Source: Bacillota bacterium
GTDB taxonomy: Bacteria > Bacillota > Sulfobacillia > JAJZYS01 > JAJYTV01
Assembly (NCBI GenBank): GCA_021799275.1
Contig: JAJZAT010000021.1
Span: 1-59,281, forward strand
Direction: 5' to 3'
Length of the DNA stretch: 59,281 nt
Shown piece after piece: positions 1-59,281 of this stretch. Position 1 is the stretch's first letter. The number at the start of each line of letters is the position of its first letter. The position numbers and the translations under genes were made by a program. The notes below the pieces were generated by a model. It saw only the letters and a list, made by a program, of their open reading frames with translations, did no database searches and was not told the origin of the DNA.

Positions 1-167
1 ACGAGTTTCTCGATGAGCGACAGCGCTGGGGTTTGAAGGACGACAAGCGGCACTCCTATCGTCACTCCTGCCGCCGCCAAGTCTGACGCAGAGACCTCAT
101 CGTACCGGCGTTTCAAGGTTGGAGCCAAGGCAACCACCTCGATGTATGAACCTCTGCCGATGGGCAC
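1..167 (-). CDS. Partial unrecognised protein running off the left edge
   Basis: A minus-strand reading frame stays open from a GTG at 165-167 to the window edge and gives protein-like sequence such as VVALAPTLKRRYDEVSAS. A 21-codon frame (ATG 233-235, stop 170-172) ends just before that GTG, so translational coupling is possible. No clear Shine-Dalgarno sequence is seen. I recognise no family. It lies in the same foreign-looking segment as the next two genes. The call rests only on frame openness and plausible composition. Confidence 0.3.
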   Translation of the reverse strand, partial: MPIGRGSYIEVVALAPTLKRRYDEVSASDLAAAGVTIGVPLVVLQTPALSLIEKL

Positions 168-273
168 GGTTAGCTCTGCCTGAACTGACCCAGGTTAGCC
201 CCGGCACGACTAGAACCACGTAGCGGCGCGGTCATCTCCGGCGATGGCAACAGCACCACGGCGCCACACCTCT

Positions 274-879
274 CTATTTGGCTGCCCCTCTGGCCAGCCG
301 TATCAGCTCTGGCGAAGGCCGAAACCACTCCCCACGGACCCTGTGATCCCGGAAGCGGTCGTGGAGAACCTGCTCGAGATCCGCCCCACCTGGAAGTGTG
401 CCGAGAAGCACCAGGGGCTCCTGCGACGCGGCACGGAGGGTTCGCAGACGACCAGCCACGTCAACGCTTACGCCGATCTTGATTGGTCCGTCTTCTCCGT
501 GTTGGATGAAGTACACAAATCGTTTTTCATCCTCGGCAAGCGGGCGGTTGACAGCCTCGAACAGCGGGCTTCCGTCTTCGTCCATCAACCTGTAGATGCT
601 GGCGACGCGCTGTCCACGGACATCCACATCGGGTCTGACCTGCACCCAACCTGCGTCAACGAGTTCCTTGAGCGCTCGTCTTACGGTCGGCACGCTTACC
701 CCCATGTCGAGCGCAAGACGCCGGTGGTTCGGGTTGGTGTGTTCAATGGACAGATAGACGGCGATGAGTCCGTAGAGAAGCGCGGCATGGCTGCTGATGG
801 CGGGGTTCCCAAGAAGTGCCGTAGGGGTTTTCACCATAGGTTCGTTGCCGTACTCGCGCACGATGGCTCCCTGCGACAC
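274..879 (-). CDS. Winged-helix protein with C-terminal GIY-YIG-like (T5orf172/MUG113) domain
   Basis: About 201 residues. The N-terminal half has a winged-helix look (RRLALDMGVSVPTVRRALK). The C-terminal half starts with VYFIQHGEDGPIKIGVS and ends with HDRFRDHRVRGEWFRP, the pattern of the T5orf172/MUG113 branch of GIY-YIG domains, where the second motif is often degenerate (here IKIG). I chose the GTG at 877-879 because GAGGGGGTG lies six bases upstream and because a longer frame would read through the terminator at 903-929. Homologues are common in phages and mobile elements; whether this one cuts DNA is unknown. It may be cargo or part of the insertion that disrupts the ATPase gene. Confidence 0.7.
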   Translation of the reverse strand: MSQGAIVREYGNEPMVKTPTALLGNPAISSHAALLYGLIAVYLSIEHTNPNHRRLALDMGVSVPTVRRALKELVDAGWVQVRPDVDVRGQRVASIYRLMDEDGSPLFEAVNRPLAEDEKRFVYFIQHGEDGPIKIGVSVDVAGRLRTLRAASQEPLVLLGTLPGGADLEQVLHDRFRDHRVRGEWFRPSPELIRLARGAAK

Positions 880-891
880 CGCTTCACCCCC

Positions 892-929
892 TCGACAAAA
901 GGAATCAGGCTCCCGGCGAGGGGAGCCTG
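892..929 (-). terminator. Rho-independent terminator between two small genes
   Basis: CAGGCTCCC and GGGAGCCTG form a perfect 9-bp stem around a 6-base loop (906-929). On the minus strand the stem is followed by ATTCC and then TTTTGTC. It sits just after the HTH gene that stops at 976 and before the chosen start of the GIY-YIG-like gene, which supports the later GTG start for that gene. Confidence 0.65.
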
Positions 930-975
930 GCACTAATACCATCTCTCGCGTCCCTGGCAGCCGACCGCACCTGCT

Positions 976-1308
976 TTAGGTGAGGTCGGGGCGTTGCTCA
1001 AATACTGCTTGCTCATGCTCTTGGAGGATCCGTTTGACACGCCGAGGATGGGTGTCCAGCGCTGTTGCGATCTCTTGTAGGGATCTACCGGCCTCTCGCA
1101 TCGCAAGCACCGTGCTGAGTGCCTTGTGTCGTGTTCGACGCTGGAAGTCGCTGCGGCTGATCCATGTGGCTTTGTGGCCCCTGAACATTCTACGCACAGT
1201 GTCCCAGCTCATCCCGTATTCGCGTGCGATCTCCTTGAGGGTCATCCCCTGCTCGTGGTTAAGCCTGTAAACCTCATCGAACGATGGAGGCTGTAGCTCG
1301 GGGTCCAA
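976..1308 (-). CDS. Small protein with two helix-turn-helix segments
   Basis: About 110 residues if it starts at the TTG at 1306-1308. One HTH-like segment is MTLKEIAREYGMSWDTVRRM; a second is RSLQEIATALDTHPRRVKRI. They resemble the DNA-binding heads of IS21-type IstA proteins, resolvases and homing enzymes, but there is no catalytic domain. The frame also extends upstream into the truncated ATPase gene. No convincing ribosome binding site decides the start; an ATG at 1243-1245 would cut into the first HTH. The gene begins within about 40 bases of the breakpoint of the ATPase gene, so it belongs to the inserted DNA. Function unknown. Confidence 0.55.
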   Translation of the reverse strand: MDPELQPPSFDEVYRLNHEQGMTLKEIAREYGMSWDTVRRMFRGHKATWISRSDFQRRTRHKALSTVLAMREAGRSLQEIATALDTHPRRVKRILQEHEQAVFEQRPDLT

Positions 1309-2338
1309 CGGAAGGCTTGCTTCTGCGGAGATAAACTGAGTGTCCTGTCTTGTCTGAGCAAATGACCGTGGCGGACCCAAGCGTTTCCACCGCGGGCAGA
1401 TGCCGGACGAGGGCATTGCGCTTCAGCATGCGCTGTACCCCGACGGCGAGCGCGATCGTTACGATGGCGGGGAGCCCCTCGGGGATTGCGGCGACCGCCA
1501 GGCTCACTCCCGCGAGGAACATCCTGAAGAGGCTCTCACCACGCAGCACGCCCGCCACCACGACGACCGCCGCGATGGCGAGGCACGCCCAGACGAGAGT
1601 TCTGCCGAGCCCTTCGAGCTTCAGCTGCAGCGGAGTCGGCTCATTCTTCTGTTCGCTGAGAAGCCGCGCGATCCCACCCATCGTCGTCGCCGTGGCGGTG
1701 GCCACCACAAGGGCCACGGCGCGTCCCCGGATCACGGTGGTGCCGGCAAAGACCATGTTCTTGCGCTCGCCGATCGGCGCGCGAGCGTCGCCGATCCAGT
1801 CCGCGGACTTTTCCACTGGCACGGATTCGCCGGTCAATAGCGATTCCTCGACCGCCAGCTCCGTCGCGCGGAGGAGGCGCGCGTCAGCCGGGGGCTTGTC
1901 TCCCGCCTCCAGCAGCAGAAGGTCGCCAGGCACGACCGCCGCCGCCGGGATCCGGCGCTCCTCACCGTCGCGACGCACCCGCGCGTGCGGGGCGGACATC
2001 TCCTTGAGCGCCTCCAGCGAGCGCTCGGCGCGGAACTCCTGCAGTGCGCCCAGCACCGCGTTGACGACGACGATCAGCATGATGGTGATGGCGTCGCCGA
2101 CCTCGCCGAGGAAGAAGGAGATGCCGGTCGCTCCGAGCAGAACCAGCACCATGAAGTCCTGGAACTGGGCCAGAAATACCCGCAGGAGACTGCGCGGAAG
2201 CGGATGGGGCAGTTCGTTCGCGCCATAGCGCGCCAGACGCCGGCTGGCCTCGCGGGAGGTGAGCCCGACGGCGGGATCGCTCGCGAGCTGCGACGCTACT
2301 TCTGCCACCGACAATCCGTGCGCCTCTACCTGATGCAT
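1274..2338 (-). pseudogene. N-terminal fragment of a P-type (PII-like) cation ATPase
   Basis: The fragment keeps the cation-ATPase N-domain (residues 5-50), the first membrane hairpin, the actuator loop with TGES (about 169-172), the next membrane pair with PEGLP, and reaches CSDKTG at about 327-332. There the phosphorylatable Asp motif, normally DKTGT, is broken: the next residue is His, followed by 22 unrelated residues and a stop. P-type ATPases of this class run to about 900 residues, so the nucleotide-binding and C-terminal membrane domains are missing and no transport is possible. The start is supported by AGGGGAG upstream of the ATG. PEGLP and the N-terminal domain suggest a Ca2+ or broad P2 type. 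Confidence 0.85.
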
Positions 2339-2597
2339 AAGCTCTCCCCTTCTCGCACTGGGAAGAGCCTATGCTGTAGCGGCCCTGTGTATGGCGCGGC
2401 CGGCAGGACAACGTCAGACCAAAGTCGCCCGCGCCCTGGCGAACCCTCCGCCACGTCCTGCGCGCCACGGACTAGCGCAGAGGTCCCGACGGGCCAAGCT
2501 CGCAAGCGGGCTTTGGCCCCTTGCCGCCGTCCTGCGGCCCAGACGGGCAACCGGGCCCCTGCCCTCTTTGCCCCGCCCCAATACACAACCTTGCACC

Positions 2598-2626
2598 TTG
2601 CGGCGGCCGCACGGGATTGCTATGGT
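2598..2626 (+). promoter_or_regulatory. Sigma-A-type promoter for the riboswitch transcript
   Basis: TTGCGG and TATGGT are 17 bases apart and the -10 box carries an upstream TGC (extended -10). The predicted start point, near 2633, coincides with the 5' end of the TPP riboswitch, which supports the assignment. Confidence 0.6.
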
Positions 2627-2630
2627 CGAA

Positions 2631-2722
2631 CTACCGCTAGGGGTGCCTCGCGTGTGCGAGGCTGAGATGGCCATCGGGCCGACCCTTGGAACCTGATCTG
2701 GGTCATGCCAGCGAAGGGAAGC
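2631..2722 (+). promoter_or_regulatory. TPP riboswitch (THI element)
   Basis: The leader contains the conserved thi-box pieces in order: CTAGGGGTGCC, then GGCTGAGATGGCC, then GACCCTTGGAACCTGATCTG, then GCCAGCGAAGGGAAG. A possible expression-platform hairpin follows (GCGCCGC at 2744-2750 with GCGGCGT at 2765-2771) just before the Shine-Dalgarno sequence of the transporter gene. It should lower expression when thiamine pyrophosphate is plentiful. Whether control acts on transcription or translation cannot be told from sequence alone; there is no strong U-tract. Confidence 0.93.
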
Positions 2723-2799
2723 GCGACCGCACAGAAGCTTGTGGCGCCGCACTCCCTAGACGGGGCGGCGTCATTCCTTCTCTCTTGGAGGTAGCGAGG

Positions 2800-4209
2800 T
2801 TGGCCTTGCCGGACAAAGAGCCACAGCCGCAGACGGATCGCGTCTGGCACATCGAGCGCAGCGGTATCGAGCCGGTACCGGCGGCGTCGCGCAACGCGTC
2901 GCTCAGCGGCCTCTTCTGGGTCTGGTTCGCCGGCAACCTGGCGATTCTCACCGTCGTGCTCGGCGCCATCGCGATGAGTTTTGGCCTGTCGCTGATCGAA
3001 GGCGTCGCGCTTGCCCTGCTGGCGCCTCTCGCCTACGCCGGCATCGGCCTCTTCGCCATCCCGGGCGCCCGCACCGGCGTGCCGACGCTGACGCTCTCTA
3101 GGGCCACGTTCGGCACGTACGGCAACGTGGTCCCGTCGCTGATCTCCTGGCTGAACCTCGTCGGCTGGGAGACCGTCGTGCTCCTGACGGCCACCTACGC
3201 CCTCGAGGGAGCACTGACGGCGGCGTTCGGCCTGCCCCCGTCCAATCTCGTCGCCCTGCTCTCGCTCGTCATCGTGACCTTCTCGGCCTTCTCCGTCGCC
3301 CTGCTCGGCCACGCGACCATCGTCCGCATCCAGACGGTAGCATCGTATCTGTTTGGCGCGCTCACGCTGCTCGTGTTCGCTCTCGCGCTGCCGAACGTGC
3401 ATCTGGGGCTCCTGCTGAAGGCGCCCGGCGCACCATTCCTCTCGGCCTTCCTGCCGGCGCTTTCCATCGTCGTCGCGGGCGGAGCCCTGTCCTGGGTCAA
3501 CACCGCGGCGGACTACACGCGCTACCTGCCGAGGGACGTCAAGGGGTCGGGCGTCGTCTGGGCAACCACCCTCGGCAGCCTCATCCCGTCGTTCGCGCTC
3601 CTCCTGCTCGGCATCCTGCTGTCGGCCGGCCGTCCGGGCCTGGCGTCGGCGCCCAATCCGATCGCGGCGGTCGGCGCGATCCTGCCCGCGTGGATGGCGG
3701 TCCCCTACCTGCTGACGGCGGCGGGAGGCATGGTGACGGGCGACATCATGGACGTGTACTCTTCAGGGCTCAGCCTGATGGCCGCGGGCGTACCGCTGCG
3801 GCGCACCCGCACCATCCTCGTCGACGCCTCGCTCTCCATCGCCGCCAGCGTCTACATCCTGCTGGTCGCGCACAACTTCCTCGGCGCCTACGTCTCCTTC
3901 CTGACTCTGCTCGCGACGGTGCTGGCGCCATGGGCCGCCGTCTTCGGGGTGGACACCCTACGCCACCTGCGCCGCGACTACCGGGTGCAAGAACTCTACC
4001 GAGGCCTCCAGAGCGGCTACGGTAAGGTGAGGCTGCCCGCGTTCGCCGCCTGGCTCGTGGGCATCGCCGCTGCCCTGCTCACCTCGTCGGTGCCACCGCT
4101 GCTTCAGGGCCCCTTCGCGGTGGGCATCTTCCAAGGCTCAAATCTCGGGCTCTTTCTCGGCTTCCTTGTCAGCCTCCTGGTCTATCTGCCGTTCAGCCGC
4201 CCCGACTAG
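2800..4209 (+). CDS. cytX: NCS1-family permease, probable thiamine precursor (HMP) transporter
   Basis: A 469-residue membrane protein with about twelve hydrophobic segments and the NCS1 nucleobase-cation symport layout; the early stretch GLFWVWFAGNLAILTVVLGA is typical of the family. The TPP riboswitch directly upstream makes the substrate most likely hydroxymethylpyrimidine or another thiamine precursor, as for CytX, rather than cytosine or allantoin. The start is TTG at 2800-2802, eight bases after GGAGG; no ATG fits. The gene stands alone, converging with the carboxypeptidase gene so that the two stop codons overlap. The family is clear; the substrate is inferred from the riboswitch. Confidence 0.85.
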   Translation: MALPDKEPQPQTDRVWHIERSGIEPVPAASRNASLSGLFWVWFAGNLAILTVVLGAIAMSFGLSLIEGVALALLAPLAYAGIGLFAIPGARTGVPTLTLSRATFGTYGNVVPSLISWLNLVGWETVVLLTATYALEGALTAAFGLPPSNLVALLSLVIVTFSAFSVALLGHATIVRIQTVASYLFGALTLLVFALALPNVHLGLLLKAPGAPFLSAFLPALSIVVAGGALSWVNTAADYTRYLPRDVKGSGVVWATTLGSLIPSFALLLLGILLSAGRPGLASAPNPIAAVGAILPAWMAVPYLLTAAGGMVTGDIMDVYSSGLSLMAAGVPLRRTRTILVDASLSIAASVYILLVAHNFLGAYVSFLTLLATVLAPWAAVFGVDTLRHLRRDYRVQELYRGLQSGYGKVRLPAFAAWLVGIAAALLTSSVPPLLQGPFAVGIFQGSNLGLFLGFLVSLLVYLPFSRPD

Positions 4210-5399
4210 CGCCGCCGCACGCGAAGGCGATAGCGCCTGCGGCGGCGCTGGCGGCGCAGGCGCCACGCGCCCACCACCACGGCCAGGGCCAGCCCGCCCT
4301 CGGCCCATCGCAGCATGCCGCCGGCCGCCGCCTTGAGCGGCGACGGCGCGCTCGCAAGCAAAGGGATCACGGCGAGCGGTCTCGTCCGCGGGCCCACGAC
4401 GACGTCGCCGATCGGTTCCCCCGCGCGCCAGGCCTGCGGCCAGTCGTAGAGCACCTTCACCCGCGGCATGGGCTGGCCAGGGCCGATCAGCCACGAGAAC
4501 GAACCCGCGGCCACCGCCCTGCCCGCTCCGCGAGGCGCCTTGGCGAATCTCTCCCCGGCCGAGACCAGTTGCAGACTGTGAAAGTGCGCGAAGCCCCAGT
4601 TGAGCAGCGTCTGCGGGTCCTGCCACATGTGCGTGTAATTGGAGTGCAGGGCGACCGCGATGAGCGTCACGCCGCCTCGCGTCGCGGCAGCGACGATCGA
4701 CTGCTTGGCCTGGATGGTGTACCCGATCTTGACACCGATCGCCCCGGGATAGTTCCAGAGCAGGATGTTCTGGTTCACCAGCGTGTACGGCTTGGGCACG
4801 CCGGGAAAGTAGAACGACTTGGCGCCGTCGATCGTGCGGAACGTCGGGTAGGTCAGGGCGGCCCGCGTAAAGAGGGCCAGGTCGTGGGCCGTCGTCTCGT
4901 GCCCAGGCAGATAGAGACCGTCCGGATTGAGGAAGGTCGTGTGGGTGGCCCCCAGTGCCTTCGCCTCGCGATTCATGCGCGCGACGAACGCCGGCACCGA
5001 ACCGCTGTCCGCGATCGCCAGCTCGACCGCCGCATCGTTGCCGGAGACCAGAAGAAGCCCATAGAGCAGGTCCCGCAGCGTCAGCCGCTGGCCCGGCACC
5101 AGGTAAGCGCTCGACCCCTCGACGCCGTAGGCCTGCTTCGAAACGCGCACAGCACGTCCGAGATGCCCTTGCATCACGGTGAGCAGAGCGGTCATGATCT
5201 TGGTCGTCGACGCGGGCGCCAGCCTCAGGTTCGGATTGTGCGCCAGCAGGACTTGGCCTGTCTGAAAGTCAATCAGCTCGTAGCCACTGGCAGCGATCCC
5301 ACGCGGGCCCGCCGGCGCCGCTGCCGCGGCGGGGGGAGCCTGGGTGATCAGCAGGAGCAGGGCTGCGCCGAGGAGTCCGAATTTGCAGCGTCGGCGCAT
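4206..5399 (-). CDS. D-alanyl-D-alanine carboxypeptidase (DacF/PBP5-like, S11)
   Basis: A 397-residue low-molecular-weight penicillin-binding protein that trims the terminal D-Ala from peptidoglycan stem peptides outside the cell. It has a signal peptide (MRRRCKFGLLGAALLLL), the active-site tetrad STTK at about 65, SGN at about 123 and a KIGYT box in place of KTG at about 223. A C-terminal hydrophobic segment and an Arg-rich tail form the membrane anchor. The ATG start has GGGGGGAAAG just upstream. KIG instead of KTG is a mild departure from the family. A second, more canonical paralogue lies at 36.8-37.9 kb. Confidence 0.92.
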   Translation of the reverse strand: MRRRCKFGLLGAALLLLITQAPPAAAAAPAGPRGIAASGYELIDFQTGQVLLAHNPNLRLAPASTTKIMTALLTVMQGHLGRAVRVSKQAYGVEGSSAYLVPGQRLTLRDLLYGLLLVSGNDAAVELAIADSGSVPAFVARMNREAKALGATHTTFLNPDGLYLPGHETTAHDLALFTRAALTYPTFRTIDGAKSFYFPGVPKPYTLVNQNILLWNYPGAIGVKIGYTIQAKQSIVAAATRGGVTLIAVALHSNYTHMWQDPQTLLNWGFAHFHSLQLVSAGERFAKAPRGAGRAVAAGSFSWLIGPGQPMPRVKVLYDWPQAWRAGEPIGDVVVGPRTRPLAVIPLLASAPSPLKAAAGGMLRWAEGGLALAVVVGAWRLRRQRRRRRYRLRVRRR

Positions 5400-5520
5400 G
5401 CTTTCCCCCCGGGAATGGTATGCGTGGACTCTAGTCTCTTCTGGCTTTCGCGGTCGTGTCCTTCTAGTGGTTGTAGGAAGGTCGCTCCCGATATCGAAAC
5501 TTTCTGCGGAGGTTGACCCG

Positions 5521-7089
5521 TTGACCACGTTGGATCTGCCCGACGTCACCGAAGATCTCCGTCTTCTGCTTGAGCAGGCGGTGTTTTTCGACCCCTGGTT
5601 GGGGGCGATCACGGAGCGCGACCTGGACCCGCGCGCGGAGTTCGCCCTGGAAGAGCATGTCGCCGCGTTCCTCGCCCAATACTGGACAGTACAGGAAAAG
5701 GCGCGCAGCCTCGGCATCTTGCCCATCTACGGCGACATCGTCCATGACGTGCTGAGGACCGCGGCCCTTTCGACGTCATGCATGCGCGGAGTTTACGAAG
5801 GCCTGCCCAGGGTACCGGATGCCGAAGGCATCCATCGACTGTTCGGTGAGCTCGCGCAGTTCGCCGACGTGCACGGCGTGGGACCGTTCGTGCGGGCAGC
5901 TCTTTCCGTCCTGGCCTACGAGGATCTCCTCGCGATCGAGTACTTCGGCGGCGTCCGCGAGGACGACTTCACGACCGGCCGCCTGCACCGCCCGTGGGTG
6001 GAGCGGCCGCTCGACAACGAACTGAGCGTGATGCTCGCACTCGGCACCTGCGAGATCGTCCTGCGCGACGGCGTCCGCTTCATCCAGACGACTCCGCGGG
6101 GCCGCGAGCGGCTGGTGGACCTCTCGAAGGCGCTGAGGGACGCCGGATTTCTCAGCCGGCGCGTCCAGGCCCTCTATATCGCCCATTTCGACGAGCAAGG
6201 GGCCGACTACGACCACATCTTCGACAAACTGGTGCCCTGCGTGCCGGAGAGGCGCCGGGACTTCCTCGAATTCTGTCGCATCGAGCCCGGCAGCCGCGTC
6301 CTCGAGATCGGATCGGGCACCGGCCTCTTCACCGTGGAGGCGGGCCTGGCGGACCGTGTTGGCGACGCCGGGATCGTCTACGCCATGGACCCCTCACCCG
6401 AGATGACCATGGTCGCGAAGCGCCGGGTGCGTAAAGGCGGCATCCGCAACGTCCGTTTCCTCTTCGGTCGCGCCGAACAGGTGCCGTTCGAGGACGGTTC
6501 GTTCGACGCGGTGGTGGGCAGCCTCGCCCTGCACTTCACCGACGCGCGGCAGGCCCTGGCGGAAGCTCACCGCCTCCTGGTTCCCGGCGGTCACGTGAGC
6601 ATGTTCTGGAGCCTGCCCTGGGATCTCAAGCGGGTTCCCGCCTTTGCCGAGTGGATCGCGCCGCTCCAGCGCATGATGCAGCACCCGAAGGAGAGCGGCT
6701 TTACCGACCGCCGTTTCATCACCATGCAGGAGGCGGATGAACTTCTGCACGAGCTCGGGTACGTCGACGTGGAGGTTCAGCAGGTGGGCCTACCGCACGA
6801 ACTGCACCACGTGGAGGACACGGTCCGGGCAATCCTCTCGCTGAGCGTGTACCAGCGCGAGTTCGAGCAGTTGCCCTGGGCGGCCCGCGAGGACCTGATC
6901 CGGCTTCTCCTGGCCCGCGGCGAGGAGCTTGTCGAGCGCCACGGCAAGGCGGCCTTCAGCTTCTTGAACTCGGCGGCGTTCCTGCGGGCGCGTCGCTCCC
7001 CGGACGACGCCCTGCCGGTGCGCCAGGGCCATGTGGTCTCCTTCGAGCGGATGCGTCGCGAGCGAATCAGCCGCGAAACCAACGCATGA
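5521..7089 (+). CDS. Class I SAM-dependent methyltransferase with a novel N-terminal domain
   Basis: 522 residues from a TTG start, eight bases after GGAGG. The first 240 or so residues form an alpha-helical domain I do not recognise. The rest is a Rossmann-fold methyltransferase of the UbiE/Methyltransf_11 type: motif I LEIGSGTGLF near 260, acidic AMDPSPEM strand, then GRAEQVPFEDGSFDAVVGSL and LLVPGGHV. The substrate is unknown; small-molecule or quinone methylation is plausible. The gene diverges from the carboxypeptidase gene and overlaps the next gene tail to tail by about 20 bases. Confidence 0.8.
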   Translation: MTTLDLPDVTEDLRLLLEQAVFFDPWLGAITERDLDPRAEFALEEHVAAFLAQYWTVQEKARSLGILPIYGDIVHDVLRTAALSTSCMRGVYEGLPRVPDAEGIHRLFGELAQFADVHGVGPFVRAALSVLAYEDLLAIEYFGGVREDDFTTGRLHRPWVERPLDNELSVMLALGTCEIVLRDGVRFIQTTPRGRERLVDLSKALRDAGFLSRRVQALYIAHFDEQGADYDHIFDKLVPCVPERRRDFLEFCRIEPGSRVLEIGSGTGLFTVEAGLADRVGDAGIVYAMDPSPEMTMVAKRRVRKGGIRNVRFLFGRAEQVPFEDGSFDAVVGSLALHFTDARQALAEAHRLLVPGGHVSMFWSLPWDLKRVPAFAEWIAPLQRMMQHPKESGFTDRRFITMQEADELLHELGYVDVEVQQVGLPHELHHVEDTVRAILSLSVYQREFEQLPWAAREDLIRLLLARGEELVERHGKAAFSFLNSAAFLRARRSPDDALPVRQGHVVSFERMRRERISRETNA

Positions 7090-7603
7090 ATCCACGCTTG
7101 CGCTGACGTCGTGAGCGGTATGTGCCGAGCTCCTCGCGAAGATGGGCGACCTCCTGCTGGGTGCGCATCAGAGCCGTGAGCATACGATCGCGGTCCCGCC
7201 GCTCCCTTTCGGCGCTCTCGGAGAGCGTCTGGTGCAGGCGCTGCAGCTCGACGGCGATCGGGCCCTCAGGCCTGGGCGCGGCGCCCGGCTCGACGGCCTC
7301 CTGAGCCGCGGCGGCCTCACCGGCGGCCTGGGATCCCCCCGCCGGCGGACCTTCCGCCGCAAGCGGCACCTCTTCACCGCGTCGTCGCGTCGCGAGCAGC
7401 TGACTCTCGATTTCCTTGGCCGTGCGTCCTGCCACCCTGCCACGCGCGGCAATCTGCAGGCGCGCGAGGTCCAGGGCCGTGAAGCGGCCCGCGTCTGGCT
7501 GGCTCAGCCAGCCATGGTACTGCCTCAGAAGTTCGCGCACTAGCCGCGGCGACACGCCGAGCTGGCGGACCAGTTCAGCCCGTCCGATCGTCCTCTCCGA
7601 CAT
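7067..7603 (-). CDS. MerR-like HTH protein with coiled coil and basic amphipathic tail
   Basis: 178 residues. A MerR-type HTH (ELVRQLGVSPRLVRELLRQY) is followed by an Ala/Gly/Pro/Glu-rich linker (about residues 80-115), a long charged coiled coil (about 120-165) and the tail RKRGFMRWFRG, which looks like an amphipathic membrane or nucleoid contact. The layout (HTH, linker, coiled coil, basic tail) recalls the sporulation chromosome anchor RacA, but I claim no homology. The ATG was chosen over a GTG six bases earlier because GAGG lies seven bases upstream of it. It follows a small coiled-coil gene in the same direction. Confidence 0.65.
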   Translation of the reverse strand: MSERTIGRAELVRQLGVSPRLVRELLRQYHGWLSQPDAGRFTALDLARLQIAARGRVAGRTAKEIESQLLATRRRGEEVPLAAEGPPAGGSQAAGEAAAAQEAVEPGAAPRPEGPIAVELQRLHQTLSESAERERRDRDRMLTALMRTQQEVAHLREELGTYRSRRQRKRGFMRWFRG

Positions 7604-7627
7604 GTCCACACCTCGGAGAGCGTGCTT

Positions 7628-7828
7628 CTAAGGCGCCGAACCCCGGTCCTGCGCCGATCGTGGCGGGAGTTGTCTTACGTTCGACAAGGGCCTGCCGGCC
7701 GCGAGGCGCGCCTGCAGCGACTCCTGCTCCCGCAGGGACTCCTCCAGCAGACGCAGCAACAGCGTGCGGCTACGCCTGAGGCGTGCCACGGTCCCGCGCA
7801 GACGCTCGATCTCTTCCGCCGTGTCCAT
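7628..7828 (-). CDS. Small coiled-coil protein
   Basis: 66 residues, almost all one charged helix with leucine heptads (EIERLRGTVARLRRSRTLLL), ending in a Pro/Arg-rich tail. It has only a weak ribosome binding site (GGTGAT) and lies 24 bases upstream of the HTH coiled-coil gene, so the two are probably co-transcribed and their coiled coils might interact. No family recognised. The call depends on reading-frame layout and composition. Confidence 0.5.
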   Translation of the reverse strand: MDTAEEIERLRGTVARLRRSRTLLLRLLEESLREQESLQARLAAGRPLSNVRQLPPRSAQDRGSAP

Positions 7829-7866
7829 GCCATCACCAGAGCTAGCCTACGATGGCCGACCTTCCC

Positions 7867-8682
7867 TCATGCGCCAAGTTGCGCAAGAATGCGCTGTAGC
7901 GCTTTTCCCGCCAGCACATACGTGCCGAGCGGCGCATCGTCCGGCTTGCCGTGAAAGTCGCTGCCGCCCGTGACCAGCGGGATGCCGAACCGGGCCGCAG
8001 CCTCGGCGATGGCCAGACCTTCCTGGGGGCTCATGCTCGGGTGGACCACTTCGACGGCATCGATCCCCTCCCGGGCGAGTTCCTCGATCGGTGCCCGCCG
8101 ATAGCGCATCGGGTGCGCCAGGCTCACGAACCCGCTCGCCGCATGGGCGGCACGGATCACTTCGCCCGCTTCGGGCCGGTAACGGCCGACATACCCCGGA
8201 CCACCCGGCGAGAGATAGCCCGCGAAAGCCTCGCCGACGTCCCGGACGGCGCCGGCCCGGACCATTGCCCGCGCGACGTGCGGCCGGCCAGGCTGCGCAT
8301 GGCCGAGCACCTCCCTCTCGTCGAGAGGGATGCCGATCGCGCGCAGCCGCCGCAGCATCTCCCTCGCACGCTCCGTCCGCTCGCCCGAGAGGCGGATCAG
8401 CAGTTCCTGGTACCGGCCCCCTGGCGGCTCCCTGAAATAGCTCAGGAGGTGCACCTCCTCCCCGTCCTGTTCCGCGGCGATCTCCGCGCCGCAGACCGGG
8501 ACGATGCCGGCCTTCGCCGCATTGGCGGCGAAGGCCGGATAGCCGTTGCACGTGTCGTGGTCGGTGAGCGCCGCCACCTGCACGTCCGCCCTGCGCAGGG
8601 CCGCGACCAGCTCTTCGGGGCTCAGGAGCCCGTCCGAGGCGGTCGAGTGCAGCTGCAGGTCGGCCCGCAACGGCTCTCTCAC
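7867..8682 (-). CDS. PHP-domain metal-dependent phosphoesterase
   Basis: 271 residues with the PHP signature: DLQLHSTASDG near the N-terminus, LTDHDT near 40, a metal-ligand His in SLAHPMRYR, and GSDFHGKPDD near the C-terminus. Relatives include the TrpH/YciV 3',5'-nucleoside bisphosphate phosphatase and RNase AM, so the likely substrate is a nucleoside bisphosphate or the 5' end of RNA. The GTG start overlaps the stop of the aminopeptidase gene by four bases, so translation is probably coupled. It is the last gene of the long run that begins near 22 kb. Confidence 0.85.
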   Translation of the reverse strand: MREPLRADLQLHSTASDGLLSPEELVAALRRADVQVAALTDHDTCNGYPAFAANAAKAGIVPVCGAEIAAEQDGEEVHLLSYFREPPGGRYQELLIRLSGERTERAREMLRRLRAIGIPLDEREVLGHAQPGRPHVARAMVRAGAVRDVGEAFAGYLSPGGPGYVGRYRPEAGEVIRAAHAASGFVSLAHPMRYRRAPIEELAREGIDAVEVVHPSMSPQEGLAIAEAAARFGIPLVTGGSDFHGKPDDAPLGTYVLAGKALQRILAQLGA

Positions 8683-10130
8683 CCTTTGGTGGCGAAGCGG
8701 ACGAGCGTTTCCACGCCAACGCCGGTGGCGCCCGGGCCCGCTTCAGGCTGGTCGCGGTAGGCCGCTCCGGCGATGTCGAGGTGCGCCCAGGGCGTGTCTG
8801 AGGCGAAGCGCGCAAGGAAGGCCGCGGCGGTCGAGGAGCCGCCAGCGCGTCCGCCCGTGCTCTTGGTGTCGGCGATCGAGCTCTTCAGGGCCTCCTTGTG
8901 CTCCGGATCGATCGGCATGCGCCAGTAGCGCTCGCCCGCCAGGTCGCCGGCAGCGAGCACGGCGGACGCGTGATCCTCATTGTTCGTGAAGAGACCCGAG
9001 CGATGGGTGCCGAGCGCCACGACGATCGCACCCGTGAGCGTTGCGAGGTCGATGACGTCCTGGACGCCTTCCCGACGCAGCAGAGCGAGTCCGTCCGCCA
9101 GGACCAGGCGGCCCTCGGCGTCGGTGTTCGAGACCTCCACGGTGTCGCCGGAGAGCATGCGCAGGACGTCGGAAGGACGGTAGGCCCCCGCTCCCGTCAT
9201 GTTCTCCGCCAGGGCCAGCACGCCGATGTAGCGACCCTTGACGCCGATGCGGCGGACGGCGTGCATCGCTCCCACCACCGCCGCCGTTCCGGCCATGTCG
9301 CTCTTCATGGTGAACATGCCGTCCTGTGTCTTCAGGTCGAGACCGCCGGAGTCGAACGTGATGCCCTTGCCGAGGAAGCCGTGCCAGGGGCCCTCACCCC
9401 CGTCGTGGCGCAGCACGACCATCGCGGGCGGATGCGCCGAGCCCCTCCCGACCGCCAGGATGCCGCCGGCCCCCATCTCGCGCAGGCGATCCGCACTGAT
9501 CACTTCACAGGCGAGCCCAGAGCGCTTCGCGATCTCTTCCACCGTCTTGATGAGGAGGTCTGGGGTCTTGTCGTTGGGCGGCGTGTCGACGAGGTCCCGC
9601 GCGATGGCAACGCCTTCGGCGATCGCGGCGGCCCTTCGCTGCACCGCCGCGTCGACGGCAGCGGACGTGACGAGCGTCAGCCGCTCGACGCCGGTCTCCG
9701 CCGCCCCGGACTTGTAGCGCCGGAACTGGTAGGCGCCAGCCGCGCCGCCGATCAGCGCCGCCTCCGCTGCAGCCTCGACGCCCGAGGGCGCCTGATCCGC
9801 CACCGCGATCGCGACCTGCACTGAGCCCAAGCCCTGGGCCTTGCAGACTCCCTGCTGGGCGGCCCGCCTCAGGTGGAAGGGGCCAACCTCGGCCCGGGGG
9901 CCGAGGCCCACCAGGATCGCCAGCTGCTCGCCGCCGCGCAGCGGCGTGACAAAAAGGTCCTCGAACTCTCCCTTGAAGGCCTTCGTGCCGCACACCCGGG
10001 CCAGTGCGCCCCCGCAAGCGCCGTCGAGATCCTTCAGGGCGCCATCGAGCGTTTTGTCCGAGAAGGCGAACGCAACGACCGCATCACCCGAGAACGCCGC
10101 CACGGACCCCATCTGCCATGCGAATTCCAT
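8679..10130 (-). CDS. pepA: Leucyl aminopeptidase (M17, PepA)
   Basis: 483 residues, normal length for M17. The N-terminal macrodomain-like part is followed by the catalytic domain with KGITFDSGGLDLK and the signature NTDAEGRLVLADGL, which carry the dimetal ligands. It releases N-terminal residues from peptides in the cytosol. The ATG has GAGAGGAAG upstream. It stands between a membrane dipeptidase-type gene and a PHP phosphoesterase gene, and its stop overlaps the latter, so peptide turnover and this phosphoesterase share a transcript. Confidence 0.95.
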   Translation of the reverse strand: MEFAWQMGSVAAFSGDAVVAFAFSDKTLDGALKDLDGACGGALARVCGTKAFKGEFEDLFVTPLRGGEQLAILVGLGPRAEVGPFHLRRAAQQGVCKAQGLGSVQVAIAVADQAPSGVEAAAEAALIGGAAGAYQFRRYKSGAAETGVERLTLVTSAAVDAAVQRRAAAIAEGVAIARDLVDTPPNDKTPDLLIKTVEEIAKRSGLACEVISADRLREMGAGGILAVGRGSAHPPAMVVLRHDGGEGPWHGFLGKGITFDSGGLDLKTQDGMFTMKSDMAGTAAVVGAMHAVRRIGVKGRYIGVLALAENMTGAGAYRPSDVLRMLSGDTVEVSNTDAEGRLVLADGLALLRREGVQDVIDLATLTGAIVVALGTHRSGLFTNNEDHASAVLAAGDLAGERYWRMPIDPEHKEALKSSIADTKSTGGRAGGSSTAAAFLARFASDTPWAHLDIAGAAYRDQPEAGPGATGVGVETLVRFATKG

Positions 10131-10145
10131 CGTCGAACTTCCTCT

Positions 10146-11099
10146 CTACGCCAATACCTTGCGCAGCACCCGGCGGAGATTGCCTCCCAGGATGCCTTCA
10201 CTCTCCACATCGCTGAAGCCGGCCGCCGTCAAGGCGGACCTCAGGTTGCCGTAATCCTGCACGCCGCCCAGGCCCTCGGGCCAGGCCGAGATGCCGTCGA
10301 AGTCGGAGCCGAGTCCGATGTACTCTGGGCCGATGAGATCGGCGATGTAGCGGATGTGCCGCAAGAGGTCGTCGAGCGTCGCCGGCTCCTCGGGCACCAG
10401 GAACTGGGTGTAGAAGTTCATGCCGACCACACCGCCGCGGGCCTTGAGCGCCTTGAGCTGCTCGTCGCGCAGGTTGCGCGGGTGGTCGTGCACGGCGCGC
10501 GCGTTGGAGTGCGACGCGATGAACGGGCCCTCGCTGGCCTCGAGGAGACTCCAGAAGCCCTGCTCGCCGAGGTGCGAGACGTCGAGCACCATGTTTAGCC
10601 GCTGCATCGCCTGGACGATCCGCCGGCCGCCGGAACTGAGGCCACCGCCCGACGTCTGCTCCAAGGCACCGTCGGCCAGGTCGTTGCGTTCGTTCCAGGT
10701 GAGCATGGCGCTGCGCACGCCGAGCCGGTGCAGGGCCTCCAGCACCTCCACCGAACCGCCGATGGCGCTCAGGCCCTCGATGGCCAGGAGCCCCCCGACC
10801 GTTCCTTCCCGCGGATCGACGTCGCTCGCCGTGAGCACCGGCCTGAGGCGGCCCTCGCTCTCGGCCGCGGAGCGGTGGAACTGCGTGATCATCTCGAGGA
10901 TGCGCCGAAGGTTGGCGCCAGCATCGTGCGACGGAATCGTGAACAGGGCGAAAAACTGAAGACCTACCCTCGCCTCGAGCAGGCGTGGCAGGTCCATGTG
11001 ACCCGGCATGGGTTCGCAAAGGCTCTTGGCCGCAGGGCGGTCCCCCGTCAGCAGCATCAGCGTGTCGCAATGGGCATCGGCAATAAAGGCACTACTCAA
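10146..11099 (-). CDS. Membrane dipeptidase family (M19) dipeptidase
   Basis: 317 residues. The M19 hallmarks are present: DAHCDT near the start, EGLSAIGG with the bridging Glu, LDVSHLGEQGFWSLLE, FIASHSNARAV and GLGSDFDG. The enzyme hydrolyses dipeptides with broad stereospecificity using two zinc ions; no signal peptide is seen, so it is probably cytosolic. The start is TTG, three bases after the YmdB stop codon region, with only a weak ribosome binding site, consistent with translational coupling. Confidence 0.92.
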   Translation of the reverse strand: MSSAFIADAHCDTLMLLTGDRPAAKSLCEPMPGHMDLPRLLEARVGLQFFALFTIPSHDAGANLRRILEMITQFHRSAAESEGRLRPVLTASDVDPREGTVGGLLAIEGLSAIGGSVEVLEALHRLGVRSAMLTWNERNDLADGALEQTSGGGLSSGGRRIVQAMQRLNMVLDVSHLGEQGFWSLLEASEGPFIASHSNARAVHDHPRNLRDEQLKALKARGGVVGMNFYTQFLVPEEPATLDDLLRHIRYIADLIGPEYIGLGSDFDGISAWPEGLGGVQDYGNLRSALTAAGFSDVESEGILGGNLRRVLRKVLA

Positions 11100-11101
11100 C
11101 T

Positions 11102-11881
11102 CTACTCGCGGATGAAGATCCGCTGCACCTCCCTGGCCTGTCCCGACTCCCGATCCACCTCCACGACTACGGCATTGAGCTGGCGCCTTCCTTCTGCCAC
11201 CTCGAAACGGGTGGGCAACTGTCGCAGCATGCGCTGCACCATGGCGTCCTTGTTCATACCGAGCACGGAATCGGCGGGACCGGTCATGCCGACATCGGTG
11301 ATGTAGGCGGTGCCTTGCGGCAGGATGCGCTCGTCCGCCGTCTGCACGTGTGTGTGTGTGCCGACGACTGCCGCCGCGCGGCCGTCGAGGTACCAGCCCA
11401 TGGCCTCCTTCTCGGAGGTCGCTTCGCCGTGGAAGTCGAGGAAGGCGACGTCGTAGCGGCCGCTGTGAGCCTCGAGTTCCCCGTCCACGGCGCGGAACGG
11501 GTCATCGAGCAGGATCGGCAGGAAGACGCGCCCCATGGCGTTCATGACGAGCACGCGGCATCCCCCCGCCTCCACCACCACCGCGCCGCGGCCAGGCGCG
11601 CCAGGCGGGTAGTTCAGCGGGCGCAGGAGGCGCGGCTCCTCGTCCAATAGGGACATGGCCTCTTTCTTGTCGAACGTGTGATTGCCCAAGGTGACCACAT
11701 CGGCTCCCGCCGCCAGCAGTTCCTCGTAGACCGACGGCGTGATGCCGAATCCCGCGGCGGCGTTCTCCCCGTTGACGACGACGAGGTCGGCGCCGTGGCT
11801 GCGCCGCAGGCCGGGCAGCTGCTCGCGCAGGATGGTGCGCCCTGGCCTGCCGCAGACATCGCCGACCATCAAGATGCGCAT
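11102..11881 (-). CDS. ymdB: YmdB-type metallophosphoesterase
   Basis: 259 residues of the TIGR00282 family, cytosolic 2',3'-cyclic nucleotide phosphodiesterases that in Bacillus affect biofilm and motility decisions. Metal-site motifs seen: GDVCGRPGR at the start, NGENAA, TLGNHTFDKK, DFHGEATSEK and GTHTHVQTAD. The ATG follows GGAGGTAACTG and overlaps the previous stop by one base (TGATG). In many Bacillota ymdB lies next to rny; here a ThyX-like gene separates them. Confidence 0.95.
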   Translation of the reverse strand: MRILMVGDVCGRPGRTILREQLPGLRRSHGADLVVVNGENAAAGFGITPSVYEELLAAGADVVTLGNHTFDKKEAMSLLDEEPRLLRPLNYPPGAPGRGAVVVEAGGCRVLVMNAMGRVFLPILLDDPFRAVDGELEAHSGRYDVAFLDFHGEATSEKEAMGWYLDGRAAAVVGTHTHVQTADERILPQGTAYITDVGMTGPADSVLGMNKDAMVQRMLRQLPTRFEVAEGRRQLNAVVVEVDRESGQAREVQRIFIRE

Positions 11882-13287
11882 CAGTTACCTCCTTCAGGCT
11901 CCGGCAACCAAGCGAAGGGATGCACCCCCTGCACAAGTCCATGCAGGAGTCCCGCGGCTTGGCGAATCTCCCACTGGGCGTCGGGCTTGGCCCGCTGGCG
12001 CACGAAGTGGCAGACCTCCGCGAGATCGAGCGAAGCGAGGATCGAACGCCGGTGGGCGTTCAGCACCAGGTAGCGGCTGGCGGGGTGCTCCGGGCCCAAA
12101 CGTCTCGACGCCGCGACCACCCGTTCCGCCGCATCCATCAGAATGCCCCCGGCGCCGGCGGCCCGCACAAGTGGCGGCACGACGATGCCGCCGGAGAACC
12201 CCGGCTCGGACCAGGTGAAGTCGATGCGGCGGTTATGGCGCAAGAGTTGGTGCCACGCGGCCTCGGAGACGTCGAACTGCACGTCGTAGCGCAGGAGGTG
12301 ATAGGCGGCAGGCGGCGTGTCGTACGGCCCGTACGGCGTGATGGACTGGGCGATGTCGAGCAGTTCGCGGTCGGTGCGGTGGGTCAGGTCCTCGCCGGGG
12401 CGCACGGCCTGGGTGAGGCGCCTCAGCGCGGCGCCGTTCGGCACGGTGCCGATCAGTCGTACCGGCGTCGTCGCCTCGCTGCGCGGCTGGCCGCCCAGCG
12501 GGCGGCGGCGAACCGCCTCGGCGGGGTCGGCGTGGCGCAGGAGCGTCGGCACGACCACCTTGGCCTCCGCAAGCAAGGCCTCGCCCAGCCTGGCCTCCTC
12601 CGCGTGGGGCGAGGAGCGCAGCAGCACGATGGCATCGCGCAGGGCGCGCGCGTTGCCTGTCACCCCCAGGTTGGTCAACGTCGCGAGCGGCAAGGCGTAG
12701 CGGGCATCCTCGAAGGCGAGCCGCTCGAGGCGCCGGGCCGTCTTCTCATCGGCGAGATCGAGACCGCCCTCCGCCGCGAGATGACGCATGATGGCCTCCC
12801 GGATGGCGAGGTAGCTGTCGTAGAGGCTATCGACGGTCCGGTCGTAGAGCTCCCCTTCGGCCGGCTTGAGCTCGGGCCGGTAGTAGGCGCCCCGTTGCGG
12901 GCCCTGGTACCGCTGCGAATACTCCGTGAAGCTCAGGAACGGGTTCGCCAGCTCCAGCGCCGCGGACGCGAGCCGCGACACCCGCTCCACGCCGAGGTGG
13001 ACGGTCGCATGCTCAGCGACGGAGGCATGTCCGTAGTTAACCACCCAGCGTTCGTGGAAGGCGGACGCCGTGGCCGCCGCCTGCGTCGCCGCCACCATGC
13101 CAGCCCCGGCGCCAAAGGCTCCGATGTCGCCCTCGTCTCCCGCCAGCAGGCGCTCGAGATTCTCCCGGAACGAGCGCGGGCTGCGCGAGACATAGGCGAA
13201 GGTGACGGCGATCACTTCTTCGGGCAGGTTGAAGATCGCGTACACGTCCCGGTCCGTATTAGAGACGAAGCGCTCCAGCGACGACAA
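11881..13287 (-). CDS. Divergent double-domain ThyX-like (FAD-dependent thymidylate synthase fold) protein
   Basis: 468 residues from a TTG preceded by GGAGGAGGGC. Two ThyX-like halves can be seen. The N-terminal one has GHASVAEHATVHLGVERVSR and later FTEYSQRYQ, as in ThyX, but lacks the RHR motif between them (LASAALELANPFLS instead). The C-terminal half has HQLLRHNRRIDFTWSEPGFS, a variant of that motif. True ThyX proteins are about 220-250 residues with one intact RHRxxSxxxxSxR motif. So this is a paralogous family that may bind FAD or nucleotide but may not make dTMP. It lies between rny and ymdB in a tight run. Confidence 0.75.
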   Translation of the reverse strand: MSSLERFVSNTDRDVYAIFNLPEEVIAVTFAYVSRSPRSFRENLERLLAGDEGDIGAFGAGAGMVAATQAAATASAFHERWVVNYGHASVAEHATVHLGVERVSRLASAALELANPFLSFTEYSQRYQGPQRGAYYRPELKPAEGELYDRTVDSLYDSYLAIREAIMRHLAAEGGLDLADEKTARRLERLAFEDARYALPLATLTNLGVTGNARALRDAIVLLRSSPHAEEARLGEALLAEAKVVVPTLLRHADPAEAVRRRPLGGQPRSEATTPVRLIGTVPNGAALRRLTQAVRPGEDLTHRTDRELLDIAQSITPYGPYDTPPAAYHLLRYDVQFDVSEAAWHQLLRHNRRIDFTWSEPGFSGGIVVPPLVRAAGAGGILMDAAERVVAASRRLGPEHPASRYLVLNAHRRSILASLDLAEVCHFVRQRAKPDAQWEIRQAAGLLHGLVQGVHPFAWLPEPEGGN

Positions 13288-13349
13288 GCGGCCGCCCTCC
13301 TCCACAAAGGCGGGGGTCGGCCATAGACCGCCCCCCGCCGTTCGTTCCC

Positions 13350-14897
13350 CTACTTCGCGATGTCGACGGCGCGCGTCTCGCGAACCACCGCGACCTTGAT
13401 CTGACCGGGATATGTCAGCTCCTGCTCGATCCTGCGTGCGATGTCGTGTGCCATGCGCACGGCCTGAAGGTCGTCCACCTTGTCCGGCTTGACGATGATC
13501 CGGATCTCGCGACCGGCCTGGATGGCGTAGGTCTTCTCGACGCCGTCGAAGGAGTCCGCGATCTCTTCGAGCTTGCGCAGGCGCTTGACGTAGAGCTCGA
13601 GACTCTCGCGCCTGGCGCCCGGCCGTGCCGCCGAGATGGCATCGGCGGCCGTCACGATGACCGCCTCGACCGAGTGGGGCTCGCCGCCGTGGTGCGCCTC
13701 CATGGCCCAAATCACGGTCTGCGGCTCCTTGTACTTGCGCAGGAGGTCGATGCCGAGTTCGAGGTGCGTACCCTCCATCTCGTGCGTAAGCGCCTTGCCG
13801 ATGTCGTGCAGCAGGCCGCCGCGCTTCGCCACCTGGATATCGGCACCGAGTTCGGCGGCGATCATGCCGGCGACCAGTGCCACCTCCACCGAGTGCTTGA
13901 GCACGTTCTGGCCGTAGCTTGTGCGGTAGCGCAGCCGCCCCAGGAGCTTGACGAGCTCCGGATGGAGGTTGTGCACACCCACGTCGAAGCAGGCCTGCTC
14001 GCCCTCCTCGCGGATGCGGTCCTCCATCTCCTTCTTGACCTTCTCGACGACTTCCTCGATCCGGGCGGGATGGATGCGGCCATCCTGGACCAGCCGCTCG
14101 AGGGCGATGCGGGCGATCTCGCGGCGGATCGGGTCGAAGCCCGAGATCAGCACCGCTTCGGGCGTGTCGTCGACGATCAGGTCGACGCCGGTGGCGTTTT
14201 CGAGCGCCCGGATGTTGCGGCCCTCACGGCCGATGATGCGTCCCTTCATGTCGTCCGACGGCAATTCCACCACCGACACCGTGGACTCGGCCACGTGGTC
14301 GGCCGCGTAGCGCTGGACGGCGAGCGCGATGATGTTGCGCGCCCGCTTCTCGGCCTCTTCCTTGGCGCGCTGCTCGGTCTCGCGGATGCGCACCGCGATC
14401 TCGCGGCTCATTTCCTGCTCTACCTGCGCGAGCACCAGCTTGCGCGCCTCGTCGGCCGTCAGGTTGGCCATGCGCTCGAGTTCCCCGAGCGCCCGTACAC
14501 GGATCTCCTCGACCTGCTGGCGATCACGGTCAAGCTGACGCTCGTCCGCCTCGAGGGCGTCCTGACGCCTGTCCTGCTGCTCGCTGCGCCGGTCGAGGGC
14601 CTCCTCCCGCTGCATGAGCCTACGTTCGATCTCCTGAACCTCTTGCCGCTGCTGCTGAATGTCGCGCTCGGCTTCGCTGCGAAGCCGGTGCGCCTCCTCC
14701 TTGGCCTGCAGGATCGCCTCGCGCAGGTGCGCCTCTGCATTGCGCTGCGCCTCTTCACGGATGCGCCGGGCTGCATCCTCCGCCGCCCGGAAGCCGCCTT
14801 CCGCGTATCCGCGTCGCACGAAATAGCCGACTACACCTGCAACGACGGCGACCACCACGACCAGGAGGATGATCTCCCAGGCGCTCGTGTGGTCCAC
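13350..14897 (-). CDS. rny: Ribonuclease Y
   Basis: 515 residues with the standard RNase Y layout: one N-terminal membrane helix ([19 protein letters not shown]), a long coiled coil to about 200, a KH domain with [15 protein letters not shown], then an HD domain with LLHDIGKA. It is the membrane-bound endonuclease that starts mRNA decay in Bacillota. The start is GTG; no better ATG precedes the membrane helix. Neighbours recX/recA upstream and the ThyX-like and ymdB genes downstream match the conserved order in this phylum. Confidence 0.97.
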
Positions 14898-15023
14898 CCC
14901 CGCTCGGGCCGCACGCGTGCGACCCGATTCTCTCTGTCCATCTATCCGCGTGAAAGGAGCCAGGTCATGCCTAGCTCTGGAAACCGCACTCTAATGCGAT
15001 TCTTACAGAGCACCGCGACACCG

Positions 15024-15476
15024 TCAAGCGTCCTGCCACCCGGGGTCGATCCCTTGCTCGGCGAGGCTCTGCCGCACCGACTCCTCCGTGAAGCCCCGGC
15101 GGGCCAGGTAACCGACGATTCTCGCCACGCCCCTGAGGTCCCCCGGGCGACCGTGCCGCCCGAGGTAGGCCGAGAGAGCCGCCTTGCACCGCTCCAGATC
15201 GTCGACCGCCGCGATCGCCTCTTCGGCGACCCGTTCGTCGACGCCCCGGCGCTCCAGGTCGTAGCGCACGCGCAAGAGACCCGAAGGTGCACCGGATCGT
15301 TCCACGATGTCCTCGGCCACACGGCGATCGTCGAGAAGCCCAAGGTGTCTCGCCTTGGCCACCGCCGACCGCGCCTTCATCCTGCCGCAGCCCCGTGTCA
15401 CGAGGGCATCCTCGGCCTCAACGGCGGTAAGGGCCTTGCGATCGAGCAGTTCGAGGAGCGTCTCCCAGGCGTCCAC
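15024..15476 (-). CDS. recX: RecX, regulator of RecA
   Basis: 150 residues, made of three-helix RecX repeats (ALTAVEAEDALVTRGCGRMK, then DERVAEEAIAAVDD, then GFTEESVRQSL). RecX binds RecA filaments and limits recombinase activity. The GTG start lies about ten bases after the recA stop, so the two genes form a unit. The ribosome binding site is weak, fitting translation coupled to recA. Confidence 0.88.
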   Translation of the reverse strand: MDAWETLLELLDRKALTAVEAEDALVTRGCGRMKARSAVAKARHLGLLDDRRVAEDIVERSGAPSGLLRVRYDLERRGVDERVAEEAIAAVDDLERCKAALSAYLGRHGRPGDLRGVARIVGYLARRGFTEESVRQSLAEQGIDPGWQDA

Positions 15477-15485
15477 AGCCGCGAG

Positions 15486-16514
15486 CTATTCGGCTTCCGA
15501 GCCGTCCTGCGAACCGCCGGCCGGCAGCTTCACCGCCGTGAGCGACTGGCGGATGCGGTCTTCGATCTCCTTCGCGACCTCCGGGTGCTGCTTCATGTAG
15601 TCGCGAACGTTCTCCCGGCCTTGCCCGAGCCGCTCACCGGCGTAGGAGTACCAGGCACCGCTCTTCTGGATGATGTCCATCTCGGTGCCGAGGTCGACGA
15701 GGCTGCCCTCCTTGGAGATGCCCTCGCCGTAGATGATGTCGAACTCCGCCTGCTTGAAGGGCGGCGCCACCTTGTTCTTGACGACGCGCACGCGCGTGCG
15801 GTTGCCGACCACCTCGGTCCCCTGCTTGAGGGACTCGATGCGACGCACGTCGAGGCGCATGGAGGCGTAGAACTTGAGCGCCCGGCCGCCCGGAGTCGTC
15901 TCAGGGTTACCGAACATCACGCCGACCTTCTCCCTCATCTGGTTGATGAAGATGGCGGTCGATTTGCTCTTGGAGATCGCGCCCGTCAACTTGCGCAGGG
16001 CCTGCGACATGAGTCTCGCCTGCAGGCCGACATGGGAATCGCCCATCTCGCCCTCGATCTCGGCCTTGGGCACCAGCGCCGCGACCGAGTCGATGACGAT
16101 GACGTCGATCGCGCCGGAACGCACGAGCGCTTCCGCGATCTCGAGCGCCTGCTCGCCGGTGTCCGGCTGCGAGATCAGGAGATCGTCGATGTTGACGCCC
16201 AGGTTGTGCGCGTAGGCGGGATCCAGAGCGTGCTCCGCGTCGATGAATGCGGCGATGCCGCCCATCTTCTGCGCCTCGGCGACGATGTGCAGGGCCACCG
16301 TGGTCTTGCCGGAGGACTCGGGTCCGTAGATCTCGACGATGCGTCCACGCGGTACGCCGCCGACGCCGAGCGCGGCGTCGAGCGCGATAGCCCCTGTCGG
16401 GATCACGTCGATGCTCATGCCCGCGGAGGCCTCGCCGAGCTTCATGATGGAACCCTTGCCGAACTGCTTCTCGATCTGGGCCAGGGCGATGTCCAGCGCC
16501 CGCTCGCGGTCCAA
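15486..16514 (-). CDS. recA: RecA recombinase
   Basis: 342 residues from a TTG preceded by AAGGTGG, the start at which the protein aligns with normal RecA N-termini ([20 protein letters not shown]). The Walker A motif is GPESSGKT; the Walker B region and the loops [20 protein letters not shown] and [17 protein letters not shown] are intact. It forms filaments on single-stranded DNA for strand exchange and triggers LexA cleavage. No LexA/DinR box was identified upstream. It lies between thpR and recX on the minus strand. Confidence 0.98.
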
Positions 16515-16545
16515 CCCGATCCCACCTTCCGATGCGCTGAAGAAG

Positions 16546-17094
16546 CTATGCCGAAGGTTCTTCCCCTGAGGGAAGCGCAAATGCGGAAACGAGATGATAA
16601 CGTGCTCCGGCGGGTAGAAGTTCGCTCTCATACAGTCGAATTTCCTCTGCCTTTACACGCAGTGGCGCAATGTCTTTCCGGGGGATTCTGCAATTCGCGC
16701 GCAGGCGCGCCACGGTGACATGCATGCGCAGTGGCCGCCGCTCCACCGCACAGCCGGCGTCGCGCAGGCGATCGCCGAGCCGCTCCGCGAGGCGACCGAG
16801 TTCCGTAGGGGTCGGGCCCGTAAGGGCGACGATGCGCGCCTCGGCCCGCGGGAAGCCGCCGAGGCGGTCCAGGACGTAGTGCTCCGCACGGCCCTGCGCC
16901 GCGGCCTCGGCGCAGGCAGCCTGGATGCGCGGCACCTGGGGCCCGGCCACCTCCCCGATGAAAGCGAGGGTCACATGCCTCGACTCGGGCGCCGTCGCGC
17001 GCGCCCCGGGCAGGCCCGAAAGCAGTTCGGCGATCGCACGTCCGAGTTCCCGATCGACGGGGATGTCGCCAAGGGCGACGAAGAGGCGTGGCAT
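16546..17094 (-). CDS. thpR: RNA 2',3'-cyclic phosphodiesterase (ThpR/LigT)
   Basis: 182 residues of the 2H phosphoesterase family; the two His-x-Thr motifs are [10 protein letters not shown] near 40 and HVTVARLR near 125. ThpR opens 2',3'-cyclic phosphates on RNA ends. The ATG at [10 protein letters not shown] has GGGAGG eight bases upstream and matches the usual family N-terminus. It lies just upstream of recA and is separated from the helicase gene by a terminator hairpin. Confidence 0.9.
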
Positions 17095-17119
17095 GCGGCA
17101 TTCCTCCCCAACGCGCAGC

Positions 17120-17142
17120 AAAGGCGGGGCTCCCGCCCCGCC
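17120..17142 (-). terminator. Terminator after the DEAD-box helicase gene
   Basis: GGCGGGGC and GCCCCGCC form an 8-bp stem around a 4-base loop (17123-17142). On the minus strand it is followed by TTTGCTG. It lies just after the helicase stop codon, so thpR-recA-recX probably have their own start of transcription. Confidence 0.6.
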
Positions 17143-17154
17143 CCGATCCAGGCT

Positions 17155-18729
17155 CTAGTTCCGACGCCTGGCCGGCTCGACGTTCACGTTGCGGCCCTTG
17201 ATCTGGCCCGTCTGCAGCGCCTGCATCACCCGGCTGGCCTCGGCCTTCGGCACCTCGACAAACGTGAACCGGTCGTAGATGTCGATCAGGCCGATGACGT
17301 TGCCGGCGATGCCGGATAGGTTCGCCACTGCCCGTACGATGTCGGCAGGCATGATCCCCTGCGCGCGGCCGACGTTGACGAAAAGGCGCACCATGCCCGG
17401 CTCGGCGCCGGTGTCGCCAAAGTCCTCTTCCGGTGCCTGAGCCCCTGCCACATGGAGGTGCAGGGCCGCCGCGGCCACGTCGAGGGAGTCGACCTCGCCC
17501 TCATCCTCGAGGAGTTCCTTCACCACTTCGCGCAATTCCGTGAGGCGCCGACCAGACCGCAGGACCGTCCGGACCTCATCCTTGATGCGCTCGCGCCGCT
17601 TGTCCCAGAGGTCCTCGAGCGAAGGCAGCTCCCGGCGCTGGATGCGCATGCCGATGCCGCGCTCAAGATCGCGCAGCTGGCGGAACTCCTTCGGCTCGAT
17701 CAGGGTGATCGCGACGCCGCTTCGTCCCGCCCGTCCGGTCCGGCCGATGCGGTGCACGTAGGCCTCGGAGTCCTGCGGGATCTCGTAGTTGATGACGTGG
17801 CTGACCTTCTCGATGTCGAGGCCGCGAGCCGCGACGTCCGTCGCCACCAGAAGCTCGACGTCCGCCTGGCGGAAGCGCGTCAGCACGCGCTCGCGATCGC
17901 GCTGCGTCAGGTCGCCGTGGATGCCCGCGGCAAGGTAACCCCTGGCCCTGAGCGCCTCGCTGAGCTCGTCGACCTCCTTCTTCGTACGGCAGAAGATGAT
18001 GCCGCGCTCGACGCTTTCGATGTCGAGGATGCGGCTCAGGGCCTCGATGCGGTCGTGGCCGCGCACCTCGTAGAACGCCTGCTCGGTCTGCGGCACCGTG
18101 ACCTGCTCCGGCGCGATGGCGATCCGCAAGGGGTCTTGCAGGTAGCGTCGCGACAGGCGGTCGATCTCGGGCGGGAACGTCGCCGAGAAGAGCATCGTCT
18201 GACGCTCCTGCGGCGCAGTCGCCATGATCTTTTCGATGTCCTCGATGAAGCCCATGTCGAGCATCTCGTCGGCCTCATCGAGGACCAGCACCTTGAGGTG
18301 CGAAAGGTCCAGGGTGCCGCGGCCGATGTGGTCCAGGAGACGCCCCGGCGTTCCGATCACGATCGGCACACCCATGCGCAGGGCCCGGATCTGGCGCTCG
18401 TACGGCTGCCCGCCATAGACCGGCAAGGTCTTCACGCCGCGAAAGCGCCCGATGCGCGCGATCTCCTCCGAGACCTGCAGCGCGAGTTCCCGCGTGGGCG
18501 TTATGACGAGTGCCTGCGTGCCCACCGTGCGGTCCAGCTTCTCGACGATCGGGATGCCGAACGCCGCGGTCTTGCCGGTACCGGTCTGGGCGCGGCCGAT
18601 CACGTCGCGCCCCTGCAACGCGGCCGGAATCGTGCGCTCCTGGATCGGCGATGGCTCCTCGAAGCCCATCTCCTCGATCGCCTTGAGCACGCGCGGCGAA
18701 ATCCCGAGTGCCGCGAACTTGTTCTCCAT
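17155..18729 (-). CDS. DEAD-box RNA helicase (CshA/DeaD type) with DbpA-like RNA-binding domain
   Basis: 524 residues starting at MENKFAALGI, after GGTGAGG. RecA-like domain 1 has the Q motif (FEEPSPIQERTIP), AQTGTGKT, PTRELALQ and DEADEMLD; domain 2 has IIFCRTKKE, VATDVAARGLD and HRIGRTGRAG. The last 75 residues (from MVRLFVNVGRAQGI) match the DbpA/CsdA RNA-binding domain. Such helicases act in ribosome assembly and mRNA decay, in keeping with rny nearby. Its insertion between cinA and recA is unusual, since these two are often adjacent. Confidence 0.95.
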   Translation of the reverse strand: MENKFAALGISPRVLKAIEEMGFEEPSPIQERTIPAALQGRDVIGRAQTGTGKTAAFGIPIVEKLDRTVGTQALVITPTRELALQVSEEIARIGRFRGVKTLPVYGGQPYERQIRALRMGVPIVIGTPGRLLDHIGRGTLDLSHLKVLVLDEADEMLDMGFIEDIEKIMATAPQERQTMLFSATFPPEIDRLSRRYLQDPLRIAIAPEQVTVPQTEQAFYEVRGHDRIEALSRILDIESVERGIIFCRTKKEVDELSEALRARGYLAAGIHGDLTQRDRERVLTRFRQADVELLVATDVAARGLDIEKVSHVINYEIPQDSEAYVHRIGRTGRAGRSGVAITLIEPKEFRQLRDLERGIGMRIQRRELPSLEDLWDKRRERIKDEVRTVLRSGRRLTELREVVKELLEDEGEVDSLDVAAAALHLHVAGAQAPEEDFGDTGAEPGMVRLFVNVGRAQGIMPADIVRAVANLSGIAGNVIGLIDIYDRFTFVEVPKAEASRVMQALQTGQIKGRNVNVEPARRRN

Positions 18730-18791
18730 GTTGACCTCACCCAGCACGATCGGCTTGGGCAGACTCAACTTGCCGTCTTCAGACAAAGCCG

Positions 18792-20009
18792 CTACGCCTC
18801 CTCCTGCAACTGTTGCCAAAGCATGGTCAAAGCCCATTGGGCCGCCCTCTGCCTGATTTCCTCCCGCGTCGCGCCGAGCCTCAGCTCCCGCACCCGCTCG
18901 CCGCGCCGCCCGGCAATCGCCACGTAGACGAGTCCCACCTGCCGGCCAGCCGGTCCGGCAAAGCCGCAGGTACCGATGCCGACATCAGCGCCGAACCGCC
19001 CGGTCGCCGCTCGCGCAAGCTCCTGGGCGAGTTCCGCCGAAACGCCGTCCCCGATGGTTTCGGCAGAGAGACCAAGCCAGCTTTCCTTCTGCTCGAGTCT
19101 GTACGCGACCAGACCGCCCTGCACGTAGCGGCTGGCCCCCTCATGTCCGACCAGGCGCGATGCCACGAGGCCACCCGTGACGGACTCGACCGTGGCGATC
19201 GTAAGACGCTGACGGGCCAGTTCCTCGCCCACCGCATCCTCGAGGCGCACGTCCCCTTCGCCGTACACGTGCCAGCCGAGCCGCCCGCGCACCTCGAGAA
19301 CCAGCGGCCTCAGCAGCGCCTGGGCCTCGTCGTCGGAGCCGGCGCGCGCCGTCAGCCTGAGTTCCACCTCGGCAAGCTTGGCATAGGGCGCGATGGTGGG
19401 ATTTTCCCCCGCCATCAGGTCGGTTAGCCGTTCCTGCACCGATGCCTCGCCTATACCGGCCACATGCAGAATACGGCTCTGCAGATGCTCGCCGCTCATG
19501 GACCGGATGCGTGGGAAGACCGATGCCTCGAAGATGGTGCGCATTTCGTGCGGTGGTCCGGGCAAAAGGGCAACCAGTTTGCTGTCCTTCTGCCAGAGCA
19601 CCCCCGGCGCCGATCCGACCGGGTTTCTCAGCAGCTCGGCGCCCACGGGGCAAAGCGCCTGCTTCTCCTGGATCGCCGTCATCTTGAGGCCGCGCGACAC
19701 AAACCAGGCGCGCAGCTCGTCGATCGCCTGCTCATCAAGCACCAGTGGAACGTCCAGCGCCTCGGCGAGCGTTTCCTTGGTCAGGTCGTCATAGGTAGGT
19801 CCAAGTCCTCCCGTCACGACGATGACGTCGGAGCGGCGGAGCGCCTCGCGGTACGCCGCGAGAAGCCGCTGCCGATTATCGCCCACCGTAACCTGATAAT
19901 AGACGAACACGCCCGCTTCCGCGAGTCGCAGGGCGAGCTCGCGTGCGTTCGTGTTCACGATCTGGCCGAGCAGCAGTTCCGTCCCAACCGAAAGGATCTC
20001 TCCACGCAT
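18792..20009 (-). CDS. cinA: CinA family protein (competence/damage-inducible; NMN deamidase domain)
   Basis: 405 residues starting at MRGEILSVGTELLLGQ with GGAGGCAACGCG upstream. The N-terminal MoCF/COG1058 domain has TGGLGPTYDDLTKE; the C-terminal PncC domain has ESVTGGLVASRLV where most relatives read ESCTGG, so the Cys is replaced but the Ser is kept. CinA proteins cleave ADP-ribose and deamidate nicotinamide mononucleotide and are classically co-expressed with recA. Here a helicase gene and thpR lie between them. Confidence 0.95.
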   Translation of the reverse strand: MRGEILSVGTELLLGQIVNTNARELALRLAEAGVFVYYQVTVGDNRQRLLAAYREALRRSDVIVVTGGLGPTYDDLTKETLAEALDVPLVLDEQAIDELRAWFVSRGLKMTAIQEKQALCPVGAELLRNPVGSAPGVLWQKDSKLVALLPGPPHEMRTIFEASVFPRIRSMSGEHLQSRILHVAGIGEASVQERLTDLMAGENPTIAPYAKLAEVELRLTARAGSDDEAQALLRPLVLEVRGRLGWHVYGEGDVRLEDAVGEELARQRLTIATVESVTGGLVASRLVGHEGASRYVQGGLVAYRLEQKESWLGLSAETIGDGVSAELAQELARAATGRFGADVGIGTCGFAGPAGRQVGLVYVAIAGRRGERVRELRLGATREEIRQRAAQWALTMLWQQLQEEA

Positions 20010-20020
20010 CGCGTTGCCTC

Positions 20021-21535
20021 CTAGGTCGCCGCCATCTCCTTCGATAGGGGCTCCTCCAGGTCCGGCAATCCGCAAATCCGCCTGAGCTCCGCACCTCCGA
20101 GCCGTTCCGACTCGCAAAGGCGCGCGGCCGCCACGCGCAGGTCGTCGACGTGAGCCTGGAGTAGCGCACGAACCTTCGTCTCCACCTCGTGCACCACCTG
20201 CGTCAGCGCGAGGTGCAGTTCCGACTCCGGCAAGGTTTCCTCGCTCACCACGCCGAGCGGCGACATGCCGGAGAAGATGAGCAGCCGTCCGCGCTCGAAT
20301 GCCTGCTCGAAGTCCTGCAGGGCGCCGGTGCTGCGTCCGCCGAGCGTGAGCTCCTCGGAGACCATGCCAGCCAGGGCCACGGCAATGTCGTCCTCGATCT
20401 CCTGGAGCGTGTGCAGGTAGCGGTCGTCCTGTGGGGCCTGTCGCACGTAGCCCAGCGCGCCGCCGCGCGACGTGATGGTGATCGAGGCGACCGAACCCGG
20501 GCGCAGGGCCTCCGCGACCAGGGCGTGCCCGGACTCGTGCAGAGCCACCCTCTCAAGCTCCTCGCGCGAGGGGCGGCGGTCCAGCTTCTCGCCCAGCATC
20601 ACCTTGTCCACGGCCTCGATGAAGTGCTCCTGCTGGATCTTGCGCAGTCCACGGCGCATGGCGATGATCGCCGCCTCGTTGGTCAGGGACTCGAGGTGCG
20701 CGCCGGAGAAGCCGAACGTCTCGCGCGCCACGCGATCGAGATCGACGTCCTCCGCAAGCGGCTTCTGGCGCGTGTGCAACTCGAGGATCTCCCGACGCGC
20801 GGCGCGGTCGGGCAGTTCAACGCGCACGATCCGGTCGAAACGGCCCGGGCGCGTGAGGGCGTCGTCCAGGAGATCCGCGCGGTTGGTCGCCGCCATCACC
20901 AGCACCTGCACATCGTCCTTCTGGCTGCGCAGGCCGTCCATCTCCACGAGCAGCTGGTTGATCGTCTGGTCGTACTCGAGGTGACCCTGGTTCTGACCGC
21001 GCTTGCCGCCAAGCACCTCGATCTCGTCGATGAAGATGATCGCAGCCTGCCGCGACTGCTCACGGGCGAGTTGGCGGGCGCGACTAAAGAGGTCGCGCAC
21101 CCTTTGCGCGCCGACGCCGGCGTACATCTCGATGAATTCCGAACCGGCCGCCGCCAGGAAGGCGGAACCCGTATACTGCGCCGCGGCGCGCGCCAGGAGG
21201 GTCTTCCCCGTGCCTGGCGGTCCCGTGAGCAGGATGCCCTTGAGCGGACGGATGCCAAGCTCCTGCACCGCCTCGGGATCCTGCAGGAAGTCCAGCGCCT
21301 CCACGAGCTCCTGCTTGGCCGACGCCTGCCCGCCGATGTCCTGAAAGCTGATCGCCCCGCCCGCCGCCGCCCGCAGGGGCTGCGCGAAGCTGCGCGTCAG
21401 GCCCTTGAGCGCCGGCATGTTGAAGAGCAGGGCCGCAAGGCCCGCGAGCAGCAGCACTGGCAGCACGTCGACGCCGATGACCAGAAGGAAGATCACGGTC
21501 CCGAGCGCTACGCCGCCGAGCACCCACTTCCACAT
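20021..21535 (-). CDS. Short FtsH-like AAA+ metalloprotease (M41)
   Basis: 504 residues: two N-terminal membrane helices (about 5-20 and 25-40) with almost no external loop, then the AAA module with GPPGTGKT (105-112), Walker B IIFIDEIE (167-173), and an ATNR...RPGRFDR second region of homology. The zinc motif HESGH is at 333-337 within the M41 peptidase domain. Standard FtsH is about 600-650 residues with a folded extracytoplasmic domain, which is absent here, so this is a specialised paralogue rather than the housekeeping copy. It follows a membrane-anchored protein gene by three bases; the pair probably works together. Confidence 0.9.
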   Translation of the reverse strand: MWKWVLGGVALGTVIFLLVIGVDVLPVLLLAGLAALLFNMPALKGLTRSFAQPLRAAAGGAISFQDIGGQASAKQELVEALDFLQDPEAVQELGIRPLKGILLTGPPGTGKTLLARAAAQYTGSAFLAAAGSEFIEMYAGVGAQRVRDLFSRARQLAREQSRQAAIIFIDEIEVLGGKRGQNQGHLEYDQTINQLLVEMDGLRSQKDDVQVLVMAATNRADLLDDALTRPGRFDRIVRVELPDRAARREILELHTRQKPLAEDVDLDRVARETFGFSGAHLESLTNEAAIIAMRRGLRKIQQEHFIEAVDKVMLGEKLDRRPSREELERVALHESGHALVAEALRPGSVASITITSRGGALGYVRQAPQDDRYLHTLQEIEDDIAVALAGMVSEELTLGGRSTGALQDFEQAFERGRLLIFSGMSPLGVVSEETLPESELHLALTQVVHEVETKVRALLQAHVDDLRVAAARLCESERLGGAELRRICGLPDLEEPLSKEMAAT

Positions 21536-21538
21536 CGC

Positions 21539-22048
21539 TTACTTCGCCTCCCGGGGGTAGATGAAATAGGCGGAGTGCGCCCGGTCGTAGAGCGCCAGGT
21601 AGACATTCTGCTGATCGATGTAAATGCGCGCGACCACGTGGTCCAGCTTGGCCTCGCTCAAGACCTGGGAACGCATCGCCACGAATTGGCCGGTGGCGAG
21701 TCCCTGCGCGATGGAGAAGCTAAGGTCCTGGGCAGCGGCCGCGATCCGGTGATCGGGCAAACCTGCGATGTCGATCGTCGCGCCGGACGCCAGTGCCTGC
21801 ACGTGCGCCGCAAGGTCCCTGTACGTGGACTCGATGTCGCTTACGCGCCCGAGCGTGACATGCACCACCCCAGGCGATGCGGCGAAGTCGAGACGCACAT
21901 TCTTCACACCGGGAACACGCTCGAGTTGCTGCTGCAATGGAACCGACGTTTGTGTCTGAAAGAGCCAGCGCTGCATGCCGAACAGTACGGCAAGCGTGGC
22001 CAGCAGCGCCACCGCGGCGGCCGCGATGCGGCGCACTTGAAACCGCAT
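21539..22048 (-). CDS. Membrane-anchored protein co-transcribed with the FtsH-like protease
   Basis: 169 residues starting at MRFQVRRIAAAAVALL, after GGAGGGGGC. One N-terminal membrane helix is followed by an exported domain of alternating beta and alpha segments (VPGVKNVRLDFAASPGVVHV, ARIYIDQQNVYLALYD). I do not recognise a family. It is the first gene of the run and is followed three bases later by the protease gene. It could be a substrate, adaptor or stand-in for the missing external FtsH domain; this is inference from position and topology. Confidence 0.65.
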   Translation of the reverse strand: MRFQVRRIAAAAVALLATLAVLFGMQRWLFQTQTSVPLQQQLERVPGVKNVRLDFAASPGVVHVTLGRVSDIESTYRDLAAHVQALASGATIDIAGLPDHRIAAAAQDLSFSIAQGLATGQFVAMRSQVLSEAKLDHVVARIYIDQQNVYLALYDRAHSAYFIYPREAK

Positions 22049-22082
22049 GACGGCAGCCCCCTCCTTGGCTGAAACACTACAA

Positions 22083-22091
22083 ACTATAGCA
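22083..22091 (-). promoter_or_regulatory. Extended -10 promoter for the 22-kb minus-strand operon
   Basis: TGC followed by TATAGT on the minus strand gives an extended -10 element about 35 bases before the ATG of the membrane-anchored protein. No good -35 box is seen at the right distance, as is common with extended -10 promoters. Confidence 0.4.
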
Positions 22092-22240
22092 CCTTGCGAC
22101 AGCTCGACGTAGGGCAAGCCATGGCGTGCTTGCCAGGGCCGCACGCATACACATGGACCGACAAGCCTCTACGGCAACACGCTCGGCGGCCGCCCGAACG
22201 GAACGCACAGGCACCATCTGCTGGCGAAGGAGGGAGTTCG

Positions 22241-22453
22241 ATGCCGGACGACAGCGAACTTGAGCGGGCACAAGACGAGCTCGCCAACGCCTACCGGCTG
22301 TTCAACGCCACAGCCGATCCCCGCCTGATCGACGAGGCCATCCTGCGCATCCGCAGCGCGGAAATGCGCCTTGACTACCTCACGCACCCGACCGCGGCCC
22401 CCATGCAGGGGCAGAGATCCCTGCCCTGGCTCGATCCGGACGATCCGACGTAG
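22241..22453 (+). CDS. YaaL-like small protein (DUF2508)
   Basis: 70 residues starting at the ATG that follows GGAGGGAGTTCG. The central pattern (ELANAYRLFNATADPRLIDE, then AILRIRSAEMRLDYL) is that of DUF2508/YaaL, small cytosolic helical proteins of unknown function in Bacillota. It precedes the PdaB-like deacetylase gene by about 50 bases in the same direction and diverges from the protease operon. Confidence 0.7.
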   Translation: MPDDSELERAQDELANAYRLFNATADPRLIDEAILRIRSAEMRLDYLTHPTAAPMQGQRSLPWLDPDDPT

Positions 22454-22507
22454 CAGTCTTCTAGGAAGGGCCCCAGGCGCCATAGGCATCAGCCGGAGGG
22501 ATGCGCC

Positions 22508-23266
22508 ATGGGGTTCTGGACGGGCAAAGGTCTCGCGATGCGCCGCCTGGCTGTCGCACTCGGCCTTGTCCTTGTGGCCTCGAGTCTCTACTTGGCCGGA
22601 CGTACGCCGCCACAGCCTGCGGCAACGACCACACCGCCGCAGCCGCTGAGCACGGTCGCCATGACGCAGAAGGAGCTCGCGCTCACGTTCGACATCTCCT
22701 GGGGCACGGTCATGCCACCGAAGGTGATCGCCATCCTGGTGCGGGAGAAGGTGCCCGCCACGTTCTTCCTCTCGGGGCCGTGGAGCGGCCAGCACCCGGA
22801 GATCGTCACGGAGCTGCGTCAAGACGGCTTCCAACTAGAGAGCCACGGTCAGGCGCACGTCAACTACTCGGGACTGTCGCGCGACGGTGTGGCACAGAAC
22901 ATCATGGCCGCGCAGAACATCCTGGAACCCCTGGTGGGCAAGAAGCCCGACATGGTCCGCCCGCCCAACGGCGACTACGACAAGCGCACCCTCGAGGTGG
23001 CGCAGCAACTCGGCTACACGGTCGTCCTCTGGGGCACCGACTCCCACGACTGGATGAACCCCGGGGTCGGCGTGATCACCGGCCGCGTCCTGCGCCTCGC
23101 CCACCCCGGCGACATCGTTCTGCTGCACGCCTCGGACACCTGCAAGCAGACCGACGTCGCGCTTCCCGCCATCATTTCCGGGCTGCGCAAGCAGGGCTAC
23201 AAGCTGGTTACGGTGGACCAGCTGCTGCAGGACGCCGCCAAGGACGCGCAGCCCAAGACCGAGTGA
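22508..23266 (+). CDS. Polysaccharide deacetylase, PdaB-like
   Basis: 252 residues with GGAGGG before the ATG. An N-terminal membrane/signal segment (MRRLAVALGLVLVASSLYLA) leads to a NodB domain: LTFDISWG (motif 1, with Ile replacing the second Asp as in PdaB), SHGQAHVNYS (motif 2, metal-binding His pair), RPPNGDYD (motif 3) and VLLHAS (motif 5). PdaB proteins act at the cell wall or spore cortex during sporulation. The single-Asp motif 1 is shared with that subfamily and may mean weak or altered catalysis. Confidence 0.85.
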   Translation: MGFWTGKGLAMRRLAVALGLVLVASSLYLAGRTPPQPAATTTPPQPLSTVAMTQKELALTFDISWGTVMPPKVIAILVREKVPATFFLSGPWSGQHPEIVTELRQDGFQLESHGQAHVNYSGLSRDGVAQNIMAAQNILEPLVGKKPDMVRPPNGDYDKRTLEVAQQLGYTVVLWGTDSHDWMNPGVGVITGRVLRLAHPGDIVLLHASDTCKQTDVALPAIISGLRKQGYKLVTVDQLLQDAAKDAQPKTE

Positions 23267-23272
23267 GAATTC

Positions 23273-23301
23273 TCGACCGATCCTGCTCGATTGGCTACAC
23301 T
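23273..23301 (+). promoter_or_regulatory. Sigma-A-like promoter before the nucleotide-sugar dehydrogenase gene
   Basis: TCGACC and TACACT lie 17 bases apart, matching four and four of six consensus bases. The expected start point falls inside the inverted repeat that follows, so transcription and that repeat are probably linked. Confidence 0.4.
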
Positions 23302-23303
23302 GG

Positions 23304-23336
23304 CATTCAGCGAGCGCGTCCAGAGTTCGCTGAATG
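23304..23336. repeat. Perfect 10-bp inverted repeat, possible operator or leader hairpin
   Basis: CATTCAGCGA and TCGCTGAATG are exact inverted copies separated by 13 bases, starting three bases after the -10 box and ending at the Shine-Dalgarno sequence (GGGAG) of the dehydrogenase gene. It could be a repressor site or an RNA hairpin that hides the ribosome binding site. Confidence 0.5.
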
Positions 23337-23349
23337 GGAGTGACACCTC

Positions 23350-24663
23350 TTGTCTCAAGCCGCCCCTCTCAAGGTCGCCGTCGTGGGCCTCGGCTTCGTC
23401 GGCCTGCCGCTCTCCCTGGCATACTGGCAATCCGGCGCGGAAGTCTTCGGCGCCGAGATCGATCCCAATCTCCGCCATGAACTGTCGCAGGGCATCACCC
23501 ACCACCTCGAATCGGATGAAGGCAAACCCATCGCGGCCATCCTGCGGGACGCTCTGGACTCGGGACGCTACCACCTGCTGGCGGAGGCCGCCGCGGCGAC
23601 GCGGAGCTCGGACGCCACGATCGTCACCGTGGGCATCCCCCACCGCGGCGACGGGCTCGACCTCTCCCTGCTCCAGGGAGCGCTCCGCCAGGTCGCCCAG
23701 GCGGCGGGCCAGGGCCACCTCATTCTCTTGCGCAGCACGGTTCCGCCCGGAACCACCCGCCGAGACCTGCTGGGCGTGGTCGCGGAGCTCGGCAAGCGGC
23801 CGGGCGTCGAGGTCTACGCCGCCTACTGCCCGGAGCGGATCGCGGAGGGCCGCGCCTTCCACGAGTTCCGCAACATGCCGGTGATTCTCGGAGCCTTCGA
23901 CGAGGCGTCGCTCGAGCGGGCGAAAGAGGTCGTATCGTTCGTCACGCACGGCGGCATCGCGACGACGGAGTCCGTGGAGGCCGCCGAGCTCTCGAAGGTC
24001 ATCGAGAACGTCCAGCGCGACGTCAACATCGCCATCGCGCAGGAGTTGGCCCGAGCCTGCGAGGCAGCCGGCGTGGACGTATTCGAAGTCATCCGCCTGG
24101 CCAACACGCATGAGCGCGTCCACCTGCTCGAACCCGGTCCGGGAGTCGGCGGGTTCTGCCTGCCGCTCGCGCTCTCGTACTTCCTGCCGTTCGCCGAGGC
24201 GGGCCACGTCGAAACGCCGACGCTGCTCGCGGCGCGCAACACGAACGCCGCCGTGCCGAAGGTCCTGGCCGATCGGGCCGTCGCGCACGCCAAGGCGATC
24301 GCCCCGGGCGAGCGGCCACGGGTCGCCGTGTTCGGCCTCGCCATGAAGGACTACTCCAACGATGCCCGCCTCTCCCCGCCGATCGAGGTCTGCCAGCTGC
24401 TGCTCGACGCCGGCGCCGAAGTGCGGGCAGTCGATCCGGCGGTGCCCCAGACCTTCCCTTTCAAGGGTGACGATCCCGCATGGGCCGTCGAGGGCGCCCA
24501 TGTACTGATGCTTTTGAGCCGGCAGCGGGAGCTCGAGTCCTGGCTCGCCGACCCCTCGCACATGCTCGCGCTGCGCAAGGGCGCCCTGGTCGCCGACGCG
24601 CGCAACTGGCTGCGCCAGGCCCCGGATCTCGCGGAACTCGGGCTCACCTACTGGCGGATCTGA
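23350..24663 (+). CDS. UDP-sugar 6-dehydrogenase (WecC/UDP-ManNAc dehydrogenase type)
   Basis: 437 residues from a TTG with GGGAG nine bases upstream. NAD-binding GLGFVGLPLSLA is at the N-terminus; the middle has SKVIENVQRDVNIAIAQEL with the family Lys/Asn residues, and GPGVGGFCLP holds the catalytic Cys of the nucleotide-sugar dehydrogenase family; the C-terminal UDP-binding domain follows (GLAMKDYSNDARLSP). It makes a uronic acid sugar nucleotide, probably UDP-ManNAcA, for the polymer whose transferase (WecG/TagA family) is encoded four bases downstream. Confidence 0.9.
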   Translation: MSQAAPLKVAVVGLGFVGLPLSLAYWQSGAEVFGAEIDPNLRHELSQGITHHLESDEGKPIAAILRDALDSGRYHLLAEAAAATRSSDATIVTVGIPHRGDGLDLSLLQGALRQVAQAAGQGHLILLRSTVPPGTTRRDLLGVVAELGKRPGVEVYAAYCPERIAEGRAFHEFRNMPVILGAFDEASLERAKEVVSFVTHGGIATTESVEAAELSKVIENVQRDVNIAIAQELARACEAAGVDVFEVIRLANTHERVHLLEPGPGVGGFCLPLALSYFLPFAEAGHVETPTLLAARNTNAAVPKVLADRAVAHAKAIAPGERPRVAVFGLAMKDYSNDARLSPPIEVCQLLLDAGAEVRAVDPAVPQTFPFKGDDPAWAVEGAHVLMLLSRQRELESWLADPSHMLALRKGALVADARNWLRQAPDLAELGLTYWRI

Positions 24664-24667
24664 GAAC

Positions 24668-25411
24668 ATGGCCGAGCGCTTCCTCGACATTCCCGTCGAT
24701 CCCGTAGACAGCAAAGGAGCGCTCGACGCCGCACGCGTGGCGGTGGCCGGCGAGCGCCCGCCGCTGCTCGTCATCGCGATCAACCCCGAAAAGGTGATGA
24801 AGGCCCAAAGCGACGTCGAGCTCAGGAACTTCATCGAGCACGCCGGCCTGCGCATCGCGGACGGCGTGGGAATCGTGCTCGCGAGCCGCCTGCGCGGCGG
24901 GCGGGTGCGCAACCGGGTTACCGGGGTCGACCTGATGCTGCAGCTCGTCGCGGAGGCCGCCAAACAAGGCTGGCGCGTCTTCCTCCTGGGAGCGCGCCCC
25001 GAAGTTAACGAGGCCGCAGCCGCGGAACTCCTGCGGCGCTTCCCGTCGCTCGTCCTCGCGGGCCGGCGCGACGGCTACTTCAGCCCGGACGATGCCGAGC
25101 ATATCGCCTCGGAGATCGCCGCGACTGGCGCGGACCTGCTGTTCGTGGCGCTTGGCTCGCCCGCCCAGGAGCGCTTTCTGCTCCAGTGGGGCGACCGCAC
25201 CGGCACAAAGGTGCGCATGGGAGTCGGCGGCTCGTTCGATGTGCTCGCCGGCCGTGTGCCGCGCGCTCCCGCCGCCATGCGCCGCGCCGGACTCGAATGG
25301 CTCTACCGCCTCTACCGCGAGCCCTGGCGCCTTCGCCGCATGCTGGTCCTGCCGGTCTTCCTGGTCCGGGCCTATCTCCACCGCCAGGACCGCGCAGGGG
25401 CCGCACGCTAG
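24668..25411 (+). CDS. WecG/TagA/CpsF family glycosyltransferase
   Basis: 247 residues of GT26. Typical stretches are AINPEKVMKAQSD, RIADGVGIVLASRL with a catalytic-region Asp, GWRVFLLGARPEVNEAA and VALGSPAQERFL. These enzymes transfer ManNAc or ManNAcA from UDP to undecaprenyl-PP-GlcNAc at the inner face of the membrane. The adjoining dehydrogenase would supply the uronic acid donor, pointing to a WecG-like reaction, but TagA-like use of UDP-ManNAc is also possible. A strong hairpin terminator follows. Confidence 0.9.
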   Translation: MAERFLDIPVDPVDSKGALDAARVAVAGERPPLLVIAINPEKVMKAQSDVELRNFIEHAGLRIADGVGIVLASRLRGGRVRNRVTGVDLMLQLVAEAAKQGWRVFLLGARPEVNEAAAAELLRRFPSLVLAGRRDGYFSPDDAEHIASEIAATGADLLFVALGSPAQERFLLQWGDRTGTKVRMGVGGSFDVLAGRVPRAPAAMRRAGLEWLYRLYREPWRLRRMLVLPVFLVRAYLHRQDRAGAAR

Positions 25412-25430
25412 GGGATCGGAAACCGCGTGA

Positions 25431-25477
25431 ACGTGGACACGGGCAGAGAGCCGGCTCTCCGCCCGTCTCACGTTTTG
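25431..25477 (+). terminator. Terminator between convergent genes
   Basis: Nested stems ACGTG/CACGT, ACGGGC/GCCCGT and GAGAGC/GCTCTC make a long hairpin followed by TTTT on the plus strand. It ends the tagA-like transcript; the hairpin may also serve the converging S9 peptidase transcript. Confidence 0.75.
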
Positions 25478-25485
25478 CTACAGGT

Positions 25486-27669
25486 TCACTCCTTCTCGCC
25501 GCGCGGCCCGGGATAGCCCTCGGCCGAGTCGTCGTCGATCGCGATGCCGCCGTAGCGGGCAAACCAGGCGCCGATCCGCCGCAGACGGTCGATCGCGCGC
25601 CTTGGCCGCGTGATCGCATGGTGCTCGCTTTGGTAGATCACGAGTTCCGTCGGCACCCCGCGCTTGCGCAGGGTCAGGTAGAGCTGCTCCGCCTGGTCCA
25701 AGGGACAGCGCCAGTCCTCCTGGCCGGCGGTGATCAGCAGCGGCGTGCGGATGTTCGCGGCCGCCGAGGCCGGCGACATGCGGCGATAGCCCTCGAGGTT
25801 CTGCCACGGCACGCCGAGGTCGTCCTGCCACCAGAGATGGCAGTCGTCCGTCCCGAACGCGGACACGTACTCCCACTCGCCGTGCTCGCTGACCGCGGCG
25901 CGGAAGCGGTCGGTGTGCCCCACGGCCCAGTTCGTCATGATGCCGCCCTGCGAGAAGCCCATGACGTAGAGGCGCCCCGGGTCGGCGTCTCCCCGCTCGA
26001 TCATGCGGTCGACGCAGGCCATGACGTCCTGGTGCTCCCTCGGTCCCCAGGAGCCCTGGATCTCCTTGCAGAACGCCTCGCCGAACGAGATCGAGCCCCG
26101 GTAGTTGACCTTGAGCACGGCGTAGCCGTGCTGGGCGAAGTAGACGGAATCGAAGTCGAACTGCGGGCTGTCGTACCACATCGGCCCGCCGTGGATCTCG
26201 ACGATCAACGGTACCGGTGTCCCCGGCACGTGCCCTGGCGGCAGCAGAACGAGTGCGTCGACGGTGACGCCCCCATGACCCGCGACGGCAATACGCTCCA
26301 TCCTGGGCTGCGCGATGTCCCGCAGCGCCTCGGCCTGAAACGACGTCAGGCGGCGGATGGCGCCATGCTGGATCTCGTAGACCTCCCGGCCCGTGTCCGG
26401 GTAGGAGATCGTCGCCACGATGCGGCCGCCGCGTCCGTCCATCCCTTGCACACTGCCAAGATCGCGTTGCGGCGCCAGATACTCCACCTCGCCGGAGAGC
26501 GAGACGCGGGCGACCTTGGTCTGCGCCCGGTCCGCCACCAGGGCAAGGATCCTCTCATGGTCGAGCCAGCGTACATTGCCGAGCACCGGCCGGTCGAGAC
26601 CCTCCGTCACAACACGCAGAGGCGTCGCCTCGAGCGCGATCGGATAGACGTGGGCGTGCCGGACCGGATCCTCTGGCGAGGCGTCCATGACGACACCGCC
26701 GATCGAGGAAAACCCTTTGCCCACTTCGGCGTCCAGGCTTGCGATCGCCCTTGCCTGCTCCACGTCGACGACCATCAACCGCTGGACGAGGTACGCGTTC
26801 TCCGGCTCGAGCGGCGACACGAACGCGATCTTGTCGCCGTCAGGGGAGAACGCCGGCGGCTCCGAGACGCTGGCGGCGTCCACGTCCCCGCGCGTAAGGC
26901 GCGACACGACACCGGAGGAGCGGCGGATCAGGAAGATGTCCCGCCTGAGGTTCTGATCCTCATCCCCCGTGCAGTTGGCCAGGAAGGCGACGACGTCGCC
27001 ATCCGGAGAGCAGGCGGGCAGCCGGCAGCTGAAGGGCGCGTCGGTCAGCTGCTGCACCTCGCGCGTCGCGACATTCGCCGCGAAGATCTGCGTGCGCACC
27101 TCGTCGAGGTAGCCCTGACCGTCCATCTTGTGCTGGACGCGGCGCAGCACGATCGGGCCGTCGTCGTCCCGCACCGACTTGAGATACTCCTTCTCCTCCC
27201 CCTGCGGGCTCCTCGCGGCGTAGACGATCTCATCGTCCCGGGACCAGCAGAAGGACTCGACGCCTTCGTCCGCATAGGTGACCTGGCGCGGTTCGCCGCC
27301 CAGCCCCAGGTGGAGGACCCAGACCTGCGGCCTGTCCTTGGTGGGCGCCGCCTTGCGGTCCGTGGCCTCCGCCGACTTCGGCCGCATCGCCCGCACCTCC
27401 GGCTCGTCCGCTCGCGTCGAGAGGAAGGCGAGCATCGTTCCGTCGGCCGAGAACGCCGGGGCGCTGCCACCCTCCTTCACACGGGTCAGCCGATGCGCCG
27501 GACCGCCCTCGAGCGGGATAAGGTAGAGACTCTCCATCCGCTCGTTGTCCTTCTCGAGATACGACACGACCGTGACCGCCGCAAAGCGTCCGTCGGGGCT
27601 GAGCACCGGGGCCAGCAGCGTCCGCAGCTCGTAGATGTCATGCAGGGAGAGTCTGCGCGATGCTGGCAA
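25486..27669 (-). CDS. S9 family peptidase (acylaminoacyl-peptidase/prolyl oligopeptidase type)
   Basis: About 727 residues. The first 450 form TolB/beta-propeller blades (repeats of SPDG and FSADGTMLAFLS type). The C-terminal alpha/beta-hydrolase has the nucleophile elbow GFSQGGIM (Ser near 570), an Asp in TAGQEDWRCP and a His in SEHHAI. It degrades oligopeptides, with no signal peptide visible, so probably in the cytosol. The TTG start follows AAAGGAT at good spacing; the ATG three codons earlier sits too close to it. It interrupts the envelope cluster but has its own terminators on both sides. Confidence 0.92.
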   Translation of the reverse strand: MPASRRLSLHDIYELRTLLAPVLSPDGRFAAVTVVSYLEKDNERMESLYLIPLEGGPAHRLTRVKEGGSAPAFSADGTMLAFLSTRADEPEVRAMRPKSAEATDRKAAPTKDRPQVWVLHLGLGGEPRQVTYADEGVESFCWSRDDEIVYAARSPQGEEKEYLKSVRDDDGPIVLRRVQHKMDGQGYLDEVRTQIFAANVATREVQQLTDAPFSCRLPACSPDGDVVAFLANCTGDEDQNLRRDIFLIRRSSGVVSRLTRGDVDAASVSEPPAFSPDGDKIAFVSPLEPENAYLVQRLMVVDVEQARAIASLDAEVGKGFSSIGGVVMDASPEDPVRHAHVYPIALEATPLRVVTEGLDRPVLGNVRWLDHERILALVADRAQTKVARVSLSGEVEYLAPQRDLGSVQGMDGRGGRIVATISYPDTGREVYEIQHGAIRRLTSFQAEALRDIAQPRMERIAVAGHGGVTVDALVLLPPGHVPGTPVPLIVEIHGGPMWYDSPQFDFDSVYFAQHGYAVLKVNYRGSISFGEAFCKEIQGSWGPREHQDVMACVDRMIERGDADPGRLYVMGFSQGGIMTNWAVGHTDRFRAAVSEHGEWEYVSAFGTDDCHLWWQDDLGVPWQNLEGYRRMSPASAAANIRTPLLITAGQEDWRCPLDQAEQLYLTLRKRGVPTELVIYQSEHHAITRPRRAIDRLRRIGAWFARYGGIAIDDDSAEGYPGPRGEKE

Positions 27670-27782
27670 AGGTCCCATCCTTTCGCGGGTACCAAGCGAG
27701 CTATCATGGGGACTTCCCCTTCGTGCGTCCATGACCCTGCCGAAGCCGCCGCTTTCGCACCGGGGGCTGCGGGAAGGCACGG

Positions 27783-27809
27783 AAAAGCCCGCCGCGGACG
27801 CGGCGGGCT
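27783..27809 (-). terminator. Terminator after the O-antigen-ligase-like gene
   Basis: AGCCCGCCGC and GCGGCGGGCT form a perfect 10-bp stem around a 4-base loop, followed by TTTTCC on the minus strand. It closes the DUF4330/polymerase transcript. Confidence 0.8.
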
Positions 27810-27825
27810 GCGAGTACCCCGACGG

Positions 27826-29322
27826 TCAGGCGCTCGGTTTGGTGGTCACTGGCGCCTCGCGGTTCGCCTTGATGCGCCATGCGACCATGCCGAACATCAG
27901 CCAGAACACGATGATCACCTGATGCGTCTCAAGCAGCGACGCGAAGAACGACTGGATGTACAGCCCGACCGTGCCCGCACCGAGCGCGAGGCCCATGGCG
28001 CGCCAGAACGGGTCCGCATCTTCGCGGAAAAGGCGCAGGCCGGCACGGACCGCGGCGACCCCGAGCCAGATGAAGGCGATGTAGCCGACGATCCCAAGTT
28101 CCACAAGCGTCTGCACGTGCTGCGAATCGATGATCGGCTTGAAGCCGAGGCCGTAGAGCGCGTACACGGGCGACCCGTAGAGGTGTGCCACGCTGCCGCC
28201 GAAGCGGCCTGGTCCCCAGCCCAGGATCGGCTGCGCCGCGAAGGCCTGCAGTCCCCGGCTCCAGAACAGAAGCCGCCCGTAGGACGTGCTGGTGTTGACA
28301 TAGCTCGAGCTGAGCGCATAGGTGAAACGCTGGATGAGGTGAGGGTCCGCGATGGGCAGCAGGGCCGCGCCCAGCAGCAGAAGCAGCAGGAAGCGCCGGT
28401 CGGCCAGGACCGCGATGATCAGGGCCGCGACCGCGAAAGCGATCAGGGCCTCGCGCGACAGCGTGAAGACGAGCGCCGGCACGGAAACGACGACGCCGAT
28501 CAGCGAGAGGGTCCGCAAGCCACCTCGGACCTTGCCGAAGAGCAGCGAGAGGAAGATCGCGAGGCTCCACACGAGGAAGCCGCCGAAGGTGTTCGGGTTG
28601 CCCATGGTGCCGTAGGCGCGCGTGGTGGCGGCTTCCGCCGCCGACAGCCACTGCCGCGGCGTGGCGACGTGCAGGAACTTCTGCGCGTCGCCGAGGAGGG
28701 CGATCGCCACCGCGAGCACTAGGAACCAGATGAGCAGTTCGCGCCGCTGGCCGCCGCTGAACGGCAGGTAGACGAGCGCGAGGTAGAACGCGTAGTACTC
28801 GAGGTAGGCGCGCGTGCCGAAGAACGCGATGGTCAGCGGCACGGAGTTCCAAAGCGCCGACAGGATGGCCGCGCCGAACAGCAGGAGAGCCGGCAGGTCC
28901 GCCTGCGTCAGGCGCAGCGGCCAGCTGGCGCGGTTCATGCGAATGAACGTCGAGATGGCCAGGAGTACCACGGTCAGGTCGCCGAGGTACGTGACCGTAT
29001 GCGGCAGGTGCGTTTCGAGAAAGAGCTCGATCGGCACGAAGATGACAAGGAAGTAGAGGCCGAACCGCTCCAGTTGCGTCGACGGAGCGAGCGCCTGCTC
29101 CGTGCCGATGCGCCTGCGCAGCCACGTGCCGATGGCCGACGGCTCGGCATCGCCCCGTTCGACGAAGAGCGACGCGATGAAGCTGCGCCGGATCCATGCC
29201 GCCAGGTGTTCGAAGGCCGATCCCAGCCACGAGCCCTGCCAGATCTCCCAGAGCGCGAGGTTCGCGCCGCGCAGGAAGCGGTAGATGGCGCTCCCCTCGA
29301 TGGTCGCGATGTAGCGGTCCAC
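27826..29322 (-). CDS. O-antigen ligase/polymerase-like membrane protein (Wzy/WaaL superfamily)
   Basis: 498 residues with about twelve membrane helices after a 90-residue cytosolic head. The family's central signature is present: GTMGNPNTFGGFL, then LLFWSRGLQAFAAQPILGWG with a conserved Arg-Pro-Gly region in the large external loop. Such proteins polymerise or transfer undecaprenyl-linked glycans on the outer face of the membrane. In Gram-positive CsaB loci a Wzy-like protein of this kind usually handles the secondary cell-wall polymer. It is co-transcribed with the DUF4330 gene. Confidence 0.88.
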   Translation of the reverse strand: MDRYIATIEGSAIYRFLRGANLALWEIWQGSWLGSAFEHLAAWIRRSFIASLFVERGDAEPSAIGTWLRRRIGTEQALAPSTQLERFGLYFLVIFVPIELFLETHLPHTVTYLGDLTVVLLAISTFIRMNRASWPLRLTQADLPALLLFGAAILSALWNSVPLTIAFFGTRAYLEYYAFYLALVYLPFSGGQRRELLIWFLVLAVAIALLGDAQKFLHVATPRQWLSAAEAATTRAYGTMGNPNTFGGFLVWSLAIFLSLLFGKVRGGLRTLSLIGVVVSVPALVFTLSREALIAFAVAALIIAVLADRRFLLLLLLGAALLPIADPHLIQRFTYALSSSYVNTSTSYGRLLFWSRGLQAFAAQPILGWGPGRFGGSVAHLYGSPVYALYGLGFKPIIDSQHVQTLVELGIVGYIAFIWLGVAAVRAGLRLFREDADPFWRAMGLALGAGTVGLYIQSFFASLLETHQVIIVFWLMFGMVAWRIKANREAPVTTKPSA

Positions 29323-29325
29323 GGC

Positions 29326-29796
29326 TTAGGGAACCCGCACGCTGGTGATGTAGCCGCCGATCTGCGCGCCGCCTTCCTGCATCAGGAGGTCCTGCCCGAC
29401 CAGGAACGGGTTGCCGTTGATCGTGACCTTCTTGTCGCTGACGGCGGCCTTGGCCTTGATCGTCAGCACAAGCTGCTTCTCGAGGGGATCCGTCGCGACC
29501 ACGAGCTTGCCCTGGCCGTTCGGGACCGACGTGCGAAAGGGCTGGATCGTCACCGTTTCGAGCGTGCCGAACGCGATGAACGTGCCGGCGGCCGACACCT
29601 GCACGGTTCCATGCCGCACCAGCTCGTTTGCGAACGTCCCCGAGTTGACGGTGGGTCCGGAGGTTACGGTGAACACGACCGTCTGCTGCGGTGTGAGCGT
29701 GCCAGTGTGATGCAACGCCTTGTAGCCCAGCAGCGCGAGCCCGGCCACAATGACGACCGCCACCAGGATGTCGAACCCATTGAACTTGCGACGCAC
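29326..29796 (-). CDS. DUF4330-like membrane-anchored protein
   Basis: About 156 residues. One N-terminal membrane helix follows FNGFDILVAVVIVAGLALLG, a DUF4330-type start; the rest is a beta-rich exported domain. I chose the second GTG because GGAGGT lies six bases before it. DUF4330 proteins have no known function but recur next to CsaB and polymer genes, suggesting a part in cell-surface glycan assembly. It diverges from csaB and is followed by the polymerase gene three bases later. Confidence 0.7.
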   Translation of the reverse strand: MRRKFNGFDILVAVVIVAGLALLGYKALHHTGTLTPQQTVVFTVTSGPTVNSGTFANELVRHGTVQVSAAGTFIAFGTLETVTIQPFRTSVPNGQGKLVVATDPLEKQLVLTIKAKAAVSDKKVTINGNPFLVGQDLLMQEGGAQIGGYITSVRVP

Positions 29797-29811
29797 GGGC
29801 ACACCTCCGTC

Positions 29812-29841
29812 TTGGCGGTGCAGACAAGCGCAAAGTATTAT
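29812..29841 (+). promoter_or_regulatory. Promoter for csaB, nearly leaderless
   Basis: TTGGCG and TATTAT are 18 bases apart. The expected start point lies only about six bases before the csaB ATG, and no Shine-Dalgarno sequence is visible, so the csaB mRNA may be leaderless or almost so. Confidence 0.5.
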
Positions 29842-29853
29842 ACCATAGCCCTC

Positions 29854-30984
29854 ATGAGCGACCGCGCGCTGCGCCTTCTCGCCTCAGGCTTCTACGGCGG
29901 CTACAACATGGGTGACGAGGCCGTGCTCTCAGGCCTGCTGGCCCTGCTGGGCTCGGCCGATCCTCCTGTCGACCTGACGGTTCTTTCCGGCAACCCCGAT
30001 TATACGCATGCCATCTACGCCATCCGCGCCCTGGACCGCTCGATCTTCCGCGATGCCGTGCCACGCGCCATCGCGTTGCGCCAGAGCGACGCCCTGATCC
30101 TCGGCGGCGGCGGGCTCCTGCAGGACATCTCCGGCCGGCGCGGCATCCGCGGCACCCTCGGCCGCACGCTCTCCCTTGCGCGCTGGGCCAATCGCTACGG
30201 CGTGCCGCTCGTGTTCTGGGCGGTTGGCGTCGGCCCGCTGCACTACACCTCGGTGCCACAGGTGGCCGAGGTGCTGAGCCATTCGGCGGCTTTGACCGTG
30301 CGCGACAAGGCCTCCCAGGCTCTTCTGCGCCTGGCCGGTCTCGATGCGGAGATCCTGCCCGACCTCGCGTGGGCACTCGACCTGCCATACCGCACCGGCG
30401 GGCAGCAGCTCGGCATCTCGCTGCGCCGCTGGCCGGGCCTGGACCTTCAGGCCGTGGCGCGCGGCCTGCGCGCGGTGCACGGCTGGTTCCCGGGCCCGAT
30501 CGTCTTTCTGCCGTTCGAGCGTCAGGATCTCGAAGTGGGACAGGCCCTGCAGGACCTCCTGGGTCACGATCAGGTCGACGTTCCCTCGACGCTGCCGCAG
30601 CTGCCCGAGATTCTCGAGCGATACGCCCTTTGCGGCGCGGTGATCGCCATGCGGCTGCACGCGGGGCTGCTGGCCACCGCCCAGGGCATTCCGAGCGTCG
30701 GCCTCGCCTACGACACCAAGGTCTCGGAACTGCACGACGCCCTTGGTGCGAACGGCCTCTGGCTGCCCGTCACACGCGCGGGCGAGGCGCCGGCCGCCCT
30801 GCTCGCGGCGCTCGGAGCGCACAGCGGCTGGGGTGACCACCTGCGCCAGTACGCGGCGGAACAGCACCGGCAGGCCTTTGCCGGAGCCGAGCGCATCATC
30901 GCCCTCCTGCAGCGCGGGCCGCGCCGTACCCAGCCGGCCGCCGCCGCGGAGGATTGCCCGTTGGACGTGAAGCCTGATGCCTAG
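29854..30984 (+). CDS. csaB: Polysaccharide pyruvyl transferase CsaB
   Basis: 376 residues. Typical CsaB stretches are ASGFYGGYNMGDEAVL at the start, ILGGGGLLQDISGR near 85, WAVGVGPLH, LTVRDKAS and RLHAGLLATAQGIP. CsaB adds a ketal pyruvate to ManNAc of the secondary cell-wall polymer, creating the ligand for S-layer homology (SLH) domains. The uronate/ManNAc genes, flippase and glycosyltransferases around it fit this role. It heads a four-gene run (csaB, flippase, two GT4 genes) whose frames overlap or nearly so. Confidence 0.93.
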   Translation: MSDRALRLLASGFYGGYNMGDEAVLSGLLALLGSADPPVDLTVLSGNPDYTHAIYAIRALDRSIFRDAVPRAIALRQSDALILGGGGLLQDISGRRGIRGTLGRTLSLARWANRYGVPLVFWAVGVGPLHYTSVPQVAEVLSHSAALTVRDKASQALLRLAGLDAEILPDLAWALDLPYRTGGQQLGISLRRWPGLDLQAVARGLRAVHGWFPGPIVFLPFERQDLEVGQALQDLLGHDQVDVPSTLPQLPEILERYALCGAVIAMRLHAGLLATAQGIPSVGLAYDTKVSELHDALGANGLWLPVTRAGEAPAALLAALGAHSGWGDHLRQYAAEQHRQAFAGAERIIALLQRGPRRTQPAAAAEDCPLDVKPDA

Positions 30985-32524
30985 GAGCGGACGGCAGCAG
31001 GGTCGGGCCTCGGCCACGCTCACCGTCATGACCTGGACCTTCCTCGGCAAGCTCGCCGGCCTCGTCCGCAACTCGCTGCTCGGCGCCTTTTTTGGCGCCG
31101 GGGTCTTGCAGGACGCGATCCAGGCGGCCTTGGCCGTACCGCTCGCCATCAACTCGGTAGTCAACGTCGGGCTTTCGACGGTGACGGTGCCGTTCTTCCA
31201 CGAGGACCCGCAAGACGCGCCGGGGCTCAACACGGCCCTCACGCGTTTCGTCGTGTGGGCGCATGTGCCGCTGGTGCTTGCCTTGGGCATCTTCGCCCCG
31301 GACTACCTACCCTACATGTTCCGCAGCCTGACGCCGCACGGGGCACACCTCGCGTCGCAGCTCGTCTGGCTGTTCGCGATCATGCTCATCCCCTTGGACC
31401 TGACGGCGCTCTGGACAGCCCGACTCAACGCCGTCCGGCGCTTCACGCCGCTCTCGGCGGCGAACCTCGTTCGCTCCCTGTCGAACGTCATCGTGCTGGT
31501 GCTGCTGCGCCGGCTCGGCATCATCAGCACCGGCGCCGCGTACATGGCAGGCGCGGTCCTCTCGCTGCTCTACATGTTCCCGTCGACACGTCCCTTCCCG
31601 CCTCCCACGAAGGAAACGTGGCGGCGCGCCTGGCACGCCATCCGCCTCCTTCCCACACAGATGACCTCATCGGTCGTCGGGCAGATCAACTTCCTCGTCG
31701 ACAAGGCGTTCGCAGCCTCCCTCGCGACGGGCGGGCTCGCGACCCTGACCTTCGCGGGGCAGTTCCTGGAGCTCCCGGTGAGCCTCTTCGGCTCATCGCT
31801 CGCGACCGTCCTCTTCCCGGACTTTGCCCAGCACGCGCAGGACAAGGACGCGAAAGGCCTGATCCGGGCGGTCGACCGGGCACTTTATCTCACATGGGTT
31901 GCCACGCTGCCGATCGCACTTCTCCTGATCGGCTTCGCCGTGCCGCTGACCTCCGTCGTTTACGGCTACGGCCGTTTCCGCCACGCCGCCATCATCGCGA
32001 CCGCCGCGATCGTGGCCGCCTACGCGATTTCGCTCGTGTTCCGCACGATGCAGCTCTTCGTGGCGCGCGCCTTCTTCTCGTACAAGAACACGCGCACGCT
32101 CGCCTACGTCAGCGCGGCGTTCATCGTGCTCAACGCCGTGCTCGACTACGTCCTCATGCACCTGATCGGCGCGCCGGGCATCGCTCTCGGCACCACGATC
32201 GACGGTGCCCTCTACTTCCTGATCTCCCTCTACCTGCTCGAGCACATGCTTGTCGGCCGGCACACGATCGCTGTGCGTCCATATCTTTGGACGCTCCTTG
32301 CCGCCGTGCCGATCGCGCCGCTCGGCCTGCTCCTCTCCCAGCTCGGGTTCGTGCACGGTCGCCTGATGGACTTCGTACTGGTCATCGTGGGCGGCGCCGC
32401 CCTGCTTGGGCTGTTTCTCGTCCTTCTGCGCCTGCTGGGCGGCCCCCGGGGCAGGGACGCGCTCAACCTGCTCGCACGCGTGCTGCGGGCTCCCAATCGA
32501 CGCATTGCCGCTCTGAGGAGATGA
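30977..32524 (+). CDS. MurJ/MviN-like lipid flippase
   Basis: 515 residues with about fourteen membrane helices of the MOP superfamily; the beginning TLTVMTWTFLGKLAGLVRNS and later NFLVDKAFAASLATGGLATL match MurJ-type proteins, including the charged residues of the central cavity. It overlaps csaB by eight bases. MurJ flips lipid II; in this setting it may instead flip the undecaprenyl-linked wall polymer. Since it is not near the mur cluster, I cannot say which of the two it serves. Confidence 0.88.
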   Translation: MPRSGRQQGRASATLTVMTWTFLGKLAGLVRNSLLGAFFGAGVLQDAIQAALAVPLAINSVVNVGLSTVTVPFFHEDPQDAPGLNTALTRFVVWAHVPLVLALGIFAPDYLPYMFRSLTPHGAHLASQLVWLFAIMLIPLDLTALWTARLNAVRRFTPLSAANLVRSLSNVIVLVLLRRLGIISTGAAYMAGAVLSLLYMFPSTRPFPPPTKETWRRAWHAIRLLPTQMTSSVVGQINFLVDKAFAASLATGGLATLTFAGQFLELPVSLFGSSLATVLFPDFAQHAQDKDAKGLIRAVDRALYLTWVATLPIALLLIGFAVPLTSVVYGYGRFRHAAIIATAAIVAAYAISLVFRTMQLFVARAFFSYKNTRTLAYVSAAFIVLNAVLDYVLMHLIGAPGIALGTTIDGALYFLISLYLLEHMLVGRHTIAVRPYLWTLLAAVPIAPLGLLLSQLGFVHGRLMDFVLVIVGGAALLGLFLVLLRLLGGPRGRDALNLLARVLRAPNRRIAALRR

Positions 32525-32528
32525 CGTA

Positions 32529-33557
32529 GTGCGCATCGTGGAGGTGTACGGCGGGGGCGACGGAGGTGGCGCGGCCCGTTACATGCGGGACGTGCTGCCT
32601 GGGCTCGCCGCTGCGGACGAGGTCCTCTTCCTGTCGCTCGGGCGCGATCAGATCGCGCCCGATGGCACCGAGGTGCACCGCGTGCGCCAGAGGCGGGCCT
32701 TCGCCGCCATGCGGCGGCTCCGCCCGGATGTCCTGCATAGCCATGGCCTGCGGGCAAATCTTCTCGGCCGGATCTACGGCCGCATGCAGGGGGTGCCCGT
32801 CGTCACGACCGTGCACAGCTTTCTCGCGCAGGACTACCGCAGTGCGGAAGCCGCGCAGACAGCTCTTCTGCTGGATGGTGCCACCCTGCCCCTGAGTCGC
32901 TTCCTGATCGCCGTGTCGTCGGCCATCGCCCAGGACCTCCTTGAGCGCGGAGCACTCCCCGGCAGCGTGACGGTGGTTCCGAACGGCATCGAAAGGCCGC
33001 CCGCGGCGGATCTCGAGACGCTGCCCCGCATCGTTCCGGGCCGTCCCCTGCTTTGCATCGCGGCGCGCCTGCACCCGGCCAAGGGGATCGACGTGGCGCT
33101 GAGAGCGATGCCGCTGCTGCCGCAGGCGCATCTCGCCCTCATGGGCGAAGGACCCGAGCGCGATGCGCTCGAAAAGCTCGCCCGGGAGCTCGATTGCGCC
33201 GAGCGCGTGCACTTCCTCGGCTACCGTACGGACCTCGGGTCGATCGTCGCCGGTGCGGACCTCATGCTCATTCCTTCGCGCGCGGAGGGGTTCGGCCTCG
33301 CGGCCGTCGAAGCCATGGCGCAGGGTGTTCCTGTCGTGGCGAGCCGGGTGGGGGCGTTGCCGGAGGTGGTCGCAGACGGCGGCATCCTGTTCCGCAGCGA
33401 GGACCCGGCCGACCTGGCGCGGTCGGTTCACGAGGCCCTAGCCCGGCGTCCGGGCCTCTCGATCGCCGCGCGCCTGCGGGCGGAACGCTACACGCTGGAC
33501 GAGACCGTGCGCAGGACGCGCCTGGTGCTCCATCGCGCGATGGGAGACAAGAGATGA
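32529..33557 (+). CDS. GT4 family glycosyltransferase (first of pair)
   Basis: 342 residues from a GTG with GAGGAG upstream. GT-B fold: N-terminal VEVYGGGDGGGAARYMRD, C-terminal nucleotide-sugar site with IAARLHPAKGID and the EX7E motif in SRAEGFGLAAVEAMAQGVPV. It adds a sugar to a lipid-linked intermediate at the membrane's inner side; donor and acceptor are unknown. The position between flippase and a second GT4 gene puts it in polymer assembly. Confidence 0.88.
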   Translation: MRIVEVYGGGDGGGAARYMRDVLPGLAAADEVLFLSLGRDQIAPDGTEVHRVRQRRAFAAMRRLRPDVLHSHGLRANLLGRIYGRMQGVPVVTTVHSFLAQDYRSAEAAQTALLLDGATLPLSRFLIAVSSAIAQDLLERGALPGSVTVVPNGIERPPAADLETLPRIVPGRPLLCIAARLHPAKGIDVALRAMPLLPQAHLALMGEGPERDALEKLARELDCAERVHFLGYRTDLGSIVAGADLMLIPSRAEGFGLAAVEAMAQGVPVVASRVGALPEVVADGGILFRSEDPADLARSVHEALARRPGLSIAARLRAERYTLDETVRRTRLVLHRAMGDKR

Positions 33558-34693
33558 GAATCGTGTTCGCCACCGTGTTCGACTACCCGCATGCCGGCGG
33601 GCTCTCCACGCACGTAGCCACGCTTTCGCGGGCGCTCGAGTCGCTGGGCCACGACGTCGAGGTGGTCACGCCGAGGAGCCACGCTGCATTGCGCCTCGAC
33701 CTCGTCGGCCGCGCGCCTTCGCGCCTCCTGCAGCTGCTCGGCCAGGACCAGGGCATCGTCTGGTCGCACAGGGTGCGCCTCGACCTCTTGCGGGGGGCTC
33801 TCGACAAGGAACCGGCGGAGAGCCGCATCGTCGCGGAGGACGTGCTGTCCGCCATTGCCGCGCGCAGTCTCGGCCGGCCGTGCCTTTTGACGGTGCACGG
33901 CTACTTCACCCGCGAGGCCCTGAGCCGCCGCGGCCTGCGGCCAGGCAGCTATGGCGAGCGAACCTTCGCCCAGTGGGAGGACCAGGGCTACCGGGCGGCC
34001 GATCGCATCGTCGCGGTGGACAGCCGGATCGCCCAGCACATCCTCGCCACATCCGGCCGCGACGACGTCCGGGTGCAGCCGAACTTCATCGATATGGCCT
34101 GGGCCGACGCCCTGCCGAGCCGCGAGGACGCCCGCCGGGAGCTTGGGCTTGGCGACTGGCCGATCATTCTCTGCCCGCGGCGTCTGACACCGAAGAATGG
34201 CGTCCATGTCGCGGTTGCGGCGCTCAGGGAGTGGCCCGAGGCACACCTCCTGATCGTAGGCGACGGTGTCGACCGCCTGCGGCTCGAGGCTCAGGTGCGG
34301 GAGGAGGGCCTGCAGGAGCGGGTGATCTTCACAGGCGCCCAGCCACACGAGGCCATGGCCGCCTACTACGCCGCGGCGGACTGCATCGCCGTGCCGTCGG
34401 TGCCGGTGGCGGGCGTCGAGGAAGCAACGTCGATCTCGGTGATTGAGGGCATGGCATCCGCGAGGCCGGTGGTCGCGAGCGGCATCGGCGGCCTCAAGGA
34501 GCTGATCGAGGACGGACGCAACGGCCTTCTCGTGCCGCCTAACGACCCGAAGGCCCTGGCGGCCGCGCTCCGGGCGTCGCTCGAACGGTCGCAGGAGCTC
34601 GGACAGGCGGCGCAGGACGACGTGCGCCAGAACTTCTCGGCCAGGGTGGCGGCGGAGGCCTTCGTCACCGACCTCTCCCATCTGCCCGACTGA
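33554..34693 (+). CDS. GT4 family glycosyltransferase (second of pair)
   Basis: 379 residues. The ATG overlaps the previous TGA (ATGA), so translation is coupled. GT-B features: YPHAGGLSTHVATLSRALES near the start, LCPRRLTPKNGVHVAVAAL, and an EX7E-type motif in EEATSISVIEGMASARPVV. It ends the csaB run and is followed by a bidirectional terminator. Probable role: a further glycosyl transfer in the same surface polymer. Confidence 0.88.
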   Translation: MRIVFATVFDYPHAGGLSTHVATLSRALESLGHDVEVVTPRSHAALRLDLVGRAPSRLLQLLGQDQGIVWSHRVRLDLLRGALDKEPAESRIVAEDVLSAIAARSLGRPCLLTVHGYFTREALSRRGLRPGSYGERTFAQWEDQGYRAADRIVAVDSRIAQHILATSGRDDVRVQPNFIDMAWADALPSREDARRELGLGDWPIILCPRRLTPKNGVHVAVAALREWPEAHLLIVGDGVDRLRLEAQVREEGLQERVIFTGAQPHEAMAAYYAAADCIAVPSVPVAGVEEATSISVIEGMASARPVVASGIGGLKELIEDGRNGLLVPPNDPKALAAALRASLERSQELGQAAQDDVRQNFSARVAAEAFVTDLSHLPD

Positions 34694-34736
34694 CCTCCTC
34701 CACAGCCCACGCGGCAGAGACGGTGACGGGAAACTG

Positions 34737-34775
34737 CGAAGGGCGCGGCGCCGGATCGGCGTCGCGCCCCTTCTC
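34737..34775. terminator. Bidirectional terminator between the GT4 gene and dnaK
   Basis: GGGCGCG and CGCGCCC bracket an inner GCCG/CGGC stem; pyrimidine-rich CCTTCTCTTCTTC follows on the plus strand. The genes on either side converge here, so one hairpin can serve both. Confidence 0.6.
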
Positions 34776-34779
34776 TTCT

Positions 34780-36666
34780 TCAGTTGCTGACGTCGCCCTC
34801 GACCGTCGGCCCCTCCCCGTCCGGTGGCGGGGTCTGGCCGTCCGGCGGCTGCTGCGTCGGCTGCGCCTGCTTGTAGAGCTCCTCGGCGAACTTGTAGGAG
34901 ATCTGCTCGAGGGCCTTCGTCTTGTCTTCGATCGCCTGGCGGTCGTCCTGGCCGAGAGCGTCCCGCAGGCTCTGGATGGCGGCCTCGGCCTGGCTCTTGT
35001 CGTCCGCCGAAACCTTGTCCTTGAGGTCCGTGAGCGACTTCTCGGTCGCGTAGATCAGCGACTCAGCCCGGTTGCGCGCCTCGGCAAGGTCGCGCGCGGC
35101 CTTGTCCTCCTGCGCCTTTTCCTGCGCCTCGCGGATCAGCTTCTCGACCTCGTCGCGACCCAGCTGCGTCGACGCGGTGATGGTGACCCGCTGCTCGCGG
35201 CCCGTGCCGAGATCCTTCGCGGAGACGTTGACGATGCCGTTCGCGTCGATGTCGAACGTGACCTCGACCTGCGGCACGCCGCGCGGGGCCGGCGGGATGC
35301 CGTCCAGGTGGAAACGTCCCAGCGTGCGGTTGCCAGCGGCCATGTCGCGCTCGCCCTGCAGGACGTGCACCTCGACGGACGTCTGGCCGTCCGCCGCCGT
35401 TGTGAACGTCTGGCTCTTGCGGGTGGGGATGGTGGTGTTGCGCTCGATCAGCTTCGTCATGACGCCGCCCAGGGTCTCGATGCCGAGCGAGAGCGGCGTG
35501 ACGTCCAGCAGTACGATGTCCTTGACCTCGCCGCCGAGCACGCCGGCCTGGATCGCCGCCCCCACGGCGACGACCTCGTCCGGGTTTACGCCGCGGTTCG
35601 GCTCCTTGCCCGTGAGCTTCTGGACGAGCTCTTGGATCACCGGCATGCGCGTCGAGCCGCCCACCAGCACGACCTCGTCGATCTGCCGCTCGCTCAGGCC
35701 AGCGTCCGAAAGCGCCTGACGCACCGGGCCGGCGCAGCGCTCGGTGAGGTCGCGGGTCAGCTCCTCGAAGCGAGCCCGGGTGAGCCTGAGGTCGAGATGC
35801 TTCGGGCCGTTCTGGTCCGCGGTGACGAACGGCAGGTTGATCGAGGTCTCGGTCATGCTCGAGAGCTCGATCTTGGCCTTTTCCGCGGCTTCCAGCAGGC
35901 GCTGCAGGGCCTGGCGATCCGCCCGGAGGTCAATGCCCTGCTGCTTTCTGAACTCGTCGACCATCCAGTTGACGATGCGCTCGTCATAGTCGTCGCCGCC
36001 GAGGTGCGTGTCGCCGCTCGTCGACTTGACCTCGAAGACACCGTCGCCCACCTCGAGGATCGACACGTCGAAGGTGCCGCCGCCGAGGTCGAAGACGAGG
36101 ATCGTCTCGTCCTTCTTCTTGTCGAGGCCGTAGGCGAGCGCAGCGGCCGTCGGCTCGTTGATGATGCGCAGAACCTCGAGTCCTGCGATGCGGCCTGCGT
36201 CCTTGGTCGCCTGGCGCTGGGCGTCGTTGAAGTAGGCGGGAACCGTGATGACGGCCTGGGAGACCGTTTCGCCGAGGTAGCGCTCGGCGTCGCCCTTGAG
36301 CTTCTGGAGCACCGCCGCGGAGATCTCCTCGGGGGACATCTCCTTGCCCGCGGCCGGCACGTCGATGCGTGCCTCGCCGTTGCCGCCCCGCGTCACCTTG
36401 TAGGGCATCCGCTTGCGCTCGAGTTCCACCTCGTCGTAGCGGCGGCCGATGAAGCGCTTGACCGAAGCGACCGTGTTTTCCGAATTGAGCACCGCCTGGC
36501 GCCGTGCCAGCTGGCCGACGAGCCGTTCGCCGCCCTTCTGGAATGCGACGACGGACGGCGTCGTGCGCGACCCTTCAGCGTTCACGATGACGGTCGGCTG
36601 GCCGCCTTCCATCACCGCCACCACCGAGTTGGTCGTGCCCAGGTCTATGCCGACGATCTTCGCCAA
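34780..36666 (-). CDS. dnaK: Chaperone DnaK (Hsp70)
   Basis: 628 residues, full length. It opens with [20 protein letters not shown], has [29 protein letters not shown], the interdomain linker region [19 protein letters not shown], and ends in the flexible [12 protein letters not shown] tail. It refolds proteins with DnaJ and GrpE, neither of which is encoded nearby, so this may be an extra copy or a relocated one. A strong sigma-A promoter lies in the end of the preceding gene. No CIRCE inverted repeat was found upstream, so HrcA control is not apparent. Confidence 0.97.
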
Positions 36667-36695
36667 CGAACCCTGACCCCTTCCCTAGGCACACT

Positions 36696-36721
36696 GGGGG
36701 ACCGCCTGGCTGGCGGCCCCC
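36696..36721 (-). other. GC-rich hairpin in the dnaK leader
   Basis: GGGGG-A-CCGCC and GGCGG-CCCCC pair around TGGCT. It lies between the dnaK promoter and its start codon. There is no U-tract, so it is more likely a stabilising or regulatory leader hairpin than a terminator. Confidence 0.4.
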
Positions 36722-36755
36722 TGCCCCAATCAGACCAATCGTGACATCCGATGAG

Positions 36756-36785
36756 ATTATAGGGAGTGGATAGAACCCGGGTCAA
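36756..36785 (-). promoter_or_regulatory. Consensus sigma-A promoter for dnaK
   Basis: TTGACC and TATAAT are 18 bases apart on the minus strand. The -10 box overlaps the stop codon of the upstream carboxypeptidase gene, giving a leader of about 80 bases before the dnaK ATG. It is the best match to consensus that I found in the window. Confidence 0.75.
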
Positions 36786-37866
36786 CGGCCCCCGGCAAGA
36801 GCCGGCGGACCGAGCCCAGCCACCAGGCGGCTGGACGCCTTGGCGTGACGAGCGGGGCGACCGCCACGGCCTGCGCGCCGCGCAGGAGCACCGCAACGCC
36901 CGCGAGGCCGCCGTCGGCGAGCTGGCCCGGCCGGCGCCGCACCCGCAGGCGGAGGGGCTGGCCGTCGAGGACCGTGCCGGCCAGGCGGCGTGCGAGAATC
37001 AGCGGCCGGCCGTCCGGCAGCCGCCCGAGCACCCGGCCCTCTTCCACCACGAGCGGACCCCCATCGCGCAGGAAGCCCCAGTCGAGCAGGCGGCTGGCGT
37101 CCCCGTAGCGGTCGCCGCCTTTCAGCACCACGGCGATCAGGTGCACGTTCTCCCGCCTGGCGGAGGCGACGAGGCACTTGCCGGCGGCGTTCGTGGTGCC
37201 TGTCTTCGCTCCGTCGGCCCCGACGTAGCTGCCAAGGAGCTGGTTCGTATTGCGGATGGGGTGTCCGTCGCCCCCTTCCGGCGTCAGCGTGAGCTCCTGC
37301 GACGCCACGATGCGGCGGATCTCGGCCTGGCGCAGGGCCACCTGCGCGATGCGGGAGAGGTCCTTGGCGCTGGTGTAGTGATGCGCGGCGGTGAGGCCGT
37401 GTGGATTGACGAAGTGGGTCTGCCGCGCGCCGATGGCGATGGCCGTGCGGTTCATGCGCCTGGCGAACTCGGGCATGTCCGGCGCCACGGACGTGGCCAC
37501 GGCATGGGCCGCGTCGTTTCCGGAGCGCATCAGCATGCCCTCGAGCAGTTCACGCAAGGTGTAGCGGTCGCCGGCCCGCAGGTGCGCACTGGACCCGGGA
37601 ACCGCCGCCGACTCCTTCGACACCTCGTACACCCGCGAGAGCCTGCCCTCGCGCACGGCCACCAGGGCGGTCAGCAGTTTGGTCGTGCTGGCCGGCGACC
37701 TGCGTACGTAGGCTGAGCGGCTGTAGAGTACCTCGCCGCTCGTCGCGTCGATCAGGATCGCCGCACCTGAGCTGATGCGGGGCGGCTCGGGCGTTGCCGC
37801 AAGGGCCTTAGCCGGCAGGGCGCCGGCGACGAATGCGATGAGCGCAAGCAAAGCGAAGCGGCGCAT
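36757..37866 (-). CDS. D-alanyl-D-alanine carboxypeptidase (DacF-like), second copy
   Basis: 369 residues from the ATG after GGGGAGGAC. Signal peptide MRRFALLALIAFVAGALPAKA; STTK near 62, SGN near 114 and the canonical KTG near 222, so all three active-site motifs are intact. The C-terminal domain carries an Arg-rich stretch and a hydrophobic part ending near the C-terminus. It trims pentapeptides in peptidoglycan. It follows rodZ, linking it to cell-shape functions, and differs from the first copy, which has KIG. Confidence 0.93.
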   Translation of the reverse strand: MRRFALLALIAFVAGALPAKALAATPEPPRISSGAAILIDATSGEVLYSRSAYVRRSPASTTKLLTALVAVREGRLSRVYEVSKESAAVPGSSAHLRAGDRYTLRELLEGMLMRSGNDAAHAVATSVAPDMPEFARRMNRTAIAIGARQTHFVNPHGLTAAHHYTSAKDLSRIAQVALRQAEIRRIVASQELTLTPEGGDGHPIRNTNQLLGSYVGADGAKTGTTNAAGKCLVASARRENVHLIAVVLKGGDRYGDASRLLDWGFLRDGGPLVVEEGRVLGRLPDGRPLILARRLAGTVLDGQPLRLRVRRRPGQLADGGLAGVAVLLRGAQAVAVAPLVTPRRPAAWWLGSVRRLLPGAVDPGSIHSL

Positions 37867-37907
37867 GTCCTCCCCCCGGGGAGTTAGCATGCGCCGCCGG
37901 GTCCACT

Positions 37908-38726
37908 CTACCCGCCCTGCTGCACCGTCACGCCCACCGACTGCGCCCCACTGCCCGGGAGCGGAATCGTCTGTCCGTCCACCTGGAGCGTCGCGGCGGG
38001 CGGGTTGCCGATCTTCATGACGATGCTCTGCTGCGCCGTGTACTGCAAGGTGCCCGAGGTCTCCACAGTCGCGGTCTGCGGTGTCGCGGCCCCGTCGATG
38101 TCGACGTAGACGTAGCAGGGCGCCGTGAGCTGCAAGGAGACGGTGATCGGCCCCGAGGGGACCGTGTAGTTGGCTTCAGGCCCACCGTAAGGCCCCTGGG
38201 ACGGCGCGGCGGGCGTCAGCGCGACCGTCGGCTGCGTCGTGGGCTTCTTCTTGTGCTTGTGCCTCGTTTGCGTCGGGTGCTTCTTCTGCCCAGCGGTGGT
38301 CGTCACGGGTGGCGTTCTCGTCTCCGCTCCGCCGAAAAGGTTCGGGTGCGACCCGACGAAGTACAGGAGAGCGACCAGGAAGATGAGCGGTATGACCACC
38401 CAGGGCCACTGGCTGCCACCCCGCCCGACCGTCATCGGCCGCATCTGACGCCGCCGCGGCGGCTCGTTCGTTTCCACCGGAGCGGGCTCCGGCGCTTCGG
38501 GAGGCTTCGGCATGCGCGCCAGCAGGTCGTCGGCGTCGAGCCCCAGGTAACGGGCGTAGCTCCTCAGAAAGCCTCGTGCATACACGATACCAGGGAACTG
38601 CTCCCAGTCGTCCTGCTCGAGTGCCTCGAGATACCTTTCGCGAATGTGCAGCTCCTGCTGCACCGCCGTGAGGGACATGCCCCGTGCCTCGCGCGCCGCC
38701 CTGAGTTCCCCGCCGATCTCCGCCAC
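37908..38726 (-). CDS. rodZ: RodZ-like HTH membrane protein (DUF4115)
   Basis: 272 residues from a GTG preceded by GGGGTGAGGC. The N-terminal HTH_25 domain contains LRAAREARGMSLTAVQQELH; a Pro-rich linker leads to one membrane helix (WPWVVIPLIFLVALLYFVG), a Lys/Thr/Pro-rich stretch and a C-terminal beta domain of the DUF4115 type. RodZ links MreB to the elongation machinery. It lies between asnS and a carboxypeptidase gene on one transcript. Confidence 0.85.
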   Translation of the reverse strand: MAEIGGELRAAREARGMSLTAVQQELHIRERYLEALEQDDWEQFPGIVYARGFLRSYARYLGLDADDLLARMPKPPEAPEPAPVETNEPPRRRQMRPMTVGRGGSQWPWVVIPLIFLVALLYFVGSHPNLFGGAETRTPPVTTTAGQKKHPTQTRHKHKKKPTTQPTVALTPAAPSQGPYGGPEANYTVPSGPITVSLQLTAPCYVYVDIDGAATPQTATVETSGTLQYTAQQSIVMKIGNPPAATLQVDGQTIPLPGSGAQSVGVTVQQGG

Positions 38727-38746
38727 TGCCGCCTCACCCCGTCCAG

Positions 38747-40045
38747 CTAGGGTCGCAGCCGATAGAGCATGCGCGGGAACGGGATCGTCTCGCGCACGTG
38801 CTCGAGTTTCAGCATCCAGGCCAGCGTCCGCTCGATGCCCAGGCCGAAGCCCGAATGCGGCACCGACCCGTAGCGACGCAGGTCCAGGTACCAATCATAG
38901 TCCTCTTGCGGCAGGTCGTGCTCGTGCAGACGCCGCAGGAGCAGGTCGTAATCGTCGATGCGCTGCCCGCCGCCTACGATCTCCCCATAGCCTTCCGGCG
39001 CCAGGAGGTCGGCGCTCAGCACCACCTCGGGCCGCTCGGGGTCCGGCTTCATGTAGAACGCCTTGGCCGAGGTCGGGTAGCGGTGCACGAAGACAGGCAA
39101 CTTGAAACGCTCCGAGATCGCCGCCTCGTGCGGCGCACCGAAGTCCTCGCCCCAGGGAATCTCCAGGCCCTGCTCGCGCAGGATGCCCAGGGCCTCGTCG
39201 TAAGAGATTCGCGGGAAAGGCGGCCGGACCTGCGCAAGCTCCTCGGGATCCCTTCCCAGGAGCCTGAGGTCGTCCGGGCAGCGCTCCACCACCTGCCCGA
39301 TGGCGTAGCTCAGCATCTGCTCCACCGTTTCAAGGCAGCCGTCGAGATCGGTGAATGCCATCTCGGGCTCCACCATCCAGAACTCGATCAGGTGGCGGCG
39401 CGTCTTGGACCGCTCCGCGCGGAACGCGGGACCGAAGCAGTAGACCTTGCCCAGCGCCTGGGCCAGGGCCTCGTTGTAGAGCTGCCCGCTCTGCGACAGA
39501 TAGGCCTTCTGCTCGAAGTAGGTCGTCTCGAAGAGCGTCGTGGTGCCCTCGCATGCCGAGGGGGTCAGAATCGGCGTGTCCGCGGCGATGAAGCCCTCGT
39601 GGTCCAGCCAGTTGCGGATCGCCTGCTCGAACCGGCTGCGGACGCGCATGATCGCAGCCTGACGCTGGCTCCTTAGCCATAGGTGCCGATGGTCGAGAAG
39701 GAAGTCCACCCCGTGCTCCTTCGGCTGGATGGGATAGTCGCCGCTCGGCCCGACGACCTGCACGTCGTCGAGGTCGATCTCGACGCCCGAAGGCGCCCGC
39801 GCGTCGGCCCGGCAGCGGCCGCGGGCAATGATCGCCGTCTCCTGCGCGAGGCCCGCGCTTGCCTCCCAGACCTCTGGGGACACATCCTTCTCGCGCAGCA
39901 CCATCTGCACCTGGCCCGAGCCGTCCCTGACCACGACGAAGCGAATGCCGCCGCTCTTGCGCAGGCTCAGGACCCAACCCCTGATCTCCACGCTCTGGCC
40001 GACGGCAAGGCCCAGTTCCGCAATCCGCACGCTAGTTGCCCCCAT
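38747..40045 (-). CDS. asnS: Asparaginyl-tRNA synthetase
   Basis: 432 residues: N-terminal OB-fold anticodon-binding domain (VEIRGWVLSLRKSGGIRFVV) and class II core with motif 2 (FRAERSKTRRHLIEFWM) and motif 3 (GFGLGIERTLAWML). AsnRS rather than AspRS is chosen on overall length and the ITPSACEGTTTLFE-like segment, which reads LTPSACEGTTTLFE here. The ATG lies three bases after the enoyl-CoA hydratase stop; an in-frame GTG five codons on is an alternative start. It is encoded downstream of catabolic genes with no visible terminator between. Confidence 0.93.
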   Translation of the reverse strand: MGATSVRIAELGLAVGQSVEIRGWVLSLRKSGGIRFVVVRDGSGQVQMVLREKDVSPEVWEASAGLAQETAIIARGRCRADARAPSGVEIDLDDVQVVGPSGDYPIQPKEHGVDFLLDHRHLWLRSQRQAAIMRVRSRFEQAIRNWLDHEGFIAADTPILTPSACEGTTTLFETTYFEQKAYLSQSGQLYNEALAQALGKVYCFGPAFRAERSKTRRHLIEFWMVEPEMAFTDLDGCLETVEQMLSYAIGQVVERCPDDLRLLGRDPEELAQVRPPFPRISYDEALGILREQGLEIPWGEDFGAPHEAAISERFKLPVFVHRYPTSAKAFYMKPDPERPEVVLSADLLAPEGYGEIVGGGQRIDDYDLLLRRLHEHDLPQEDYDWYLDLRRYGSVPHSGFGLGIERTLAWMLKLEHVRETIPFPRMLYRLRP

Positions 40046-40048
40046 CTT

Positions 40049-40816
40049 TCATCGTCCAAGCCACCGCGGTTTCCTCTTCTCGAGGAAGGCGCCCACACCC
40101 TCCTGCCCGTCCTCGCTCGACGCTACCTGGCTGACCATGCCCTGGAGGTAGCGCAAGGCGCTGGGGAGCGTGAGATCGGGAACCTCGGAGAGCGCCTCCT
40201 TGCCCATGGCGAGGATGAACGGGCTGAGTCCCGCCAAGGTCGAGGCCCTCTCCGCGACCGTCTCCGCGAGCTCTCCGGACTCCACGACGGCGTTGAGAAG
40301 CCCGATGCGCATGGCCTCCAGGGCGTCGATGCGCCTGCCGGTCAGGGCGAGATCGGTCAGGGCCCTGAGCCCGACCAGACGTTCGAGCGGCGCCAGCACG
40401 ACCATGGGAAAGAGGCCGATCTGCACCTCGGGCAGGCCGAACTTGGCGTCCACCGTCGCGTACGCAAGGTCCGCGGCCGCCAGGATGCCCATGGCACCCG
40501 CGAGGCAGTAGCCCTCCACCGCCGCGATGATCGGCTTGCCGCACAGGCGCATGCTGCGCACCACCTCCGCGACGCCGCCGAAATAGGCGCGCCGCTCGGC
40601 CATGTCGTCGGCCTGCCGCACCTCCGCAAGGTCGGCGCCGGCGCAGAAGTGCCCACCGGCGCCCGAGACGACGATCACCCGCACTTCCGGGTCCGCTCCG
40701 AGATTCCGAAAGGCCCCGCTGAGCGAGCGAAGGCTCTCCGTGTCGAGAGCGTTGCGGCGCTCGGGACGGTTCAGCACCACGCGCGCGACCGCCGCGCGCG
40801 TCACGTCAATCGCCAC
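40049..40816 (-). CDS. Enoyl-CoA hydratase/isomerase family (probable methylglutaconyl-CoA hydratase)
   Basis: 255 residues of the crotonase fold: NRPERRNALD, the oxyanion-hole stretch GAGGHFCAGADLAEV and VEGYCLAGAMGILAAADLAY. Overlap of 11 bases with the HMG-CoA lyase gene and the neighbouring carboxylase and acyl-CoA dehydrogenase genes point to hydration of 3-methylglutaconyl-CoA in leucine breakdown (YngF/LiuC role). Crotonases are poorly predictable, so the substrate is inferred from context. Confidence 0.85.
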   Translation of the reverse strand: MAIDVTRAAVARVVLNRPERRNALDTESLRSLSGAFRNLGADPEVRVIVVSGAGGHFCAGADLAEVRQADDMAERRAYFGGVAEVVRSMRLCGKPIIAAVEGYCLAGAMGILAAADLAYATVDAKFGLPEVQIGLFPMVVLAPLERLVGLRALTDLALTGRRIDALEAMRIGLLNAVVESGELAETVAERASTLAGLSPFILAMGKEALSEVPDLTLPSALRYLQGMVSQVASSEDGQEGVGAFLEKRKPRWLGR

Positions 40817-41723
40817 CGCAGCTCGCCTCCTCGAACGTGCGCATCACGGCCCCGGGCAAGGTCCTCCCGACAAGCCCCTCGGCCGTGCGCGCGGCCGCCG
40901 CCATGGCCGCGAGATCGAGGCCGGTCCGATACCCTTCCGCCTCGAACAGCCAGGCGAGGTCCTCCGTCGCCACGTTGCCTGTGGCGCCCGGCGCGTAGGG
41001 GCAGCCACCCATGCCGCCGATCGAGCCGTCGAAGAGACGTATCCCCTCGCCAGCGCCAGCGAGCGCATTGGCGGGCGCCTGCCCGCGCGTGTTGTGGAAG
41101 TGCAGCCCGAGCTCCGCCTGGGGCAAGGCGTCCTGCAGGGCCCGCACGAGCCGCCGGACCATGCTGGGCGAAGCGGCGCCGATCGTATCGCCGAAGAGGA
41201 GCCGTCGATAGCCGATCTCGTACAGCCTGCGGGCCACCCGCACCACATCCTCCACGGGCGTAGGCCCGGCGTACGGACAGACGAAGCTCGTCGCCACGAC
41301 GCCAGAGATCGAGCGTCCGGCCCCGGCTGCCGCCTCCGCGACCTGCACCGCCGCCTTGAGGGAATCCTCCACCGACATGCGGACGTTCGCCTGGTTGTGG
41401 AGCTCGGATGCCGACAGGAAGAACGTCCATTCGTCGATGGCGGGCGCCAGGGCAGCGCGCTCCGACCCCCGGCCGTTCGGTACGAGCGCCGACCAGATCT
41501 GGCCCGGAGACTTCTCGGCACCGGCGAGGAACGCCTCGGCGTCCGCGAGCTGCGGGATCGCCTTCGGGTGCACGAACGAGGTCACCTCGAGCCGCCTTAG
41601 GCCCGTCGGCGCCAGAGCCCGCAGCAGGCTGAGCTTCTCGGCCGTCGACAGCACCCGCTCCTCGGCCTGCAGGCCGTCCCGCAGGCCAACCTCGCGCAGC
41701 GTGATCTCTTGCGTCGGGCTCAC
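40806..41723 (-). CDS. Hydroxymethylglutaryl-CoA lyase
   Basis: 305 residues of the DRE-TIM family: LREVGLRDGLQAEERVLST near the start, FVCPYAGPT in the middle, the metal-binding LHFHNTRGQAPANALAG and the lyase signature GGMGGCPYAPGATGNVATED with the catalytic Cys. It cleaves HMG-CoA to acetoacetate and acetyl-CoA, the last step of leucine breakdown (YngG). It is close-packed with the carboxyltransferase gene upstream and the hydratase gene downstream. Confidence 0.93.
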   Translation of the reverse strand: MSPTQEITLREVGLRDGLQAEERVLSTAEKLSLLRALAPTGLRRLEVTSFVHPKAIPQLADAEAFLAGAEKSPGQIWSALVPNGRGSERAALAPAIDEWTFFLSASELHNQANVRMSVEDSLKAAVQVAEAAAGAGRSISGVVATSFVCPYAGPTPVEDVVRVARRLYEIGYRRLLFGDTIGAASPSMVRRLVRALQDALPQAELGLHFHNTRGQAPANALAGAGEGIRLFDGSIGGMGGCPYAPGATGNVATEDLAWLFEAEGYRTGLDLAAMAAAARTAEGLVGRTLPGAVMRTFEEASCGGD

Positions 41724-41726
41724 CTC

Positions 41727-43250
41727 CTACACCGGTGGTACGCCGTGCCGCTTGGGGGCCCTCGCGACAGAACGGCTCGCGGTGCCTGCGAGGCGGCTTG
41801 CGAGTTCCGCGCGGAGTTCCTCAGGGGGGATGATCGCGTCGACGATCAGCTCGGACGCCAGCCGCCGGATGTCGATGTCCTGCCGGTAGCGCTCGCGTTC
41901 AGAGGCCACGAAGGCCGGTCGCTCGGCCGGCGGGAGCTCCTGGATATGGTTGTAGTGCACCGCGTTGACCGCCGCCTCCGGCCCCATCACCGCGATCTGC
42001 GCTGTCGGCAGGGCGATCGTCGCCTCCGGTGCGAAGGCCGGCCCGGCCATGGCATAGAGACCCGCGCCGTAGGCCTTGCGTACCACGACGCAGTACTTCG
42101 GCACCGTCGCCTCCGACACCGCCGTGATCAGCTTGGCGCCATGCCGGATGATGCCCTGGCGTTCGACCTTCGTACCGATCATGAAGCCGGGCACGTCCGA
42201 GAGGAAGATGAGCGGGATCGAGTAGGCGTCGCACAGCCAGATGAAGCGCGCGGCCTTGTCCGAGGAGTCGACAAACAGCACGCCGCCCTTGACGCTCGGC
42301 TGGTTCGCCACGATGCCCACGACCTGACCGTCGAGGCGGCCGAGCCCCACGATCAGCTCCGGCGCGTACAGCTCCTTGATCTCGAGGAAGCTTTCGGCGT
42401 CCAGGAGGCCGTCGATCAGCTCGTGCATGTCGAACGGCTGGTTCTGGTTTTCGGGGATGATCGCCCGCAGGTCCTTCGGCTCTGGCGCCTTGGCCTCCGC
42501 GCCGAGGGGTGCCGCGCGGAAGTTCTGCGGCATGAACGAAAGGTACCGCCTGGCCCAGGCGATGGCCTCCTCCTCGCTCGGCAGGAGCGCATCGCCGAGA
42601 CCGCTCACGCTGGCGTGCATGCGCGCGCCGCCCATTTCCTCGAGCGACACCTTCTCGCCGATCACCATCTCGGCCATGCGCGGCGATCCGAGGTACATGG
42701 AGGCGTTGCCCTCCACCATGATCGTCACGTCGGTGAAGGCCGGGATGTACGCCCCGCCGGCCGCGCTCGGGCCGAACAGGATGCAGATCTGCGGCACGCG
42801 GCCCGAGAGCTGCACTTGGTTGTAGAAGATGCGCCCCGCGCCGCGGCGACCCGGGAACATCTCCACCTGGTCCGTGATGCGGGCGCCGGCGGAGTCCACA
42901 AGGTAGAAGAGCGGCACCTCGAGGCGCTCGGCGGTCTCCTGGATGCGCAGGATCTTCTCCACGGTCCGGCTGCCCCAGGAGCCCGCCTTGACCGTGGAGT
43001 CGTTGGCCATGAGCGCCACCGCCCGGCCGGCGATGCGGCCGGTGCCGGTCACGACGCCGTCGGCGGGCAGGTCGCCGGCCATGTCGTTCGCGAACATGCC
43101 GTCCTCGACGAAGCTGCCCGGATCCAGCAGCAGGTCGAGGCGGCGGCGCACGAAGAGCTTGCCGCGCTGGGCCGCCTGCTCGTGGTACTTGGGGGCGCCG
43201 CCCTGCGCGATCGCCGCCCTGCGGGCGAGGATCTCGTCGCGGTTGCTCAT
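41727..43250 (-). CDS. Acyl-CoA carboxylase carboxyltransferase subunit (methylcrotonyl-/propionyl-CoA type)
   Basis: 507 residues of the biotin-dependent carboxyltransferase family, with both crotonase-like halves: VEDGMFANDMAGDLPADGVV, SAGARITDQVEMFPGRRGAG and PLIFLSDVPGFMIGTKVE. It moves CO2 from biotin on the small carrier protein, whose gene overlaps it by four bases, to an acyl-CoA. Context (HMG-CoA lyase, acyl-CoA dehydrogenase) suggests 3-methylcrotonyl-CoA; the sequence alone would also fit propionyl-CoA. Confidence 0.92.
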   Translation of the reverse strand: MSNRDEILARRAAIAQGGAPKYHEQAAQRGKLFVRRRLDLLLDPGSFVEDGMFANDMAGDLPADGVVTGTGRIAGRAVALMANDSTVKAGSWGSRTVEKILRIQETAERLEVPLFYLVDSAGARITDQVEMFPGRRGAGRIFYNQVQLSGRVPQICILFGPSAAGGAYIPAFTDVTIMVEGNASMYLGSPRMAEMVIGEKVSLEEMGGARMHASVSGLGDALLPSEEEAIAWARRYLSFMPQNFRAAPLGAEAKAPEPKDLRAIIPENQNQPFDMHELIDGLLDAESFLEIKELYAPELIVGLGRLDGQVVGIVANQPSVKGGVLFVDSSDKAARFIWLCDAYSIPLIFLSDVPGFMIGTKVERQGIIRHGAKLITAVSEATVPKYCVVVRKAYGAGLYAMAGPAFAPEATIALPTAQIAVMGPEAAVNAVHYNHIQELPPAERPAFVASERERYRQDIDIRRLASELIVDAIIPPEELRAELASRLAGTASRSVARAPKRHGVPPV

Positions 43251-43456
43251 TGCAACGACACCAGCGCCTCGCCCTCCTGGACGAAGGCCCCCACCTCGGC
43301 GCGGAGCACCCCGACCGTGCCGGCGCTGGGCGCCGTCACCGGCACCTCCATCTTCATGGACTCGAGCACGGCCACCTCCTGCCCCGGCGCCACCGCGTCG
43401 CCTACCGCCACCGAATACCTGAGCAGCATCCCTGCCATCGGGCTTGCAATCTCCAA
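43247..43456 (-). CDS. Biotinyl carrier protein (YngHB-like)
   Basis: 69 residues, a free-standing biotinyl domain with the modified Lys in VLESMKMEVPV and the paired SPMAGM/APSAGT turns. It carries biotin between a biotin carboxylase and the carboxyltransferase encoded immediately downstream, whose start it overlaps. No biotin carboxylase subunit is encoded in the window, unlike the B. subtilis yng operon, so that subunit must come from elsewhere. Confidence 0.93.
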   Translation of the reverse strand: MEIASPMAGMLLRYSVAVGDAVAPGQEVAVLESMKMEVPVTAPSAGTVGVLRAEVGAFVQEGEALVSLQ

Positions 43457-43481
43457 CTGAAGTATCCTCCCATCGGACGCT

Positions 43482-44627
43482 TTAGTGGCCGACTCCCAGA
43501 CCGCGCGCGATCACGATCCGCTGGATCTCCGAGGTGCCTTCGCCGATCTCCAGGAGCTTGGCGTCGCGCAGGTACCGCTCGACCGGATACTCGCGCGTAT
43601 AGCCGTTGCCGCCGTGGATCTGGATGGCCTCGCTCGCGGCGCGCATCGCCGCTTCCGACGCGAAAAGCTTGGCCATGGCGGCGATCTGGCCGAACGGCTG
43701 GTGCTGGTCCTTGAGCCAGGCGGCCTTGTGCACGAGCAGGCGGGCCATCTCCACCTCCATCGCCATATCCGCGAGCTTGAACTGGATGGCCTGGAACTGG
43801 CCGAGCTTCTGCCCGAATTGTTCGCGCGTCTGCGCATAGGTGAGCGCGGCGTCGAGCGCAGCCTGCGCGACACCCACGCCAAGGGCACCGATGGAGATGC
43901 GGCCGCCGTCCAGCACCTCGAGGAAGCCGCGGAAGCCGGCGCCACGAGGACCAAGCATGGCGGAATCCGGAACGAACGCGTCCCGGAGCTCAATCTCCGC
44001 CGTCTCGGACGCCCTCATGCCCATCTTGTCGTAAGCGGCGCTCGGATAGAAGCCCTCGGTACCCTTCGGCACCAGAAAGGCCGAGATGCCGCGCGTGCCC
44101 TCGCCCGGATCGGTGACGGCCGTGATCACGCTGACGCCGGCCGACACCGCGTTGGTGATGAATGCCTTGCTGCCGCTCAGGACCCAGCCGCCATCGACTT
44201 TGCGGGCCCTGGTCTTCGTGCTGCCGGCGTCGGAGCCTGCCCCCGGCTCCGTCAGCCCGAACGCCACCAGGTACTCGCCCTGCGCCGCCGGCACCAGATA
44301 GGTGCGCTTCTGCTCATCGCTGCCGAGCAGATTGAGACTGCCCAGCCCCAGCGACACATTTGCGGCGTAGCTGAGGCCTGTCGAGGCGCAGACGCGCGAA
44401 ATCTCCTCGACGGCGATCGCGTACTGAAGATACGTGCCCCCTGCCCCACCCCACTGCTCCGCGATCGGCAGGCCCAGGAGGCCGAGCGCGGCCATCTTGC
44501 GATAGATCTCAAGGTCAAACGTCCCGTCGCGATCGCGCTCGGCCGCCCCGGGCAGCAGTTCCCGCTGCGCGAAGTCGCGCACCGTTTCCTGTACCATGCG
44601 GTCTTCCTCGGCAAGAGCGAAATCCAT
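43482..44627 (-). CDS. Acyl-CoA dehydrogenase (probable isovaleryl-CoA dehydrogenase)
   Basis: 381 residues from the ATG after GGGAGGCGAAGG. FAD and substrate motifs: [50 protein letters not shown], and the C-terminal [20 protein letters not shown] followed by [16 protein letters not shown]. The enzyme oxidises an acyl-CoA and passes electrons to ETF. As first gene of the leucine-type operon it most likely acts on isovaleryl-CoA (YngJ/LiuA); the position of the catalytic Glu was not checked. Confidence 0.9.
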
Positions 44628-44671
44628 TCCTTCGCCTCCCGATCCCTTTAGGCTACCGTGCACCTATGTCG

Positions 44672-44700
44672 ATTCTAGCCTGCGACCTTCCGTCTGGAAA
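44672..44700 (-). promoter_or_regulatory. Promoter for the leucine catabolism operon
   Basis: TTTCCA and TAGAAT are 17 bases apart on the minus strand, giving a leader of about 40 bases before the acyl-CoA dehydrogenase ATG. The -35 box is weak, which would suit a regulated promoter. Confidence 0.45.
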
Positions 44701-45325
44701 CGGCCGGTCGGCCGCGTCCGTCCCCAGGTATTCCCTCTCTGAATTCCCGCGTGCACTCGCAACCCAGGAGCGGCGCCAAACGTCTACTTCGGTGAAGAGC
44801 GGAGCGGCGGTGCCGCGCCGTCCGTTGGCGCCCGATTTCCTATGGTCGCGTCGCGGGCGGACCCCTTCCGGGAGCCTCGGCCAGTGAGACGGCAAGAGGC
44901 ACGCGGCATATCGCGCGTCGTGCCGCATACACCGTCAGCGGCCGGGCCTGTCCTGAGCCGCCGTCCTCTCCTCGGGCAACCCCGCCCCCGAACTCCAAGA
45001 CCTCCACCCACCTGTGTCTCCGCCAACTCTTCAAGCATTCTGGGTTGCTCAACTGCAATCTGAAGCGACTCTGGACAAGTCGCTGTCTGTCCTGACCATA
45101 AGTCATTTGTCCACCGTGAAGCGACAACTTCTATGGCCCGATAGGATGCCCCTAAGGCCCCTCAACATTATTTCTTTCGGAACGCGACACGTTTTCTCCC
45201 AAACGGCGTTAAAGTTATTGCAGATGTGCTGATGACATTGGTTCGATCGTCGCCCAGAGGCCTGCTCCCCTTGAACCATCATTGTCGTCCACCCCTTGCC
45301 GTGTCGTGGAAGGGAGCGAGGTCAG
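44701..45325. other. Intergenic region without a recognised gene
   Basis: This divergent spacer between the catabolic operon and the acyltransferase gene has no convincing reading frame. Its right half (about 45060-45240) is visibly richer in A and T than its surroundings (for example AACATTATTTCTTTC) and is the likely control region for the acyltransferase gene. No clear promoter pair, tRNA or structured RNA was recognised. Confidence 0.5.
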
Positions 45326-47197
45326 GTGCCGAAGCCGGTCGGGCGTTCAGGTCGCTACATGCCTGGACTGGACGGTTTGCGGGCCATCGCGGTGCTCGGT
45401 GTCATCGCCTTCCACCTCGGCCTGCCCTTCGCCCAGGGGGGGCTGCTCGGGGTCGGCGTCTTCTTCGTTCTGTCCGGCTACCTGATCTCCGACATCCTGA
45501 TCGGGCAATGGGAAAGGCGCGGCGCCATCGATCTCAAGGATTTCTGGCTGCGGCGCGCCAGGCGGCTCCTGCCGGCGCTCTTCGTCCTGTTGCTGGCCGT
45601 CTCGGCCTACGTGACCGTCGTGCAGCCGAGCGAGCTCGGGGCGTTGCGCAGCGAGGTCGCGGCTGCCGCCCTCTATGTGAGCAACTGGTGGTACATCTTC
45701 CACCATGTCTCGTACTTCGCAAGCTTCGGTCCACCGTCGCCTCTGACGCATCTCTGGTCCCTGGCCGTCGAGGAGCAGTTCTACCTCCTCTGGCCAGGCC
45801 TGCTCTGGCTGGGGCTGCGCTTCCTGCCGCGCCGCGGCCTTCTGCTCGCGACCCTGCTCCTTGCGGCCGCCTCCGCCATGGCGATGGGGCTCCTCTTCCA
45901 TGGCGGCAGCGGGCCGGATCGAGTGTACTACGGCACCGACACCCGTGCGTTCGCGCTTCTGATCGGCGGGGCGCTCGCGCAGATCTTCCCGAGCAGGCGT
46001 CTTGGCAGCCTCCCGCTCCTGGCGCGGCGGCTGATCGAAGTCCTGGGTGGCGTCGGCCTCCTCGCGATCCTCTTCATGTTCTGGACGACCAACGAGTATG
46101 AAGCCTTCCTCTACCCCTACGGTCTGCTGATCCTGTCGCTGGCGACGGCCGGCGTCGTCGCGGCCGCCGTCCTGCCCGACGGGTTCCTCGGCAGGTTCCT
46201 TGGCATGGAGCCAATTCGCTGGCTCGGTGTCCGCTCCTATGGCATCTACCTCTGGCACTATCCGGTGATCACCTTGACCGCCTCCCTCGGGCCGAGCGGC
46301 TTCGCGCCGCTGCGCATGGCCCTGCAGGTCTCGGCATCGATCGCGCTCGCGGCGCTCTCCTGGCGCTACGTCGAAGAGCCGATCCGGCACGGGGTCCTGC
46401 AGCGCATGTGGCGCCTGTGGCGCCAGCATGCGCTGGGCCGCAGGAGCGTCTCGGCACACGGCGTCGTCACCGCGTGCGCCACCGGGCTCCTGTCGGTGGT
46501 GGCCTGCCTTGGCCTCGTCGGCATCGTGCCGACGGCCGCCGCGGGCTCCACGATGCCGGAAGTGACGAGCGTCCTGCCCACGGCACCCCTGCCGCGCATC
46601 GACCCTGCCCCGAACCTCATGGTGGCGCACGTCGTCCTGCCGCGTCGACGCTCCGTCGAGATGCCACCGAGCCAGCCGCCCCATCCCCCCTTGGGATCTT
46701 CCGTGACCGCCATCGGCGACTCGGTGATGATCGACGCCTCCCCCTACCTCCAGCGCCTCCTGCCCGGCATCACCATCGACGCGGTCGTAGGCAGGCAGCT
46801 GTACCAGACGCCGGCCGTGATCGCCCAACTCAAGGCGCATGACCAACTCGGCGCCCGCGTCATCCTCGAACTTGGCAACAACGGGCCGTACACGCGGGGG
46901 CAGCTGCTCTCGCTGCTGCGCTCGCTGAGCGGCGCGAAGGAGATCCTGCTCGTCAACACGCGGGTGCCCCGCCCGTGGCAGGATCAGGTCAACCGCCTGC
47001 TCGCCTCGGTCGCTAAGACCTACCCAGGCGCGGTGCTGGTCGACTGGTACGACGCAAGCGCGGGACACGCGAAGTTCTTCTATGCGGACGGCGTGCACCT
47101 GGATCCCGAGGGCGCGAGCTTCTACGCGAGCCTCCTGGCCCACACCCTCGTGGCCCACGCGGCAGGGCCCCACGCGCCCGCGTCCACGAGCCGCTGA
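45326..47197 (+). CDS. Acyltransferase 3 with SGNH domain (OatA/OafA-like)
   Basis: 623 residues from a GTG preceded by GGAGCGAGG. Residues 1 to about 350 are an acyltransferase-3 membrane domain with PGLDGLRAIAVLGVIAFHLG, LSGYLISDI, RRARRLLPAL and SLAVEEQFYLLWP; ten or so helices. A Pro-rich linker leads to an extracellular SGNH-type domain with AIGDSVMIDA (Ser near 465), LELGNNGPY and YADGVHLDPEG (Asp/His near 588). The layout is that of OatA, which O-acetylates peptidoglycan or wall polymers. It stands alone between divergent and convergent neighbours. Confidence 0.9.
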   Translation: MPKPVGRSGRYMPGLDGLRAIAVLGVIAFHLGLPFAQGGLLGVGVFFVLSGYLISDILIGQWERRGAIDLKDFWLRRARRLLPALFVLLLAVSAYVTVVQPSELGALRSEVAAAALYVSNWWYIFHHVSYFASFGPPSPLTHLWSLAVEEQFYLLWPGLLWLGLRFLPRRGLLLATLLLAAASAMAMGLLFHGGSGPDRVYYGTDTRAFALLIGGALAQIFPSRRLGSLPLLARRLIEVLGGVGLLAILFMFWTTNEYEAFLYPYGLLILSLATAGVVAAAVLPDGFLGRFLGMEPIRWLGVRSYGIYLWHYPVITLTASLGPSGFAPLRMALQVSASIALAALSWRYVEEPIRHGVLQRMWRLWRQHALGRRSVSAHGVVTACATGLLSVVACLGLVGIVPTAAAGSTMPEVTSVLPTAPLPRIDPAPNLMVAHVVLPRRRSVEMPPSQPPHPPLGSSVTAIGDSVMIDASPYLQRLLPGITIDAVVGRQLYQTPAVIAQLKAHDQLGARVILELGNNGPYTRGQLLSLLRSLSGAKEILLVNTRVPRPWQDQVNRLLASVAKTYPGAVLVDWYDASAGHAKFFYADGVHLDPEGASFYASLLAHTLVAHAAGPHAPASTSR

Positions 47198-47212
47198 AAG
47201 GCGGATCGCCCT

Positions 47213-47546
47213 TCAGGGCGAGAGGTTGGCCCAGGCCATGCGGATGGCCTGGGCCACGTCATCTGCGTCGGCTCTGGCAAGCAGGGTGAGCGTGCTGCCC
47301 TGCCGATCCCAGACTCCCACGGCAGGGCGAAAGATCTCCGGCCGTGCCAGGGGGAGCATGTCCTGCTGGTCAGGTCAGCTTGACCATCGCATGGCCCGCG
47401 TCCGGCGAGCCGAGCGTGGCCAGGATGCGCCCATGGACGCGCATACCGGGATGCCCCATGTGGGAGAGCTCGTCCACTCCGGGCAGGCTGAGAGCCAGCC
47501 GTCGGAAGCCTTGCGGACCCACGTTCCCATCTCGCCGCGCCCGCAT
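47213..47546 (-). pseudogene. Frameshifted MmcQ/YjbR (DUF419) gene
   Basis: Two minus-strand frames join into one MmcQ/YjbR protein. The first (ATG 47544-47546, stop 47370-47372) gives FRRLALSLPGVDELSHMGHP and GRILATLGSPDAGHAMVKLT. The second, one base out of register, continues with DQQDMLPLARPEIFRP, VWDRQGSTLTLLARADADDV and ends AIRMAWANLSP. The family normally reads VKLTPEQQ across this point. A single-base error or a real frameshift at about 47370 explains it. The family is small, DNA-binding-like and of unclear function. Both parts are too short to be noticed separately. Confidence 0.85.
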
Positions 47547-47575
47547 CCCGCTGGACGCTGTCTGTGGAGCCCGCT

Positions 47576-48013
47576 CTAGAAGCCCAGCTCCTTGCGGTCG
47601 CCGTTGATCTCGCTGATGATCACGAGCTTCGCCGTCTTGTTCAGCATGTGGGTGACGCCGCAGTACCGCTCCTGCGAGAGCTGGATGGCGCGATCCACCG
47701 ACTCGCGCTCGACGCCTTCACCTTCGGTGCGGTAGATCAGCCGGATCTCGGTGAACACCTGCGGGTGTTCCTTCGAGGTGTCCGCCTCGAGTTCGATGCT
47801 GAAGCTTTTGAACGGTACCCGCTTCTTCTTCATGATCGAGATCACGTCCATGCCGGTGCAGCCGCCAAGGCTGAGCAGCGTGAGCTCCTTCGGCCGTGCG
47901 CCGCGGTCGTCTCCCGCGTTGTCGGGCGCGGCGTCAAGCGTGATCTCGTGCCCGCTGCCGCTCTTCGCCACCATCGCCATATTCTCGACCCAGGTCACCT
48001 TGCCCGTGAGCAT
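47576..48013 (-). CDS. OsmC/Ohr family peroxiredoxin-like protein
   Basis: 145 residues, normal OsmC length, with GGAGGTGGC before the ATG. The two redox cysteines are in LLSLGGCTGMDVISIMKKKR and in LSQERYCGVTHML. Proteins of this family reduce organic hydroperoxides with thiols, in the cytosol. It stands alone between the MmcQ relic and the PAP2 gene, all on the minus strand. Confidence 0.93.
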   Translation of the reverse strand: MLTGKVTWVENMAMVAKSGSGHEITLDAAPDNAGDDRGARPKELTLLSLGGCTGMDVISIMKKKRVPFKSFSIELEADTSKEHPQVFTEIRLIYRTEGEGVERESVDRAIQLSQERYCGVTHMLNKTAKLVIISEINGDRKELGF

Positions 48014-48035
48014 CGAGAAGCCACCTCCGTGCTAG

Positions 48036-48641
48036 TCAGATCGCCTGCCTACCGCGACGCGCTGGCTCATTCACGTGGAAGAGCCGGATCACGTAGTCGG
48101 CAGGACGGCGCAAGGACCCCGAAAAGGCCAGGACCACCGAACTCGCGATGAACCCGACGGCAGCGCCGCCGAGCACGTCGGTCGGCCAGTGCACCCCGAC
48201 GAACACCCGCGCAAGGATGATCAGCACGGTGAGCAGCCAGAAGACGACCTGCCAGACGCGGCTCTGCCCGCGCAACGCGAAGGCCACCGCCGCGGCGACG
48301 GTCGCGTGGTCCGAAGGGAACGAGGCGTCGGCCGGATGCTGCACCAGCTGGTGTACGAGGTGCGGGTAGACGACGAACGGGCGGGGACGATCCCAGATGT
48401 GCGCGATGATGTAGTTGATCACGATGGCCACCACGGCCGATAGTCCCGCGTAGAGGAGCTGTCGGCGCAGGGCGACGTTCCCGCGCGGCAGCGCGAACCA
48501 AAGTACGACCATCAGCGCCGCCACGACAAAGATGGCGTACTGGGCCCCGAAGACGGCAAGCGCGTCCACGAAGGCGTTCCGGCCGGCCATCCCGTTCCAC
48601 CAGAGGAAGACGGTACGGTCGAATGCGTTGACCTCAGGCAC
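48036..48641 (-). CDS. PAP2 family membrane phosphatase (undecaprenyl-diphosphatase BcrC-like)
   Basis: 201 residues from a GTG start. The PAP2 acid-phosphatase motifs are WDRPRPF (with the usual Lys missing), ASFPSDHATVA and ARVFVGVHWPTDVLGG; about five membrane helices. Length and N-terminus (FDRTVFLWWNGMAGRNAFVD) fit BcrC, which recycles undecaprenyl pyrophosphate and protects against bacitracin. That would serve the wall polymer and peptidoglycan genes in this window. Alternative: a phosphatidylglycerophosphatase-type PAP2. Confidence 0.87.
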   Translation of the reverse strand: MPEVNAFDRTVFLWWNGMAGRNAFVDALAVFGAQYAIFVVAALMVVLWFALPRGNVALRRQLLYAGLSAVVAIVINYIIAHIWDRPRPFVVYPHLVHQLVQHPADASFPSDHATVAAAVAFALRGQSRVWQVVFWLLTVLIILARVFVGVHWPTDVLGGAAVGFIASSVVLAFSGSLRRPADYVIRLFHVNEPARRGRQAI

Positions 48642-48693
48642 CCCCCATCTCGCGCCCAAGGATAGGACTTGGCGTGCGGGATGGCAAGTCTTA

Positions 48694-50556
48694 TCAGGGC
48701 AGCGCGAAAGGCACCGGGCCACCGATGGTCCTGAGGAGGTCGTCGCCGCAGATCGGACAGTAGCCCTCTGCCGCCAACTTCTCCCGCACCTCGGCGATGC
48801 GCGCGCGCACTCCCTCGCCGGGGGACGCATCGTGCAGCGCGCCTTGCAGCAGGGTCTGGACCCGGCTGTAGAGGTGGCGTTCGAGGGCGGCTCGCAAGGC
48901 TGGATGCTGCGGCAGGTCCGCGATCTGTCCGCGCGAGCGCACGCTGGCCACCCAGACGCCGATCTCCTCGCGGAACGCGCGCTTCTGCGACTCCGCCACG
49001 CCGATCTCCTCTTCGACGCTGCGCAGCCGCTGCTCGACCTCCTCCTCGGTCGGCTGACCGAGCCGCATGGAGAGCAGGTAGGCGTCGAGCCCCTCGAGGT
49101 ACTGGTGCCAGAGCGTCGCGAGATTGTCCTCGAATGCCGCCACGAAGTGCGGATAGACCTCGCCCTCCAGGCGCCGGCCCAGGTCCTCGGCCACCTCGTG
49201 CAGCAGGTTCTTGTAGGTCTCCTGATCCCCTGCGTCGATCGACGGGTGGCTTGGGAGCCCGTCGTAGAGCGCGCGCAGCGCCAGGCCGACCGTCAGGCAG
49301 CCGTCGCAGCGCACCAGGGCTTGCGCCAGCTGGTTGACGATGTAGCGCGGCGAGATGCCGTGCATGCCCTCGCGCAGGCTCTCGCGCTGCAGATCCCTGC
49401 GATCGCGTTCCCCGAGTCCCTGGGGCTGCTCCTCGTCGTACAGGCGCAGCTTCTGCATCTGCCCGATCTCGCGGCGGCGGCTGGGCTCGAGGCGTGTCAA
49501 CACGGCGAACATCGCGGCCGCCTCGATGGCGTGCGGTGCGATATGCACACCCTGAGGCCTGCGCTCCACCACCAGGCGTTCGTAGATCCGCTTCTCGTCC
49601 CTGAGGCGCAGGGCGTAGGGCATGCGCACCACCACGATGCGATCCTTGAGGGCCTCGTTGCGCGGATCGTGGATGAAGGCCTGGTACTCGGCCTCGTTCG
49701 TGTGGGCGACCACCACCTCGTCGGCGTACATCAGGGCATACCGGCCCGTCTTGAACCGCCCTTCCTGGGCGAGGGTCAGGAGCGTGTAGAGAAAGCGTTC
49801 GTCGCACTTGAGCAGTTCGACGAACTCCATGAGGCCCCGATTCGCGACGTTGAGCTCGCCGTCAAAACGGAACGCCCGCGGGTCGGACTCGACGCCGTAG
49901 TCCGAGATCGCCGCGAGATCCAGTGAACCGGTCAGCTCGGCGACGTCCTGGGACTTGGGATCGGAAGGGGCGAAGGTGCCGATACCCCGCCTGCGCTCCT
50001 CGCTGATCAGGACGCGCTCGACCGGCACCGAGAGCAGCTCTTCCCCCTGGAGGCCGCCGTAGCGCATGCGGCAGACAGGACAGAGGTCGCCTTCGATCGT
50101 GACGCCAAGCTCCTGCGCCACCGCCTCCCGCGTCGCGCCGCTCAACAGGTGCAGCGGTTCCTCGCGCATCGGACAGCCTGCGATCGCGTAGAGGCTGCCC
50201 TCATCGCTCTGCGAAAAGCGCTCGAGTCCGCGCTTGAGGATCTCTACGAAGCTCGACTTGCCGCCACCCACCGGGCCGAGCAGCAACAGGATGCGCCGCC
50301 GCACCTCAAGTCCCTGGGCTGCGGCGGCGAAGAACGCGTCGATTTCCGAGAAGGCGGCGTCCAGCCCGAAGAGCTGCCCTCCGCAGAGCCCTTTGGCCCC
50401 GCCCGCCGCCACAAGCATACGATGCATCCGCCGGTGCGCGAGGTCCGCCACGTGAGGCCGCTGCCGGCAGATCTCCAGGTATTGCGCGAAGTCACCGTGC
50501 CACGGTCGCTGGCCGTCCGCCTGCTCACCGCGTCTGATCCGCTCCGCGATATCCAC
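48694..50556 (-). CDS. prkA: PrkA-type serine protein kinase / AAA protein
   Basis: 620 residues from a GTG after AGGAGGGG. Typical PrkA/YeaG: an N-terminal AAA module with GPVGGGKSSFVEILKRGLE (about 97), YADEVVVAHTNEAEYQAF, and a C-terminal Hanks-kinase-like region. Two Cys pairs, CPVC near 163 and CPIC near 606, are seen. In B. subtilis PrkA works in early sporulation together with YhbH and SpoVR; in E. coli YeaG/YeaH act in stress adaptation. SpoVR is encoded 2.6 kb away on the same strand; the YhbH partner survives only as relics. Confidence 0.95.
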   Translation of the reverse strand: MDIAERIRRGEQADGQRPWHGDFAQYLEICRQRPHVADLAHRRMHRMLVAAGGAKGLCGGQLFGLDAAFSEIDAFFAAAAQGLEVRRRILLLLGPVGGGKSSFVEILKRGLERFSQSDEGSLYAIAGCPMREEPLHLLSGATREAVAQELGVTIEGDLCPVCRMRYGGLQGEELLSVPVERVLISEERRRGIGTFAPSDPKSQDVAELTGSLDLAAISDYGVESDPRAFRFDGELNVANRGLMEFVELLKCDERFLYTLLTLAQEGRFKTGRYALMYADEVVVAHTNEAEYQAFIHDPRNEALKDRIVVVRMPYALRLRDEKRIYERLVVERRPQGVHIAPHAIEAAAMFAVLTRLEPSRRREIGQMQKLRLYDEEQPQGLGERDRRDLQRESLREGMHGISPRYIVNQLAQALVRCDGCLTVGLALRALYDGLPSHPSIDAGDQETYKNLLHEVAEDLGRRLEGEVYPHFVAAFEDNLATLWHQYLEGLDAYLLSMRLGQPTEEEVEQRLRSVEEEIGVAESQKRAFREEIGVWVASVRSRGQIADLPQHPALRAALERHLYSRVQTLLQGALHDASPGEGVRARIAEVREKLAAEGYCPICGDDLLRTIGGPVPFALP

Positions 50557-50606
50557 CGATACCCCTCCTGCCGATGAATCCGCGTGACCGCGGATCCGGC
50601 TGGCAT

Positions 50607-50636
50607 CGCGCTGTCCCACCGGGGCGGGACAGCGCG
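50607..50636. repeat. Perfect 11-bp inverted repeat upstream of prkA
   Basis: CGCGCTGTCCC and GGGACAGCGCG are exact inverted copies around an 8-base loop, about 50 bases before the prkA start and 40 after the dienelactone hydrolase stop. No U-tract follows on either strand, so an operator or leader hairpin is as likely as a terminator. Confidence 0.55.
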
Positions 50637-50675
50637 CCGCATATCATCAGCCTATGCGGCGAAGGGGCCGCTCGG

Positions 50676-51464
50676 TCAGCCCAGGAACTCGAGGACGCGG
50701 CGCATGGCGTCCTTCGCGGCCTCCGGACGGTAGGTCGCCTCGCGCGTGTCATTGAAGAAGGCGTGCGGCGCGCCGGAGTAGACGTGGTAGGTGAAGGGCC
50801 TGCCCGCCTTCGCCATGGCAGCCGCGAACGCCGGCACCGTCTCGGTGATGCGCTGATCATCCCCGCCGTAGATGCCGAGCACATCGGCCCTAATGTCGCC
50901 CACCTTGTCGAGCGGCGGGTTCTCCCCGTAGAAGATCACCGCCCGGCTGAGGCCGGGTTCCAGGGTCGCGAACTGCGCCGTGATGCCGCCGCCCATGCAG
51001 AAGCCGAGGCAGGAGATCCGGCTCGGGTCCACGGTCTTGAGCCCCGCGAGCAGGGCGAAGACTCCCTTGAGATCCTGGGCGAACGACCTGCGCTGCCCCG
51101 GGGTCATCACCCGCATCAAGGTGCGCAGGGCCGCCGCCTCTTCCGCCGGGCGCTCATCGATGAGGGCGCCCATGCTGCTCGGATCCCGCTGGATCTCCGG
51201 CGGCGCCTGCCGTAGGAACTGCATGCCGGCCATGATGCGGTCGCGCCGCATCGCCTCGCGCCATGGACCCGTATAGAGATCCGGCGCCAGGGCAACGAAG
51301 CCCTGGTCCGCGAAGCGCCGCGCCACGTCGCGGATGTGGTCGTCAAGACCCCAGATCTCGTGCACCACGATGATGCCGGGGTGCCGACCCTCTCCCTCCG
51401 GTTCGGCGAGGTAGGCCTCGATCGGGCGGTCTCCGCCTCGCAGCACGACGTCCCTCGTATGCAT
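50676..51464 (-). CDS. Dienelactone hydrolase family protein
   Basis: 262 residues with GGGGGGAG before the ATG. Alpha/beta-hydrolase of the DLH type: IVVHEIWGLDDHIRDVARRF near the start, the Cys nucleophile in LGFCMGGGITAQFA, an Asp in GIYGGDDQRIT and a His in SGAPHAFFND. It hydrolyses esters or lactones; the natural substrate is unknown, as for most members. It lies between the acyl-CoA ligase gene and prkA, all on the minus strand. Confidence 0.92.
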   Translation of the reverse strand: MHTRDVVLRGGDRPIEAYLAEPEGEGRHPGIIVVHEIWGLDDHIRDVARRFADQGFVALAPDLYTGPWREAMRRDRIMAGMQFLRQAPPEIQRDPSSMGALIDERPAEEAAALRTLMRVMTPGQRRSFAQDLKGVFALLAGLKTVDPSRISCLGFCMGGGITAQFATLEPGLSRAVIFYGENPPLDKVGDIRADVLGIYGGDDQRITETVPAFAAAMAKAGRPFTYHVYSGAPHAFFNDTREATYRPEAAKDAMRRVLEFLG

Positions 51465-51488
51465 GGAACTCCCCCCTGTGAATCGCTC

Positions 51489-53054
51489 TCAGCGCTGGCT
51501 CAAGGCCTCGCGCAGTTTGAGCTTGACGACCTTGCCGGTACCCGTCTTGGGCAGTTCCGGCAGGATCTCGAGACCGTGCGGGATCTTGAATCCCGCAATG
51601 CGCCCGCGCAGGTGGCCCAGGATCTCCTCAGGGCTCGCCTGCATGCCTGGCCGCAGCGCCACGAACGCGTACGGCACCTCGCCCCAGCGCTCGTCGGGCT
51701 TGGCCACGACCGCTGCTTCGAGCACCGCGGGGTGGGTGTAAAGCGCATCCTCGACCTCGACCGAACTGATGTTTTCTCCGCCGGAGATGATGATGTCCTT
51801 CTTGCGGTCGACGATCCGGACGTAGCCCGTCGGCTCGACGACCGCCATGTCACCCGTGCGGAACCACCCGTCGGAGAACGCCTGCGCCGTCTCCTCGGGA
51901 CGCCGCCAGTACCCGCCGAAGACCATGTCTCCCTGCACCCAGATCTCGCCGACGGACTCCCCGTCAGGCGCGACCTCCCGCCCACCTTCCTGCACGACCC
52001 GCATCTCGCAGCCTATGATCGGGAGGCCCGTAAGCGAGCGCAGCCGGTACTGGTCCTCCATAGGCGCGTTCTTGAGACTGTCCTTGATCGTCGCGAGGGT
52101 CAGGACGGGACAGGTCTCCGAAAGGCCGTACCCGACCGAGCAGTCCACGTCGAGCTTCTCGCGCGCCTCGCGGATCAGCGCGGCCGGCGGCGGCGCCCCA
52201 CCGATGATCACGCGCCGCAAGGAGGTGGTGTCGAAGCGGTCCCGCTCCGGGTAGTTCAGCAAGGCGGCGAGCATAGTCGGCACGAGCATCGCCAGGGTTA
52301 CGCCCTCCGCCTGCACCAGGCGGTAGAACTCCCCCGCGTCGAAGCGCGAGGTCACGACCTGCGTCGCCGCCTGCGCCACGATGAACTGCGGGGCGCCCCA
52401 ACCGTTGACGTGGAAGAGCGGCACCGTACCTACGAGTTGCACCTCGTCGGGATAGATCGGCGCCGACACGGCGACACCCAGGGCGTGCAGGTAGAGGTTG
52501 CGGTGCGTCAGCTGCACGCCCTTTGGTCGGCCGGTCGTGCCGCTCGTGTAGAAGATCTCCGCCACGTCCTGCTCGTCGATCCGCCCCGACATGAGGTCCA
52601 TCGGCGTGGCCCCGGCGACCAGGTTCTCGTAGAAGAGAACGCCTTCGCTGTCGGCGGGCCCGTCCAGCAGGACGAGAGGCACCCCGACCTGCTGCCCGAG
52701 CGCCCGCGCCATCGGCAGCAGGGTCTGGTCGGTGACGATCAGCCTGGGTTCGAGGTCCTGCAGGATGAAGAGAAGTTCGGGCGCCGTCAGCCTGACGTTC
52801 AGGGGGCTCAGGATGGCCCCCCTGGCGGGCACCGCGTAGTAGAGTTCGAGCAGGCGATGGCAGTTCAGTCCGAGGTACGCCACGCGATCGCCGCGCTCGA
52901 CCCCTAGGGACCTCAAGGCACCGATCAGATGACGCACGCGGTCGGCGTAGGCGCTGTAGCTCAGGCGCGTCTCCCCGCACACGACCGCGGTCTTGTCTGG
53001 CTCTCGTCGCTCGCTCTGCGCCAGGAATCTCAGGGGCGTCAACTGGACGGACAT
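51489..53054 (-). CDS. Long-chain/medium-chain acyl-CoA synthetase (AMP-forming)
   Basis: 521 residues from the ATG after GGGAGGTGGC. Adenylate-forming motifs: IFYTSGTTGRPKGVQLTHRN (P-loop), VGYGLSETCPV, GWFRTGDMAV, DRKKDIIISGGENIS and the C-terminal PKTGTGKVVKLKLRE with the acyl-adenylation Lys. It activates a carboxylic acid with ATP and CoA. B. subtilis yng operons contain such a ligase (YngI); here it is 7 kb from the leucine operon, so a link is only possible. Substrate unknown. Confidence 0.9.
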   Translation of the reverse strand: MSVQLTPLRFLAQSERREPDKTAVVCGETRLSYSAYADRVRHLIGALRSLGVERGDRVAYLGLNCHRLLELYYAVPARGAILSPLNVRLTAPELLFILQDLEPRLIVTDQTLLPMARALGQQVGVPLVLLDGPADSEGVLFYENLVAGATPMDLMSGRIDEQDVAEIFYTSGTTGRPKGVQLTHRNLYLHALGVAVSAPIYPDEVQLVGTVPLFHVNGWGAPQFIVAQAATQVVTSRFDAGEFYRLVQAEGVTLAMLVPTMLAALLNYPERDRFDTTSLRRVIIGGAPPPAALIREAREKLDVDCSVGYGLSETCPVLTLATIKDSLKNAPMEDQYRLRSLTGLPIIGCEMRVVQEGGREVAPDGESVGEIWVQGDMVFGGYWRRPEETAQAFSDGWFRTGDMAVVEPTGYVRIVDRKKDIIISGGENISSVEVEDALYTHPAVLEAAVVAKPDERWGEVPYAFVALRPGMQASPEEILGHLRGRIAGFKIPHGLEILPELPKTGTGKVVKLKLREALSQR

Positions 53055-53164
53055 GTCGGCCACCTCCCGCTCCATCTGGCCACGGCTTCGCCCGTCGCCG
53101 CCCGATTCCTGCCAGCTGGCCGGGCTCGGCTCGCCGTCCACTCCGCTGACGGCCGGCCGTGCGC

Positions 53165-54367
53165 TCACCCCTCTCGCCGCACCTCCTGACCGTCATGGCG
53201 CAGGCAGACGCGCTGTCCCCCGACGATGGTCTCCAGCAGCACAGGGGCAGCCCAAAGCTTCTGGATCTCGCCCAGAACCGATTCGGCGTCCGGCAGGTCG
53301 AGATCTCGCCCGTCATGGAGATGTCGCAGCCGCAGCGTGCAGCCCGTGACCGCCTGATCAACCTCGACCGTCGGACGGCCGGCCGCACCCGCCTGGCGGA
53401 GGAGGTCGCGGCGGACATCGTCGACGTCGCGGCTTGGGCCCTCCCCGCTCGAGGGCACGGCGAGTCCGAGCCGGTCGACGGTGCGCTGGCTCAGGTAGTC
53501 GCGGATGAGTGCCTGGTCGTCGACGACCCCAGCGACCTCCAGCAGGTTGTCGAGTGCTCTGCCGATGGGCGCCTCGCCCCGCGTCGCCCCGGCGGCCAAG
53601 GCGATATCCTCCAGGATCTCGAGGCCCAGCGCGTAAGGATTCAGCCAGCCGGGCTCCATCGCCACGAGCCGGCTGTGCAGGAGGGCCACTTCCATACGGT
53701 CCGGTGGGGCAAGATCGAGGTCGCGCAGGATGCGCAGATGCCAGAAGCAGGCCCAACCCTCGTTGACGATCTTGGTTCGCTCCTGGGCCTGGAAGTAGAG
53801 CGCCTCTTCGCGCACCATTTCGAGGCAGTCCCTCTGCCATGCCTGGAGAGGCGCTTGCCTGGCGATCGTTCCGACGAGGTCCTGGGGACCGAATTGCGCG
53901 ACGTGCGTCTCGACCAGCAAGGCCGTGTCCAGGACCGACTCCACCGCCGTCTGGCCGTAGGACGCGATGTAGTCCCCGATGCGCTGGCGATGGAGGAGGA
54001 CCGTGCGGGCCACGTCCGGGTCCTGTCCCCTAAGCCAAACGTTGCGGTGGAAGAAGTCCGCGTGGCCCAGGACGTGCGCCCCGACGAGCAGGTCCTCGAT
54101 CGGCCTGTTGCCGGCGAGCACGTAGGCCTGCGGGGGCTCCGTGTGCACGATCAGCTCGTAGATGCGCTGCAGGCCGAGCTCCCCCTGCAAGCGCAGGCGC
54201 TGGTAGGCCTTGCCCCGGGACCAGTGCCGGTAGCGCCCGAAGAGTCCGTAGGTGGCAAGGCTCCAGAGCGCCTGGGGCGGCAGTCGGAAGAGCCGCACGT
54301 CCCCTGGCGCGAGGCCAAGCCGCTCGGCGCGGCGGCGCAGCGCCGCGAGGTCAAGGTCAGGATCCAT
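53165..54367 (-). CDS. spoVR: SpoVR family protein
   Basis: 400 residues starting at MDPDLDLAALRRR, since the ATG overlaps the stop of the YhbH relic. SpoVR stretches: YGLFGRYRHWSRGKAYQRLR, YELIVHTEPPQAYVLAGN, VLGHADFFHRNVWL and KIVNEGWACFWHLRIL with family His residues. In B. subtilis SpoVR helps spore cortex formation and belongs functionally with PrkA and YhbH. It is somewhat shorter than the 460-500 residues of many relatives, mostly in the C-terminal part. Confidence 0.93.
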   Translation of the reverse strand: MDPDLDLAALRRRAERLGLAPGDVRLFRLPPQALWSLATYGLFGRYRHWSRGKAYQRLRLQGELGLQRIYELIVHTEPPQAYVLAGNRPIEDLLVGAHVLGHADFFHRNVWLRGQDPDVARTVLLHRQRIGDYIASYGQTAVESVLDTALLVETHVAQFGPQDLVGTIARQAPLQAWQRDCLEMVREEALYFQAQERTKIVNEGWACFWHLRILRDLDLAPPDRMEVALLHSRLVAMEPGWLNPYALGLEILEDIALAAGATRGEAPIGRALDNLLEVAGVVDDQALIRDYLSQRTVDRLGLAVPSSGEGPSRDVDDVRRDLLRQAGAAGRPTVEVDQAVTGCTLRLRHLHDGRDLDLPDAESVLGEIQKLWAAPVLLETIVGGQRVCLRHDGQEVRREG

Positions 54368-54560
54368 AGGTGTTGCACCGCTGGTCGAGCCCACCGAGAA
54401 CTTTCCGGGGATCCGGGACGGGCAGGCCACAAACCTGCGCGCGGCTGGTCGCCGAGAAGGTGCTGCCAAGCCGTGACGGACGGCTAGGCGGGCGAACTTC
54501 GACATAGGCGAACGGATCACCGACGAGCAGTATCCAGGGAACCGCGGGCCGTGCCGGGCG
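54357..54560 (-). pseudogene. C-terminal relic of a YhbH/YeaH (DUF444) gene, copy 1
   Basis: The frame ends ATGGATCCTGA, its stop overlapping the spoVR start. Its last 60 residues (VGDPFAYVEVRPPSRPSRLG then PVPDPRKVLGGLDQ) match the C-terminus of copy 2 at 57.4 kb, where upstream DUF444 sequence (DGDNWGD) survives. DUF444 C-termini read like YGEI or YVEV followed by a short strand-helix and F..V.V.D...V..AL..LF. Nothing like the rest of YhbH is upstream, so only a fragment remains, still placed where yhbH would be expected next to spoVR. Confidence 0.55.
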
Positions 54561-55024
54561 GCTCTGCGCGACACTCCGCTCGCCACGTTCGCTTAAGTCG
54601 CGGTCGGCGGGACCCTTCAAGTTCACGCTCAACCCTCCCCCATCCACCAGCCGGACGGCCAGGCGGGAAACGCGGCAATTTCGGACGTGCAATGGCTCTC
54701 AGAGACCTGCAGGTCTCTAAGAACCATCCATATGTGGTTGCCTGGGTGGCCGTGCAAGCCCATACCACCGTCTGGGGCACGGATGGAATGACAAGAACCA
54801 CACGCGCCTTCTCATGAGGGCTGGATGGTCCGTGAGCGAGGCGCTTCAGCTCGGATGCTGCACGGGCCCAGCCGTGATCCGCGAAGGTCACAGCTGGACC
54901 CGGCCGCACGTTCCACCCATCCGGTCTACACTGCGCCGATCCACGTCGACCGGCTTGGTTCGCACGAAGCAGCATGACGTAGAGGGAGGCGTTCCACTCC
55001 GGGGGCATCCCGCCCCCGACGGTG
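54561..55024. other. Intergenic region with degenerate sequence and a palindrome
   Basis: No convincing gene. One minus-strand frame is open (54517-55074) but its composition and lack of family resemblance argue against coding. A GC-rich hairpin (CGGGGGC 55000-55006 with GCCCCCG 55012-55018) follows the next gene's stop; it lacks a U-tract. The middle holds an 18-bp palindrome listed separately. The stretch may be decayed yhbH or other former coding DNA. Confidence 0.45.
54701..54718. repeat. 18-bp perfect palindrome
   Basis: AGAGACCTGCAGGTCTCT equals its own reverse complement with no spacer. It lies about 140 bases upstream of the YhbH relic and 330 upstream of spoVR, within sequence that codes for nothing evident. 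It could be an operator for the relic-spoVR transcript. Confidence 0.5.
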
Positions 55025-56401
55025 TCAGTGCGAGTGCTGGAGCTGGCCCACCGCGGCAGCTTGCGGCTGTCCACGCCCGACGACCGACCAGATGGCGAGC
55101 ACGGCGCCGATCACGATCACGACGAAGCCGATGGTCGTGACGACGAACGAGATGCCGTGGCTCGCCTGGTTGACGAAGATGTAGAGCATGCCTCCGATGA
55201 AGGCGACGAACGCCCCGGCGAGCAGGGTCCAGGTGGCGCTGCGGCGGAGACCCTGGTCCACAGCGAGCCACTTGAGCGCCAGGAGGACGGTGAGGAGGGC
55301 CGGCATCAGGAAGAACGCGAAGTCCTGGTGGAACCAGGTGAACACCGCGTCGGCCGGGGACCCCGGTGCACCGGCGGCACCAGCGCCGAAGACGTTTTCG
55401 TGGAACTCGATGTAGTAGCCGAAGCCCACGACCGTGACGAAGAGGATGGCCGTAACAACCACCGCACCCCAGCGGTGCAAAGCGTCGGGCAAGGCTTCCA
55501 GCCCGAGGCCGATGAGGGCGAGCAGACCGCCGCCCATCACAAAGACGCCGGTGATGGCGTCGTCGCCGGCGAGGCCGTTCGGGCCATGGGCGAACAGCAT
55601 GGGGGGCTGCGCCGGGGAGAAGCCGCCCACGACGTACACGAAGGCGGCGGCGATCGTGCCGAAGGCGACAAGCCACAGCCCGAACTTCGTCACCCGGCTG
55701 CCCTGGCGCTCAAGGCCGTATGCCGCAACGGTCGTGGCGACCGCGAGGGCGATAACGGCGGTGACCATGTCGTGCGAATGTGAGCCGATGAGGTTCGCAA
55801 GCCAGTCCTGCCACTTCATGCCGGCCATGGTGGCGTAGCCGCCGATGATGCCCTTGGGCCAGTCGCCAAACTCCAGCATCCAGCCGGCAATGTGCCCCAT
55901 GATCGCGGCGAAGAGAGCACTGAGTGCGGCGAAGGCCGCCGTCCACGTCCAGATCTTGCGGGTGTCGGCGGCACGGAAGAAGAGGGCGATGGTGAGAGAG
56001 ATGAGGATCTCGTCGAGGAAGAAGAACGAGATGATCTGCATCCAGAGTGGCACGACGTCTGCGATCACGTGGTTGAAGATGCCGCCGAGGCCGCTGAAGA
56101 GCGCGGCGCCCAGGGTACCCCAGAGGATCAGGTTGTGCAGGGTCTGGTTCTTGTGGCCTGCACCGAACACATCCATCGCAACAAGCGACAGGAAGCCGAC
56201 CATGCCGATCAGGAGGCCGTGCAGGTACATGACGTGGGAGTAATCGATGTTGGCGCCAGCCGACGGCTCCGACTGGAACGGCGTCGATACGAACGTGCTG
56301 CCGAGGGCCAGCAGCAGAAGCCACACGAGCATGCCGACGACGACACGCTTCTCCGGCGACCAGAGCGCCTCACTGAGATTCGCCTTGCCGTCCTTGGACA
56401 T
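55025..56401 (-). CDS. Twelve-helix membrane protein rich in intramembrane His, family not recognised
   Basis: 458 residues from the ATG after GGAGGCTTCC. About twelve membrane helices. Histidines cluster in or next to helices: YSHVMYLHGLLIGMVGF (56, 61), GAGHKNQTLHN (83, 89), FNHVIADV (111), IMGHIAGW (170), IGSHSHDM (208, 210), FHQDFAF (358). The HxH pair and YLHG are reminiscent of haem ligands in heme-copper oxidases or NO reductases, but the spacing differs and the Cu ligands and HPEVY motif are missing. So it is a possible haem-binding membrane protein; nothing more can be said. It stands alone, under a 20-bp palindrome. Confidence 0.75.
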   Translation of the reverse strand: MSKDGKANLSEALWSPEKRVVVGMLVWLLLLALGSTFVSTPFQSEPSAGANIDYSHVMYLHGLLIGMVGFLSLVAMDVFGAGHKNQTLHNLILWGTLGAALFSGLGGIFNHVIADVVPLWMQIISFFFLDEILISLTIALFFRAADTRKIWTWTAAFAALSALFAAIMGHIAGWMLEFGDWPKGIIGGYATMAGMKWQDWLANLIGSHSHDMVTAVIALAVATTVAAYGLERQGSRVTKFGLWLVAFGTIAAAFVYVVGGFSPAQPPMLFAHGPNGLAGDDAITGVFVMGGGLLALIGLGLEALPDALHRWGAVVVTAILFVTVVGFGYYIEFHENVFGAGAAGAPGSPADAVFTWFHQDFAFFLMPALLTVLLALKWLAVDQGLRRSATWTLLAGAFVAFIGGMLYIFVNQASHGISFVVTTIGFVVIVIGAVLAIWSVVGRGQPQAAAVGQLQHSH

Positions 56402-57382
56402 TGTGGAAGCCTCCTCGACCCTAACGTCTCGTCGGCTCGGTGCCAAGCGCACTCCCGACGGGAGAACCCCGCGACACGTCATCGCCATGACCGCCTTGGG
56501 GGCGGTGCAGGGTGTGGCCCGGGCCACACCATCCGAATGCAGGATAGCAGCACCCCCGAAATGTGAAGCCGTGCACAAGGTCCCGCCTGGCTGTGGCAAG
56601 CAGTCCAACTTTAAAAAAATTAAGGATTCGCCGCCGTGGCCATCGGCCGCACATGTCGCAGCTTGGGTTAATGACACCTAACCCGCACGGTCCACAAGGC
56701 TCGGGCAAAACGGCCGGATCCGTCGGCCCCCTGTCGCGGTCCCGGTGGCGCGCAACCCAGGTACCCTCGGCGTGTTCTCGTGCTCCTCTTGGCTACCACC
56801 GCGAGGCCGCAGGGAATCTCGCTGCCCAACTCCCGCCGGGTCGCCAAGCAGAAGACGCCACCAGCCCCGGGTGCGGGCTTATAGAATGGTCAGCCATGCA
56901 TGCGCCCATATGATACATGGCGCGAGTCCACGGCCCACCGTTCTTGGGTCAGATCGGCCACCTTGCACTGCGGTGCGATGACCGCAGCGGATGTTCCTCC
57001 ATCCCCGTGGGAAGGCGAGTCGTACTAGGTCGGAACCCAAGCCACGACCTTGCGAAAAGGTGGCCGACCAATGGGACCCGTGCTCTACGTGCTTCGCAAG
57101 TCGGCGGCAAGGTGGACTGTCCAATAGCGGGACGCCATTTCCGCTCGAGGCACCCCGATGTGGTTGTACCTCTATCCGGCGGGAGCAGAGCGAACCATCC
57201 CCGTCAGCGACGTCATGAACCTGTCCGCGCATGGCTGCGGCGGCAACACCGTGGCCGTCGACTTTCTCTCGGCCGCTGGCATGAAGACGCGCCCCAAGGC
57301 CCGAGCGCCCTTGCTCGGGCTTGCGCTGATGCCGCGGGCCTCATGTGCGATGGCGCAACGTGCGCCAGCGCCACCCCCGTCC
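56402..57382. other. Intergenic region, about 1 kb, no gene recognised
   Basis: Apart from the 20-bp palindrome, the part nearest the membrane protein gene has an A/T-rich tract (CTTTAAAAAAATTAAG at 56610-56625), unusual in this GC-rich DNA and possibly an UP element or curved site. Several short frames are open on both strands, as expected for such base composition, but none shows family resemblance, a good ribosome binding site or a neighbour that would support it. Confidence 0.45.
56511..56530. repeat. 20-bp perfect palindrome upstream of the His-rich membrane protein gene
   Basis: GGTGTGGCCCGGGCCACACC is its own reverse complement over 20 bases. It lies 110 bases before the start codon, in the right place for a dimeric regulator's operator. 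I know of no regulator with this site and it is not an Fnr/Crp or NsrR box. Confidence 0.6.
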
Positions 57383-57720
57383 TCAGTCTGGCCCTTCGGT
57401 GCCGAAGAGCTGGTCGAGCGCCCCGAGGACGCTCTGGCGGTCGGTGACCCGCAGGCTGCGAAAGCGCGGGTGATTGATCTCGGAGAGCGTGCTGCCCAGA
57501 CCCGAAGGCCGCCCGTGCGGACGCACCTCGACGTACGCGCACAACCCGACCACAGGCAGCATGCATGGACGAGGTCGCGCGCCAGGCGGTTGTCGGCGTC
57601 GCCCCAATTGTCGCCGTCCTCATGGAGCAGGACGACGAGTGGGCCACCTCACGCCGATACTTCACGTAATCCTCTCAAACACCGACAACCCGGGGCAGCC
57701 TCAGCTCCCTGAGTCTGCCG
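57383..57720 (-). pseudogene. Frameshifted relic of a YhbH/YeaH (DUF444) gene, copy 2
   Basis: Minus-strand pieces in different frames line up with DUF444. One (from 57648) reads GGPLVVLLHEDGDNWGDADN then RLARDLVHA, matching the family's HFSDGDNWGDDNERC. The next frame gives VVGLCAYVEVRPHGRPSGLG, INHPRFRSLRVTDRQSVL and GALDQLF to the stop at 57383, the family C-terminus. A third piece further upstream ends SSESGGRL, possibly the RGESGGT part. At least one frameshift separates them. The protein normally works with PrkA and SpoVR, both intact nearby. Confidence 0.65.
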
Positions 57721-57740
57721 CCTGACTCGCTTGACGCAGG

Positions 57741-58057
57741 AAACCTCTCGCGCCTTTTACACCTACTTGACAGACTCGACCGAGCCGCATGCGGCAAGCC
57801 ACCCTTCGCCAGCAGGACCGGCTGAGCATCAGCGCACGCCCCGACCTGATGGCGGCACACGACGATCACGAGATCCGCGCCCGTCGGGGAGTGACGGTGA
57901 ATCGCCGCAATCCCGACGCCGACCGTCGCCGTCGTGTCTTGCTCCGGCCCTGGACACCGGGCCTGACGAACTCTCGGAGGCGGCAGCGAGCATCGCCTGC
58001 TTGTTGTGCAGCGCATCATCTCGCTTCGGTTCGTGTCCCGCTTCCTCTTCGGAATGG
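57741..58057. other. Probable decayed N-terminal part of the DUF444 relic
   Basis: No intact gene. A minus-strand frame includes VVCRHQVGACADAQPVL, loosely like the strand before the ESGG motif of DUF444 (VVFIAHHTEAKEV), so the relic may reach to about 58000. The match is weak and I do not insist on it. Nothing else was recognised here. Confidence 0.35.
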
Positions 58058-58621
58058 CTACAGATCCGGGACGTCATTACGCCTGCCCGCCGAAGGCGGC
58101 GGCTTCAAATGCTCCACTGTCGATTCGGGTCTCTGCAGTTGACTCTTTACGTGCAGAAGGAAATGAAGGTCCGATTTGTCCTTGTCCCTCATGCCCTGCT
58201 TCGTGGCAATGAGGGTAGTGAGGTCCGCCACAGGAACAGTGACGTCACCAAGGGAGACTTGAATCGTCCCGGCGTTTTCGAAGCGCACGTCACCGACCGC
58301 CCCCAGCAGACCCACCGTGACCTCGTCCTGTACTCGGACGACCACGTAATCCTCAATGTCCCCGAGGCCGAGATCAGCCGCCGCGTTGTCCTTGAGAACG
58401 CTCAGGGCCTCCTTAAGGCGCCGTACATTCTCCCGGGACGAATCCACCAGGAAGTCGATGTCATGAGTGGCCCGATCGAGCCCATAGTAGTTGACTGCGA
58501 AACCGCCGATCAAAATGTACCGGCATCCGGCCCGGTTCAAAGCGTCACATAGGCGAATCAGGTCTCGGAGGGTTGGCGTTCGGCTCGCCGGGGCCTCACT
58601 GTCATCCTCTCCTGCCACCAC
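58058..58621 (-). CDS. Nucleotidyltransferase-fold protein (MNT/AbiEii-like)
   Basis: 187 residues from a GTG preceded by GAGGAGG. The N-terminal half has the minimal nucleotidyltransferase motif: ILIGGFAVNYYGLDRATHDI then DFLVD (GG...DxD type), and a later VADLTTLIATKQGMRDKDKSDL typical of proteins that scan as AbiEii or DUF6036. Such proteins act as toxins or as tRNA/protein-modifying enzymes in defence or toxin-antitoxin pairs. It overlaps the small gene upstream by 64 bases, and the pair has its own promoter. Whether the pair is a toxin-antitoxin system is inference. Confidence 0.8.
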   Translation of the reverse strand: MVAGEDDSEAPASRTPTLRDLIRLCDALNRAGCRYILIGGFAVNYYGLDRATHDIDFLVDSSRENVRRLKEALSVLKDNAAADLGLGDIEDYVVVRVQDEVTVGLLGAVGDVRFENAGTIQVSLGDVTVPVADLTTLIATKQGMRDKDKSDLHFLLHVKSQLQRPESTVEHLKPPPSAGRRNDVPDL

Positions 58622-58815
58622 GCATCCGCCTCCTCGTAGGAGCGAAACCGGAAGACTCCCCGTGGGCGCACGACGTCGACGCCTCGCAGGCCGTTCAGCA
58701 ACTCGGCAAAGCCCTCCATCCGTTCAAAGCCAAAACTCCGGTTGCCGCTCCGGTGGCCGACAACCTTGCCGCGGTCGTCAAAGTCTCGTGGGGACGGCTC
58801 TACCGGTCGGTTCAC
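58558..58815 (-). CDS. Small partner protein of the nucleotidyltransferase
   Basis: 85 residues from a GTG with GGAG four bases upstream. It contains GFAELLNGLRGVDVVRPRGV then FRFRSYEEADAWWQERMTVR, a pattern found in short proteins encoded just before nucleotidyltransferases of this kind. It could be the antitoxin or a regulatory subunit. Its 3' end overlaps the nucleotidyltransferase start by 64 bases in another frame, so the two are translated as a unit. Confidence 0.65.
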   Translation of the reverse strand: MNRPVEPSPRDFDDRGKVVGHRSGNRSFGFERMEGFAELLNGLRGVDVVRPRGVFRFRSYEEADAWWQERMTVRPRRAERQPSET

Positions 58816-58838
58816 GCAGCTCCATCCCCTTTGCCCCA

Positions 58839-58867
58839 AGTATAGCCACAGCACGCATGGCGGCCAA
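58839..58867 (-). promoter_or_regulatory. Sigma-A promoter for the nucleotidyltransferase pair
   Basis: TTGGCC and TATACT are 17 bases apart on the minus strand, about 17 bases from predicted start point to the GTG of the small gene. It isolates the pair from the tnpB element upstream. Confidence 0.65.
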
Positions 58868-59107
58868 CTCACGTCGGCGGGACTTGCTCGACTGGAGTAG
58901 CCCGGTTTCGTGGAAGCCGCCTCCAATGGCTGCGAAGCGCAGGATTGCGCTTGCATGCCGCCGTGGAGCGCCATCAGCTTTCCAGTCTGGCCGTGGCCGA
59001 GGACGAGGTGGAGGCAAAGGAGCAGCGCAAGGATCCCTTGCTCCCTGCGGCACAGCGTTGCCGGGCGACGCGCCCTTCCGCTCCGTTCACCGTTCCGTCG
59101 GACCTAC
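58868..59107. other. Spacer between the transposon end and the nucleotidyltransferase pair
   Basis: No gene recognised. Part of it, next to the tnpB hairpin, is likely to be the right end of the IS200/IS605-type element; the exact boundary cannot be set without the other end or an empty site. Confidence 0.4.
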
Positions 59108-59133
59108 CCAAAGCTACTCAAAGGTAGCTTTGG
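59108..59133 (-). repeat. Right-end hairpin of an IS200/IS605-type element, overlapping the tnpB stop
   Basis: CCAAAGCTAC and GTAGCTTTGG make a perfect 10-bp stem with a 6-base loop. IS200/IS605 elements carry such subterminal hairpins, recognised as single strands by TnpA, and the omega (re)RNA that guides TnpB comes from this same end. Here the hairpin contains the tnpB stop codon, so the guide RNA would overlap the end of the gene. Confidence 0.65.
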
Positions 59134-59281
59134 AGCCGACTTCCTGCTTCAAAGGGGGCCGGTTGCACAGCAGCGGGATGCCTGCTGCCAGAGCCTTCCC
59201 CTCCACAGGCAGACGCCGTGGAACTCACGGCGTATTGGGCCAGGTTGATGGCTGCGTTCAGGTCACGATCGTGCATGGTTT
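59118..59281 (-). CDS. tnpB: TnpB (IS605 OrfB) RNA-guided nuclease, C-terminal fragment at window edge
   Basis: The last 53 residues are visible: MHDRDLNAAINLAQYAVSS contains the third RuvC Asp in the DRDLNAA motif, and the tail is the usual Gly/Ser-rich variable end. The zinc finger and the rest of the protein lie outside. TnpB is the transposon-borne ancestor of Cas12, using the element's right-end RNA to cut DNA at the empty donor site. No tnpA is visible. The gene ends inside the right-end hairpin. Confidence 0.85.
   Translation of the reverse strand, partial: TMHDRDLNAAINLAQYAVSSTASACGGEGSGSRHPAAVQPAPFEAGSRLQSYL

Follow-up and report, generated by a model that had tools for sequence, protein, structure and literature searches.

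A twelve-helix membrane protein family of one Bacillota class that appears to be an unnoticed offshoot of the haem-copper oxidase superfamily

The gene and its leader element

On the minus strand of the window (the whole stretch of 59,281 nucleotides that was analysed), positions 55025-56401 encode a 458-amino acid protein (P0001) which, judged from its AlphaFold2 model and structural matches, has 12 transmembrane (TM) helices and the fold of the haem-copper oxidases (HCOs). The gene is genuine and coding. It starts with an ATG at 56401, 9-13 nt downstream of a ribosome-binding-site-like GGAGG box (56410-56414, minus strand), and its homologues share the same start methionine; the plus-strand frames across the interval are GC-rich antisense frames only. 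When compared with a 92%-identical relative, the window gene differed 29, 12, and 153 times at codon positions 1, 2, and 3, respectively, with 142 synonymous and 36 non-synonymous codons, which argues that the protein is under constraint.

No haem or respiratory genes are adjacent to the window gene. Downstream on the same strand lie genes that, named by eye, we take to encode SpoVR, an AMP-ligase, a dienelactone hydrolase, and PrkA, the hydrolase-like and ligase-like genes being placed between the PrkA- and SpoVR-like ones (48694-54586, minus strand). A preliminary description of the locus had called this a solo gene lacking a cytochrome partner nearby. Within the window this is correct on both counts, yet 'solo' applies to this copy alone: there are three copies in the genome, two of which are paralogues on contig C52 (75% and 60% identity), and members in other genomes adjoin a haem O synthase gene or a cytochrome oxidase operon (see below).

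Upstream of the gene, comparison across the genus revealed a conserved leader element of two inverted repeats, GGCCCGGGCC-N10-CCGCCCCCAAGGCGG (56491-56525, minus strand), which within the genus occurs only upstream of members of the 12-TM family. It is probably an operator or leader controlling the window-type gene alone. Rfam returned no match across positions 46000-59281, and the leader RNA was not predicted to fold better than shuffled sequences. A second copy of the element is present in the same genome (G000:C52:60953-60987), and a two-palindrome form, GGCCCGGGCC-N-CCGCYCCCAAGGCGG, was seen at six places across six genomes of the genus, in every case ahead of a window-type member by ∼75-125 nt. 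Promoter-like boxes (TTCACA/TATCCT) are found directly upstream of the leader element.

An oxidase fold outside the known sequence families

Single-sequence and profile searches against Pfam, NCBIfam, PHROGs, and PDB sequences yielded chance matches only, and neither the query nor the scanned relatives matched PF00115 or any oxidase or nitric oxide reductase (NOR) model of NCBIfam. A clear match to a non-haem transporter family, which would have spoken against the haem-protein proposal of the preliminary description, did not emerge either. The AlphaFold2 model, built from 11 aligned sequences and hence to be read with moderate confidence (pLDDT 73, pTM 0.81), contains exactly 12 TM helices, as had been counted before, and the lysine and arginine counts on the two membrane sides (16 vs 2) place the N-terminus inside. 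For comparison, the catalytic fold of HCO subunit I comprises at least 12 TM helices (PMC3084760).

When this model was submitted to Foldseek, the first 23 matches were HCOs (best E 9e-4), after which the next, unrelated matches dropped to a probability of 0.33. With a second structural aligner, the best 50 entries were all catalytic subunits of HCOs or NORs, at Z 18-23 over 365-416 residues and thus far above the Z of ∼13 that, according to the aligner's own guide, unrelated helical bundles may reach. The top match was CcoN of a cbb3 oxidase (8smr_E; Z 22.8, rmsd 3.7, 370 residues), followed by a mycobacterial aa3 oxidase (6adq_F, Z 22.2) and NorB (4xyd_A, Z 22.2); NorB and aa3 tie with CcoN within 1 Z. 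The family shares its 12-TM fold with NorB/qNOR (PF00115; also 3o0r_B, Z 21.7) and with aa3, bo3, and ba3 oxidases (Z 18-22), including the two canonical COX1 proteins encoded in the same genome. We consider the window protein very probably of HCO fold and ancestry.

Profile-profile comparison, the remote homology search that had been proposed for this protein, supported the relationship at the sequence level. The profile of 31 members matched NOR and cbb3-like sequences from related genomes with E 2.3e-4 (a single-pair value), and the whole-profile score of 41.2 was reached in none of 200 column shuffles (best 34.5). When the profiles were cut into four-helix blocks, the sole strong cell paired TM5-8 of the family with TM9-12 of the HCOs (E 4e-6, z 8.3; E 2.8e-6 for the block against the NOR+cbb3 profile), and this cell was also best for the block in each of the three clades of the family (near, middle, far) taken alone (E 7e-6, 1.2e-3, and 1e-4). 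At its core, the TM6-TM7 region (residues 195-263; 55613-55819, minus strand) is homologous to TM10-TM11 of NO reductases and oxidases, and the NOR TS-H-x-H motif with its following helix is homologous to that of the family (E 4e-6). The SHSH motif on TM6 thus corresponds to the HxH on HCO TM10, whose spacing H208 and H210 share. The last five helices gave no significant profile match of their own, similarity to CcoN was weaker than that to NOR, and homology to the A-type oxidase profile was undetectable by sequence. We treat the homology of the family to the HCO superfamily as computationally established.

The helix correspondence is less straightforward, for the HxH lies on TM6 in the family, while in NOR it lies on TM10 in sequence order. 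Likewise, the whole-profile alignment pairs residues 14-262 (TM1-7) with HCO TM5-11. Read literally, this would describe a branch cyclically permuted by a single four-helix repeat, in which TM1-TM8 equal HCO TM5-TM12 and TM9-TM12 equal HCO TM1-TM4, with H208, H210, and H358 as haem ligands, H61 as a metal-B residue, the copper centre abandoned, and a haem O synthase of its own in the far clade. Such a cyclic shift would account for the ligand count, which is 2/1/1 on TM6/TM10/TM2 of the family and 2/1/1 on TM10/TM2/TM6 of the HCOs. However, the four-TM repeats of HCO subunit I are detectably related to each other (in the NOR+cbb3 profiles, L086-L146, repeats I/III at E 2e-12 and II/III at 6e-7), so that a match to a neighbouring repeat is no proof of permutation. 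In addition, a fragment model of TM1-8 superposed on TM1-8 of the HCOs and not on TM5-12 (Z 13.6, rmsd 5-6 Å), which is why we do not claim the shift. We accept the homology and keep the cyclic shift as a hypothesis suggested by sequence and unsupported by structure; the permuted branch as a whole we regard as possible, if rather doubtful.

Four conserved histidines and no copper site

Residue conservation was counted over 31 members, excluding one degenerate copy, with the members having a given position as the denominator. Four histidines stood out: H61 on TM2 (codon 56219-56221; 28/29), H208 and H210 on TM6, the first and second histidine of SHSH (55778-55780 and 55772-55774; 30/31 and 31/31), and H358 on TM10 (55328-55330; 30/30), all codons being on the minus strand. 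Whether the histidines converge, a check raised in the preliminary description, was judged by helix and membrane depth: the four residues are limited to TM2, TM6, and TM10, and all lie on the outer side, as do the conserved D280, D281, E332, E335, and Y256. The preliminary description had pointed to the motifs YSHVMYLH and SHSH and to histidines 61, 111, 170, 208, and 210. Motifs and numbering are right, and H61, H208, and H210 are indeed conserved; H170 (26/31) and H111, at the outer end of TM3 (56069-56071, minus strand; H in 17/28, R in 7/28, and absent in the far clade), are not invariant, and H358 had been overlooked.

In HCOs, TM2 and TM10 carry the haem ligands, while TM6 and TM7 carry the metal-B histidines, an established arrangement whose ligand residues are described in PMC10256718. 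The family has conserved histidines on TM2 and TM10, the helices of the low-spin bis-His pair of HCOs; which residues would form the ligating pair depends on the helix register. TM7 of the window protein (236-259) lacks histidines, the tandem histidine pair required for CuB/FeB is absent, and the previously noted lack of the canonical copper-site pattern is thereby borne out. Under the shifted register, H61 falls on the metal-B histidine that NOR has on TM6, and H111 comes near the His-His pair of NOR TM7; N/D110 and H/R111 occupy the place where the HH pair is expected and are lost in the far clade. Judged from the aligned residues, the three-His CuB/FeB site is missing in either register. 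Despite the shared fold and ancestry, the family thus lacks the defining HCO feature as it is usually applied, the set of six histidines (PMC3084760). It also differs from each of its structural neighbours in particular: from aa3, bo3, and ba3 oxidases by the absence of HPEVY and HHMF motifs, from CcoN by the absence of the CuB histidine pair and of CcoO/CcoP partners, and from NOR by the absence of a TM7 histidine pair, of the FeB glutamate, and of a PF00115 match. The marks of an NOR are an FeB site of three histidines with a conserved glutamate, and NorC or a fused cytochrome/quinol domain; the family has no HH pair and no glutamate at the NOR position, and such a partner was not seen in the scanned neighbourhoods.

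The same residues allow for our main rival reading, a reductase of NO or O2 operating without copper at a non-standard metal-B site. There, H208 would bind a high-spin haem and H210/H358 a low-spin one, while H61 and other residues would hold iron or another metal, D/N110, H111, the acids D280/D281, E332, and E335 being candidate partners of H61. The shifted register, which keeps all three haem ligands and puts H61 on the NOR metal-B histidine, agrees with this, and NOR subfamilies do differ in their metal-B coordination (PMC10256718). On the other hand, all clades have just one of the three metal-B histidines in common, the far clade lacks H111, the NOR TM6 glutamate is absent, and the genome already has its two COX1 genes. 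We judge a gas reductase unlikely.

Neighbouring genes and the cofactor

In the far clade, the most divergent one, all four loci carry, directly upstream of the family member, a gene for a UbiA-type enzyme that matches the haem O synthase model TIGR01473 (L110:2162-3166, L111:5757-6905, L112:6287-7219, and L109:5373-6299) with 186-209 bits, just below the cut-off of 210. Each of these genomes harbours in addition a canonical haem O synthase copy (321-334 bits), whereas ten other family carriers examined were without a divergent second one. We infer that this linked second haem O synthase is the best genomic sign of haem as the cofactor. It bears on the choice of function as well, for haem O commonly takes the high-spin position where gases are reduced and is typical of oxidase active sites, so that the linkage favours the gas reductase over pure electron transfer. 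Against the reductase stands the set of partners: no NorC, CuA, or CcoO-like partner was found near members in the neighbourhoods scanned. That neither a cytochrome c nor a CuA partner was seen there also speaks against the electron-transfer reading. One family member is found immediately after a cytochrome oxidase operon (COX1-end and COX3 matches).

The haem O synthase also weighs on the view that the HCO fold persists here without haem, as a transporter or scaffold whose histidines serve otherwise, e.g. in proton or metal transport. A transport or metal site of this kind could be made up of the conserved outer-side acids, but the conserved histidines sit on haem-ligand helices in an HxH pattern and the second synthase goes with the far clade, which leaves a haem-free protein quite improbable. 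Only slightly less improbable is a membrane protein for binding, sensing, or delivering haem or NO, with the HCO fold but without turnover. Such a role would resemble that of NnrS, a polytopic haem/copper membrane protein and putative haem protein outside respiration. The solo gene, its leader element, which suggests dedicated regulation, and the several diverging paralogues, one of them without H61, H170, and H208, would suit it. However, the Pfam model of NnrS (PF05940) did not appear among the matches of the query (E ≤10) or of its relatives (E ≤1), and signalling genes were not among the consistent neighbours of members.

Further neighbours recur around the family. Genes for a pair of secreted proteins and for ApbE repeatedly accompany window-type paralogues. 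At C52-type loci (L027:13055-18513, L033:1-9439, L029, and L030), paralogues alternate with repeated secreted-protein pairs (∼300 and 480 amino acids, without confident family match) and the ApbE flavin transferase. A similar larger secreted partner occurs together with ApbE fragments at L100, which belongs to another family. Covalently bound flavin, a cofactor brought to mind by the nearby ApbE, found no support, as no DxxSGAT-type motif is present in members or partners; a conventional cytochrome partner was discarded, too, as no CxxCH electron carrier was recognised in the scanned neighbourhoods. Besides, a UbiE-type quinone methyltransferase with a fused universal stress domain is encoded next to or near members of two clades (L111:8397-9845, L106:10508-12115). 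An Fe-S protein gene follows one far-clade member (L112:9074-14747), along with genes that, again by eye, we presume to be NrfD-like and molybdopterin-oxidoreductase-like.

A proposed di-haem cytochrome

Taken together, the HCO fold, the profile homology to NOR, and the lack of any curated family accord with the preliminary proposal of an unrecognised branch of the oxidase and NOR superfamily or a new haem protein. With no sequence family, an oxidase/NOR-like predicted shape, four histidines kept, and no copper site, the family has the look of an offshoot that has escaped notice within a central enzyme superfamily. Haem binding by the window protein is likely in our estimation, given the conserved histidines and the haem O synthase. 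We propose, as a reading that is evenly balanced between right and wrong, that the family is a branch of the HCO fold that binds haem but lacks canonical CuB, acting as an outer-side di-haem electron-transfer cytochrome. Haem-carrying helices would have been kept and the three-His CuB/FeB site lost. The four conserved histidines would form two pairs, to which TM6 contributes two (H208, H210) and TM2 and TM10 one each (H61, H358): each TM6 histidine would ligate a haem from one side, and H358 and H61 would do so from the other, giving two six-coordinate, bis-His-ligated haems near the outer membrane side. Electrons, most likely from quinol, might then pass to an outside acceptor or partner rather than to O2 at a haem-copper centre, and in the far clade one haem would probably be farnesylated (haem O). 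Taken separately, di-haem electron transfer falls somewhat short of an even chance.

Aerobic respiration and denitrification are centred on haem-copper oxidases and NO reductases. Catalogues that build on sequence models and six histidine ligands miss same-fold relatives such as the 12-TM family; for instance, one published classifier drops sequences without these six residues (PMC3084760). As a natural experiment, the family could reveal which elements of the site are needed, what a copper-free version of the fold is for, and how the superfamily arose from three four-helix repeats. Present in multiple copies in these Bacillota, it could also represent an uncharted component of the respiratory chain.

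Distribution and divergent copies

Relatives were found in 23 of the 154 genomes of the same Bacillota class. Outside the class, a sample of 398 genomes from the phylum gave no convincing match, its three weak ones being short fragments, two with internal stops, and homologues were absent from viral contigs and from the plasmids searched. Within these viral, plasmid, and phylum-wide samples, the family is thus found only in one Bacillota class. Its tree resolves near, middle, and far clades, the long branches of which call for caution. The open-access literature contained no account of such a family, which is weak evidence of novelty as most subscription journals lie outside that coverage.

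Several copies depart from the common architecture. One tandem second copy (L008:2877-4244, identical to L095:160-1644) has lost H61, H170, and H208 and kept H210 and H358, and by these residues appears to be a natural half-site variant. At G001:C143:32843-33235, we noted a broken family copy with a stop. Finally, one member without the first helices (L032; G006:C25:23799-24967) faces, head to head on the opposite strand, an inverted version of its final two helices.
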